43,658 nt of DNA, taken from NCBI GenBank assembly GCA_945877515.1, contig CAMCSE010000013.1, positions 1-43,658 on the forward strand. Direction: 5' to 3'. Source of the DNA: an uncultured Clostridia bacterium. GTDB taxonomy: Bacteria > Bacillota > Clostridia > Oscillospirales > Oscillospiraceae. The translations under genes and the position numbers were made by a program. The notes under the pieces were generated by a model that did no database searches, was not told where the DNA came from, and was given only the letters and a program-made list of their open reading frames with translations. This document shows positions 1-43,658 of this stretch, in pieces; position 1 is the first letter of the stretch; the number at the start of each line of letters is the position of its first letter.

Positions 1-74
1 TTCACTGGAATTTCTGATAACTGTCCTAAAAATGGGACTGAAACGAACCAATCAATCTAAAATGTTGTTCTTAT

Positions 75-278
75 ATGATTGCAGCAGAACAAAAAGCCCG
101 TGTCACCTACGACAATATTCTGCGTTTGTCGGATGATCCGGACGTCAATGATGTGATCAAGTTCCTGCGGGCACGTGAGATCGTTCATTTCCAGCGCTTC
201 GGCGAAGGCCTCCGCCTTGCCAAGGAGCGGATGGATGAGAAAAACATTTACTATATCAACCCCAGCTTTGATGCGTAA
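75..278 (+). pseudogene. 5'-truncated CotJC / manganese-catalase-like spore coat protein relic (C-terminal ~66 aa only)
   Basis: IAAEQKARVTYDNILRLSDDPDVNDVIKFLRAREIVHFQRFGEGLRLAKERMDEKNIYYI matches the C-terminal part of CotJC-type proteins (D-IAAEEKARATYQ...SDDPDLNDSLRFLREREIVH). Upstream in-frame sequence has no CotJC similarity and hits a stop at 39-41. Confidence 0.7.
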
Positions 279-289
279 GCAGGCAACCG

Positions 290-320
290 GGCGGGAGGGC
301 GGAAAAACCGTCTTCCCGCC
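290..320 (+). terminator. Rho-independent terminator-like hairpin
   Basis: ggcgggagggcgg-aaaaa-ccgtcttcccgcc, 13-bp stem with G-U pairs, followed by tttg. Confidence 0.6.
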
Positions 321-431
321 TTTGAAAATCTCAAGAATAATTGAAGTTGAATTGAAGAAAACTTGATAACTTCTCATCTGATCTATGCTATAATACCTTT
401 AAAGCTCATTTTACTATGCAGGAGGCCATAT

Positions 432-1103
432 ATGTTCAAGATATTGATTGCTGAAGATGACAAAGAACTGCGGCAGCTATTTCAACATGTACTGACCAAA
501 AACGGTTATGCGGTAACAGGTGTATCCAACGGCGAAGAAGCGATGGATGCCATTGACGCAGGCTATTATGATCTGATCATTTCGGATATCATGATGCCTA
601 AAATGGATGGCTATCAGTTGGTGCGTGCTCTGAGAGAAGCGGGCTTGACTATCCCTGTTATGATGATCACCGCTAAGGACGCCTTTGACGATATGCGCAT
701 GGGGTTTCTCTCCGGCAGCGATGACTATATGGTCAAACCCGTAAACGTAAACGAGATGGTCCTTCGGGTGGGAGCGCTGCTGCGGCGGGCGCAGCTGGCC
801 AATGAACGGCGGCAGGTCATCGGAAATACCGTTTTGGAATGTGACTCTCTGTCAGTGCATAGCGGCAAGGAAACCATGACGCTGCCGCAGAAGGAATTTA
901 TGCTGCTGTATAAAATGGTCTCGTTTCCGGGCCGCATCTTCACCCGTCAGCAGTTAATGGATGATATATGGGGATACAGCTCAGAGACCGATACCCATAC
1001 GGTGGATGTGCATATTGGACGCCTCAGAGAACGGTTCAGAGACAATCCGGATTTTAAGATCGTCACCATGCGGGGCGTAGGGTACAAGGTGGTGAAACAG
1101 TGA
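432..1103 (+). CDS. OmpR/PhoB-family response regulator
   Basis: MFKILIAEDDKELRQLF receiver domain with ISDIMMPKMDGY phospho-site and C-terminal winged helix (VDVHIGRLRERF...IVTMRGVGYKVV); SD ggagg at ~421. Confidence 0.95.
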   Translation: MFKILIAEDDKELRQLFQHVLTKNGYAVTGVSNGEEAMDAIDAGYYDLIISDIMMPKMDGYQLVRALREAGLTIPVMMITAKDAFDDMRMGFLSGSDDYMVKPVNVNEMVLRVGALLRRAQLANERRQVIGNTVLECDSLSVHSGKETMTLPQKEFMLLYKMVSFPGRIFTRQQLMDDIWGYSSETDTHTVDVHIGRLRERFRDNPDFKIVTMRGVGYKVVKQ

Positions 1104-2128
1104 AAAAGGAACTTACACCTAAAGTCACGCTCCGGGTCAGATTTTTCCTGTTCTGTATGGCAGAATTTATTCTGGTCGTACTACTGGCGGAACTGGCAGG
1201 GTGGCTTTTTCAACGGTATCTGGGGATTACCGTGGATATCCCCATCTATGTCTGGGCGATTCTGTTCAGTGTGATCTTCGGCGGTGCCATCACCAACTAC
1301 ATTACGCATTCCTTCATCGATCCCATCACGCAGTTGGGTGACGCCATGAAAGAGGTGGCCGGCGGCAACTTTCAAGTATCGGTGGCATGTTCCAGCAAGC
1401 TGAAAGAGGTCACCGATATCTATGACAACTTCAATCTGATGGTCAAAGAACTGGGCGCTACTGAGACACTGCAAACGGATTTCATTTCCAATGTTTCTCA
1501 TGAGTTCAAAACACCGATCAATGCCATTGAAGGATACGCCTCCCTTCTTCAGGATCATCAGCAAACGCAGCAGGAGCAGGACGAATACATCGAAAAAATC
1601 CTGTTTAATACGCGCCGCCTGTCCTCCCTGACCGGCAATATTCTGCTGCTGTCCAAAATCAATACGCAGTCCATTAAGCCGCAGCGCACCTCCTTCCGCC
1701 TTGATGAACAGGTACGGCAGGCAATTTTGGCATTGGAGCAAAAATGGACTGAGAAAAATATTGATCTTGATGTAGAACTGGACAAGATCCAGTACTCCGG
1801 ATATGAAAACCTGCTGATCCATGTATGGACAAACCTGATCGACAACGCCATCAAGTTTGATCCTCCGGATGGTATGATTTGTCTCCGGATGCGTCAATCC
1901 GATGACAGCGTGGTTTTCACCATCGAAGACAACGGCCCGGGAATCGCTCTGGAAGACCGGGAGCGCATCTTCCATAAGTTCTATCAGAGTGACAGTTCAA
2001 GAAAAATGGACGGTAATGGATTAGGCCTTTCACTTGTCAAGCAGATTGTGGAGCTCAGCGGGGGTACGGTCTCTGTTGACAATTTGCCGGATGCCGGATG
2101 CCGGTTTACGGTACAGCTCCCCTTGTAA
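1100..2128 (+). CDS. Sensor histidine kinase (two TM, HAMP, HisKA, HATPase)
   Basis: FISNVSHEFKTPINAIEGYASLL H-box, DNAIKF N-box, IEDNGPGI and GNGLGLSLVKQIV G boxes; 4-bp ATGA overlap with the regulator. Confidence 0.95.
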   Translation: MKKELTPKVTLRVRFFLFCMAEFILVVLLAELAGWLFQRYLGITVDIPIYVWAILFSVIFGGAITNYITHSFIDPITQLGDAMKEVAGGNFQVSVACSSKLKEVTDIYDNFNLMVKELGATETLQTDFISNVSHEFKTPINAIEGYASLLQDHQQTQQEQDEYIEKILFNTRRLSSLTGNILLLSKINTQSIKPQRTSFRLDEQVRQAILALEQKWTEKNIDLDVELDKIQYSGYENLLIHVWTNLIDNAIKFDPPDGMICLRMRQSDDSVVFTIEDNGPGIALEDRERIFHKFYQSDSSRKMDGNGLGLSLVKQIVELSGGTVSVDNLPDAGCRFTVQLPL

Positions 2129-2139
2129 TCATATCTCCC

Positions 2140-2179
2140 AAAAAACGATCTTGCCTGTTTGCAGGCGGGATCGTTTTTT
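2140..2179 (+). terminator. Rho-independent terminator after the two-component operon
   Basis: aaaaaacgatcttgcctg-tttg-caggcgggatcgtttttt inverted repeat. Confidence 0.85.
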
Positions 2180-2302
2180 GCGGTTATTTAAAAAATCAAC
2201 AATTCTTGAGATTGATTTGATGATGAGTTGCAGTTTACCTTTTAAAATGAAAGAAATAATGGAACACTATGCAGTAGTCATCCCACGGAAGGAGGCCATC
2301 CT

Positions 2303-2788
2303 GTGAAGTTTCTGCACTGCGCCCTGTATCTGGCGGTCACAGGGATCATCGCCTTTCTTGTCGGGCGTATTGTGCCCAAGTCATGGTTTCAGGAAGACAG
2401 ATTTCCCTATCGCAGTTATCCTGTGGAACAAAAACTATACCGTGCACTGCGTGTAAAGAAATGGCAAAGCAAAGTCCCTGATATGAGCCGTATCTTCCCT
2501 TTCCTGATGCCCGCCAAGAAACTGACGGCCGATACATTTGCCGATCTGCCGAGAATGATCCAGGAAACCTGCGTGGCAGAGATGATTCATTTTTTTCTGT
2601 CTCTGACCGGTCTCGCCTGCCTTGTGATCTGGCCGGGAGCCGGCGGTATTATCCTTACAATGGTCTATATCCTTTTGGGAAATCTGCCGTTCATCATCAT
2701 TCAGCGATATAACCGCCCGCGCCTGCAAAAGCTTTTGGCGATGCAGCGCCGAAAACGCGAAAGGAAGGTTGAACTATGCGCACTCTGA
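2303..2788 (+). CDS. CrtO-like acyltransferase family membrane protein (glycosyl-4,4'-diaponeurosporenoate acyltransferase family)
   Basis: Small membrane protein with FPYRSYPVEQKLYRALRVKKWQSKVPDMSRIFPFLMPAKKL and C-terminal NLPFIIIQRYNRPRL, characteristic of the CrtO family; SD ggaagg upstream. Confidence 0.75.
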   Translation: MKFLHCALYLAVTGIIAFLVGRIVPKSWFQEDRFPYRSYPVEQKLYRALRVKKWQSKVPDMSRIFPFLMPAKKLTADTFADLPRMIQETCVAEMIHFFLSLTGLACLVIWPGAGGIILTMVYILLGNLPFIIIQRYNRPRLQKLLAMQRRKRERKVELCAL

Positions 2789-3918
2789 TACTCAGCTGTA
2801 ATACCGGCGAAGGTCACAATTCCTGCGCCAAAGCCATACAGGAAACATATGCCGCCCACGGTGAGACTTGTGATATCGTGGATGCTCTGCAATTCATCTC
2901 AAAGAGAGCATCCCAGTTCATTTCTGACTGGCACAGCCGCATTTATCGCCATGCGCCGAAGCTATATAAAGCCGGCTATCACACCGCAGAAGAACGTACT
3001 TCGGTTTTCAGAGAAGGCACTACCGTTTACCGCTATCTCACCTCCGGTTCGGAAAAGCTGTATCATTTTATTCTGGACGGCGGGTATGACAACATCATCT
3101 GCACCCATGTATTTCCCGCATTGGCGCTTACCGCTATGCTGAAGCATCATCCCATGCCGTTAGTTACAAGTTTTGTCTCTACCGATTATACCTGCAGTCC
3201 CAGTGTGGAAAATTCCGAGCTGGACTACTATTTTATCCCTGATATCTCACTGACGGAGGAGTTTGTCCAGTGCGGTGTGCCTCGTGAAAAACTGATTGAC
3301 AGCGGTATGCCGGTAAAGCAAGCCTTTTATCAGGATACTGACAAAGCAGCGGCAAAGGCGGAGTTGGGTCTGCCGGCGGATCACCAACATCTTCTGGTCA
3401 TGTGCGGGAGCATTGGCTGCGGCCCCATCAAGGAACTGACAGAAGACCTTTTGATCCGCCTCACCTCGGAGCAGGAACTGACCATCGTCTGCGGCGCCAA
3501 CGAGGAACTGTTCGCAAAGCTGGAAAGACATTTTGCCCACGATCCCCGTATCCATATCCACGGTATGGTGGATTATGTGCCGTTGCTGATCCACAGCGCT
3601 GATCTGTTTTTGACAAAGCCCGGCGGACTGAGCACTTCCGAGGCGGCGGCCTGCGGTGTGCCGATGCTTCTTATGGATACCGTTGCCGGCTGCGAAGGTC
3701 ATAATCTCAACTTTTTCCTGCGTCAAGGCATTGCAGTGACCGCTGATACGCCAAAGCATCTCGCCGATTTGGCGGCAGCACTTCTGGCTGACCCCGAGCA
3801 GCTGCAAAAGATGGCCCGTGCAGCCAGACATCGGAAAGGCGATACACCCTCCGAAACCATTTACGCATTTCTGCATCGTCAAAAAAAGCAATTGCCCCAT
3901 GAAGAGCAATATGCATAA
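2776..3918 (+). CDS. MGDG synthase / UgtP-like glycosyltransferase
   Basis: MRTLILSCNTGEGHNSCAKAI N-terminus and LFLTKPGGLSTSEAAACGVPMLLMDTVAGCEGHN donor-binding motif; overlaps the upstream CDS by 13 bp. Confidence 0.9.
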   Translation: MRTLILSCNTGEGHNSCAKAIQETYAAHGETCDIVDALQFISKRASQFISDWHSRIYRHAPKLYKAGYHTAEERTSVFREGTTVYRYLTSGSEKLYHFILDGGYDNIICTHVFPALALTAMLKHHPMPLVTSFVSTDYTCSPSVENSELDYYFIPDISLTEEFVQCGVPREKLIDSGMPVKQAFYQDTDKAAAKAELGLPADHQHLLVMCGSIGCGPIKELTEDLLIRLTSEQELTIVCGANEELFAKLERHFAHDPRIHIHGMVDYVPLLIHSADLFLTKPGGLSTSEAAACGVPMLLMDTVAGCEGHNLNFFLRQGIAVTADTPKHLADLAAALLADPEQLQKMARAARHRKGDTPSETIYAFLHRQKKQLPHEEQYA

Positions 3919-3942
3919 TTGTCTCACTCATCTTTCCGGCAC

Positions 3943-3987
3943 AAATAAGAAGAAGCGCCTGCTTTTTGCAGACGCTTCTTCTTATTT
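3943..3987. terminator. Bidirectional terminator between convergent genes
   Basis: Perfect 15-bp arms aaataagaagaagcg / cgcttcttcttattt. Confidence 0.85.
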
Positions 3988-4000
3988 GATCATCATAACA

Positions 4001-4867
4001 TCAGCTGATAGGTGTCAACGCGCCGATCACGACATAGCGGGCGTCAGCAAATTCATAAGAGCAGGTAGACAATGTTACCGTTTTGCCTGTAGGAACACCA
4101 ATATTGGCCTTGAAATCAGACTTGGCGGCCATAGCCTTCAGTTGGTCCTGCGTCAAAGATGTGCTGTAGATCTCGTCGTCGTGTTCACAGACGAAGCCGG
4201 CATACAGATCCAGCCGATAGTCCTGGCTGGGGGTGTAGATATACATATAAGGATGGGCGGCATAGTAATTTTTATCCGTGTGATAGTTGCGCAGATTCGC
4301 AAACATCATACCGGTTTTCATATTATGTCCATAAATAATGGTATTGCCATCAGAGAAAGAACCGCTGTTGAGCTCCTCAATAAAAATACTGCCGTTATTA
4401 TTGGTATTGCCGTGACTGTCATGAGTCAGATAATAATCGTTGCCCTTGCCATGCTGGATCACATACTTGATCTTGGTATCGGCACAATAGATATAACCGA
4501 CTACATCCGGATAGTCCGCAATCAAATTATCAAAATCCACAGTAATGGTGTCAGGATCGGGTTCTACCGTATCCGAGTTATCCCCCGTATTGTCCGGATC
4601 ATTGTCGTCCTTAACGGGCGTTGTATACTGCTCTTCCAGCGTCTGTTGCTGACGGGACGCATCTGCCTGCTGTTTGAAGTAGCTGATGATCTTTACGGCA
4701 GAAAACACCAGCACGCCCAATAAAATCAGCAGAATTACATAGTATAAGGCCCTGCTTTTCTTTTTTCTGCGCCGATTGCTACGCCCACCGCCGTTTCTGC
4801 TGCCGCCGGCACGCTTACCGCCTTCGGGGTATTCATGGTAATTATCATGTGTTGTATTGTTCATCAA
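4001..4867 (-). CDS. srtB: Class B sortase
   Basis: Basic N-terminus plus a single TM, NTIIYGHNMKTGMMFANL and TLSTCSYEFADARYVVIGAL catalytic His/Cys motifs. Confidence 0.88.
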   Translation of the reverse strand: MMNNTTHDNYHEYPEGGKRAGGSRNGGGRSNRRRKKKSRALYYVILLILLGVLVFSAVKIISYFKQQADASRQQQTLEEQYTTPVKDDNDPDNTGDNSDTVEPDPDTITVDFDNLIADYPDVVGYIYCADTKIKYVIQHGKGNDYYLTHDSHGNTNNNGSIFIEELNSGSFSDGNTIIYGHNMKTGMMFANLRNYHTDKNYYAAHPYMYIYTPSQDYRLDLYAGFVCEHDDEIYSTSLTQDQLKAMAAKSDFKANIGVPTGKTVTLSTCSYEFADARYVVIGALTPIS

Positions 4868-5004
4868 ACAAGCCTCCTTGTCATCTTTGCTATTGTAGCA
4901 GATTACGCTCTTCTTTGCAAGCCGTATTCGAAATTACCCTTTACTTAGCAGAACGAATGAGATAGAATAGTGCCAGAAAAAGTTTGAAAAAAAGGAGTAT
5001 CCCC

Positions 5005-6045
5005 ATGATCTATTTTAACAGTGATTATCTGGAAGGCGCACATAGCGCGATTATGGAGCGCCTGATGGAAACCAACATGATGCAGACCATTGGCTACAGC
5101 GAGGATGAGATCTGTGCTTCTGCCCGGAAAAAGATCAAGGCGGCGTGTCATGCGCCTGACGCCGATGTACATTTTTTGGTAGGCGGCACCCAGACCAATA
5201 CCACTGTGATCGCATCTATCCTGCGTCCCTGGCAGGGCGTGTTGTCCGCCGTCACCGGCCACATCAACTGCCATGAAACCGGCGCCATTGAATCCACCGG
5301 CCACAAGGTCATCACCCTCCCCACTGATAACGGCAAGATCACGGCCAAGCAGATCGCCGACTATGTAGAATGGCACAAGCACGATGAATCCACCGAGCAC
5401 ATCGTACAGCCCGGCATGGTCTATATTTCTCAGCCCACAGAGACCGGTATGCTGTACAGCAAGGCGGAGTTGACCGAAATCTACAATATCTGCCGGGCAT
5501 ATGGGCTGCCGCTGTATGTGGACGGGGCGCGTCTGGGATACGGTTTGGTATGCGACGCCAACGACGTGACGCTGCCGGAGCTGGCACGGCTGTGCGACGT
5601 ATTTTACATCGGCGGCACCAAGGTAGGTGCGCTGTTCGGTGAAGCCGTGGTCATTATGAACCCGGCACTGAAGAAGGACTTCCGCTTTATGATGAAGCAG
5701 CGCGGCGGCATGCTGGCCAAGGGCCGTCTGCTGGGTATCCAGTTTGACACGTTGTTTACCGACAATCTGTATTTCAAGATTGCCCGCAACGCCATTGATA
5801 TGGCGTTCCAGATCCGGGAGATCTTTGTTTCCAACGGCTATCCCCTGCTGTTCGACTCCCCCACGAACCAACAGTATCCCATCATTCCGGATGAGGAGCT
5901 GGCAATCCTGGGTAAGGAGTTCGGCTATGAGTACTGGACTCGGGTGGATGAGACACATTCCGGCGTTCGTTTCTGCGGCAGCTGGGCCACCAAGCAGGAA
6001 CATGTGGACGCGCTGCGCATGGCCGTTCATGCACTGAAAAAATAG
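5005..6045 (+). CDS. PLP-dependent beta-eliminating lyase / low-specificity L-threonine aldolase-like enzyme
   Basis: MIYFNSDYLEGAHSAIMERL, FLVGGTQTNTTVIASILRPWQGVL, LPLYVDGARLGYGL, FYIGGTKVGALFGEAVVI; SD aaaggag. Confidence 0.88.
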   Translation: MIYFNSDYLEGAHSAIMERLMETNMMQTIGYSEDEICASARKKIKAACHAPDADVHFLVGGTQTNTTVIASILRPWQGVLSAVTGHINCHETGAIESTGHKVITLPTDNGKITAKQIADYVEWHKHDESTEHIVQPGMVYISQPTETGMLYSKAELTEIYNICRAYGLPLYVDGARLGYGLVCDANDVTLPELARLCDVFYIGGTKVGALFGEAVVIMNPALKKDFRFMMKQRGGMLAKGRLLGIQFDTLFTDNLYFKIARNAIDMAFQIREIFVSNGYPLLFDSPTNQQYPIIPDEELAILGKEFGYEYWTRVDETHSGVRFCGSWATKQEHVDALRMAVHALKK

Positions 6046-6062
6046 TCCTGCTATATAGACGC

Positions 6063-6101
6063 AAAACCAGCGCCAAAGGTTTCACCTTTGACGCTGGTTT
6101 T
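6063..6101. terminator. Terminator hairpin between convergent genes
   Basis: aaaaccagcgccaaaggt-ttc-acctttgacgctggtttt. Confidence 0.8.
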
Positions 6102-6406
6102 CAAATATTTTTCACTGAGATATCACATATTTGAACTTTGACGCCTTTCTTTTCCGCAAAGTCGGCAGCTTTTTCAATGATCAGACTGCGCTCTTTGGTA
6201 ACCAACTCAGCCAAAAACTGATCCCTCTCATCCTGATTCTTCTGAGATAAGAATTTGTGTACCGCTTTCAGCAGTTCTTCTTTCTTCCCGGCAATCTTCC
6301 CTATCAGCCCGCCTTTGGCGGCCAACCTATCAGATACCAGCGGTACTACCAAATCTGCCACGTCGTCATAATCTAAATCGGAGAGCAGAATCTTTACTTC
6401 CAGCAT
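6101..6406 (-). CDS. Hypothetical protein, 101 aa
   Basis: MLEVKILLSDLDYDDVADLVVPLVSDRLAAKGG... with an SD-like aaggggaac upstream on the minus strand; no recognised family. Confidence 0.6.
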   Translation of the reverse strand: MLEVKILLSDLDYDDVADLVVPLVSDRLAAKGGLIGKIAGKKEELLKAVHKFLSQKNQDERDQFLAELVTKERSLIIEKAADFAEKKGVKVQICDISVKNI

Positions 6407-6481
6407 ATGATTGTTCCCCTTTTCTCTTCGTTTTTCCTCATAGGTACCATATATTCCCCTGTCTGTCAATACGTATCGGCT

Positions 6482-6516
6482 AAAAATGCCGGAAGCCAAC
6501 GGCTTCCGGCATTTTT
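6482..6516 (-). terminator. Terminator downstream of pckA
   Basis: aaaaatgccggaagcc-aac-ggcttccggcattttt perfect inverted repeat. Confidence 0.85.
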
Positions 6517-6555
6517 ATTCAGTAAGTCTTTTGCGGCGCAATGCTCGTTGCTTCT

Positions 6556-8121
6556 TTACGCCTTGGGACCGGCAGCCACCACTTCATCACTCATGTGGGT
6601 GTACTTCTTGAAATTCTCCACAAAGCTGGCGGCCAGCTTCTTGCAGCTTGCCTCATAAGCAGCCTTGTCCTCCCAGGTATTGGCAGGAATCAGCAGCTCA
6701 GAGGGAACGCCTTCAATAGAGGTAGGCACCTGTACGCCGAAGGTAGGATCCGTGACAAACTCACTCTTCTCGATCTCACCGGTGAGGGCGGCCGTGACCA
6801 TGGCGCGGGTATAGCTGAGCTTCATACGCTTGCCGGTACCGTTCCAACCGGTATTGACCAGATACACCTTGGCGCCGGACTTCTCCACCTTATCTGCCAG
6901 CATGGCGGCATATACGGAGGGATCCAGCGGCAGGAAGGGCTCGCCAAAGCAGGTGGAGAACGTAGGCACCGGCTCGGTAACGCCGATCTCCGTACCGGCC
7001 ACCTTGGAGGTAAAGCCGGAGACGAAATAGTACATGGCCTGGTTCTTATCCAACTTACTGATGGGAGGCAGCACACCATAAGCATCAGCGGTCAGGAAAA
7101 TGACGGTCTTGGGAACACTGGGGCTCATGCCGGACAACTCGGCATTGGGAATATACTCCACAGGATAGCCCACGCGGGAGTTGACAGCCAGGGAATCGTC
7201 ATTAAAGTCAAACTCGCGGGTCTCGGGATCCATCACTACGTTTTCCACTAGGGAGCCGAACTTGATGGCGTTATAGATCTCAGGCTCACCCTCGGGAGAC
7301 AGGTTGATGCACTTGGCATAGCAGCCGCCCTCAAAGTTGAACACAGAGTCGTCTGCCCAGCCGTGCTCGTCGTCACCGATCAGCATACGGTTGGGGTCGG
7401 CAGACAGCGTAGTCTTACCGGTGCCGGACAGGCCGAAGAACACAGCGCTGTCACCGTCCTTGCCGATGTTGGCAGAGCAGTGCATGGGGAACACGCCCAT
7501 CTTAGGCAGCACATAGTTCATCACGGAGAACACGGACTTCTTGATCTCGCCGGCATACTGGGTGCCGCAGATGACCACTTCATGTGCTTCATAGTCCACC
7601 AGAATGGCAGCCTCAGAGCGGGTACCGTCGATCTCAGGGATGCACTTGAAGCCAGGCGCGGCAATGATGGTGTAATCCTCGTGGAAGTCCTTCAGCTGCT
7701 CGGCAGTAGGACGGCGCAGCAGCTGGTGGATAAACAGGTTCTGGCTGGCCAACTCATTCACAATGCGAAATGCCTTGGTGTACTTGGGATCGGCGCCGGC
7801 AAAACCGTCAAAAATAAATACTTCCTTCCCTTGCAGGTAAGCAATGACTTTGGCGCGAATGGCGTCAAACTTGGCCTTCTCAATGGGGCGGTTCACCTTG
7901 CCCCACGCAATATCATCATGGACGGCGGGTGTGTCAACGATAAACTTATCGTTGGCGCTGCGGCCGGTGTATTTACCGGTCTTGACCACCAGCGCGCCGG
8001 TATTGGACAGTGTACCCTCACCGCGGCGCAATGCATGCTCGGTCAACTGTGCAGGCGTCAAATTACGATAGATGGCCTTGGCATTAATGATGCCCAGCTT
8101 TTCCAGTCCGTAAGTTTCCAT
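6556..8121 (-). CDS. pckA: Phosphoenolpyruvate carboxykinase (ATP)
   Basis: FFGLSGTGKTTLSADPNR P-loop, LIGDDEHGWADDSVFNFEGGCYAKCINL, NTGWNGTGKRMKLSYTRAM; SD aggagg 8 nt from ATG at 8121. Confidence 0.97.
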   Translation of the reverse strand: METYGLEKLGIINAKAIYRNLTPAQLTEHALRRGEGTLSNTGALVVKTGKYTGRSANDKFIVDTPAVHDDIAWGKVNRPIEKAKFDAIRAKVIAYLQGKEVFIFDGFAGADPKYTKAFRIVNELASQNLFIHQLLRRPTAEQLKDFHEDYTIIAAPGFKCIPEIDGTRSEAAILVDYEAHEVVICGTQYAGEIKKSVFSVMNYVLPKMGVFPMHCSANIGKDGDSAVFFGLSGTGKTTLSADPNRMLIGDDEHGWADDSVFNFEGGCYAKCINLSPEGEPEIYNAIKFGSLVENVVMDPETREFDFNDDSLAVNSRVGYPVEYIPNAELSGMSPSVPKTVIFLTADAYGVLPPISKLDKNQAMYYFVSGFTSKVAGTEIGVTEPVPTFSTCFGEPFLPLDPSVYAAMLADKVEKSGAKVYLVNTGWNGTGKRMKLSYTRAMVTAALTGEIEKSEFVTDPTFGVQVPTSIEGVPSELLIPANTWEDKAAYEASCKKLAASFVENFKKYTHMSDEVVAAGPKA

Positions 8122-8264
8122 TTGCAAATCCTCCTATTATAATTTTAATTTGTAAATCGTTCACCCTGTAGTTGAATTATACCATACATTTGGGACAAAT
8201 AACAATCTTTTTTTCTCGTTTTTCCAAAAAAAATTTTGAATTATGAAAAATTTTGTTTGGGTAA

Positions 8265-9059
8265 TCAGTGAGGATCGCCCGCTGCCAGATGGAGAATGGC
8301 TTCCAGAACGCCACCGCCCACCGCAAGCGCCTTATCGGAAGCGCTGTAACAGTATTCCACTTTACACCGCGGATCCACATCGCCGGACTTCATACCCTTA
8401 TGAACCGGCGTCCCGTCTGCTAACAAGCCCCGCAAAACACCGTCGATGGTGCAGTACATGGGGTGCCCGTTGACCGTTCCGGCCACATCACCGGATCTGA
8501 CCTGTGCGCCGATCTCCAATACCGTATGGAAAACACCATCATCCGGCGCACGCAAGACCCGCTCGCCGGCGTAGCCGCCGATTAGACCGGGAATATTGGT
8601 ATTCGGCAGCGCACTTCCTTCATAGATCACCCGCCCAAGCGTATGGCCCCGCATGGTCTCCACCACCGCGTGGCAGTCCTCCCCTGCCGTAAAACCGGGG
8701 CCAATGCCGATTACCACAGGAGCGTCTGTAAGCGCAGTGCCAAGATTTCGTTTGGCGAGGATCGCGTCTACCAATGCGTCGGGGCGCAGCACCGTGCGGC
8801 AATCGCATTGCGGATCAGTCAAAACCGGAATGTCACCCTGTGCCATGATCCGCTCTGCTGCAGCACAGTCCTCCGCAAACACTGCCCGAACCCCTTCCAC
8901 TGTTGTCTCACCGTGGACAATTGATTGAGAAAAACAGACGGTGCGCCGAATGGCCGTCGGACGAGGCAGATCAGTCATCACGACCTGAAAGCGTGCCCGG
9001 TAAAGCCGAAGCGCGATCCCAGTCGCAATATCTCCGGCGCCGCGGATCAATACACGCAT
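8265..9059 (-). CDS. yqeB: Selenium-dependent molybdenum hydroxylase accessory protein (YqeB / EF2563 family)
   Basis: MRVLIRGAGDIATGIALRLYRARFQVVMTDLPRPTAIRRTVCFSQSIVHGETTVEGV is diagnostic of the YqeB family. Confidence 0.88.
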   Translation of the reverse strand: MRVLIRGAGDIATGIALRLYRARFQVVMTDLPRPTAIRRTVCFSQSIVHGETTVEGVRAVFAEDCAAAERIMAQGDIPVLTDPQCDCRTVLRPDALVDAILAKRNLGTALTDAPVVIGIGPGFTAGEDCHAVVETMRGHTLGRVIYEGSALPNTNIPGLIGGYAGERVLRAPDDGVFHTVLEIGAQVRSGDVAGTVNGHPMYCTIDGVLRGLLADGTPVHKGMKSGDVDPRCKVEYCYSASDKALAVGGGVLEAILHLAAGDPH

Positions 9060-9159
9060 GATAATCCCCTCCTTCCCACCTTTTCCAAGAGGATAACACT
9101 TCCGTCGTGGATAGTCAATCCTGACTTGACTTTTTTCCGCTTCCTGTTAGAATAGTAAT

Positions 9160-9513
9160 ATGAACAAGTTACGATACAATTTATCCTGCCGTCTGTTTAC
9201 TGATTCGAAGTGCTTCGGTCCCGGCATTGCGCAGCTGCTGCACCGTGTGGAGCGGCTTCATTCGTTGCGCGCTGCAGCGGCTGAGATGGAGATGGCTTAT
9301 TCCAAAGCGTGGACCATTGTGAAGAATTCCGAAAACGCGCTGGGGTTTAAGCTTCTGTCTACCACTACCGGCGGAAAACACGGCGGCGGCGCGACGCTGA
9401 CACCGGAGGGTGCTGCTTTTTTGCAGGCCTATGATGAATTCTGCGGAAAGCTGAATCAATATGGCGACAGGATTTTCACAGAAACCTTTGAAGTATTTCT
9501 TCAGAATCAATAA
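9160..9513 (+). CDS. ModE-like / LysR-type HTH DNA-binding protein (molybdate-type regulator N-terminal domain)
   Basis: FGPGIAQLLHRVERLHSLRAAAAEMEMAYSKAWTIVKNSENALGFKLLSTTTGGKHGGGATLTPEG matches the ModE N-terminal winged HTH; divergent from yqeB. Confidence 0.85.
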   Translation: MNKLRYNLSCRLFTDSKCFGPGIAQLLHRVERLHSLRAAAAEMEMAYSKAWTIVKNSENALGFKLLSTTTGGKHGGGATLTPEGAAFLQAYDEFCGKLNQYGDRIFTETFEVFLQNQ

Positions 9514-9524
9514 GTTATAGTAAG

Positions 9525-9562
9525 AGAGACAGCCCGCTTTCATTGAAAAGCAGACTGTCTCT
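9525..9562. terminator. Terminator-like inverted repeat between convergent genes
   Basis: agagacag ... ctgtctct arms with an internal gctttc/gaaaagc stem. Confidence 0.6.
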
Positions 9563-9572
9563 TTATTATGTT

Positions 9573-10223
9573 TCATTCTTTTTCGATCCACTCCTTGACC
9601 TGAAGCAAAGAGTCAAAGACCCCGACGGTTTTTTGTAAAGTTTCATTACTGGGCCGAACCATATCAGGAACGCATACCACAGGTATATGCGCCGCGACGG
9701 CGGCCTGTACGCCTGCTTCGCTGTCCTCCATAATGAGAGTATCCTCCGCCGCAATACCTGTTTTGCTGAGGGCCTTCAAAAAAATATCCGGGGCCGGTTT
9801 TCCGTTGGTAACCTCCGGCGCATAGGTAAACGTGTCAAAGTACTCTACAACACGATTTTGCCCAAGAATCGTCAGGGCACGTTCCTCCAGACTGGACGTG
9901 GCAAGTGAGATCAAGCAGCCGCGCTCTTTCAAAAAAGTGAGCAGTTCGAGCGCACCCTTCTTTAAAGGAATGCCCCGCTGGATATACTCGCCGTCGATCT
10001 CACTGGCCAGACGCAGTCCTTCCTTGACACTGATGGGAAGCCCATACTCCGCGATCACATCAGTCATATTGCGCAGAACTGGCCGGCCGCTGTATTTTTC
10101 GGCATAGTGGGCCAGTGAAAAGTCATACCCGTAAGGGCGAAGGATATCGCAATAAATACGATACGCAACGATCTCGCTGTCAATAAGCAGACCGTCCAGA
10201 TCAAAGATAACAGATTGCAGCAT
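9573..10223 (-). CDS. HAD-superfamily phosphatase / beta-phosphoglucomutase-like
   Basis: MLQSVIFDLDGLLIDSE motif I, SLATSS motif II, KPAPDIFLKAL and IMEDSEAGVQAA. Confidence 0.9.
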   Translation of the reverse strand: MLQSVIFDLDGLLIDSEIVAYRIYCDILRPYGYDFSLAHYAEKYSGRPVLRNMTDVIAEYGLPISVKEGLRLASEIDGEYIQRGIPLKKGALELLTFLKERGCLISLATSSLEERALTILGQNRVVEYFDTFTYAPEVTNGKPAPDIFLKALSKTGIAAEDTLIMEDSEAGVQAAVAAHIPVVCVPDMVRPSNETLQKTVGVFDSLLQVKEWIEKE

Positions 10224-10252
10224 ATTTCTCCTTTTGACAAGCCGAGCTTGCA

Positions 10253-10402
10253 CTACTTTTCCATTCTTTTGCAGTTGCCGGCACAGCAGGAACAGCCGCC
10301 GCGGCAGCAATCAGATCTGCCGCGATGCCGCCGGCAGACACGCACTGCCATTATCACAGCGGCGAAAAGCAGCAGCAGTACCATGATCGTGGACAGATTC
10401 AT
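10253..10402 (-). CDS. FeoB-associated Cys-rich membrane protein
   Basis: MNLSTIMVLLLLFAAVIMAVRVCRRHRGRSDCCRGGCSCCAGNCKRMEK (49 aa): one TM plus Cys-rich tail, start codon overlapping the feoB stop. Confidence 0.85.
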   Translation of the reverse strand: MNLSTIMVLLLLFAAVIMAVRVCRRHRGRSDCCRGGCSCCAGNCKRMEK

Positions 10403-12780
10403 CAGGCCACCCCCAGCAGAAGCAATACCGTGCGCAGAAGACAAGCGCAAACCCATGCGATAGCACACTGCATCAAAACCATACAAACCGCCCATTTGCC
10501 GCCCAGCTCTCGACGGACTGAGGCAATGGCCGCTATGCAGGGGGTATACAGCAGGCAAAACACCAAAAGGGAACCGGCGGCGCCTACCGTTAGCAGCGAG
10601 GTGATGCCCTCCCCCACCAGTACGGTCAGCGTAGAGACAACGCTTTCCTTGGCGATAAAACCGGTAATCAATGCGGTAGAGATCCGCCAGTCGCCAAAGC
10701 CCAGCGGCTTAAAGAGGGGCGCTATGTAACTGGCCAGCAGCGCCAGAATACTGTTTTGGGAATCCTGCACGATCCGGAAGTGCAAATCGAAGGTCTGCAG
10801 GAACCAGATCACGATGGTGGCGAGAAAAATCACCGTAAAGGCCCGCTGCAAAAAGTCCTTGGCCTTATCCCACAGGAGCTGTCCCACGTTTTTCAGACCC
10901 GGCATACGGTAGTTGGGCAGTTCCATCACAAACGGAACTGCTTCGCCACGAAACAGGGTGCTTTTAAAGATCAGCGCCACAAGAATACCGACGGCGATTC
11001 CCAGGAAATAAAGCCCTACCATGATCAGTCCGCCATGCCCGGGGAAAAACGCGGCTGTGAAAAAGCCATAGATCGGCAGCTTCGCCGAGCAGCTCATAAA
11101 CGGGGTCAGCAGGATCGTCATTCTGCGGTCGCGCGCCGAGGGCAGTGTGCGGCTGGCCATGACACCGGGGACGGTACAGCCGAAACCAATCAGCATGGGT
11201 ACGATGCTGCGTCCGGAAAGGCCGATCTTTCGCAGCAGCTTATCCATGACAAAGGCCACACGGGCCATATAGCCGGTATCCTCCAACAGGGACAGGAAGA
11301 AAAACAGCGTAACGATGATCGGCAGAAAACTCAGCACACTGCCCACACCGTTAAACACACCGTCAATGATCAGAGCCCGCACTGCTTCGTTTACTTCCCA
11401 CGACACCAATGCATTGCTGACGATCACGGTGAGCCATGCGATGGCTGTTTCCAGCAGTCCCTGCAGCCATGCGCCGATAACGTTGAAGGTCAGGAAAAAC
11501 ACCAGTCCCATGATACCGATAAAGGCCGGAATAGCCGTGTATTTCCCGGTAAGGAACCGGTCGATCTTCTGACTGCGAAGATGCTCTCGGCTTTCACGGG
11601 GCTTGACCACCGTAGCGTCTACCAATTCCTTGATGAAAGCAAAGCGCATGTCCGCAATGGCCGCGGCGCGGTCAAGCCCACGTTCCGTTTCCATTTGCAC
11701 AATGATGTGCTCCAGCATCTCCTGTTCGTTTTTATCCAAGGCCAGCGCATCCATCACCCGTTGGTCACCCTCCACCAATTTTGTGGCGGCGAAGCGAACA
11801 GGGATCCCGGCGGCTTTCGCGTGGTCGTCGATCAAATGCATGATCGCGTGAAGGCAGCGATGCACCGCACCGCCGTGATCGTTCATATCACAAAAATCAG
11901 TCCGGCCGGGCTTTTCCTGATACTTGGCCACATGCAACGCATGACGCGCCAGTTCATCCACACCCTCGTTCTTGGCGGCGGAAATGGGAACCACAGGGAT
12001 ACCCAGCATGGCCTCCATCTCATTGATGCGGATCGACCCGCCATTGCCCCGTACCTCGTCCATCATATTCAGCGCCAGCACCATAGGAATATCCAACTCC
12101 AGCAGCTGCATGGTCAGATACAGGTTACGCTCAATATTGGTGGCGTCCACAATATTGATGATACCGGTCGGTTTCTCATTGATAATAAACTGCCGTGTAA
12201 CGATCTCCTCGTTGGTATAGGGAGACATGGAATAGATGCCGGGCAGATCTGTGAGCTCCGTATTGGGATATTCCCGGATGGCGCCGCTCTTGCGGTCCAC
12301 TGTCACGCCCGGGAAGTTGCCCACATGCTGATTTGAGCCGGTCAGTTGATTGAACAGTGTTGTCTTGCCGCAGTTCTGATTGCCGGCCAGGGCAAAAGTC
12401 AGAGTGACCCCTTCCGGAAGTGGATGTTCCCCTTCTTTTTCGTGATACCGGCCGCCTTCGCCCAAACCGGGATGCTCACAGCCCAAACAGGGGTCTGCTG
12501 CTGACGGCAGCGCATCCGGTTTTCGCTGCTGAACCTTGATGGGTACGATCTCTATTTTTGCCGCATCCGCCAGGCGCAGCGTCAACTCATAGCCATGGAT
12601 GCGCAATTCCATCGGGTCACCCATGGGGGCAAATTTGACCAGTGTCACATCTGCGCCGGGAATCAGCCCCATGTCCAGAAAATGCTGGCGCAAAGCTCCC
12701 TCTCCGCCCACAGTTATGATCCGTGCGGACTGGCCGATCTCAAGCGTATCCAGAGTCATTGTTTTCTCTTGCAATACCAT
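10402..12780 (-). CDS. feoB: FeoA-FeoB fusion ferrous iron transporter
   Basis: N-terminal FeoA-like domain (MTLDTLEIGQSARIITVGGEGALRQHFLDMGLIPGADVTLVKFAPMGDPMELRIHGYELTLRLADA), then FeoB G domain (AGNQNCGKTTLFNQLTGSNQHVGNFPGVTVDRK) and permease. Confidence 0.95.
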   Translation of the reverse strand: MVLQEKTMTLDTLEIGQSARIITVGGEGALRQHFLDMGLIPGADVTLVKFAPMGDPMELRIHGYELTLRLADAAKIEIVPIKVQQRKPDALPSAADPCLGCEHPGLGEGGRYHEKEGEHPLPEGVTLTFALAGNQNCGKTTLFNQLTGSNQHVGNFPGVTVDRKSGAIREYPNTELTDLPGIYSMSPYTNEEIVTRQFIINEKPTGIINIVDATNIERNLYLTMQLLELDIPMVLALNMMDEVRGNGGSIRINEMEAMLGIPVVPISAAKNEGVDELARHALHVAKYQEKPGRTDFCDMNDHGGAVHRCLHAIMHLIDDHAKAAGIPVRFAATKLVEGDQRVMDALALDKNEQEMLEHIIVQMETERGLDRAAAIADMRFAFIKELVDATVVKPRESREHLRSQKIDRFLTGKYTAIPAFIGIMGLVFFLTFNVIGAWLQGLLETAIAWLTVIVSNALVSWEVNEAVRALIIDGVFNGVGSVLSFLPIIVTLFFFLSLLEDTGYMARVAFVMDKLLRKIGLSGRSIVPMLIGFGCTVPGVMASRTLPSARDRRMTILLTPFMSCSAKLPIYGFFTAAFFPGHGGLIMVGLYFLGIAVGILVALIFKSTLFRGEAVPFVMELPNYRMPGLKNVGQLLWDKAKDFLQRAFTVIFLATIVIWFLQTFDLHFRIVQDSQNSILALLASYIAPLFKPLGFGDWRISTALITGFIAKESVVSTLTVLVGEGITSLLTVGAAGSLLVFCLLYTPCIAAIASVRRELGGKWAVCMVLMQCAIAWVCACLLRTVLLLLGVA

Positions 12781-12882
12781 ATTCGTGCCTTTCCATTGCT
12801 CTGTCAGTTCTTTTGCTATCTTGTTAGTGTACCGTAATCTTTTGCCGCCGTCAAGTCGTTTTTGACAGGGTAAACAAACGGT

Positions 12883-12919
12883 AAAACGAACGGAAAACTG
12901 CAAATTCTCCGTTCGTTTT
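12883..12919. terminator. Terminator-like hairpin between the LMW-PTP gene and feoAB
   Basis: aaaacgaacgga ... tccgttcgtttt 12-bp perfect arms. Confidence 0.75.
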
Positions 12920-12929
12920 CATCCTTGCA

Positions 12930-13391
12930 TTATATTCTTTTCTTCGTTAATTTTTCCAGCAGGCTGCGGCAGCCGATTTCTATATCATGCCACGCAGCGT
13001 CAAAGTCTCCGGTATACCATGGGTCAGCCACATCGTGAGGGGAAGCTGTGCCATCCAGAAGCAAATGCATCTTCCCTTCCGGATCGCCGCCGCAGATCCG
13101 CTGCATACTCCGCAGGTTCACTTTCTCCATGCCGATCAAGAGATCGTAATAGCTATAGTCCTCAGCGCAGAGCTGTCTGGCTGTCTTTCCTTTGCAGCTG
13201 ATACCGTGTTCCGCCAGCTTCTGCCGTGCGGGAGGATATACAGGGTTTCCGACCTCTTCACGGCTGGTAGCAGCGGAGGCAATCTCAAACTGATCCGCTG
13301 TCCCTGCCCTTTTCACCATATCCTTCATGACAAACTCCGCCATTGGGCTGCGGCAGATATTGCCCAGACATATAAACAGGATCCTCGTCAT
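12930..13391 (-). CDS. Low molecular weight protein-tyrosine phosphatase
   Basis: MTRILFICLGNICRSPMAE P-loop and C-terminal VADPWYTGDFDAAWHDIEIGC. Confidence 0.95.
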   Translation of the reverse strand: MTRILFICLGNICRSPMAEFVMKDMVKRAGTADQFEIASAATSREEVGNPVYPPARQKLAEHGISCKGKTARQLCAEDYSYYDLLIGMEKVNLRSMQRICGGDPEGKMHLLLDGTASPHDVADPWYTGDFDAAWHDIEIGCRSLLEKLTKKRI

Positions 13392-13412
13392 AGCTGCTCC
13401 TTATCTATCGTT

Positions 13413-14750
13413 CTATTCCTTGATTACGGCACAGGACGCAACGCCATAATACCGCAGGCAATCCACCACATGTTGGTCGATCCGCTCACCGCAGACGGCC
13501 AACGGAATGGCGGGCGGACAGCTGATGGCCGCTGCCGCTGAGATACGGCCGAGACAATCCCCGATGGGCAGCGTTTCGCTTTCAGAAAACAACGCCTGAT
13601 GCGGCTTAAGCACTATGTCCGGGCGCGTAACACACGGCGGAAGCTCTGTGATGGCTTCCCTCCGCTCCAAGCTGCACAGTGTTTTCTCAAGATGCCGCAG
13701 CGACCCGGCACTGTTTTCCGGCGACAGCATCAACACCACATGATCCGGGTCATAAAACTCAGGATAGATGCCGTTTTCCTCCAAAATTCCAGCGATCCGC
13801 ATTCCGGTAAAGCCGAACGGCTTCGGACACAGGGTGATCTTCAGCGGCTCGTCTCCGGTCAAAGCATACCCGTGGCCTGTAATCCGTTGTACCAGTGCCT
13901 CTTTCTCCGGCAGAAATCTCTCCAGTGCAGCACGAAACGCTGTCATGCGATCGTTGGCTGCGTCCAGCGACTGCAAAATCAGATAGGAGGGGCTGCTGGA
14001 GCCAAACAGGGACATGGACGCCTTTGCCTGCTGTGCCAAGGTCGAAGGTGCGTCGTAGGAAATATGCAGATACGCGCCGCCGGTAATCACCGGCAGCGTT
14101 TTATGCGCTGAATCGCAGCAAAGATCCGCTCCCCAATCTATGGGATGGCGGGACTGCGGCAGGAATTTCAAATACGCACCGTGGGCGTTGTCCACCAGCA
14201 GCAGTACCCCTGCCTGATGGCAGACCTCTGCAATCGCCTGTATATCCAGCATATTCCCCAGATAGTCCGGGCTGGTAAGATACACCGCCACAGGTTTTTT
14301 TCCGCCGTTTTGCAGCGAACTTTTCACCTGCTGCGCTGTAATGGGGCAACTGATATAGGAATCGTTGTTCTCCGGATAAAGCCAGCAGATATCAATATCC
14401 AGCAGTGCAGCGGCATTGATAAAGGCCTTGTGCGCATTGCGTCCGGCCAATATACAGGGGGCTTGTCCTTTCGACACGGCATACCGGGCGGCAAGATGCA
14501 GCATGGTCTGGATGCACAGCGTAGAGCCCCCTGTGGAATAGAATGTATGAGCGCCAAACAATGCGCCGGCTTGTGCCTCGCTTTCGGCAATGATGCCGGA
14601 GGCAGTAAACAGCTCGTCCGCCCCGTCGATCTCCGTAATATCGTACGGCTCAAAGCCCAGCATCGGTACGCCCTTGTGCCCCGGCATGTGGAAACGGACG
14701 GGCTCATACTGCGTATATCGCCGGACAAAATCGCAGATGGGGGTGCTCAT
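13413..14750 (-). CDS. Short Orn/Lys/Arg decarboxylase-family PLP enzyme (445 aa)
   Basis: RFHMPGHKG, DITEIDGADELFTASGII, FYSTGGST, LLVDNAHGAYL, CDSAHKTLPVITGGAYLH. Confidence 0.92.
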   Translation of the reverse strand: MSTPICDFVRRYTQYEPVRFHMPGHKGVPMLGFEPYDITEIDGADELFTASGIIAESEAQAGALFGAHTFYSTGGSTLCIQTMLHLAARYAVSKGQAPCILAGRNAHKAFINAAALLDIDICWLYPENNDSYISCPITAQQVKSSLQNGGKKPVAVYLTSPDYLGNMLDIQAIAEVCHQAGVLLLVDNAHGAYLKFLPQSRHPIDWGADLCCDSAHKTLPVITGGAYLHISYDAPSTLAQQAKASMSLFGSSSPSYLILQSLDAANDRMTAFRAALERFLPEKEALVQRITGHGYALTGDEPLKITLCPKPFGFTGMRIAGILEENGIYPEFYDPDHVVLMLSPENSAGSLRHLEKTLCSLERREAITELPPCVTRPDIVLKPHQALFSESETLPIGDCLGRISAAAAISCPPAIPLAVCGERIDQHVVDCLRYYGVASCAVIKE

Positions 14751-16132
14751 TCCGTCGCTCCCAATTCACGGGCCACGGCCACCATAACAGCACACTCGAT
14801 CCGTTTGCGGAACAAATCGCAGCCCTGCTGATATACACCCCGTACGGAACCTGTGGCATGATAAGCGTTGGCGGCGCAGCCGCCGGAGCAGTACAGCCGT
14901 GCCCAGCAATCCCTGCATTCCTCCCGGGCATAGACATTGCAGGAGGCAAATTCCTCCTGAATGGCGTGATTGCCGACGCCGTTCCATATATCACCCAGTT
15001 TGAATTTCTCTTCCCCCACAAACTGATGACAAGGATACAGGTCGCCCCACGGGGTCACCGCCATGTACTCCGTTCCCGAGCCACAGCCGGAAATACGCTT
15101 ATAGATACAGGGACCGCCCTTCAGATCGATCATGTAGTGATAGAAGGTAAAGGGTTCCCCTTCTTTGTCCCGCTGCAGCATCAGCTCCGCCAGCTTTTCA
15201 TACTGCTCCATGACGACCGCTTTGTCCGACTCTGTCAAAGCGGCAGGATCGCCGGCGGCGGCCACCACCGGTTCCATGCTCAGTTCGGAAAAGCCCAGAT
15301 CCAGCATAGTCTTGATGTCCTCGAGAAAATCGGGGTTGGCATGGGTAAACGTGCCGCGCATATAGTAGTTCTTCCCATCACGGGCCGCCACCAGTTTCTG
15401 GAACTTGGGCACGATCTTCTCCCAGCTTCCGTTGCCGGCATAGTCCACACGGTAGCGGTCGTGTACCTCCTTGCGTCCATCAAGGCTCAGCACCACATTG
15501 CTCATCTCACGGTTGACGAAGTCGATCACATCATCGTCGATCAATACGCCGTTTGTCGTTAATGTAAAGCGGAAATGCTTGTCTTTCTCTTTTTCGATGC
15601 TGCGGGCATAGGCAACCAGCTGCTTGACCACGTCAAAGTTCATCAGCGGCTCGCCGCCGAAAAAGTCCACCTCCAGATTATGTCGGGACCCGGAGCGTTC
15701 CACCAAAAAGTCCAGCGCACGCTTCCCCACCTCAAAACTCATCAGCGCACGATCACCATGGTATTTTCCCTGACTGGCAAAGCAGTAGGAGCAATTGAGA
15801 TTGCAGGTGTGGGCAATGTGCAGGCAAAGCGCCTTGATCACGCCGGAGGTCTTGGCCTTCAACTCGCCCGCCATGGGCGCAAAGGAATCCTCGGTAAACA
15901 GCTTTCCCGCCGCTTTCAGCTGGGCGATCTGGTCGTAACATTCGCCGATCTCATCAGGCGTCACGCCGTCAGTACCCCGATACTTCTCCCACAGCTTTTT
16001 TATGATGGCGTCACGGGGCTCTGTTTCAAACAAAGCAATCACGTCATAAGCCAGTTCGTCCACGGCATGTACCGAACCGGAGCAAATGTCCAGCACAATA
16101 TTATAACCGCCTAATTGATATTGATGAATCAT
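14747..16132 (-). CDS. scfB: Radical SAM thioether maturase of SCIFF peptide (SPASM domain)
   Basis: MIHQYQLGGYNIVLDICSGSVHAVDELAYDVIALFE, CNLNCSYCFA radical SAM motif, SPASM CRDCWARLYCSGGCAANAYHATGS; adjacent SCIFF peptide gene. Confidence 0.93.
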   Translation of the reverse strand: MIHQYQLGGYNIVLDICSGSVHAVDELAYDVIALFETEPRDAIIKKLWEKYRGTDGVTPDEIGECYDQIAQLKAAGKLFTEDSFAPMAGELKAKTSGVIKALCLHIAHTCNLNCSYCFASQGKYHGDRALMSFEVGKRALDFLVERSGSRHNLEVDFFGGEPLMNFDVVKQLVAYARSIEKEKDKHFRFTLTTNGVLIDDDVIDFVNREMSNVVLSLDGRKEVHDRYRVDYAGNGSWEKIVPKFQKLVAARDGKNYYMRGTFTHANPDFLEDIKTMLDLGFSELSMEPVVAAAGDPAALTESDKAVVMEQYEKLAELMLQRDKEGEPFTFYHYMIDLKGGPCIYKRISGCGSGTEYMAVTPWGDLYPCHQFVGEEKFKLGDIWNGVGNHAIQEEFASCNVYAREECRDCWARLYCSGGCAANAYHATGSVRGVYQQGCDLFRKRIECAVMVAVARELGATE

Positions 16133-16153
16133 CTTTTTTCCCTCACGCTAAAA

Positions 16154-16176
16154 ATGCCGCCCGGCAGGGGCGGCAT
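16154..16176 (-). terminator. Short hairpin between SCIFF peptide gene and maturase (attenuator candidate)
   Basis: atgccgcc-cggcagg-ggcggcat. Confidence 0.45.
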
Positions 16177-16195
16177 CATAGTTTCAAGTACCCGT

Positions 16196-16345
16196 TTACT
16201 TGCTTTCCTTCTTTTCGCAAGCCTGATTGGCAATACCGCAGCTGGTCTTGCAGGCAGACTGGCAGGAAGTCTGGCACTCGCCGCAGCCGCCCTTCTTGGC
16301 GCTCTCACAAAGATCACGAGTCTCGATAGTATTAATGTGTTTCAT
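16196..16345 (-). CDS. scfA: SCIFF (six cysteines in forty-five) ranthipeptide precursor, 49 aa
   Basis: MKHINTIETRDLCESAKKGGCGECQTSCQSACKTSCGIANQACEKKESK, translated by hand; canonical CGECQTSCQSACKTSC core; SD ggagg upstream. Confidence 0.95.
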   Translation of the reverse strand: MKHINTIETRDLCESAKKGGCGECQTSCQSACKTSCGIANQACEKKESK

Positions 16346-16472
16346 TTTAAAATGTCCTCCCATTGATTATCTGATAAAGTTATATCACACTGCCGTTCGG
16401 TTGTCAATCCAAGTCTATTATTTTAGTAAGACGCAGTTTACAAAATATTTCATTGAATCCTTCGGTTTATCG

Positions 16473-16501
16473 TTGACGATAGCCTTCGAACGTTGTATAA
16501 T
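16473..16501 (+). promoter_or_regulatory. Sigma-A-like promoter for the phosphate butyryltransferase-like gene
   Basis: ttgacg - 17 nt - tataat. Confidence 0.75.
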
Positions 16502-16557
16502 GTCAAATGTAACCATAATTATCAGATCACTTCACAGATAATCAGGAGGAAATGTAC

Positions 16558-17472
16558 ATGATCAACACCATCAATGGAATCTTAGAAGCTGCCAAGGGCG
16601 GCAAAACCGGTGTCATCGCCGTCGCCGCTGCCCACGACCAGCCGGTCATTGAGGCCGTGGTGGAAGCCCGCAAGGAGGGTATCGCCACTCCCATTCTGGT
16701 GGGCCATGTGGATGAGATCCGCACCATGCTGTCCGGTCTGGGAGAAAATCCCGATGAGTATCAGATCATTGCCGGCGACAGCGATACCGACTGCGCCGCC
16801 AAGGCCGTGGCGCTGTGCGCTGATGGCAAGGCCAATTTCCTGATGAAGGGCATTCTGGGCACCGCCGACCTGATGCGCGCTGTATTTAATAAGGAGCACG
16901 GCCTGCGCACCAGCCATCTCACCACGCATTGCATGTTCTACGAGATCCCCGCCTATGGCAAAATGGTAATTCTCACCGACGGCGGCGTCAACACCTTCCC
17001 CGATCTGGATAAAAAAGCCGAAATTCTGGAAAATGCCGCCATGGTACTGCAAGCACTGGGCTATGAGACGATCAATGCCGCCTGCATCTGCGGCGCAGAG
17101 GTAGTCAATCCCAAGATCCAGTCCACCGTGGACGCCGACGCGCTGGCCCATATGACGGAGCGCTGGAGCAAGTACAACATGAACGTCTGCGGCCCTGTGG
17201 CGCTGGATCTGGCCGTCAGCAAAGAAGCCTGCCATCACAAGCACTACACCGCTCCGGGCGCAGGCGACGCGGACATCCTGCTGGTACCCAACTATGAAGT
17301 GGGTAACGGTATCGGTAAGGCCGCTTCCCTGTTTGGCCACGCCAAAAACGCAGGTATCATTCTGGGCGCCAAGGTGCCTATCGTGCTGGTCTCCCGCGCT
17401 GACAGCGCCGAATCCAAGCTGGCTTCCATCGCCGCCGGCAGCGTTCTGGCGCAGCGGATGAATTTAAATTGA
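16558..17472 (+). CDS. Phosphate butyryltransferase / phosphate acetyltransferase-like
   Basis: NFLMKGILGTADLMRAVFNKEHGLR, ILTDGGVNTFPDLDKKAEIL, DILLVPNYEVGNGIGKAASLFGHAKNAGIILGAKVPIVLVSRADSAESKLASIA; SD aggagg. Confidence 0.9.
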   Translation: MINTINGILEAAKGGKTGVIAVAAAHDQPVIEAVVEARKEGIATPILVGHVDEIRTMLSGLGENPDEYQIIAGDSDTDCAAKAVALCADGKANFLMKGILGTADLMRAVFNKEHGLRTSHLTTHCMFYEIPAYGKMVILTDGGVNTFPDLDKKAEILENAAMVLQALGYETINAACICGAEVVNPKIQSTVDADALAHMTERWSKYNMNVCGPVALDLAVSKEACHHKHYTAPGAGDADILLVPNYEVGNGIGKAASLFGHAKNAGIILGAKVPIVLVSRADSAESKLASIAAGSVLAQRMNLN

Positions 17473-17531
17473 GCCCGCAGAATGTTTCGTTTATGTAAAA
17501 AAAACGCCTATTTACAGTTTTCTTTGACAAT

Positions 17532-17565
17532 TACTTGACAATCTAAGGAAACCCTCGTATAGTAA
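17532..17565 (+). promoter_or_regulatory. Sigma-A-like promoter for the aminotransferase gene (approximate coordinates)
   Basis: ttgacaatctaaggaaaccctcgtatagt: ttgaca, 17-nt spacer, tatagt. Confidence 0.6.
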
Positions 17566-17636
17566 TAGTTGGTCACGCATACGTTTGAGCCGTATGCACA
17601 AAATAACAAAATAAGGAAAAAAGAGGAGCTATTATC

Positions 17637-18827
17637 ATGGTCAATCAGGAATACTACAATTTGGGCACTGCCCCCTCCGTCATCCGTCAGCTGTTCGCCT
17701 ATGGTTTGGAACAGGCTAAGGTTGTTGGCCCCGAGAAAGTTTATGACTATTCTCTGGGCAATCCCAGCATTCCCGCCCCCAAGAAGGTCAACGAGTCCAT
17801 CAAGAAAATCGTGGACGAGACGGATTCCATCAAGCTGCACGGCTATTCCATGGCTCCCGGCTTTGATGAGGCCCGTACCGCCGTCGCAAAGGATCTGGCT
17901 GCCCGCTTTGGTCTGGATGTAAAGGCCAGCGAACTGTTCTTCACCTGCGGTGCCGCTCCCGCTCTGATCTCCATCATCAAGGCTCTGACGATCGATGCCG
18001 ACACCGAGATCATGGCGATCGCCCCCTTCTTCCCTGAGTATCGTCCCTTCGTCACTGCCAACGGCGGCAAGCTGGTGGTGGTGCCCGCTGATACCAAGGC
18101 TTTCCAGATCCATCTGGACGCTGTTGAGGAGCGTATCACCAAGCATACCCAGGCGATCATTGTCAACTCCCCCAACAACCCCTCCGGCGTTGTGTATACT
18201 GAGGAGACCCTGAAGGGGCTGGCTGCCCTGCTGGAGCGCAAGAGTGCCGAATATGGTCATCCCATCTACATCATTGCTGACGAGCCTTACCGTGAATTGG
18301 TATACGGCGGCGTGAAGGTTCCCTTCATCCCCTGCCTTTACAAGAACACCATCGTTTGCTACTCCTATTCCAAGTCCCTGTCCCTGCCCGGCGAGCGTAT
18401 CGGTTATGTCTATGTTCCCGGCTTTGCTGATGACAGCCACGCTGTCTACGCTGCCATCTCCGGTGCAGCCCGCATCATGGGCCATGTGTGTCCTCCCACG
18501 CTGATGCAGAAGGTCATCGAGCTGTGCGCTGAGGAGCGGCCTGATCTGGTGGCTTACGATGAGAACCGCAATCTGCTGTACAACAGCCTGACCGAGATGG
18601 GCTATGAGTGCGCCAAGCCCGACGGTGCCTTCTATCTGTTTGTTAAGGCCCCCAACGGTGACGCCGTCGCTTTCTCTGAGAAGGCCAAGCTGGAGCACAA
18701 TCTTCTGGTGGTTCCCGCTGACGGCTTTGGCTGCCCCGGCTTCTTCCGCCTGAGCTATTGCGTGTCCAATGACATGATCCGCCGCAGTTTGCCCGCCTTC
18801 AAGGCCATGATTGAATCTTACAAGTAA
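17637..18827 (+). CDS. Class I/II PLP-dependent aminotransferase
   Basis: YDYSLGNPSIPAPKKVNESI, IIVNSPNNPSGVVYTEE, IIADEPYRELVYGG, CYSYSKSLSLPGERIGY. Confidence 0.93.
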   Translation: MVNQEYYNLGTAPSVIRQLFAYGLEQAKVVGPEKVYDYSLGNPSIPAPKKVNESIKKIVDETDSIKLHGYSMAPGFDEARTAVAKDLAARFGLDVKASELFFTCGAAPALISIIKALTIDADTEIMAIAPFFPEYRPFVTANGGKLVVVPADTKAFQIHLDAVEERITKHTQAIIVNSPNNPSGVVYTEETLKGLAALLERKSAEYGHPIYIIADEPYRELVYGGVKVPFIPCLYKNTIVCYSYSKSLSLPGERIGYVYVPGFADDSHAVYAAISGAARIMGHVCPPTLMQKVIELCAEERPDLVAYDENRNLLYNSLTEMGYECAKPDGAFYLFVKAPNGDAVAFSEKAKLEHNLLVVPADGFGCPGFFRLSYCVSNDMIRRSLPAFKAMIESYK

Positions 18828-18841
18828 GAGATGCATTTATG

Positions 18842-18871
18842 AATTGCCGCATCCACAAGGATGCGGCAATT
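18842..18871 (+). terminator. Rho-independent terminator
   Basis: aattgccgcatcc-acaa-ggatgcggcaatt then attttt. Confidence 0.85.
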
Positions 18872-18963
18872 ATTTTTATCAGATTTAGTCGTTTTTTCTC
18901 TTGTCATACGAGAAATGCTTCGCTATAATAGGATGCATATTTTTATGAAAGAGGTGCTAAGGC

Positions 18964-19974
18964 ATGAGTAAGGTTTTCATTCCCGCCGGTTACAAAACGC
19001 CGCTGTCTGTCTATGAAATGCAGCGTGCTATCGAGTTTATTAAGAGTAACTTCCAGGTCAATTTGGGGCAGGCACTGAATCTGCGTCGAGTCTCCGCTCC
19101 TCTGTTTGTCCGTGAGGATTCCGGTTTGAATGATAACCTGAATGGCGTAGAGCGGCCTGTTTCTTTTGATATCCCCGATGTGGGGGCTAACGGTCAGGTG
19201 GTTCATTCCCTGGCCAAGTGGAAGCGTCTGGCGCTGAAGCGTTATGAGTTCAACGTGGGCAAGGGCCTGTTTACCGATATGAACGCCATCCGCCGTGACG
19301 AAGAGGTGGATAACCTCCACTCTGTCTATGTGGATCAGTGGGACTGGGAAAAAGTTATTTCCCGTGAGGACCGCAATGTGAACTACCTGAAACAGACCGT
19401 CCGTGCGATCGTCGGCGCTGTCGCTGAGACCAACGACGCTTTGCAGATCGCTTTCCCCAGCCTGCATACCCAGATCGACCGTGAGGTCTATTTCGTTACC
19501 ACGCAGGAGTTGGAGGATCGTTGGCCTGATCTGACGCCGAAGGAGCGCGAAAACGCGATTTGTCGTGAGCATCATACTGTGTTCCTGATGCAGATCGGTG
19601 ATAACCTGAAGCGTTCCGGCAAGCCCCATGATGGCCGCGCCCCTGACTATGATGACTGGTCCTTGAACGGCGATATTCTGCTGTATAGCCAGCTGCTGGA
19701 CAGCGCTTTCGAAATCTCCTCCATGGGTATCCGTGTGGACGAGGCCGCCATGGATTATCAGCTGAACGCCCGCGGCTGCAATGAGCGCCGTGAACTGCCC
19801 TTCCACAAGATGCTGCTGAATGGGGAACTGCCGCTGACCATCGGCGGCGGTATTGGACAGTCCCGCCTGTGCATGATCATGATCGGCACCTGCCATATCG
19901 GTGAAGTGCAAGCCAGCCTTTGGGATAAGGAAACGGAAAATGTCTGCGCAGACGCTGGTATCATGCTGCTGTAA
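18964..19974 (+). CDS. asnA: Aspartate--ammonia ligase (asparagine synthetase A)
   Basis: YETQxAI-like YEMQRAIEFIK, RRVSAPLFVREDSGLNDNLNGVERPVSFD, HSLAKWKRLALKRYEF, SVYVDQWDWEKVI, IGGGIGQSRLCM. Confidence 0.96.
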   Translation: MSKVFIPAGYKTPLSVYEMQRAIEFIKSNFQVNLGQALNLRRVSAPLFVREDSGLNDNLNGVERPVSFDIPDVGANGQVVHSLAKWKRLALKRYEFNVGKGLFTDMNAIRRDEEVDNLHSVYVDQWDWEKVISREDRNVNYLKQTVRAIVGAVAETNDALQIAFPSLHTQIDREVYFVTTQELEDRWPDLTPKERENAICREHHTVFLMQIGDNLKRSGKPHDGRAPDYDDWSLNGDILLYSQLLDSAFEISSMGIRVDEAAMDYQLNARGCNERRELPFHKMLLNGELPLTIGGGIGQSRLCMIMIGTCHIGEVQASLWDKETENVCADAGIMLL

Positions 19975-19992
19975 AGGTATACTACATGACAT

Positions 19993-20030
19993 AAAAAGGA
20001 AGGCTTTGCAAATGCAAAGCCTTCCTTTTT
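19993..20030. terminator. Bidirectional terminator
   Basis: aaaaaggaaggctttgca-aa-tgcaaagccttccttttt perfect inverted repeat. Confidence 0.85.
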
Positions 20031-20040
20031 ATACGGTCTG

Positions 20041-20634
20041 CTACCGCAGCGTATCTTCCAGATCCTGGAGTGTTTCCAGTATTTCATCAAAACCGGAAAG
20101 ATCGTTGTTTGCCAGGATATCTTCTGCACGGCGCATATCCTGAAGAAGTGTTTCATTCATATTGGCATACCGACTGCGCTGTGTCTGACACCATGCCCGC
20201 TGTGCGTCAATACACTGATGCAGCTTGGCAAACGCCTCTGTGCGGAACTCCTCTGTGCGGCGATGGGCGTTGATCTCAATATCTGCAATGTGTTCCTTCA
20301 AATGAGCATATTCATCCGCGGCAGCATGCAACGATACATTTTCCTGGCGCAGCATTTCATTTTGCTCCTTCAATTCTGACACCATGCTCTGAGCATCTGC
20401 CAACTGCTGCTGCAAGATCTCCTGATCGACGCCATCCTGCTTGTATTGTTTTGCCTGAGTATGGAGAGTGCGAAGCGCCAGCTCAATCCGCTCATTATCC
20501 TCTTTCAATTTTGCATTCTCGCTCTCCAGTGCTTCAATTCGCTCCTGTGATTCTTTTGCAGATTTTTCGATATAGTTAATCACGTCCTCACGGTCAAAAC
20601 CGCCAAACACGCAGGTTTTAAAATTAGTACTCAT
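20041..20634 (-). CDS. DivIVA-domain-like coiled-coil protein
   Basis: MSTNFKTCVFGGFDREDVINYIEKSAKESQERIEALESENAKLKEDNER, a FGGFDREDVxxYI N-terminus plus long coiled coil. Confidence 0.6.
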   Translation of the reverse strand: MSTNFKTCVFGGFDREDVINYIEKSAKESQERIEALESENAKLKEDNERIELALRTLHTQAKQYKQDGVDQEILQQQLADAQSMVSELKEQNEMLRQENVSLHAAADEYAHLKEHIADIEINAHRRTEEFRTEAFAKLHQCIDAQRAWCQTQRSRYANMNETLLQDMRRAEDILANNDLSGFDEILETLQDLEDTLR

Positions 20635-20789
20635 GCTGCACGTCCCTCCCACGAGAATTTATCTTTATTGCTTAATACGATACCATAAATACTTGGAATT
20701 GACAACCCAGAAAAAATCAAAAAAAGAAAAAATACCTCTTGCTTTTTGCAAATTTATATGGTAATATAATCAAGTCGTCTGAAGAACAT

Positions 20790-20866
20790 GCGCCGTTAGC
20801 TCAGCTGGATAGAGCGTCTGGCTACGGACCAGAAGGCCGGGGGTTCGAATCCCTCACGGCGTGCCA
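20790..20866 (+). tRNA. tRNA-Arg(ACG)
   Basis: 77-nt cloverleaf: gcgccgt acceptor, tctgg-ctACGga-ccaga anticodon arm, gggttcgaatccc T-arm, encoded CCA. Confidence 0.96.
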
Positions 20867-20907
20867 AAACACCGCGTACCTGATAGGTGCGCGGTGTTTT
20901 GTTTTTT
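20867..20907 (+). terminator. Terminator after tRNA-Arg
   Basis: aaacaccgcgtacc-tgat-aggtgcgcggtgttt then gttttttt. Confidence 0.85.
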
Positions 20908-20965
20908 TGGTAAGATCATTCTAAGGTGTTATTGCACCGCACAGCAGCCTGTCTGACAGTTGTCG

Positions 20966-21325
20966 TCATTCCTTTTCTTTCCTGACTTTCCCGCATAATA
21001 GGAAGTATAGTGTGATCAGCCATGTCAGAATGCCCATAACTTTTTCTCCATCGCTGAGGGGATGATCCGGTATCGTCCACACGCCGGAAAATCGCAGGAT
21101 AAGCAATGCTGTGTAGCAGGCAAGGAGTACAGCGCCTGCAATACGCCATCTTTTCACATGATGGCGAAAGACCCAGAAGAGAATACCAATTCCTAAAAGT
21201 GTCATACAGCCGAACTGCATCAGGTTATATCTGACTTGCCCGGAAATAGTCGTAATGGCCATAAAAACAACCACAAGGAACCATAAATCAAGAGAAATCC
21301 TGAAAGATTCTTTTTCATCCTGCAT
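20966..21325 (-). CDS. Hypothetical membrane protein (3-4 TM)
   Basis: MQDEKESFRISLDLWFLVVVFMAITTISGQVRYNLMQFGCMTLLGIGILFWVF...; start chosen at the second Met (approximate). Confidence 0.65.
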   Translation of the reverse strand: MQDEKESFRISLDLWFLVVVFMAITTISGQVRYNLMQFGCMTLLGIGILFWVFRHHVKRWRIAGAVLLACYTALLILRFSGVWTIPDHPLSDGEKVMGILTWLITLYFLLCGKVRKEKE

Positions 21326-21370
21326 CTCCTCCCATCCCATTCTTCTGTACCACAGTCTGCTTTTACTCTT

Positions 21371-22240
21371 TTATTTGGTGCGCCCCACCATACGGTCAGC
21401 CAACTCCCACAAGAACATATGATCCGACCAGTTGGCCACGGCAGACTTGGCCGCCTCCGTGCAGCGCTCCACCTCCCTGGCGCAGCCATCCAGCCCCAGC
21501 ACATCCACAAAAGTGACCTTGCCCTCTTCCCTATCGGAGCCAATGGGCTTGCCGAACACCGCAGCGTCGCCCATCACATCCAGCATATCGTCCCGGATCT
21601 GGAATGCCCGTCCGATACCGTCGGCGTAAGTCAACGCCTGTGAGCGCATTCCGGCGTTCATCTTGGCCGCCACACAGCCCAGTTCCACCGCACCGGAGAT
21701 CATCATACCGGTCTTGAGGCGGTTCAGCTGTGTCAGTCCTTCCGCATCACTGACATCGTATACGGTGTCCAGCACCTGGCCGCCCACCATACCGTCGGCG
21801 CCGCAGGCACGCACCAAGACCCGCAGGGCCTCCAGCCGCGTGTCGGCGGACAGCATGGGCGCGTCCAAAATCAGCCGGAACGCCTCCGGCTGCAGGGCGT
21901 CACCCGCCAGAACGGCCAACGTCTCGCCGAAGGCTTTGTGGCAGGTCGGCTTGCCCCGCCGCAAATCGTCATCATCCATGCAGGGCAGATCGTCGTGGAT
22001 GAGACTATAATTATGCACCAGTTCCAGTGCGCAGGCAAAAGGCAGCGCCAGATGCCAGTCGATGCCGCCCAAGCGGGCAAACTCCAGCGTCAGCACCGGG
22101 CGGATACGCTTACCACCGCCCAGAATCGCATAGCGCATGGCCTCATACAGCTTGCCATAGGCCACGTCACGGGTAAACAGGCCATTCAGATAGCCCTCGA
22201 TCGCCTGCTGGTATTCCTTGTATCTTGCTTCGTAATCCAT
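21371..22240 (-). CDS. ispA: Farnesyl diphosphate synthase-type polyprenyl synthetase
   Basis: GGGKRIRPVL, LIHDDLPCMDDDDLRRGKPTCH first Asp-rich motif, FQIRDDMLDV second. Confidence 0.96.
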   Translation of the reverse strand: MDYEARYKEYQQAIEGYLNGLFTRDVAYGKLYEAMRYAILGGGKRIRPVLTLEFARLGGIDWHLALPFACALELVHNYSLIHDDLPCMDDDDLRRGKPTCHKAFGETLAVLAGDALQPEAFRLILDAPMLSADTRLEALRVLVRACGADGMVGGQVLDTVYDVSDAEGLTQLNRLKTGMMISGAVELGCVAAKMNAGMRSQALTYADGIGRAFQIRDDMLDVMGDAAVFGKPIGSDREEGKVTFVDVLGLDGCAREVERCTEAAKSAVANWSDHMFLWELADRMVGRTK

Positions 22241-22241
22241 A

Positions 22242-22472
22242 TTATTCCTCGCTTAAAAAGTCACTTTCCACCGGCGCGCCGTCAGGGCCCTTCATCAGCT
22301 TGACCACCTGCTGCTCCGCCTTATCCAGTTCACTTCGGCACAGGCCCACCAGCTTGGTGCCCTCCTCAAACAGCTTCAGAGAGTCGCTCAGCTGTGCGTC
22401 GCCTTTTTCCAGCTTGCTGACGATCTCCTCCAGCCGGGCCATGTTCTCCTCAAACGTCTTTTTTGCCGCCAT
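22242..22472 (-). CDS. xseB: Exodeoxyribonuclease VII small subunit
   Basis: KTFEENMARLEEIVSKLEKGDAQLSDSLKLFEEGTKL. Confidence 0.95.
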   Translation of the reverse strand: MAAKKTFEENMARLEEIVSKLEKGDAQLSDSLKLFEEGTKLVGLCRSELDKAEQQVVKLMKGPDGAPVESDFLSEE

Positions 22473-22475
22473 ATG

Positions 22476-23690
22476 TCACTCCTCCTTACCGTCAATGGTA
22501 CGTTCCACCGTGCAGTCCAGCGCACCCTGCTCCAGCTGCACATGTATTTTGTCGCCTGCCGCCGCCTGACGGCTCGTCCGCAGCACTGTGCCGTCCGCCG
22601 CCTGAACCATGGCATATCCCCGTCCCAGTACCTTCAGCGGACTGAGAGCGTCCAGCGACGCTGCCAGTGCGGTAAACTGCTGCTGCCGCGCACCCAACTG
22701 CCGGTGAGCCGTCAGCCCAAGCCGCTGCTGTACGCTGTCCAATTGCATTCGCCGGTCCTCAATAAAGGCCATGGGGTCGGTCAATACCCGCTTGGCGGCC
22801 AGCGCTTTCAACTGCCTGTCCGCTTTTTCCAAAGTGTTCAGCGTCCCCTGCGCTATGGCGCGGCCGGCACTGTCCAACTGCTTGCGCAGTTCCACCTGAT
22901 CCGGCACGGCGATCTCCGCCGCGTTGGAGGGCGTGGATGCCCGACGGTCCGCCACAAAATCGGAGATGGTCACATCAGGTTCGTGGCCTACGGCGGAGAT
23001 GACCGGGATCTCCGAGGCGTAAATGGCCCGGGCTACCCGTTCGTCATTGAATGCCCACAGATCCTCGATAGATCCACCGCCACGACCCACGATCAGCACA
23101 TCCGCCAGCTGCCAGCGGTTGGCATAGCGAATGGCGCCCACGATCTCCGGCGGTGCTTCCACACCCTGCACCCGCACCGGCAGCAGCAGCACCTTGGCAA
23201 TGGGATACCGCCGCCGCAGAATGCGGATCATGTCGTGTACCGCGGCGCCCGCCGAAGATGTGACGATGGCAATGCGCTGAGGGTACGGCGGCAGCGGCTT
23301 TTTGTGGGCGGGATCAAACAGGCCCTCCTGGTTCAGCTTCTCCTTCAGCTGCTCAAAGGCCACATACAGGTCGCCGATGCCGTCCGCCGATAACGACGTA
23401 CAGTACAGCTGATACGCACCGTCCCGGGGATAGACGCTGATGCGGCCGCCGGCGATCACCTGCATACCGCTCTCCGGCCGGAATCGCAGCTTCCCCGCAC
23501 TGCTCCGGAACATGACGCATCGAATGGCACTCTCGCCATCCTTCAGCGTGAAATAGTGGTGTCCCGAGGGATAGATCTTGTAATTGGACAGTTCGCCGCG
23601 GATCAACAGCTCGTTAAGCTGCGGCACGTCGTCGATGAGCTGCTTGATATATTGGTTGACTTCCGTCACGCTGAAAACGCGCTGTTCCAT
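22476..23690 (-). CDS. xseA: Exodeoxyribonuclease VII large subunit
   Basis: FSVTEVNQYIKQLIDDVPQLNELLIRGELSNYKIYPSGHHYFTLKD; DVLIVGRGGGSIEDLWAFNDE. Confidence 0.97.
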   Translation of the reverse strand: MEQRVFSVTEVNQYIKQLIDDVPQLNELLIRGELSNYKIYPSGHHYFTLKDGESAIRCVMFRSSAGKLRFRPESGMQVIAGGRISVYPRDGAYQLYCTSLSADGIGDLYVAFEQLKEKLNQEGLFDPAHKKPLPPYPQRIAIVTSSAGAAVHDMIRILRRRYPIAKVLLLPVRVQGVEAPPEIVGAIRYANRWQLADVLIVGRGGGSIEDLWAFNDERVARAIYASEIPVISAVGHEPDVTISDFVADRRASTPSNAAEIAVPDQVELRKQLDSAGRAIAQGTLNTLEKADRQLKALAAKRVLTDPMAFIEDRRMQLDSVQQRLGLTAHRQLGARQQQFTALAASLDALSPLKVLGRGYAMVQAADGTVLRTSRQAAAGDKIHVQLEQGALDCTVERTIDGKEE

Positions 23691-23744
23691 GGCTCCTCCT
23701 GTAAAAAAGGCAGGGCCCTTTGCCCTGCCCTTTGATTTGGCCGC

Positions 23745-24194
23745 TTATTCCTTGACCTCCTGCCGCAGGAAACTGCCCAGAATGCCGTTGACGAACTTCG
23801 CCGTTTCCGGCTCGTCATACTTGCGGGTCAGCTCTACCGCCTCATTGATGGCGACACCGTGAGGAATGTCCGGCATGTACATGATCTCGTACATGGCCAG
23901 CCGCATAATAGCGGAGGCCACCAGCGAAATGCGCTCAAAGCGCCATCCCTTGGCGTACTTTTCGATATAGGTATCCAGTTCGGCAGCATGCTCCGCCACC
24001 CCGGAAACCAGACGGCGGATATAACTCTCCTGCTTGGCATTGGGCAGCTGCGCATACAGCTCACACTCAGGCGCCAGCTCCGCAAATTTCTCGTCGGACA
24101 GATACTGGTCCAGGAAATCCACGATGGGCAGATCGGTAAAGCTCAGTTCAAACGCCAGATGCATGGCGATCTCACGGGCGGTATTGCGTGTCAT
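23745..24194 (-). CDS. nusB: Transcription antitermination factor NusB
   Basis: AREIAMHLAFELSF; RLAMYEIMYMPDIPHGVAINEAVELTRKYDEPETAKFVNGILGSF. Confidence 0.95.
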   Translation of the reverse strand: MTRNTAREIAMHLAFELSFTDLPIVDFLDQYLSDEKFAELAPECELYAQLPNAKQESYIRRLVSGVAEHAAELDTYIEKYAKGWRFERISLVASAIMRLAMYEIMYMPDIPHGVAINEAVELTRKYDEPETAKFVNGILGSFLRQEVKE

Positions 24195-24218
24195 ATTCTT
24201 CTCTCTCTTTTTCTCCGT

Positions 24219-24578
24219 TTAGTTGAAGCTGATGCCGCCCACATGGATATTTACGGCGGATACAGGATAGCCTGTGGTGCTCTCCAAGGCCTGATATACG
24301 GCGTTTTGTGCTTTCTTGGCCACCTCGCCGATGGTGCAGCCGTATCGCACTGTGATGAATACGTTTACCATGATGGCGTCGCCGTCCATCTCTACCCGGA
24401 CCCCCCGGGATGTCATTTTCTTTCCGCCCATGAAATCCGACACATTGGCGCTCATCAGGCCGGTCACGTTTTCAACCTCCAGCACGGCGGCAGATGCGAT
24501 GGACGCCACCACCTCTTCCGAAATCTGGATGGTGCCCAATTCCTCCTGATGGCTCATATACTCTTTATTTTCAGGCAT
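24219..24578 (-). CDS. Asp23/Gls24 family envelope stress response protein
   Basis: GTIQISEEVVASIASAAVLEVENVTGLM; VNVFITVRYGCTIGEVAKKAQNAVYQALE. Confidence 0.95.
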   Translation of the reverse strand: MPENKEYMSHQEELGTIQISEEVVASIASAAVLEVENVTGLMSANVSDFMGGKKMTSRGVRVEMDGDAIMVNVFITVRYGCTIGEVAKKAQNAVYQALESTTGYPVSAVNIHVGGISFN

Positions 24579-24656
24579 AACGTTTGCGTCTCCTTGTAAA
24601 TAATCTCATTCGTACAAATCAGTATACCATTTCTATGAGGAAATTACAACAACAAT

Positions 24657-25205
24657 TTACTGATCCGCTTCCATGATTTTGATCTGCCCGGCAGTATACT
24701 GGGTTTCATTGATCACGATGTCCTTGATCCGGGCCACGTCAGTAGCCGTCAGTCCCTCCTCGCCGGAGGCCACTACCACACTGCAGGAATCCGAACCCAT
24801 GAACACCACACAGTCGGCATAGCCCTTGGCCGTCACCAGATTCTCGATCTGAGACTCCGCCACCGTGTAGCCTGCCAACACCTGCAGCGTCTGACTGGCC
24901 TCGTTGCACACATCCTCTGTGGCATTTTCGTCTATCTCCGCCTCCTGCAGCATGCTGATGGCGCTGTCCCTGGCCTGCTTGCGGCTCAGCCGCGCCGTGG
25001 CAAAGTAGTCATTCTCTGCGGCGTCATTTGTCACAGATACGCCTTCACCGTTCTCATTGACCAGCGTGGCCTGCCCCAGGATCTTGTCGGTCTCCGCCAC
25101 ATTGTCGGCATAGCGCCAGTTCAGGTACACGGATGCTCCCACCAGCACCAGTACCGCCAGCACTACCGCCGGCCGTTTCCAGTTCTTCTTCCATTGGATT
25201 TTCAT
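24657..25205 (-). CDS. spoIIIAH: Stage III sporulation protein AH
   Basis: Single TM then ...YFATARLSRKQARDSAISMLQEAEIDENATEDVCNEASQTLQVLAGYTVAESQIENLVTAKGYADCVVFMGSDSCSVVV; position in spoIIIA operon. Confidence 0.92.
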   Translation of the reverse strand: MKIQWKKNWKRPAVVLAVLVLVGASVYLNWRYADNVAETDKILGQATLVNENGEGVSVTNDAAENDYFATARLSRKQARDSAISMLQEAEIDENATEDVCNEASQTLQVLAGYTVAESQIENLVTAKGYADCVVFMGSDSCSVVVASGEEGLTATDVARIKDIVINETQYTAGQIKIMEADQ

Positions 25206-25247
25206 GCTTTTGCCCTCCTGCTTTCCGCTATATTTTTCCTGCTATAC

Positions 25248-25757
25248 TTATTTCCATTGCACCACTGTGATCTTATCGCTGCCCAGTCCTGTCAGCACCG
25301 ACACCGCCTGGATCACCGCCAAATGGACGCTGCTGTCACCCGCGCCCTGACACACCACCACCGCGCCCTGATACACCGGATAGGTCTGCTCCGTCACCAC
25401 TACATCCTCATAGCCGCTGCCCCGGTTCAGTGTGACCACATCCCGCTCCTGTCGGTCCTCCGTATCCCGCAGGCTGGTGCTGCGGTTTTCCGCCAGCTGC
25501 AGGGATGATCCGCTTTTCAGCGTCAGCATCACCTCTACCTGTCCCACACCCCGGATACGGCCCAGCAGCCGTTCCAGCCGCTGCTCCGTCTCCGCCAGCG
25601 AGTAGGCCTCGGATACGTTTACCGGCTCCGTCGTGTCCTGCTGCTCTTTTCCGCCGGAGGGCAGCAGCATCAGCACCACACCTACCAGCGCCACCAGCGC
25701 CACATATTTGTACTTTTTTACATAGGATATGAGCTTCTCCTTCGCCATATGCCTCAC
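25248..25757 (-). CDS. spoIIIAG: Stage III sporulation protein AG
   Basis: TM plus LERLLGRIRGVGQVEVMLTLKSG... and QAVSVLTGLGSDKITVV; operon position. Confidence 0.92.
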   Translation of the reverse strand: MRHMAKEKLISYVKKYKYVALVALVGVVLMLLPSGGKEQQDTTEPVNVSEAYSLAETEQRLERLLGRIRGVGQVEVMLTLKSGSSLQLAENRSTSLRDTEDRQERDVVTLNRGSGYEDVVVTEQTYPVYQGAVVVCQGAGDSSVHLAVIQAVSVLTGLGSDKITVVQWK

Positions 25758-26224
25758 TCCGTTTCCTGCCAGCGCTGGTGCATCTCATCGATCCCCAAAT
25801 CGGCCCGGATGATCTGTGAAAGCGCTGTATTCTTTGGAATGTCCAGCGTCACCTCCACCGGAAAGGGCACGCCGTCGCGTACCTGACAGGTCACCTCCGG
25901 GTGGCATACAACACCCAGCTGCGCCGCTTTTTCTGAAATATATGCGGCTGTCTCCTCTTGTATGAGCGTTTCCATCTCCTGTTGGTTGGCGGCAGTATAT
26001 GTCTCCGTCTGCTGCTGGATGGTTCGCTCCCACTCCTCATATTGCAAATGCAGTTCCCCCGGCGCCAGCGCCAGCAGCGGGCGGACCACTACCAACAGCA
26101 TCACAAGACCGCCGGTGCATTTGGCAATGGTCAGCAGCGCCCCTTTTGGCACCAATGCGTACAATATGGACAGCGCCATAGCCGCCGCCATAACGCCGAA
26201 CAGCCATGTCCGTAAAATACTCAT
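25754..26224 (-). CDS. spoIIIAF: Stage III sporulation protein AF
   Basis: Two N-terminal TM segments with LVPKGALLTIAKCTGGLVMLLVVVRPLL; operon position, 4-bp overlaps on both sides. Confidence 0.88.
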   Translation of the reverse strand: MSILRTWLFGVMAAAMALSILYALVPKGALLTIAKCTGGLVMLLVVVRPLLALAPGELHLQYEEWERTIQQQTETYTAANQQEMETLIQEETAAYISEKAAQLGVVCHPEVTCQVRDGVPFPVEVTLDIPKNTALSQIIRADLGIDEMHQRWQETE

Positions 26225-27315
26225 GGGATCACCACCGATACAGAAGATGTAATGGAGATCAACAACAGCAGTGCACAGCTGCCTACCATGCCCAGTACCA
26301 AGCCGAAAGCGCTGCCCAGCGCGTTGATCAGCTCCACCAGTGTGCCGCTTCCGGCGGTTCCTGCCAGAAAAGCGGTGAGTTTATAGAGCAGATATTGTAC
26401 CGCCATCCGGAGAAACGGCGTCAGACAGGTAGCCAACACTGCCAACAGTCCCAAAATGCCTACTGAATTTTTTAAAAGCCCCGCGCCGGACAGCACACTG
26501 CCGCTGGCCTGCGAGATGATACCGCCCACCACCGGAACCGCCGTTGAGATCACGGTGCGGGTCATTTGCAGCGCCAGAGCATCCGCGGAAGTTGAGACAG
26601 CACCGGTCATGGTAAGGTAGCCGGTAAACAGCACCAGTGAGCCGGTCAGCGCCCATGTCACCACTTTTTTGATGCCGACGGCAACTCTTTTCAGCGGGTC
26701 GCCGGGCAGCATGGCATTGGCGGAAGCTGCCGCCACATAGAAATACACCAACGGCAGTAAGACATTGCGGATCAGTGACAGCAGAAGGTCAGCAAAAAAT
26801 ACCGTGGCCACCTGCCGCGCGCCGGCCGAAACGATGCCTCCGCTGGCCGCTACCGCCGCCGCCAGTGTGGGCAGCAGTGCCTTGCCCAGCACGTCCAGCT
26901 GTTCCATTGTCTCCGTTCCGGCGCCCATCATGGTCTGCACGTCGCCTGCCGCTGTCATGGTGATGACCAGTACAAAGGACAGAGGGACGAAATTGGCGAT
27001 CAAGGGATGATCTGCTGCCTGAAAACTGCCCTCCGCCACACCGTACAGCAGGACGGCCCCCAGCAGCACCACCATGACCCGCAGGCTGCTGCGGAAATTG
27101 GCAGCCAGCAGATCGCAGGCTTTATCCCACAGCCGGGCCAATCCCTCAGACAGTGTGCCGCTGTCGGCAGCATCCTCCTCCAGCTGCTCCAACAATTCCC
27201 GGGCATCGGGAGACAATGCATTGTCTACCGTTTCAGGCAGCGAAGCCCATACCCAAACGGTACACAACCACAGGATCTGGACCCCAATAACGGCGGTTAT
27301 GACCCCTTTTTTCAC
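26221..27315 (-). CDS. spoIIIAE: Stage III sporulation protein AE (GTG start)
   Basis: LLPTLAAAVAASGGIVSAGARQVATVFFADLL, VKKVVTWALTGSLVLFTGYLTMTGAVSTSADALALQMTRTVISTAVPVVGGIISQASGSVLSGAGLLKNSVG; GTG overlapping the spoIIIAD stop. Confidence 0.93.
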   Translation of the reverse strand: MKKGVITAVIGVQILWLCTVWVWASLPETVDNALSPDARELLEQLEEDAADSGTLSEGLARLWDKACDLLAANFRSSLRVMVVLLGAVLLYGVAEGSFQAADHPLIANFVPLSFVLVITMTAAGDVQTMMGAGTETMEQLDVLGKALLPTLAAAVAASGGIVSAGARQVATVFFADLLLSLIRNVLLPLVYFYVAAASANAMLPGDPLKRVAVGIKKVVTWALTGSLVLFTGYLTMTGAVSTSADALALQMTRTVISTAVPVVGGIISQASGSVLSGAGLLKNSVGILGLLAVLATCLTPFLRMAVQYLLYKLTAFLAGTAGSGTLVELINALGSAFGLVLGMVGSCALLLLISITSSVSVVIP

Positions 27316-27698
27316 ATCAATCCCTCCAGCATCCGCCATGCAGCCCGAAACAGGGGTAACGACACCAGTATAGCGGCAAAGGCACCGGCGATTTCCACCA
27401 GGCTTGCCATGGCCCCCTCTCCCGCGTCCCGGCACAGCGCGCCGCCAACGCGGCTGATCAGGGCAATGGCGACCGTTTTCAGCAGCGGGACGAACAGTTC
27501 CACCGACAAACCGCCCCAGTCCAGCAGTTCCCGCAGGAACGAGATGACCTCCTCCAATCCCCGGGCCAGCGCCGTAAGCACCACAACGCATACCGCCAGC
27601 GCCAGCAGCAGCGCCGTGTCAGGGCTTGTCTTTTTTAAAAGCGCTGTCAGCAGTGCGCCCAACAGGCACACCGCTGCGATTTTTGCCGCCGTTTCCAT
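27312..27698 (-). CDS. spoIIIAD: Stage III sporulation protein AD
   Basis: Membrane protein, operon position. Confidence 0.88.
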   Translation of the reverse strand: METAAKIAAVCLLGALLTALLKKTSPDTALLLALAVCVVVLTALARGLEEVISFLRELLDWGGLSVELFVPLLKTVAIALISRVGGALCRDAGEGAMASLVEIAGAFAAILVSLPLFRAAWRMLEGLM

Positions 27699-27892
27699 TA
27701 CAGGGAAAACAGCCGTTTTACCAGATCGAACAGGTCGCTGATCTGCTGCAAAAGCATCATCAGCACCACGATCAGGCCTGCCAGTGTGGTCAGCAGCGCC
27801 TGTTCATCCCGACCGGAGCGCACTAGTATCAGATTCAGTACCGCCACCAGTATCCCGATGGCGGCGATCTTGAAGATCAGATCCACATCCAT
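27698..27892 (-). CDS. spoIIIAC: Stage III sporulation protein AC
   Basis: MDVDLIFKIAAIGILVAVLNLILVRSGRDEQALLTTLAGLIVVLMMLLQQISDLFDLVKRLFSL. Confidence 0.95.
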   Translation of the reverse strand: MDVDLIFKIAAIGILVAVLNLILVRSGRDEQALLTTLAGLIVVLMMLLQQISDLFDLVKRLFSL

Positions 27893-27902
27893 GCTTTTCT
27901 CC

Positions 27903-28382
27903 TCACATCAGTAAAATGATCAACAGTCCCGCTCCGGACAGTGCCCCCGCCAGCCACAGCTTTGTTCCCTGACGCTGTTCCTGCCGGCGGCGCTGGCAGC
28001 AGTCTTTCAGCTGCCGGGCGGTATACAGCAGCGCGGCGGTCAGTTTTTCCTCATCGCCGGTCAGTTCCAGCGCCGTCAGCAACTCGCCGCCTACGGCAAG
28101 AGTGGAAAACATGCGATGCCACGCCTCTTGCAGCGGTATGCCCTGCCGCAGCTGCTTCTCTATTTTTTGGAAGTACGGCCCCGCCAGCGGGTATCGCTTC
28201 AAGGATGCCAGAATGTCCGGCATTGCCATCCGCTGCCAGCGAATGGCAGCCGCCATGGTATCCAGCGCTGCAGCCAATTCCTGCAGCAGCTGTGTCTGCC
28301 GATTTCTGGTACGCAGCTGTGCTGTAAAGACCCAAAGGGCCGCCGCCGCGATGAGGGCCGCTCCCAGCAGCTTACCCGTCAC
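27903..28382 (-). CDS. spoIIIAB: Stage III sporulation protein AB
   Basis: N-terminal TM, LQELAAALDTMAAAIRW, C-terminal TM; operon position. Confidence 0.88.
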   Translation of the reverse strand: MTGKLLGAALIAAAALWVFTAQLRTRNRQTQLLQELAAALDTMAAAIRWQRMAMPDILASLKRYPLAGPYFQKIEKQLRQGIPLQEAWHRMFSTLAVGGELLTALELTGDEEKLTAALLYTARQLKDCCQRRRQEQRQGTKLWLAGALSGAGLLIILLM

Positions 28383-29302
28383 AGCGCCGCTACCTGATAG
28401 CGGCGCTCCCCGCCATGGCGGGTAATGATGACCGCTTTTTCAAACACCTTCAGCTTCAACAGCTGGGAAAACAACGGCTTGCGCTTCAGCTCCTCCACAT
28501 CTGCCGCATGAATGGTGGCCAGCAGCGCTACACCGCAGTTGGCGGCCGCCGCCATGGCGTACAGATCCTCCCGGACGGTGATCTCGTCCACGGCGATAAT
28601 CTGCGGGTTGGCGGCCCGCAGCAATATGGGGATCCCCGCCGCCTTAGGGCAGCCGTCCAGCACGTCCGTATGGCAGCCCACCGCCAATTGGGGCACACCC
28701 CGGTGCATTCCGGCGATCTCTCCCCGCTCATCCACTACTGCCACCCGCTGGGCGGCACGGCCCTCTAAGCCATCGGACAGACTGCGGATCATGTCCCGCA
28801 GCAGCGTGGTCTTGCCCAGTCCCGGTGGTGAGAGCAGCACGGTGGAGCAGAATCGTTCCCCCTCCCAAAGCTGCGGCAGCACCGTGTCGGACAGTCCCTC
28901 CTGTTCCCTTCCGATGCGGATGCAGACAGAGGACAGATCTCTCAGATTGCGGCTGTCACCCTCCCGCAACACCACCGTGCCGCATACCCCCACACGGAAA
29001 CCGCCGGGTGCCGTCAGGTATCCCTGCGCCAACGTGTCAGTGACGGCGTAGCGGGAGTAGCCTGTCACCAGATCGCACAGCTGCTCCAGATCTGCCTGGG
29101 ACACCCGCGGCAGAGGCTGCTCCTGAGAGGGCCAGACCTCCCCTTCCGGCAGCAGCACCGTCATAGGCTGTCCGGTTCGCAGCCGCAGTTCCTCCGCCAG
29201 CACCTTTTGATGATCCGGTAATTGCCGGGCCAGCCGCTGCCATTTGGGCGGCAGCAGCAGCACCGCCTGCTCATATCGTGAGATGGCGTATCGCTCGTCC
29301 AT
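28379..29302 (-). CDS. spoIIIAA: Stage III sporulation protein AA (ATPase)
   Basis: LLSPPGLGKTTLLRDMIRSLSDG Walker A, VAVVDERGEIAG, NPQIIAVDEI; start at MDERYAISRYEQAV. Confidence 0.95.
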   Translation of the reverse strand: MDERYAISRYEQAVLLLPPKWQRLARQLPDHQKVLAEELRLRTGQPMTVLLPEGEVWPSQEQPLPRVSQADLEQLCDLVTGYSRYAVTDTLAQGYLTAPGGFRVGVCGTVVLREGDSRNLRDLSSVCIRIGREQEGLSDTVLPQLWEGERFCSTVLLSPPGLGKTTLLRDMIRSLSDGLEGRAAQRVAVVDERGEIAGMHRGVPQLAVGCHTDVLDGCPKAAGIPILLRAANPQIIAVDEITVREDLYAMAAAANCGVALLATIHAADVEELKRKPLFSQLLKLKVFEKAVIITRHGGERRYQVAAL

Positions 29303-29331
29303 CCGACCACTTCCCTGTTGTTTGATACTCC

Positions 29332-29360
29332 ACTGTATGATGGCTTGTTCGGGGATATGA
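29332..29360 (-). promoter_or_regulatory. Putative sigma-E promoter of the spoIIIA operon
   Basis: Minus strand: tcatatc - 14 nt - catacagt, ~30 nt upstream of the spoIIIAA ATG; matches the sigma-E -35/-10 consensus. Confidence 0.75.
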
Positions 29361-29370
29361 CAACAAAAAA

Positions 29371-29400
29371 ACACGCCCTTGCCCAGTGACAAGAGCGTGT
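29371..29400 (-). terminator. Terminator of the DUF4364 gene
   Basis: Minus strand: acacgctcttg-tcactggg-caagggcgtgt followed by ttttttt. Confidence 0.75.
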
Positions 29401-29424
29401 GTCGGTATCGTTTTTTATCAGGCG

Positions 29425-29946
29425 TTATCCGCCGTACAGTGCCGTCACCAGTTGGGAATAGACCTGCTCCGGGTTGTGCTTGAAGCGCTGGGCCAAGTCC
29501 TCGGCCATCTCCCGGGTGGCCACCATGAGCTGCAGGCGCATAACATTGTCCACATCGTCGCTGAGACTCAGTTCCACGGTGTAGGTGCCGTTGGTCCGGC
29601 GCTCTACCCTCGCCCGAACCTGCGCCCGGCGTACCAGCTCCTGCCGGTGGGCGGCGATCAGTCTGTCCGCCTTCATGCGGACGGAATAGGGCAGGCTGGA
29701 TTGACAGATCTCGCTGTTTTTGAGACCCTTGGGTGTGATGGCGTACTGCTGGTGTTCATTGATGCGCAGATGATCGGTCTTGACCAGTTCATTGAGACAC
29801 TGGGAAAAATCGAAATAGTCGATGCCGTCGTCGATCATGGTGAGCGCCTGTATATCACTCAGCGGCATGGGTTCCGCTACACCGGCGGTCACATAGAGAA
29901 TCAGAAATTTGATCTCCAGCTTGTCACGGATAAAGCCAACGCTCAT
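29425..29946 (-). CDS. DUF4364 family protein
   Basis: FIRDKLEIKFLILYVTAGVAEPMPLSDIQALTMIDDGIDYFDFSQCLNELVKTDHL. Confidence 0.85.
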   Translation of the reverse strand: MSVGFIRDKLEIKFLILYVTAGVAEPMPLSDIQALTMIDDGIDYFDFSQCLNELVKTDHLRINEHQQYAITPKGLKNSEICQSSLPYSVRMKADRLIAAHRQELVRRAQVRARVERRTNGTYTVELSLSDDVDNVMRLQLMVATREMAEDLAQRFKHNPEQVYSQLVTALYGG

Positions 29947-30009
29947 AGCATCACGCTCCCTTCCCTTTTCATGATACGGAAATTGTGCTCATTTGTCAAC
30001 ACGGGCAGG

Positions 30010-33000
30010 TCAGCCCTCCCGCACCACCACGTTTTCCTCTCCCAGCCATTGGCGGCACTCCGCCAGCAGGGCCGGATGGTACAGACATTTCCCCGCCAGC
30101 AGCTTGCCGGTGTCGGCAAGGCGGATCTTCACCGGGGTCTCCCCCTCGAACATGGTCATCACCAGACGGATATGCCGGAACGCTACGCTGTCCATACCGG
30201 GAACGCGCAGGAAGATGGCCGCGGCCTTCTTTGTCTCCGGCTGCACCGGTGTGGACGGAACGGCATTGGTGTCCAGCGGATACAGGGTATCACACATGAT
30301 CTGGGGAGGCTTTTCATCCCGCACCGACAGCCGCCCTTTCACCAGCACCGGCGTATTGACAGCCATATAGCTGCCGCACTGCTCGATGGTACGGCTGAAG
30401 CACAGCAATTCGATGGACGATACCTCGTCCTCCACCACCACATAGGCCATGAGGGTGTTGTTTTTGGTGGTTCGGGTCCGGTTGGAAGTGACGATACCGG
30501 CCACGGTGACGTTCTGCCCGTCGGCATAGCGGGTAGGCCCTCCCTCGGCAGCAAAGTCCTCCAGAAGATCGTGGATCGGTACCGCACCGGCGGCACGGGC
30601 TGCGGCACGGTAGTCGTTCATGGGGTGGCCGCTGAGGTACAGGCCCGTAGTCTCCTTTTCCATGAACATCCGCTCGGTGGCGGTGTATTCCGGCACTTCA
30701 GGCAGGTGGATGGCAGCCGCCTGTTCACCATTCCCGGCGGCCATGCCGAACATATCCAGCTGACCCTCTACGTTGACCTTGCGGCTGCCGGCAATGGCGT
30801 CCAGCACCTTTTCGTAGACCTGCATCAGTTGGGAACGAAAAGCCCCCATGGTATCGAAAGCCCCGGCCTTGATGAGATTCTCCACAGCCCGCTTATTCAT
30901 ATCTCCGCAGTCGAACATCCGCTCGCAGAAATCCTGGAATGAGGTGAACAGGCCGCCCTTATCCCGCTCACGCACCAGCGCCTGAATAAAGCCCCGGCCG
31001 ATGTTCTTGATGGCCACAAGGCCGAAACGGATGCCGCCCTCCTCCACCGTGAAGCCGTCATAGGAACGGTTCACGTCCGGCGGCAGCAGGGAGAGAGAAC
31101 ACTCACGGCACTCGGCAATATACTCCGCTACCTTGTCGGAGTTGTCCAGCACGGAGGTCAGCAGCGCCGCCATATACTCCTTGGTATAGTGGCACTTGAA
31201 ATACGCCGTCTGATAGGCCACCACCGCGTAGCTGACGGCGTGGGCCTTGTTGAAGGCGTAGTTGGCAAAATCATAGATCTCGTCGTAAATGGCCTGTGCC
31301 GTAGCTTCCGGGATACCGTTGGCCACGCAGCCCCGGATATTCCGTGCCGCATCGCCGTGGAGGAACGCCTCCCGCTCCCGCTCTACGTCCTTGGCCTTCT
31401 TCTTGGACATGGCACGGCGCACCATATCCGCCTGTCCCAGCGAATAGCCCGCCAGCTCCTGAAAGATCTTGATGACCTGCTCCTGATAGACGATGCAGCC
31501 GTAGGTGCCTGACAGGATCGGCTTCAAAGACGGGTGTTTATACGTCACCAGTTTAGGGTCATGCTTGCATGCGATGAACCGGGGAATAGACTCCATGGGT
31601 CCGGGACGGTACAGGGCTATGATAGCGGTGATATCCTCAATAGACTGGGGCTTCAGGCCCAGACACACACCGGTCATGCCGGTGGACTCCATCTGGAACA
31701 CACCGGAGGTGCGGCCCTCCGTCAGCATCTGAAAGACCTCCGGATCATCCATAGGGATCTTCTCCAGATCGAAGTCCGGCTCATATTGGCGCACCATCTT
31801 CACCGCATCCGCCAGCACCGTCAGGTTCCGCAGACCCAGAAAGTCCATTTTCAGCAGGCCCAGCTCCTCCAGTGTGACCATGTTATATTGACAGACAATG
31901 GATTCGTCGTTGCGGGCCAGAGGCACATACTCATACACCGGCAATCGGGTGATGACTACGCCGGCGGCGTGGGTGGAGGCGTGGCGGGGCATCCCCTCCA
32001 GCGCCTTGGCGGTGTCGATGAGTTTTTTCACCCGTTCATCGGACTCATAGAGATCGGACAGCTGCCTAGACAGCCGCAGCGCGTCATCCAGCGTGATATG
32101 CAGCGCGCCTGGGCCGGAGGGCACCAGCTTGGCTACCACGTCCACCTCGGCATAGGTCATGTTCAGCGCACGACCCACGTCACGGATGGCGCCACGGGCC
32201 GCCATGGTACCGAAGGTGACGATCTGAGCCACATGGTCGTCGCCGTATTTGCGGCGGACATACTCCACCACCTCACCCCGGCGGGTATCGCCGAAGTCCA
32301 TGTCGATATCCGGCATGGACACACGCTCCGGGTTCAGAAAGCGCTCAAAATACAGCTGATACTGCATGGGGTCAATGTCGGTGATATGCAGGCAGTAGGC
32401 CACCATGGAGCCGGCAGCACTGCCGCGGCCGGGACCGACGGGGATCCCCGCCTCCCGGGCATAGCGCACAAAGTCAGACACAATGAGAAAATAGTCCGTA
32501 AAGCCCATCTTCTCAATCATAGCCAGTTCGTATTCCAGCTGCTGCCGGTAATCCGGCTTCTCGTCGCCGTAGCGCTGGGCAAAGCCCTCGTCACACAGCT
32601 TGCGCAGATAGGTGGGGGAATCGTAGCCGGGAGGCAGCTTGAATTCCGGCAAATGGTACTTGCCGAAGATAAATTCCAGCTGACAGCGATCCGCGATGCG
32701 CTGGGTGTTCTCCACAGCGTCCGGGTAGCCGGAGAATAGGGCCTCCATTTCCTCCGTAGAGCGGAGGTAGAAGTTCCGGGGCTCATAGCGCATGCGGTTT
32801 TCATCATCCACGGTCTTGCCGGTCTGGATGCACAGCAGCACGTCATGGCTCTCGGCATCCTCATGGCGGAGGTAGTGGGCATCGTTGGTGCACACCAGCG
32901 GGATGCCGGTCTCATTGTGCATCCGCAGCAGGGCACGGTTGACGGTGGTCTGGTCCGCGATGCCGTGATCCTGCAGCTCCAAATAGAAATTGTCCTTCCC

Positions 33001-33495
33001 CAGAATGTCCTGCAGTTCCAGCGCATAGGCCTTGGCCCCATCGTAGTCGCCATTCAAAATGCGGCGGGGAATCTCACCGGCAAGACACGCGGACAAGCCG
33101 ATCAGCCCCTCGCTGTGAGCGCGGAGCAGGTCAAGATCGATGCGGGGCTTGATGTAAAACCCCTCGATATACGCCTGTGACACCATGTAGGACAGATTGC
33201 GGTAGCCGGTCTCATTCTTGCACAGCAGCACCAGATGGCGGGATTCGGCGTCAAATTCGTGCTGCTTGTCCAGACGGGTACGGCGCGCCACATATACCTC
33301 GCAGCCAATGACGGGGTGGATCCCCTCCGCTTTGCAGGCACGGTAGAAATCGATAACGCCGTACATGGCGCCGTGGTCGGTGATGGCGCAGGCAGTCTGC
33401 CCCATCTCCTTGACCAGCTTGGGCAGGTCCCGGATGCGGCAGGCGCCGTCTAACAGGCTATACTCTGTATGGACGTGGAGATGAGCAAAGGACAT
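30010..33495 (-). CDS. dnaE: DNA polymerase III subunit alpha
   Basis: MSFAHLHVHTEYSLLDGACRI PHP domain, GPGRGSAAGSMVAYCL, PDIDMDFGDTRRGEVVEYVRRKYG, FNKAHAVSYAVVAYQTAY. Confidence 0.98.
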   Translation of the reverse strand: MSFAHLHVHTEYSLLDGACRIRDLPKLVKEMGQTACAITDHGAMYGVIDFYRACKAEGIHPVIGCEVYVARRTRLDKQHEFDAESRHLVLLCKNETGYRNLSYMVSQAYIEGFYIKPRIDLDLLRAHSEGLIGLSACLAGEIPRRILNGDYDGAKAYALELQDILGKDNFYLELQDHGIADQTTVNRALLRMHNETGIPLVCTNDAHYLRHEDAESHDVLLCIQTGKTVDDENRMRYEPRNFYLRSTEEMEALFSGYPDAVENTQRIADRCQLEFIFGKYHLPEFKLPPGYDSPTYLRKLCDEGFAQRYGDEKPDYRQQLEYELAMIEKMGFTDYFLIVSDFVRYAREAGIPVGPGRGSAAGSMVAYCLHITDIDPMQYQLYFERFLNPERVSMPDIDMDFGDTRRGEVVEYVRRKYGDDHVAQIVTFGTMAARGAIRDVGRALNMTYAEVDVVAKLVPSGPGALHITLDDALRLSRQLSDLYESDERVKKLIDTAKALEGMPRHASTHAAGVVITRLPVYEYVPLARNDESIVCQYNMVTLEELGLLKMDFLGLRNLTVLADAVKMVRQYEPDFDLEKIPMDDPEVFQMLTEGRTSGVFQMESTGMTGVCLGLKPQSIEDITAIIALYRPGPMESIPRFIACKHDPKLVTYKHPSLKPILSGTYGCIVYQEQVIKIFQELAGYSLGQADMVRRAMSKKKAKDVEREREAFLHGDAARNIRGCVANGIPEATAQAIYDEIYDFANYAFNKAHAVSYAVVAYQTAYFKCHYTKEYMAALLTSVLDNSDKVAEYIAECRECSLSLLPPDVNRSYDGFTVEEGGIRFGLVAIKNIGRGFIQALVRERDKGGLFTSFQDFCERMFDCGDMNKRAVENLIKAGAFDTMGAFRSQLMQVYEKVLDAIAGSRKVNVEGQLDMFGMAAGNGEQAAAIHLPEVPEYTATERMFMEKETTGLYLSGHPMNDYRAAARAAGAVPIHDLLEDFAAEGGPTRYADGQNVTVAGIVTSNRTRTTKNNTLMAYVVVEDEVSSIELLCFSRTIEQCGSYMAVNTPVLVKGRLSVRDEKPPQIMCDTLYPLDTNAVPSTPVQPETKKAAAIFLRVPGMDSVAFRHIRLVMTMFEGETPVKIRLADTGKLLAGKCLYHPALLAECRQWLGEENVVVREG

Positions 33496-33496
33496 G

Positions 33497-33946
33497 TCAC
33501 TGTGCCTCCAGCTCTTCCAGCATGCCGCACAGCATCTCCACACCGGAGACCACCAGCAAACAGCAATGGTGGGTCACACCCAGTTCCCGGGCAATACTTG
33601 TTCCCTCAATCTCCTGCTCAGCCAGCAGTTCATGGCAATTCAGCTGGCGGAAACGCTGCCGGAAGCGGCGCTGGAACTCCTTGACCAGCTGAGTGGAGCG
33701 TTTCTTCCCCTCAGGGCCATTTTCCAGCGTACTGGGATAGGCCATGCCCAGCACTACCACGCAGGCGCTGATCACGCCGCAAACGCCGCCGCAGCGCATA
33801 CCGCCGCCAAAGCCGCTGGCAAGCGCCATGCTCTGCTCCTCGGTAAAACCGGTGATATCCGTAAAGGCCGCCAGCACACTCTGGCCGCAATTCAGGCCTT
33901 TTTCGTGGTATTCCATCGCTTTTTGACATCTTTCCCGCGTTGTCAT
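33497..33946 (-). CDS. C-GCAxxG-C-C family protein
   Basis: LNCGQSVLAAF ... ALASGFGGGMRCGGVCGVISACVVVLGM. Confidence 0.9.
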   Translation of the reverse strand: MTTRERCQKAMEYHEKGLNCGQSVLAAFTDITGFTEEQSMALASGFGGGMRCGGVCGVISACVVVLGMAYPSTLENGPEGKKRSTQLVKEFQRRFRQRFRQLNCHELLAEQEIEGTSIARELGVTHHCCLLVVSGVEMLCGMLEELEAQ

Positions 33947-34851
33947 GACAGTTTCCGCGCCTCCTCCATGATCTTTCGTATCCGATGGTTCAAACAGGAT
34001 TTACTGATGGGCGGATCAAACAGTGCCGCCAGCTGTGTCAGCGGCAGCTCCGGGTTCTGCATCCGAAGCCGGGCCGTCTCCTGTATCTTTTCGGGCAGCT
34101 TTTCCAGCTGTCCGTGCTGTTTCAGTGTTTCGATGGCCTCCTGCTGGGCCGCCACGGCGTCCAGCGTCTTGTTGACGTTGGCCATGTCGCAGTTCATGGC
34201 ACGGTTGGCACCGTTGCGGATCTCCTTGTCCACCTTGGCGGTCATGATCTCAGTGGCGGCCACCGGCGCACCAAGCATGGTCAGCAGATCCTCAATATGT
34301 TCAGACTGCTTGAAGTAAATTACCGCGCTGCCGCTGCGCATCACGCTGCGGGGCATGAAGCCTATTTCCTGCAAAAGAGCCGATACCTCCCGACTGGCCT
34401 GAACATGGGAGGTGGACAGCTCCAGATGATAGCGCTTTTCCGGGTCTGTGACGCTGCCTCCGGCCAGAAACGCCCCCCGCAGGAACGCCGTGCGGCAGCA
34501 ATCCTCCTCCAGCAGGGCAAAGTTCACATGCAGCACCAGCGACTGGCGGGGATCATAGCCCAGTGTGTCCACGATGCGGCGGAGCTTTTCCGCTTCGGTG
34601 ATCTGAAATACCAGCTTGCTGCCGGGCAATTCGTCCGAGGGCTGGCGGTCAAACTTCACGCCGAAGGCCCGGTGGAACAGTCGGGGCAGCCGGGCGGCAA
34701 ACTCCGGATTCTCCGTAATGATACGCACCTCCCGCATGGTGAAGGTATTGCAGTACAGCAATACGCCGTAGCATTCGGCCCGGGCACAGCACAGCCGCTG
34801 CACCGCTGTGCGGCACAGCTCTGACTTTGCCTTGAACGAAAACGACTGCAT
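33943..34851 (-). CDS. whiA: DNA-binding protein WhiA
   Basis: LAGGSVTDPEKRYHLELS; LPLTQLAALFDPPISKSCLNHRIRKI HTH. Confidence 0.96.
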   Translation of the reverse strand: MQSFSFKAKSELCRTAVQRLCCARAECYGVLLYCNTFTMREVRIITENPEFAARLPRLFHRAFGVKFDRQPSDELPGSKLVFQITEAEKLRRIVDTLGYDPRQSLVLHVNFALLEEDCCRTAFLRGAFLAGGSVTDPEKRYHLELSTSHVQASREVSALLQEIGFMPRSVMRSGSAVIYFKQSEHIEDLLTMLGAPVAATEIMTAKVDKEIRNGANRAMNCDMANVNKTLDAVAAQQEAIETLKQHGQLEKLPEKIQETARLRMQNPELPLTQLAALFDPPISKSCLNHRIRKIMEEARKLS

Positions 34852-34864
34852 GGGCTTTCCTCCT

Positions 34865-35875
34865 TCATGTGGGGTCTTTCTCTGAATACGTCTCGTAAAT
34901 GCGCATCAGTTCATGCGCCAGATGGCCGGGATTATGGCGCACCAGTCCGTTCTCCAGACTGGCTAACGGACGCTGGATCAGCTCCACGCCCAGGGCACGG
35001 CATTTCTCCGTGTCGCAGCGGATGGGCTCCGCTCCCTCCCGTGCGTAGCGGCGGGCGATCGTCTCCGGGATGGGCATGGAGTTGGTCAGGCACAGGCGGA
35101 ACAATCTCGGATAGCTGTGATGGAACAGCGCCTGTATGTGGTCGGAAACGGTATAGCCCTCCGTCTCCCCCTCCTGCGTCATCACATTGCAGACATACAG
35201 CTTAATGGCCTTGCTCTCCTGAATAGCATCCGCGATGCCGTCCACCAGCAGATTGGGGATAATGCTGGTATAGAGACTTCCGGGGGCCAGCACGATCATG
35301 TCAGCGTCCAGAATGGCCTCTACTGCCGCGTCCAGCGCCTTGGGATGCTCCGGCAGCAGGCGCACACTGCGGATGCGGCAGTCCTGCTCTTTCTTACAAT
35401 AGAAAATGCGGGATTCTCCCAGCACGGTGGCCCCGTTCTCAAAGGTGGCCTCCAGCTGGATGTTTTCATTGGTCACAGGCAGCACACGGCCGGTGATGGC
35501 CAGTACTTTGCTCAGACCCGCCACCGCCTTGTCAAAGCTGGGCATGATATCGTTCAGCGCCGCCAGCAGCAGGTTGCCCAGGCTCTGGCCCGCCAGCGAG
35601 CCGTCTGCAAACCGGTAGGCCATCAGCTGGCCCATCAGGGGTTCACAGTTTGCCAGGGATTGCAGGCAGTTGCGGATATCGCCGGGAGCTGCCATGCCCA
35701 GATCCTGCCGCAGCATTCCGGTGCTGCCGCCGTCATCCGCCACAGTAACGATGGCAGTGATGTTACGGGTATACAGCTTCAGACCCCGCAGCAAGGTACT
35801 CAATCCGGTTCCGCCGCCGATGCCCACGATTTTTGGGCCGTTTTCCGGCGGGATATGATATAGGTAATGAGGCAT
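34865..35875 (-). CDS. yvcK: YvcK-type gluconeogenesis factor
   Basis: KIVGIGGGTGLSTLLRGLKLYTRNITAIVTVADDGGSTGMLRQDLGMAAPGDIRNCLQSLA. Confidence 0.97.
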   Translation of the reverse strand: MPHYLYHIPPENGPKIVGIGGGTGLSTLLRGLKLYTRNITAIVTVADDGGSTGMLRQDLGMAAPGDIRNCLQSLANCEPLMGQLMAYRFADGSLAGQSLGNLLLAALNDIMPSFDKAVAGLSKVLAITGRVLPVTNENIQLEATFENGATVLGESRIFYCKKEQDCRIRSVRLLPEHPKALDAAVEAILDADMIVLAPGSLYTSIIPNLLVDGIADAIQESKAIKLYVCNVMTQEGETEGYTVSDHIQALFHHSYPRLFRLCLTNSMPIPETIARRYAREGAEPIRCDTEKCRALGVELIQRPLASLENGLVRHNPGHLAHELMRIYETYSEKDPT

Positions 35876-35907
35876 AAAACCGTCACTTCTTTCCGCGTTT
35901 CCCTCTG

Positions 35908-36765
35908 TCAGCGAGAAATGTCCCGATGGCTCTCCGTTACGTCGAAGCCGACGTCCGTCAGCTCCTGCGCCAGCGCGTGGGCCACCGCCACGCTGCGGTG
36001 ATGTCCGCCGGTGCAGCCCACGGAGATCACCAGCACGGTCTTGCCCTCCTGATTATAGAGAGGCAGCAGAAACCGCAGCATGCTTTTCAGCTTCTCCATG
36101 AACTCCCCCGTCTGGGGAAAGGAAAACACATAGTCCCGAACCGCCGCGTCCAGCCCTGTGCCGTGCTTCAGCTCAGGCACATAGTAGGGATTTGGCAGAA
36201 AGCGCACATCGAACACCAGATCCGACTCCATGGGCAGGCCATGCTTAAAGCCGAAGGACATCACATCCACATGAATCCCCTGCCGGTCCTTCTCACGGCC
36301 AAACAGATTCAAAAGCTCGCTGCGCAGCTTCCCTACCGAGAAGGTGGAGGTATCCAGCACATAGTCGGCGTGATCCCGCACCGGCTGCATCATCTGCCGC
36401 TCCAGCATCACGGCCTGTTCGATGCTCCGTCCCTCCACCGCCAGCGGATGGGTACGGCGGGTCTCCTTATACCGGTTGATAATGGCAGCGTTATCCGCAT
36501 CCAGAAACAGCAGACGGCAATTCACATCCGTGCGTTTCAGCCGCTCCAGCGCGGCAATCAGCAGATCAAAGGGCTCGCCAGCCCGGACATCGTACACCAG
36601 CGCCACCCGGTCATAATGGCCGTGGGACGCGGCGCAGAATTCGGCAAACTTCACCATCATCTCTGCCGGGAGATTATCCACGATATAGTAACCGATATCC
36701 TCCAGAATGGAGGCGGCACGGCTTTTGCCGCTGCCGCTCAGGCCGGTAATGATCAGTATTTCCAT
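35908..36765 (-). CDS. rapZ: RNase adapter RapZ / YvcJ nucleotide-binding protein
   Basis: MEILIITGLSGSGKSRAASILEDIGYYIVDNLP; VISVGCTGGHHRSVAVAHAL. Confidence 0.97.
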   Translation of the reverse strand: MEILIITGLSGSGKSRAASILEDIGYYIVDNLPAEMMVKFAEFCAASHGHYDRVALVYDVRAGEPFDLLIAALERLKRTDVNCRLLFLDADNAAIINRYKETRRTHPLAVEGRSIEQAVMLERQMMQPVRDHADYVLDTSTFSVGKLRSELLNLFGREKDRQGIHVDVMSFGFKHGLPMESDLVFDVRFLPNPYYVPELKHGTGLDAAVRDYVFSFPQTGEFMEKLKSMLRFLLPLYNQEGKTVLVISVGCTGGHHRSVAVAHALAQELTDVGFDVTESHRDISR

Positions 36766-36779
36766 AGCTTCTCCCCTGT

Positions 36780-37694
36780 TCAGCCAACGATACGCACTTC
36801 CGGTTCCAGCATCACGCCGGAGCTCTCCTTCACCCGGCGCTGTACCTCCGCCATCAGGGAAAGCACATCTTCACAGGTGGCGCCACCGGTATTAATGACA
36901 AAGCCCGCGTGTTTTTCTGAAACCTGAGCGCCGCCCACGGTCAGCCCCTTGCAGCCAGCTTCCTCTATCAGGCGGCCCGCGAAATAGCCCTCCGGCCGCT
37001 TGAAGGTGCTGCCGGCGCTGGGGTATTCCAGCGGTTGTGATGCCTTGCGCCGGGCCATCAGATCCTCCATACGGCCGCGGATGACGGCAGGTTCGCCCTT
37101 TTGCAGGGCAAAGACCGCGTGCAGCACCACCGCGTCGGGATGGTCGGTCAGCAGGCTGCGGCGATAGCCAAAATCCATGGCACGACAGGGAATATACTTT
37201 ACACCATCGTCAGGAAACAGCACGCTGACACCCTCAATGACCTGCGCCATTTCGCCGCCGTACGCGCCGGCGTTCATGCACACCGCACCGCCTGTGCTGC
37301 CGGGAATGCCGTGGGCAAATTCCAGTCCCGTCAGGCTCTGCTGGCAGGCAAAATTGGCCACTCGTGCCAGAGACGCGCCGGCTCCGGCCCTGATATGTCC
37401 TTCGCCGGCCAATTCGATTTCGTCCATGTCCCGGGTGTTGATGATCAGGCGATCCACCTGACCGTCCGGGAAAAGGAGATTGGTACCGTTGCCCATAACA
37501 TAGGGCCGTGCGCCGCACTGGACGGCAAAATTCAACAGCAGCACCAGCTGCTCGCTGTTCCGGGGAAAAGCCATCCGCCGGGCCGGGCCACCAATGCGGA
37601 AGGAAGTGTGCTTTGCCAGCGGTTCCTCCGCCATCATCGGCAGATCGGGCAAGTAGTCCCGCAGTTGTTCGTCCAAAAGCTCATACCAAAGCAT
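36780..37694 (-). CDS. murB: UDP-N-acetylmuramate dehydrogenase
   Basis: HTSFRIGGPARRM, GIPGSTGGAVCMNAGAYGGEM, PSAGSTFKRPEGYFAGRLIEEAGCKGLTVGGAQVSEKHAGFVIN. Confidence 0.97.
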   Translation of the reverse strand: MLWYELLDEQLRDYLPDLPMMAEEPLAKHTSFRIGGPARRMAFPRNSEQLVLLLNFAVQCGARPYVMGNGTNLLFPDGQVDRLIINTRDMDEIELAGEGHIRAGAGASLARVANFACQQSLTGLEFAHGIPGSTGGAVCMNAGAYGGEMAQVIEGVSVLFPDDGVKYIPCRAMDFGYRRSLLTDHPDAVVLHAVFALQKGEPAVIRGRMEDLMARRKASQPLEYPSAGSTFKRPEGYFAGRLIEEAGCKGLTVGGAQVSEKHAGFVINTGGATCEDVLSLMAEVQRRVKESSGVMLEPEVRIVG

Positions 37695-37719
37695 GAAGCG
37701 CCTCCCAAATCATTGTTTT

Positions 37720-38685
37720 TCAAATCATTCGCTTGTTCTTACCCAACAGCGCCGCGCCGATGACACCGGCGTCGTTGCCCAATTCCGCCTTGACGATCCG
37801 GGTCATTTTGTCATAGTTGCAGGGCAGGCTGTGGGCCGCTACCTGACGGCGCAGGGGCAGCAGCAGCTGTTCATCCGACTCATTGCTGACGCCACCGCCG
37901 ATTGCCAGTGTATCCGGCTGGAAAATGTTGATAATATTGACGATTCCCACGGTGAGATATCGGATGTATTGGTCACAGACCTGCTGCCCTATCTCACAGC
38001 CCTGACGGGCGGCGATAAAGGCAGACTGGCCGGACACATGGCCGTCGTTCTCCGCAATGACGCGGGCCAAAATACTGTCGGGATGCTCTGACAGTGCTCT
38101 GGCCGTTTGGCGCTTGAGGGCGTTGGCGGAGGCATACTGCTCCCAACAGCCACGGCGGCCACAGGGACATTCCTCGCCGTTCATCTCAATGGACATGTGC
38201 CCCACCTCACCGGCCATGCCGTTGGAGCCGTGGAAAATCTTTCCGTTATGGACGATGCCGCCGCCCACACCGGTACCCAGCGTGACGGTGATAAAGCGCT
38301 TGCTGCCCCGGCCGCCGCCCACATAGTACTCCGCCAAAGCCGCGCAGTTGGCGTCGTTTTCTATGTACAGGGGCAAATCGCTGAGCTGATGGAATAGCCG
38401 CCTTAGCGGCACATTGCGCAAAGGAAGATTGCAGGTATACAGAATGGAACCGCCGCGAATCTCCACGGCGCCGGGACAGCCCACACCAATAGAGACAATA
38501 TCCTCTAAGCCGCAGCCGAAATCATGGCACAGGTCCATGCTCAAGACGTGGATCGTCCAGGCCAGCGCCGCCGGATCGGCGATGCCCGCTACCTTCATTT
38601 TGCGGGTGGCCAGCAACCGGCCCGTCTCATCCACCAAACCTGCCTTTAAGTTGGTCCCGCCAATATCTATGCCGATATAATTCAT
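37720..38685 (-). CDS. ROK-family glucokinase-like kinase
   Basis: IGIDIGGTNLKAGLVDETG, IENDANCAALAEYYVG, TLGTGVGGGIVHNGKIFHGSNGMAGEVGH, CPCGRRGCWEQYAS. Confidence 0.94.
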   Translation of the reverse strand: MNYIGIDIGGTNLKAGLVDETGRLLATRKMKVAGIADPAALAWTIHVLSMDLCHDFGCGLEDIVSIGVGCPGAVEIRGGSILYTCNLPLRNVPLRRLFHQLSDLPLYIENDANCAALAEYYVGGGRGSKRFITVTLGTGVGGGIVHNGKIFHGSNGMAGEVGHMSIEMNGEECPCGRRGCWEQYASANALKRQTARALSEHPDSILARVIAENDGHVSGQSAFIAARQGCEIGQQVCDQYIRYLTVGIVNIINIFQPDTLAIGGGVSNESDEQLLLPLRRQVAAHSLPCNYDKMTRIVKAELGNDAGVIGAALLGKNKRMI

Positions 38686-39641
38686 ACAATATTTCCGTTC
38701 TGCTGAATCATGGCATCCAGCTTACTGTCGAACTGGGTCACAAAATCCCGACCGGAGTTATAACCGTACTTCATCTGCCGGTTCTTCATGGTGGCGATCT
38801 CCACGATACCGGCCAGATTTCGGCCGGGACGCACCGGGATGGTCACCACGGGCAGCGATACATCCAGCAGCGTATAGCGCTCTTCCCCCAGGCCCAGACG
38901 GTCATAGAATTTGCCGTCCTGCCATTGCTCCAGCTGGATCACAAGGTCGATCTCCGTCTCGAACTGCACCGCACCCATGCCGAACAGCTGCTGCACGTCG
39001 ATGACGCCCACACCACGGATCTCAATGTAGTGGCGGATCAGTTCCGGAGCCGTACCGTGGAGGGTATCTGAAATACGACGGATCTCCACTGCGTCATCCG
39101 CTACCAGCTGGTGACCGCGCTTGAGCAGCTCGATGGCCGTCTCGCTTTTGCCGATACCGCTGTCGCCAAGGATCAGCACACCCTGGCCGTAAATATTCAT
39201 CAGCACGCCGTGGCGGGTGATTTGGGGCGCCAGCGCATTGTTGAGATAGTCAATGATATGACTGGTGGCGTCTACCGTATCACTTGCAGTACGCAACAGG
39301 GTACGGCCATGCTTCTGGGCCATTTCCAGCAGTTCAGAGAATACCTCCAGATTGCGGGAGATGATCATGGCGGGAAAGCTGTAGCTCATCAGGCGGTTAA
39401 ACACCCGTGTCCGTTCCTCTGTGGACATGCGGGAAAGAAAACGCATCTCGCTCTTGCCCAGGATCAGAAGCCGCTTGGTGTCAAAATAATCATAAAACCC
39501 CACCAATTGCAGCGAGGGACGGAACACATCCGAAACGGTGATCACGCAGGTGTCGTAGTCGCTGCCCCTGCAGAGAATTTCCATATGAAAGTATTCCGCC
39601 AGCTTTTTGACGCTGGCAGGGGTACGTTTCACTTTTTCCAT
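38682..39641 (-). CDS. hprK: HPr kinase/phosphorylase
   Basis: QGVLILGDSGIGKSETAIELLKRGHQLVADDAVEI Walker A, EIRGVGVIDVQQLFG. Confidence 0.97.
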   Translation of the reverse strand: MEKVKRTPASVKKLAEYFHMEILCRGSDYDTCVITVSDVFRPSLQLVGFYDYFDTKRLLILGKSEMRFLSRMSTEERTRVFNRLMSYSFPAMIISRNLEVFSELLEMAQKHGRTLLRTASDTVDATSHIIDYLNNALAPQITRHGVLMNIYGQGVLILGDSGIGKSETAIELLKRGHQLVADDAVEIRRISDTLHGTAPELIRHYIEIRGVGVIDVQQLFGMGAVQFETEIDLVIQLEQWQDGKFYDRLGLGEERYTLLDVSLPVVTIPVRPGRNLAGIVEIATMKNRQMKYGYNSGRDFVTQFDSKLDAMIQQNGNIV

Positions 39642-39844
39642 GGCTTGTCGCTCCTCAAATTCTATTTATAACAATACAGTTTATATTATACCGTATTCAC
39701 AGGGTTTTCGCAACTTTCCCGCTTGAAAATTTTTTCAGTTTTTTGTCAAATAATGCTTGCAATTTACCGCAACTTCTGGTATGATAACTACTGCTTGCGA
39801 AACGACTGCAAGTATGATGTTACGACAGCAAGGAGGTGCAACGG

Positions 39845-40033
39845 ATGGCTAAGTGCGAGTTCTGCGATAAGGGCGTGACCTTCGGTATCAAGGTTTCCCA
39901 CTCTCATCGTCGTTCCAATCGTCCCTGGAAGCCCAACGTCAAGCGCGTAAAGGCTTTGATCAATGGTACGCCTCGCCATGTGTATGTTTGTACCCGGTGC
40001 CTGCGTTCCGGTAAAGTTACCCGCGCGATCTGA
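39845..40033 (+). CDS. rpmB: 50S ribosomal protein L28
   Basis: MAKCEFCDKGVTFGIKVSHSHRRSNRPWKPNVKRVKALINGTPRHVYVCTRCLRSGKVTRAI; SD aaggagg. Confidence 0.98.
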   Translation: MAKCEFCDKGVTFGIKVSHSHRRSNRPWKPNVKRVKALINGTPRHVYVCTRCLRSGKVTRAI

Positions 40034-40039
40034 ATGAGC

Positions 40040-40070
40040 AAAAGCTCTGTGGAAGTTCCGCAGAGCTTTT
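40040..40070 (+). terminator. Terminator after rpmB
   Basis: aaaagctctgtgg-aagtt-ccgcagagctttt then tt. Confidence 0.85.
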
Positions 40071-40087
40071 TTCATAGCAAAATATGT

Positions 40088-40132
40088 ACCAGCCCTGCGG
40101 CAGTTCACACGTTCCGCAGGGCTGGTTTTTTA
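40088..40132. terminator. Second hairpin between convergent rpmB and DUF2500 gene
   Basis: accagccctgcgg ... ccgcagggctggt then tttttt. Confidence 0.8.
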
Positions 40133-40564
40133 CCGTTCGGGATCCCAGGTCGCGCGGTCACGCTCCGCGCTGCTGTCAAAGGTTTTGCTGCCACGGCGCT
40201 CAAAGCTCAGGTAGCGGGTGCCCTGAAATGTCAGCTCGCCGAAATCACCCTCAGCCATCATGCCGTATTCCCGGCCATTCACACGCAGTTCCATTCGGTC
40301 ACCGCTGGCCACCTGAAAAGTGACATAATAGGCCGTGGAGGTAGAGGTATGCATGGCCCCGTTATCGCCGGTGTTGTGGTGATGGACATTCGTATTCTGT
40401 CGTTTGGCCACTACCGTGGCCTCCACTGTCAGGCGCGGGGAATGGTTATTCTTATTCCATGTGCGGATCCCCTTCACTGCCGTGATGAGGAAAAACACGA
40501 TGAAGATGCCGAACATCAGGAAAAAGATTACCTGAAATACACTGAATCCAAAGCTAAATCCCAT
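40130..40564 (-). CDS. DUF2500 family membrane protein
   Basis: N-terminal TM, VKGIRTWNKNNHSPRLTVEATVVAKRQNT...YYVTFQVASGDRMELRVNGREYGMMAEGDFGELTFQGTRYLSFER. Confidence 0.85.
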   Translation of the reverse strand: MGFSFGFSVFQVIFFLMFGIFIVFFLITAVKGIRTWNKNNHSPRLTVEATVVAKRQNTNVHHHNTGDNGAMHTSTSTAYYVTFQVASGDRMELRVNGREYGMMAEGDFGELTFQGTRYLSFERRGSKTFDSSAERDRATWDPER

Positions 40565-40638
40565 AGTTGTCCCTCTCTTTCCGCCATCAAGGATGGTCTT
40601 TCCTACAATTTTACCGTCTTTTTACTGGCTTGTCCATC

Positions 40639-40681
40639 AACTTCAGATTGCGGAGGGAAAATTTTACCGCAATCTGAAGTT
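40639..40681. repeat. 15-bp perfect inverted repeat downstream of pcrA
   Basis: aacttcagattgcgg - 13 nt - ccgcaatctgaagtt. Confidence 0.9.
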
Positions 40682-40690
40682 TACAAGGGT

Positions 40691-43159
40691 TTACTCTTTG
40701 GTCAAGTGCCGCATGGCAGCCTTCAGCATCAGCTTTTTGGTGCCAACATTGTCGAAGGCTACTTCGATCAGCGCGTCGCCGCCCATGGAGCGCACCGACA
40801 GCACCAGTCCGTGGCCAAAGGCGGTATGCGTCACACTCTCGCCGGCTTTCAGCTCCAGCAAAGGCCCGCTCTCCCGCTTTAGCGCCGCAGCCGCCGCATA
40901 CGCAGGCTTCTTCGCCGCAGGGCGGGCTGCCGCTACGCCATCAGACGAGTACGATGTCACCGCGCTGCGGCCTGCGTAGCCTCCGCCAAAGCCGCCAAAG
41001 CCGCCGTCATCGTTATAATCGTCGCTCCAGTGGCGCTCGGCACGAGGCTCCGGTTTGCCGATCCATTGGCTGTTTTCCTCCGGGATCTCCTCCAGAAATC
41101 GGGAGGGCATAGTCGGCGTAGTGCGGCCGAACAGCATGCGCTGTCTGGCATGTGTCATGGTAAGATGTTCTCTGGCACGGGTCATGGCCACATAGCACAG
41201 CCGCCGCTCCTCTTCCATTTCCTCCTCATCGCCCATGGCACGGTTGCCGGGGAACAGGCCATCCTCCATGCCCACCACAAATACCTCCGGGAATTCCAGC
41301 CCCTTGGCACTGTGCATGGTCATCAGCACCACGCAGTTTTCACTCTCCTCAGCGCTGTCCAGATCGGTATACAGTGCCACTTCATCCAGAAAACCTGACA
41401 GAGAGGGATCGTCCGGCTGGTTGTCAAGAAAAGCATGGATGCTGGAGGCCAGCTCCTGCACGTTTTCCAAACGTCCCCGACTCTCCATATCATTCTTTTC
41501 CGTCAGCATCGCAATGTAGCCGCTGCGGTTGCAGACAAATTCGTAAAACTCCGGCAAGGGCAATTCCCCTGCTTTAGCCCGCATTTCTTCTATCAATGCT
41601 GTGAAGGTCTCCAGCCTTACAGCCGCCGATTTCAGTTCCGGATAGGCCGAGGCATGGCAAAAGATCTCATATAAGGGCACTCCCTGCTCCGTGGCAAGGA
41701 TCTGGGCTTTATCCACTGTAGCCGTGCCGATCTTGCGGGAGGGCACATTGACGATGCGCCGCAGGCGGAGATCATCGGCAGGGTTATTGATGACGCACAG
41801 ATACGCCAGCATATCCTTGATCTCCGCCCGGTCGAAGAACTTCATACCGCCGATGATCTTATAAGGGACGCCGCTGCGCTTGAAAGCATATTCCAGCGCG
41901 TTGGATTGGGCGTTCATACGGTAGAGCACCGCGTGATCACGCCAGTTCATGCCGCGGTTGTAGTTCATCATGATCTGACCCACCACGAAATTGGCCTCGT
42001 CGCCCTCGTTGAAATTGGTCTTGATGAGCACTTTGTCTCCGGTGCCGTTGCGCGTCCACAGCGTCTTGCCCTTTCGGCCCTGGTTATGGCGGATGACGGC
42101 GTTGGCGGCATCCAGAATGTTCTGGGTGGAACGGTAGTTCTGCTCCAGGCGAATCGTGCGCACACCCCGATACTGCCTTTCAAAGCTGAGGATGTTCTCG
42201 ATATTGGCGCCCCGGAACCGATAGATGCTCTGATCGTCATCGCCCACCACGCAGATGTTGCGATAGCCTCCCGCCAGCAGACTGGTCAACAGGTATTGCA
42301 GATGGTTGGTGTCCTGATACTCGTCCACCAGCACATATCGGAACTTCCGCTGATAGTACTCCCGCACCTCAGGGCAGCTTTGCAGCAGCTGCACAGTCAA
42401 TAAAATGATATCGTCAAAGTCCAGTGCGTTGGCATCGCGCAGTTTCTTTGCGTAAAGCGAATACACTTTACTAATACGCGTCTTGCGCCAATCGTTGTTC
42501 TTTTCCCAATACGCACGAAAATCCTCCGGCAGCAGCATCTCGTCCTTTGCCCGGGAAATAACCGATACGATCTCCCGAACCGGGAAAGTCTTTTCATCCA
42601 GATCCAGTTCCTTAAGACAATCTTTGACCACACGTTTGCTGTCATCCGTATCATAGATGGTAAAGTCTTTGGAATAGCCGATCTGCTCGATATCCCGCCG
42701 CAGGATGCGGACACAGGCAGAGTGGAACGTAGACGCCCATACGTCCCGGGCCTCCTCCCCCAGCATCCGCTCCAAACGCTCCTTCAGTTCATTGGCTGCC
42801 TTATTGGTAAAGGTAATGGCCAGAACTTCCCACGGACGGGCAGGCTCTACCGCACACAGATACTGCATCAGGGGACGCTGCTCCGGTGTGGGGTGGGCCG
42901 CATATTCCTCCAGAAACGCCACCTCATCCTCTGACATAGGAATAGGGATCTCATCTGTGTCGCTGCCGCGGCCATACCGCAGCAGATTGGCCACCCGGTG
43001 AATCAGCACCGTAGTTTTTCCGCTGCCCGCTCCGGCCAGCAGCAACAGCGGTCCTTCCGTGGCCATCACGCCCTGCCGCTGCATGTCATTCAATTGGGCG
43101 TAATCCACAGCGATCGCCTGCCGCCGGGCATGGATAAATCTCTGCTCCAGTTCCGTCAT
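40691..43159 (-). CDS. pcrA: UvrD/PcrA-type ATP-dependent DNA helicase
   Basis: LLLLAGAGSGKTTVLIHRVANLL, AITFTNKAANELKERL, VDEYQDTNHLQY, VVGDDDQSIYRFRGA, LMTMHSAKGLEFPEVFVVG. Confidence 0.97.
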   Translation of the reverse strand: MTELEQRFIHARRQAIAVDYAQLNDMQRQGVMATEGPLLLLAGAGSGKTTVLIHRVANLLRYGRGSDTDEIPIPMSEDEVAFLEEYAAHPTPEQRPLMQYLCAVEPARPWEVLAITFTNKAANELKERLERMLGEEARDVWASTFHSACVRILRRDIEQIGYSKDFTIYDTDDSKRVVKDCLKELDLDEKTFPVREIVSVISRAKDEMLLPEDFRAYWEKNNDWRKTRISKVYSLYAKKLRDANALDFDDIILLTVQLLQSCPEVREYYQRKFRYVLVDEYQDTNHLQYLLTSLLAGGYRNICVVGDDDQSIYRFRGANIENILSFERQYRGVRTIRLEQNYRSTQNILDAANAVIRHNQGRKGKTLWTRNGTGDKVLIKTNFNEGDEANFVVGQIMMNYNRGMNWRDHAVLYRMNAQSNALEYAFKRSGVPYKIIGGMKFFDRAEIKDMLAYLCVINNPADDLRLRRIVNVPSRKIGTATVDKAQILATEQGVPLYEIFCHASAYPELKSAAVRLETFTALIEEMRAKAGELPLPEFYEFVCNRSGYIAMLTEKNDMESRGRLENVQELASSIHAFLDNQPDDPSLSGFLDEVALYTDLDSAEESENCVVLMTMHSAKGLEFPEVFVVGMEDGLFPGNRAMGDEEEMEEERRLCYVAMTRAREHLTMTHARQRMLFGRTTPTMPSRFLEEIPEENSQWIGKPEPRAERHWSDDYNDDGGFGGFGGGYAGRSAVTSYSSDGVAAARPAAKKPAYAAAAALKRESGPLLELKAGESVTHTAFGHGLVLSVRSMGGDALIEVAFDNVGTKKLMLKAAMRHLTKE

Positions 43160-43196
43160 ATTGTGCGCTCCCCTATCCCTTGTGGTGTTTTTTCCT

Positions 43197-43225
43197 ATTG
43201 TAATACAAAATCCTGTCCCGGTCAA
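43197..43225 (-). promoter_or_regulatory. Sigma-A-like promoter for pcrA
   Basis: Minus strand ttgacc - 17 nt - tacaat. Confidence 0.65.
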
Positions 43226-43264
43226 CAGCAACCGTAAATCTTGGAAATTTTGTTCGATTTTCTC

Positions 43265-43293
43265 TTGACAGAAACGTTTGTTCGATGTATAAT
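43265..43293 (+). promoter_or_regulatory. Sigma-A promoter with embedded LexA (SOS) box
   Basis: ttgaca(43265-43270) - 17 nt - tataat(43288-43293); spacer begins with gaaacgtttgttcg (43271-43284), reverse complement CGAACAAACGTTTC = consensus CGAACRNRYGTTYC. Confidence 0.88.
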
Positions 43294-43329
43294 GCGTATC
43301 GAACAAAGATTCTATTGGAGGTATCTGTT

Positions 43330-43452
43330 ATGGCTACTATTGGGTATGTAATTGTAATTCTGGGAGCACTGTCCGTTTCCGTGAACCTGATGCATCTGAT
43401 TGACCGGCTGGATCGGCCGCGCCGCAGTCAGCGCCGCCGTAATGCTGCCTGA
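43330..43452 (+). CDS. Small single-TM cationic-tail protein, 40 aa, unknown family
   Basis: MATIGYVIVILGALSVSVNLMHLIDRLDRPRRSQRRRNAA; SD ggagg 8 nt upstream; directly downstream of the SOS promoter. Confidence 0.75.
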   Translation: MATIGYVIVILGALSVSVNLMHLIDRLDRPRRSQRRRNAA

Positions 43453-43455
43453 GTC

Positions 43456-43658
43456 ATGGATCTTCTGGAAAAGCTGACCATTCTGTCGGATGCCGCCAAA
43501 TACGACGCCGCCTGTACATCCAGCGGGGTCAAGCGTAAGTTTCAGCCCGGGAAGATCGGCAACACTTCCTCTTCCATCGCAGGCTGCTGTCACAGCTTTT
43601 CCGCCGACGGACGCTGCATCACGCTGTTGAAGGTATTGATGACCAACAGCTGCGTTTA
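43456..43658 (+). CDS. Putative DNA modification/repair radical SAM protein, N-terminal part (truncated by window end)
   Basis: MDLLEKLTILSDAAKYDAACTSSGVKRKFQPGKIGNTSSSIAGCCHSFSADGRCITLLKVLMTNSCV resembles the N-terminus of the radical SAM family found beside UDG-like proteins; the CxxxCxxC motif lies beyond the window. Confidence 0.8.
   Translation, partial: MDLLEKLTILSDAAKYDAACTSSGVKRKFQPGKIGNTSSSIAGCCHSFSADGRCITLLKVLMTNSCV

Follow-up and report, generated by a model that had tools for sequence, protein, structure and literature searches.

What does a 40-codon open reading frame do at the head of a DNA-repair operon? The window analyzed here, a stretch of 43,658 nucleotides, is the end of contig C13 in a genome of 1.65 Mb that is 80.6% complete, and it carries a gene for a 40-amino-acid single-pass membrane peptide on the forward strand at positions 43330 to 43452, a call that draws on the ORF reading, its orthologues, their pN/pS ratio and a predicted helix. 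The small ORF (smORF) starts with ATG, comprises 40 codons and encodes MATIGYVIVILGALSVSVNLMHLIDRLDRPRRSQRRRNAA. Its TGA stop (43450 to 43452) is followed by GTC, and the next gene begins with ATG at 43456, leaving a gap of 3 nt. An earlier note, made from the DNA letters alone, had described the ORF as unannotated and equipped with a good Shine-Dalgarno (SD) sequence. Both descriptions hold: GGAGG (43317 to 43321, forward strand; anti-SD duplex, -10.6 kcal/mol) stands 8 nt before the ATG of what proved to be a conserved ORF, and no curated family model covers the peptide, since Pfam and NCBIfam gave no match at a usable E value for any family member and PHROGs gave none for the peptides tried.

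The smORF heads an operon that continues with a radical SAM gene and a DUF4130 gene. The 5' part of the radical SAM gene (43456 to 43658, forward strand; TIGR03916, rSAM_link_UDG), which has no SD of its own, runs to the end of the window and continues on the minus strand of contig C19. The last 55 bases of the window (43604 to 43658) are identical to C19:32130-32184 (minus strand), an assembly overlap, and the reading frame is unbroken across the join of the two contigs between which the gene is split. The protein joined from the two pieces scores 581 bits against TIGR03916 (cut-off, 343.5), and a DUF4130 gene (E = 6e-44) lies 3' of it; with an enzyme above the family cut-off and DUF4130 adjoining, this is an rSAM_link_UDG operon (TIGR03916/DUF4130). 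The divergent UvrD/PcrA-type helicase gene (40691 to 43159, minus strand; likely ATG at 43159), named by inspection of its translation, is a neighbor outside the smORF operon.

A sigma-A promoter of perfect consensus, TTGACA-17-TATAAT (43265 to 43293, forward strand; score, 12/12), precedes the smORF and is kept in most orthologous loci. Three LexA-like boxes, none assigned to a strand, accompany it: box 1 (GGAAATTTTGTTCG, 43243 to 43256) upstream of the -35 hexamer, box 2 (GAAACGTTTGTTCG, 43271 to 43284) within the promoter spacer, and box 3 (CGAACAAAGATTCT, 43300 to 43313) downstream of the -10 hexamer. Each is two mismatches from CGAAC-N4-GTTCG, and the full set of three recurs, with hardly any change in spacing, in 32 of 36 orthologous loci. 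The genome encodes LexA, and the lexA promoter of the genus bears [CA]GAACAAATGTTGC or a close variant. A scan for the canonical GAAC-N4-GTTCG was uninformative in the window's own genome, with 4 sites against 13 in the reversed control; none stands in front of the smORF, because all three of its boxes are imperfect. The placement of the smORF as the first ORF after a LexA-controlled promoter, as the earlier note had it, is thus upheld at the sequence level by the promoter and three conserved boxes, and LexA would be expected to act at all three. A 9/12 promoter-like site was also seen on the opposite strand in the window.

Conservation, which had been named beforehand as a test able to refute the ORF, was examined in a genus set of 32 genomes (loci L020 and L027 were read manually). 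The radical SAM gene is present in 28 of the 32, and in 28 of those 28 the peptide lies directly before it. The proposed neighborhood search upstream of radical SAM genes likewise recovered the peptide, both within the genus of the window and in four others (g6, g36, g70 and g72), and it was not found in the remaining sampled loci of the family. The named relatives that carry it are Oscillospiraceae, including metagenome-assembled genomes (MAGs) labeled Dysosmobacter and Oscillibacter. The sequences align without gaps across the helix and the conserved juxtamembrane motif that follows it, LMRLIDxLDxP, and Gly-12 is invariant. Over eleven disjoint close pairs, pN was 0.094 and pS 0.389, a ratio of 0.24 (Fisher p = 8e-31); pooling every genus pair, among which synonymous sites are near saturation, gave 0.53. 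By region, the pooled ratio was 0.46 for the transmembrane segment and motif versus 0.81 for the Arg-rich tail. The smORF is a genuine gene under strong purifying selection. The 36 orthologues are 35 to 63 amino acids long, and nearly all copies in the family measure 29 to 43. In an Oscillibacter MAG (L136), a 32-residue orthologue stops before the basic tail, at a place where the record contains N bases.

The single hydrophobic helix and Arg-rich tail first read from the translation were recovered as well, the helix by prediction and the basic tail across the orthologues. AlphaFold2 gave one helix over residues 2 to 28 (mean pLDDT, 81) and low values for the tail, and net charge was 0 at the N-terminal end and +2 to +7 at the C-terminal end in 36 of 36 loci. 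Because the N-terminal end is uncharged and the tail basic, the positive-inside rule predicts an N-out, C-in orientation. The peptide would reside in the membrane, crossing it once with its Arg-rich C-terminal end in the cytoplasm.

In each of the 36 loci examined that carry the peptide, the radical SAM start lies 1 to 21 nt past the peptide stop and has no SD. Mean anti-SD duplex energy in these 36 loci was -1.0 kcal/mol at the radical SAM start versus -10.7 at the peptide start, and in 56 family loci that lack the peptide, most of which do have an SD at the radical SAM start, the mean there was -8.7. When one best-of-candidates rule was applied to both groups, median energy at the enzyme start was -1.6 with the peptide (n = 36) and -9.8 without it (n = 56; Mann-Whitney p = 2e-15, a value that overstates independence, as the loci are related). 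The two genes vary in frame relative to each other, which rules out a split fusion of peptide and enzyme. Since the radical SAM gene has no SD of its own where the peptide is present, the enzyme is probably translationally coupled to the peptide, presumably by re-initiation.

Profile searches in the genus and the family revealed further copies of the peptide away from the radical SAM gene. Members of a solitary branch, 29 to 33 amino acids long and with strong SDs, have no closely coupled gene after them, and the profile of this branch matched the SOS-branch profile with an hhalign probability of 97.6% (E = 4e-12). The incompleteness of the window's own genome limits any reading of a missing solitary copy there. 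At five loci from several species (L376, L379, L383, L384 and L385), the solitary peptide lies just upstream of an oxoamine synthase-like gene, named by inspection, and a TTGACA/TATAAT promoter-like site often separates the two. Homologues also occur in prophage-like elements (L078:4542-4969, L079:4352-4809 and L082:3655-4124), two in genome G100 and one in G102, each directly after a small gene. The small gene from G100 that was scanned (L079) matched phage families in PHROGs, and in G100 there are tape-measure and integrase genes close by. Against the SOS-branch profile, the G100 copies scored 36 and 35 bits and the G102 copy 23 bits; the best shuffled score was 16.5 bits when the mobile-element copies were shuffled 20,000 times with segments preserved, and 22.1 bits in a mixed shuffle set. 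Chance similarity was rejected for the two G100 copies, whose scores compare with the maximum of 16.5, and the G102 copy is the weakest of the three. Membership of a further G100 sequence, on contig C31 (11.5 bits), is uncertain. Scanning of viral contigs, in which the positive control worked, yielded no family member through the longest prophage copy, the motif IEWLDTP or the surroundings of Gp157-like genes.

Many solitary copies are preceded by the element TGTCC-N8-GGAC-N11-TANNNT, whose TANNNT is -10-like, and in several of these genomes recA is preceded by it too, identically spaced. In the 32 genus genomes it had 41 matches versus 1 in the reversed control. Assignment was partly by eye, with some matches at contig ends left unassigned; it placed 14 before recA (for example, L238, L239 and L236), 12 before solitary peptides (L304, L315 and L316) and at least 5 before the gene for a conserved 74-amino-acid protein (L399), with one match each before a Cas3 gene (L410) and a cytosine methyltransferase gene and one upstream of a Cas5-type gene. 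The 74-residue protein (MNKFFDYLE...), which follows the element in L399, L392, L387, L401 and L402, had no match in Pfam or NCBIfam. The recA of the window's genome has neither a LexA box nor the element. The element marks what is apparently a second, recA-containing regulon, tied to DNA damage through recA only. We tentatively suggest, at somewhat less than even confidence, that one hitherto undescribed family of membrane peptides induced by damage acts in two DNA-damage regulons within a single genus: the LexA copy would lead a repair operon to which it is coupled, and the other would belong to a second, LexA-independent regulon, marked by this element, whose members include recA and, in individual genomes, CRISPR cas genes or a DNA methyltransferase gene.

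What the peptide itself would do is suggested by these relatives. That paralogues occur where the enzyme does not speaks for a function of the peptide's own, and damage control, selection, a contact-like motif and stand-alone relatives together make a membrane target of its own most likely. The reading that we prefer, to which we give about even chances, is that the smORF opens a LexA-repressed repair operon and that its product is both a damage-induced single-pass membrane brake and a leader ORF, the solitary paralogue being likewise a brake. Upon DNA damage, LexA would leave the three boxes, ribosomes would load at the smORF GGAGG, and those finishing the smORF would re-initiate 1 to 21 nt downstream on the SD-less radical SAM gene, so that enzyme and peptide would be made together. 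From the membrane, the peptide would most likely slow the divisome or membrane energetics after damage, and the solitary paralogue, under the element common with recA, would probably do the same job for a second regulator.

The brake function is proposed by analogy, and the closest working analogy is provided by Caulobacter, in which SidA, a LexA-controlled inner-membrane protein of 29 amino acids with a single transmembrane segment, and DidA, an SOS-independent single-transmembrane protein of 71 amino acids induced through a second damage pathway, both inhibit division (PMC4211646). The likeness lies in short length, a single transmembrane segment and damage-linked control, judged here from nucleotide sequence (three boxes, with lexA present), and in the occurrence within one organism of two damage-linked small membrane proteins of which only one is LexA controlled (PMC4211646). 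Unlike SidA and DidA, the two forms here are related by paralogy, and the LexA form stands ahead of a repair enzyme to which it is apparently coupled; no family model match connects them to the Caulobacter proteins. Inhibitors of the SidA/DidA type act by binding FtsW/FtsN. Against the brake reading stands the fact that no sequence match to known division inhibitors or toxins was found, and the lack of similarity to YneA-, SidA- or TisB-type proteins, remarked on in the earlier note, persisted when family models were searched.

The peptide also resembles YneA, SosA and ChiZ in its SOS control and in having one transmembrane segment near the N-terminal end. Those proteins have an extracellular C-terminal end, with LysM in YneA and ChiZ, and are commonly encoded beside lexA (PMC6851548, PMC13396833). 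The peptide here is predicted to be C-inside, the opposite topology to YneA and SosA; it lacks LysM (no Pfam match, and it is too short), and its gene lies beside pcrA on C13, whereas lexA is on C15. On these three grounds, membership in the YneA/SosA group was rejected. The divergent neighbor of lexA in the genus reads by inspection as secG.

A different membrane role, which we consider unlikely, is that of a depolarizing peptide akin to the Escherichia coli SOS-induced single-transmembrane toxins TisB and DinQ. Once made in the SOS response, it would insert, bring down the proton-motive force and hold back growth while repair proceeds. The size of the family members (down to the 29 to 33 residues of the solitary branch), the single helix and the LexA-type promoter, predicted here, all fit, and there is a precedent in DinQ, a LexA-controlled 27-amino-acid single-transmembrane peptide that depolarizes cells when overexpressed (PMC3567139). 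Models of TisB, DinQ and other toxins gave no match, which counts for little with a protein this short, and the SOS branch has a basic tail as well as the motif LMRLIDxLDxP conserved after the helix, which resembles a protein contact more than a generic pore. Toxins of the TisB/DinQ type need tight antisense control, of which the analysis of the locus gave no incidental sign; the smORF leads an operon and has a strong SD.

Less probable still is a membrane partner or anchor that would bring the radical SAM/DUF4130 repair enzymes to the membrane. The invariable adjacency in orthologous loci and the apparent translational coupling speak for it, but in most loci of the family the enzyme occurs with no peptide, many of these loci showing a LexA-like box immediately 5' of the enzyme gene, and no enzyme lies beside the solitary or prophage-like copies. 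The suggestion of the earlier note that the peptide might be a partner of the radical SAM enzyme is weakened to that extent, with the apparent coupling still linking the two genes. A leader ORF that would merely set the translation rate of the enzyme and yield a functionless product is very improbable: it would account for the missing enzyme SD wherever the smORF is present, but the amino acid sequence is under purifying selection, more so in the membrane segment and motif than in the tail, and solitary paralogues exist with no coupled gene to lead.

The preferred reading, a membrane brake that also leads a repair operon, bears on a gene pair already known. In the passages of PMC8565304 consulted, LexA control is reported for a COG1573-COG4277 UDG/radical SAM pair in other phyla, and the operon downstream of the smORF is of the same kind. 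The membrane peptide that leads it here is absent from the description of the pair in those passages, the literature covered being open access.

Small membrane proteins induced by damage have little sequence in common, which makes them difficult to find. The family reported here is traceable by its Gly-12, the motif LMRLIDxLDxP, the LexA boxes and a promoter element common with recA. It lies outside current models and provides a candidate SOS checkpoint protein of gut Oscillospiraceae. With it come a repair enzyme whose translation seems to need a leading peptide and what looks like a second promoter system for recA in the same bacteria.
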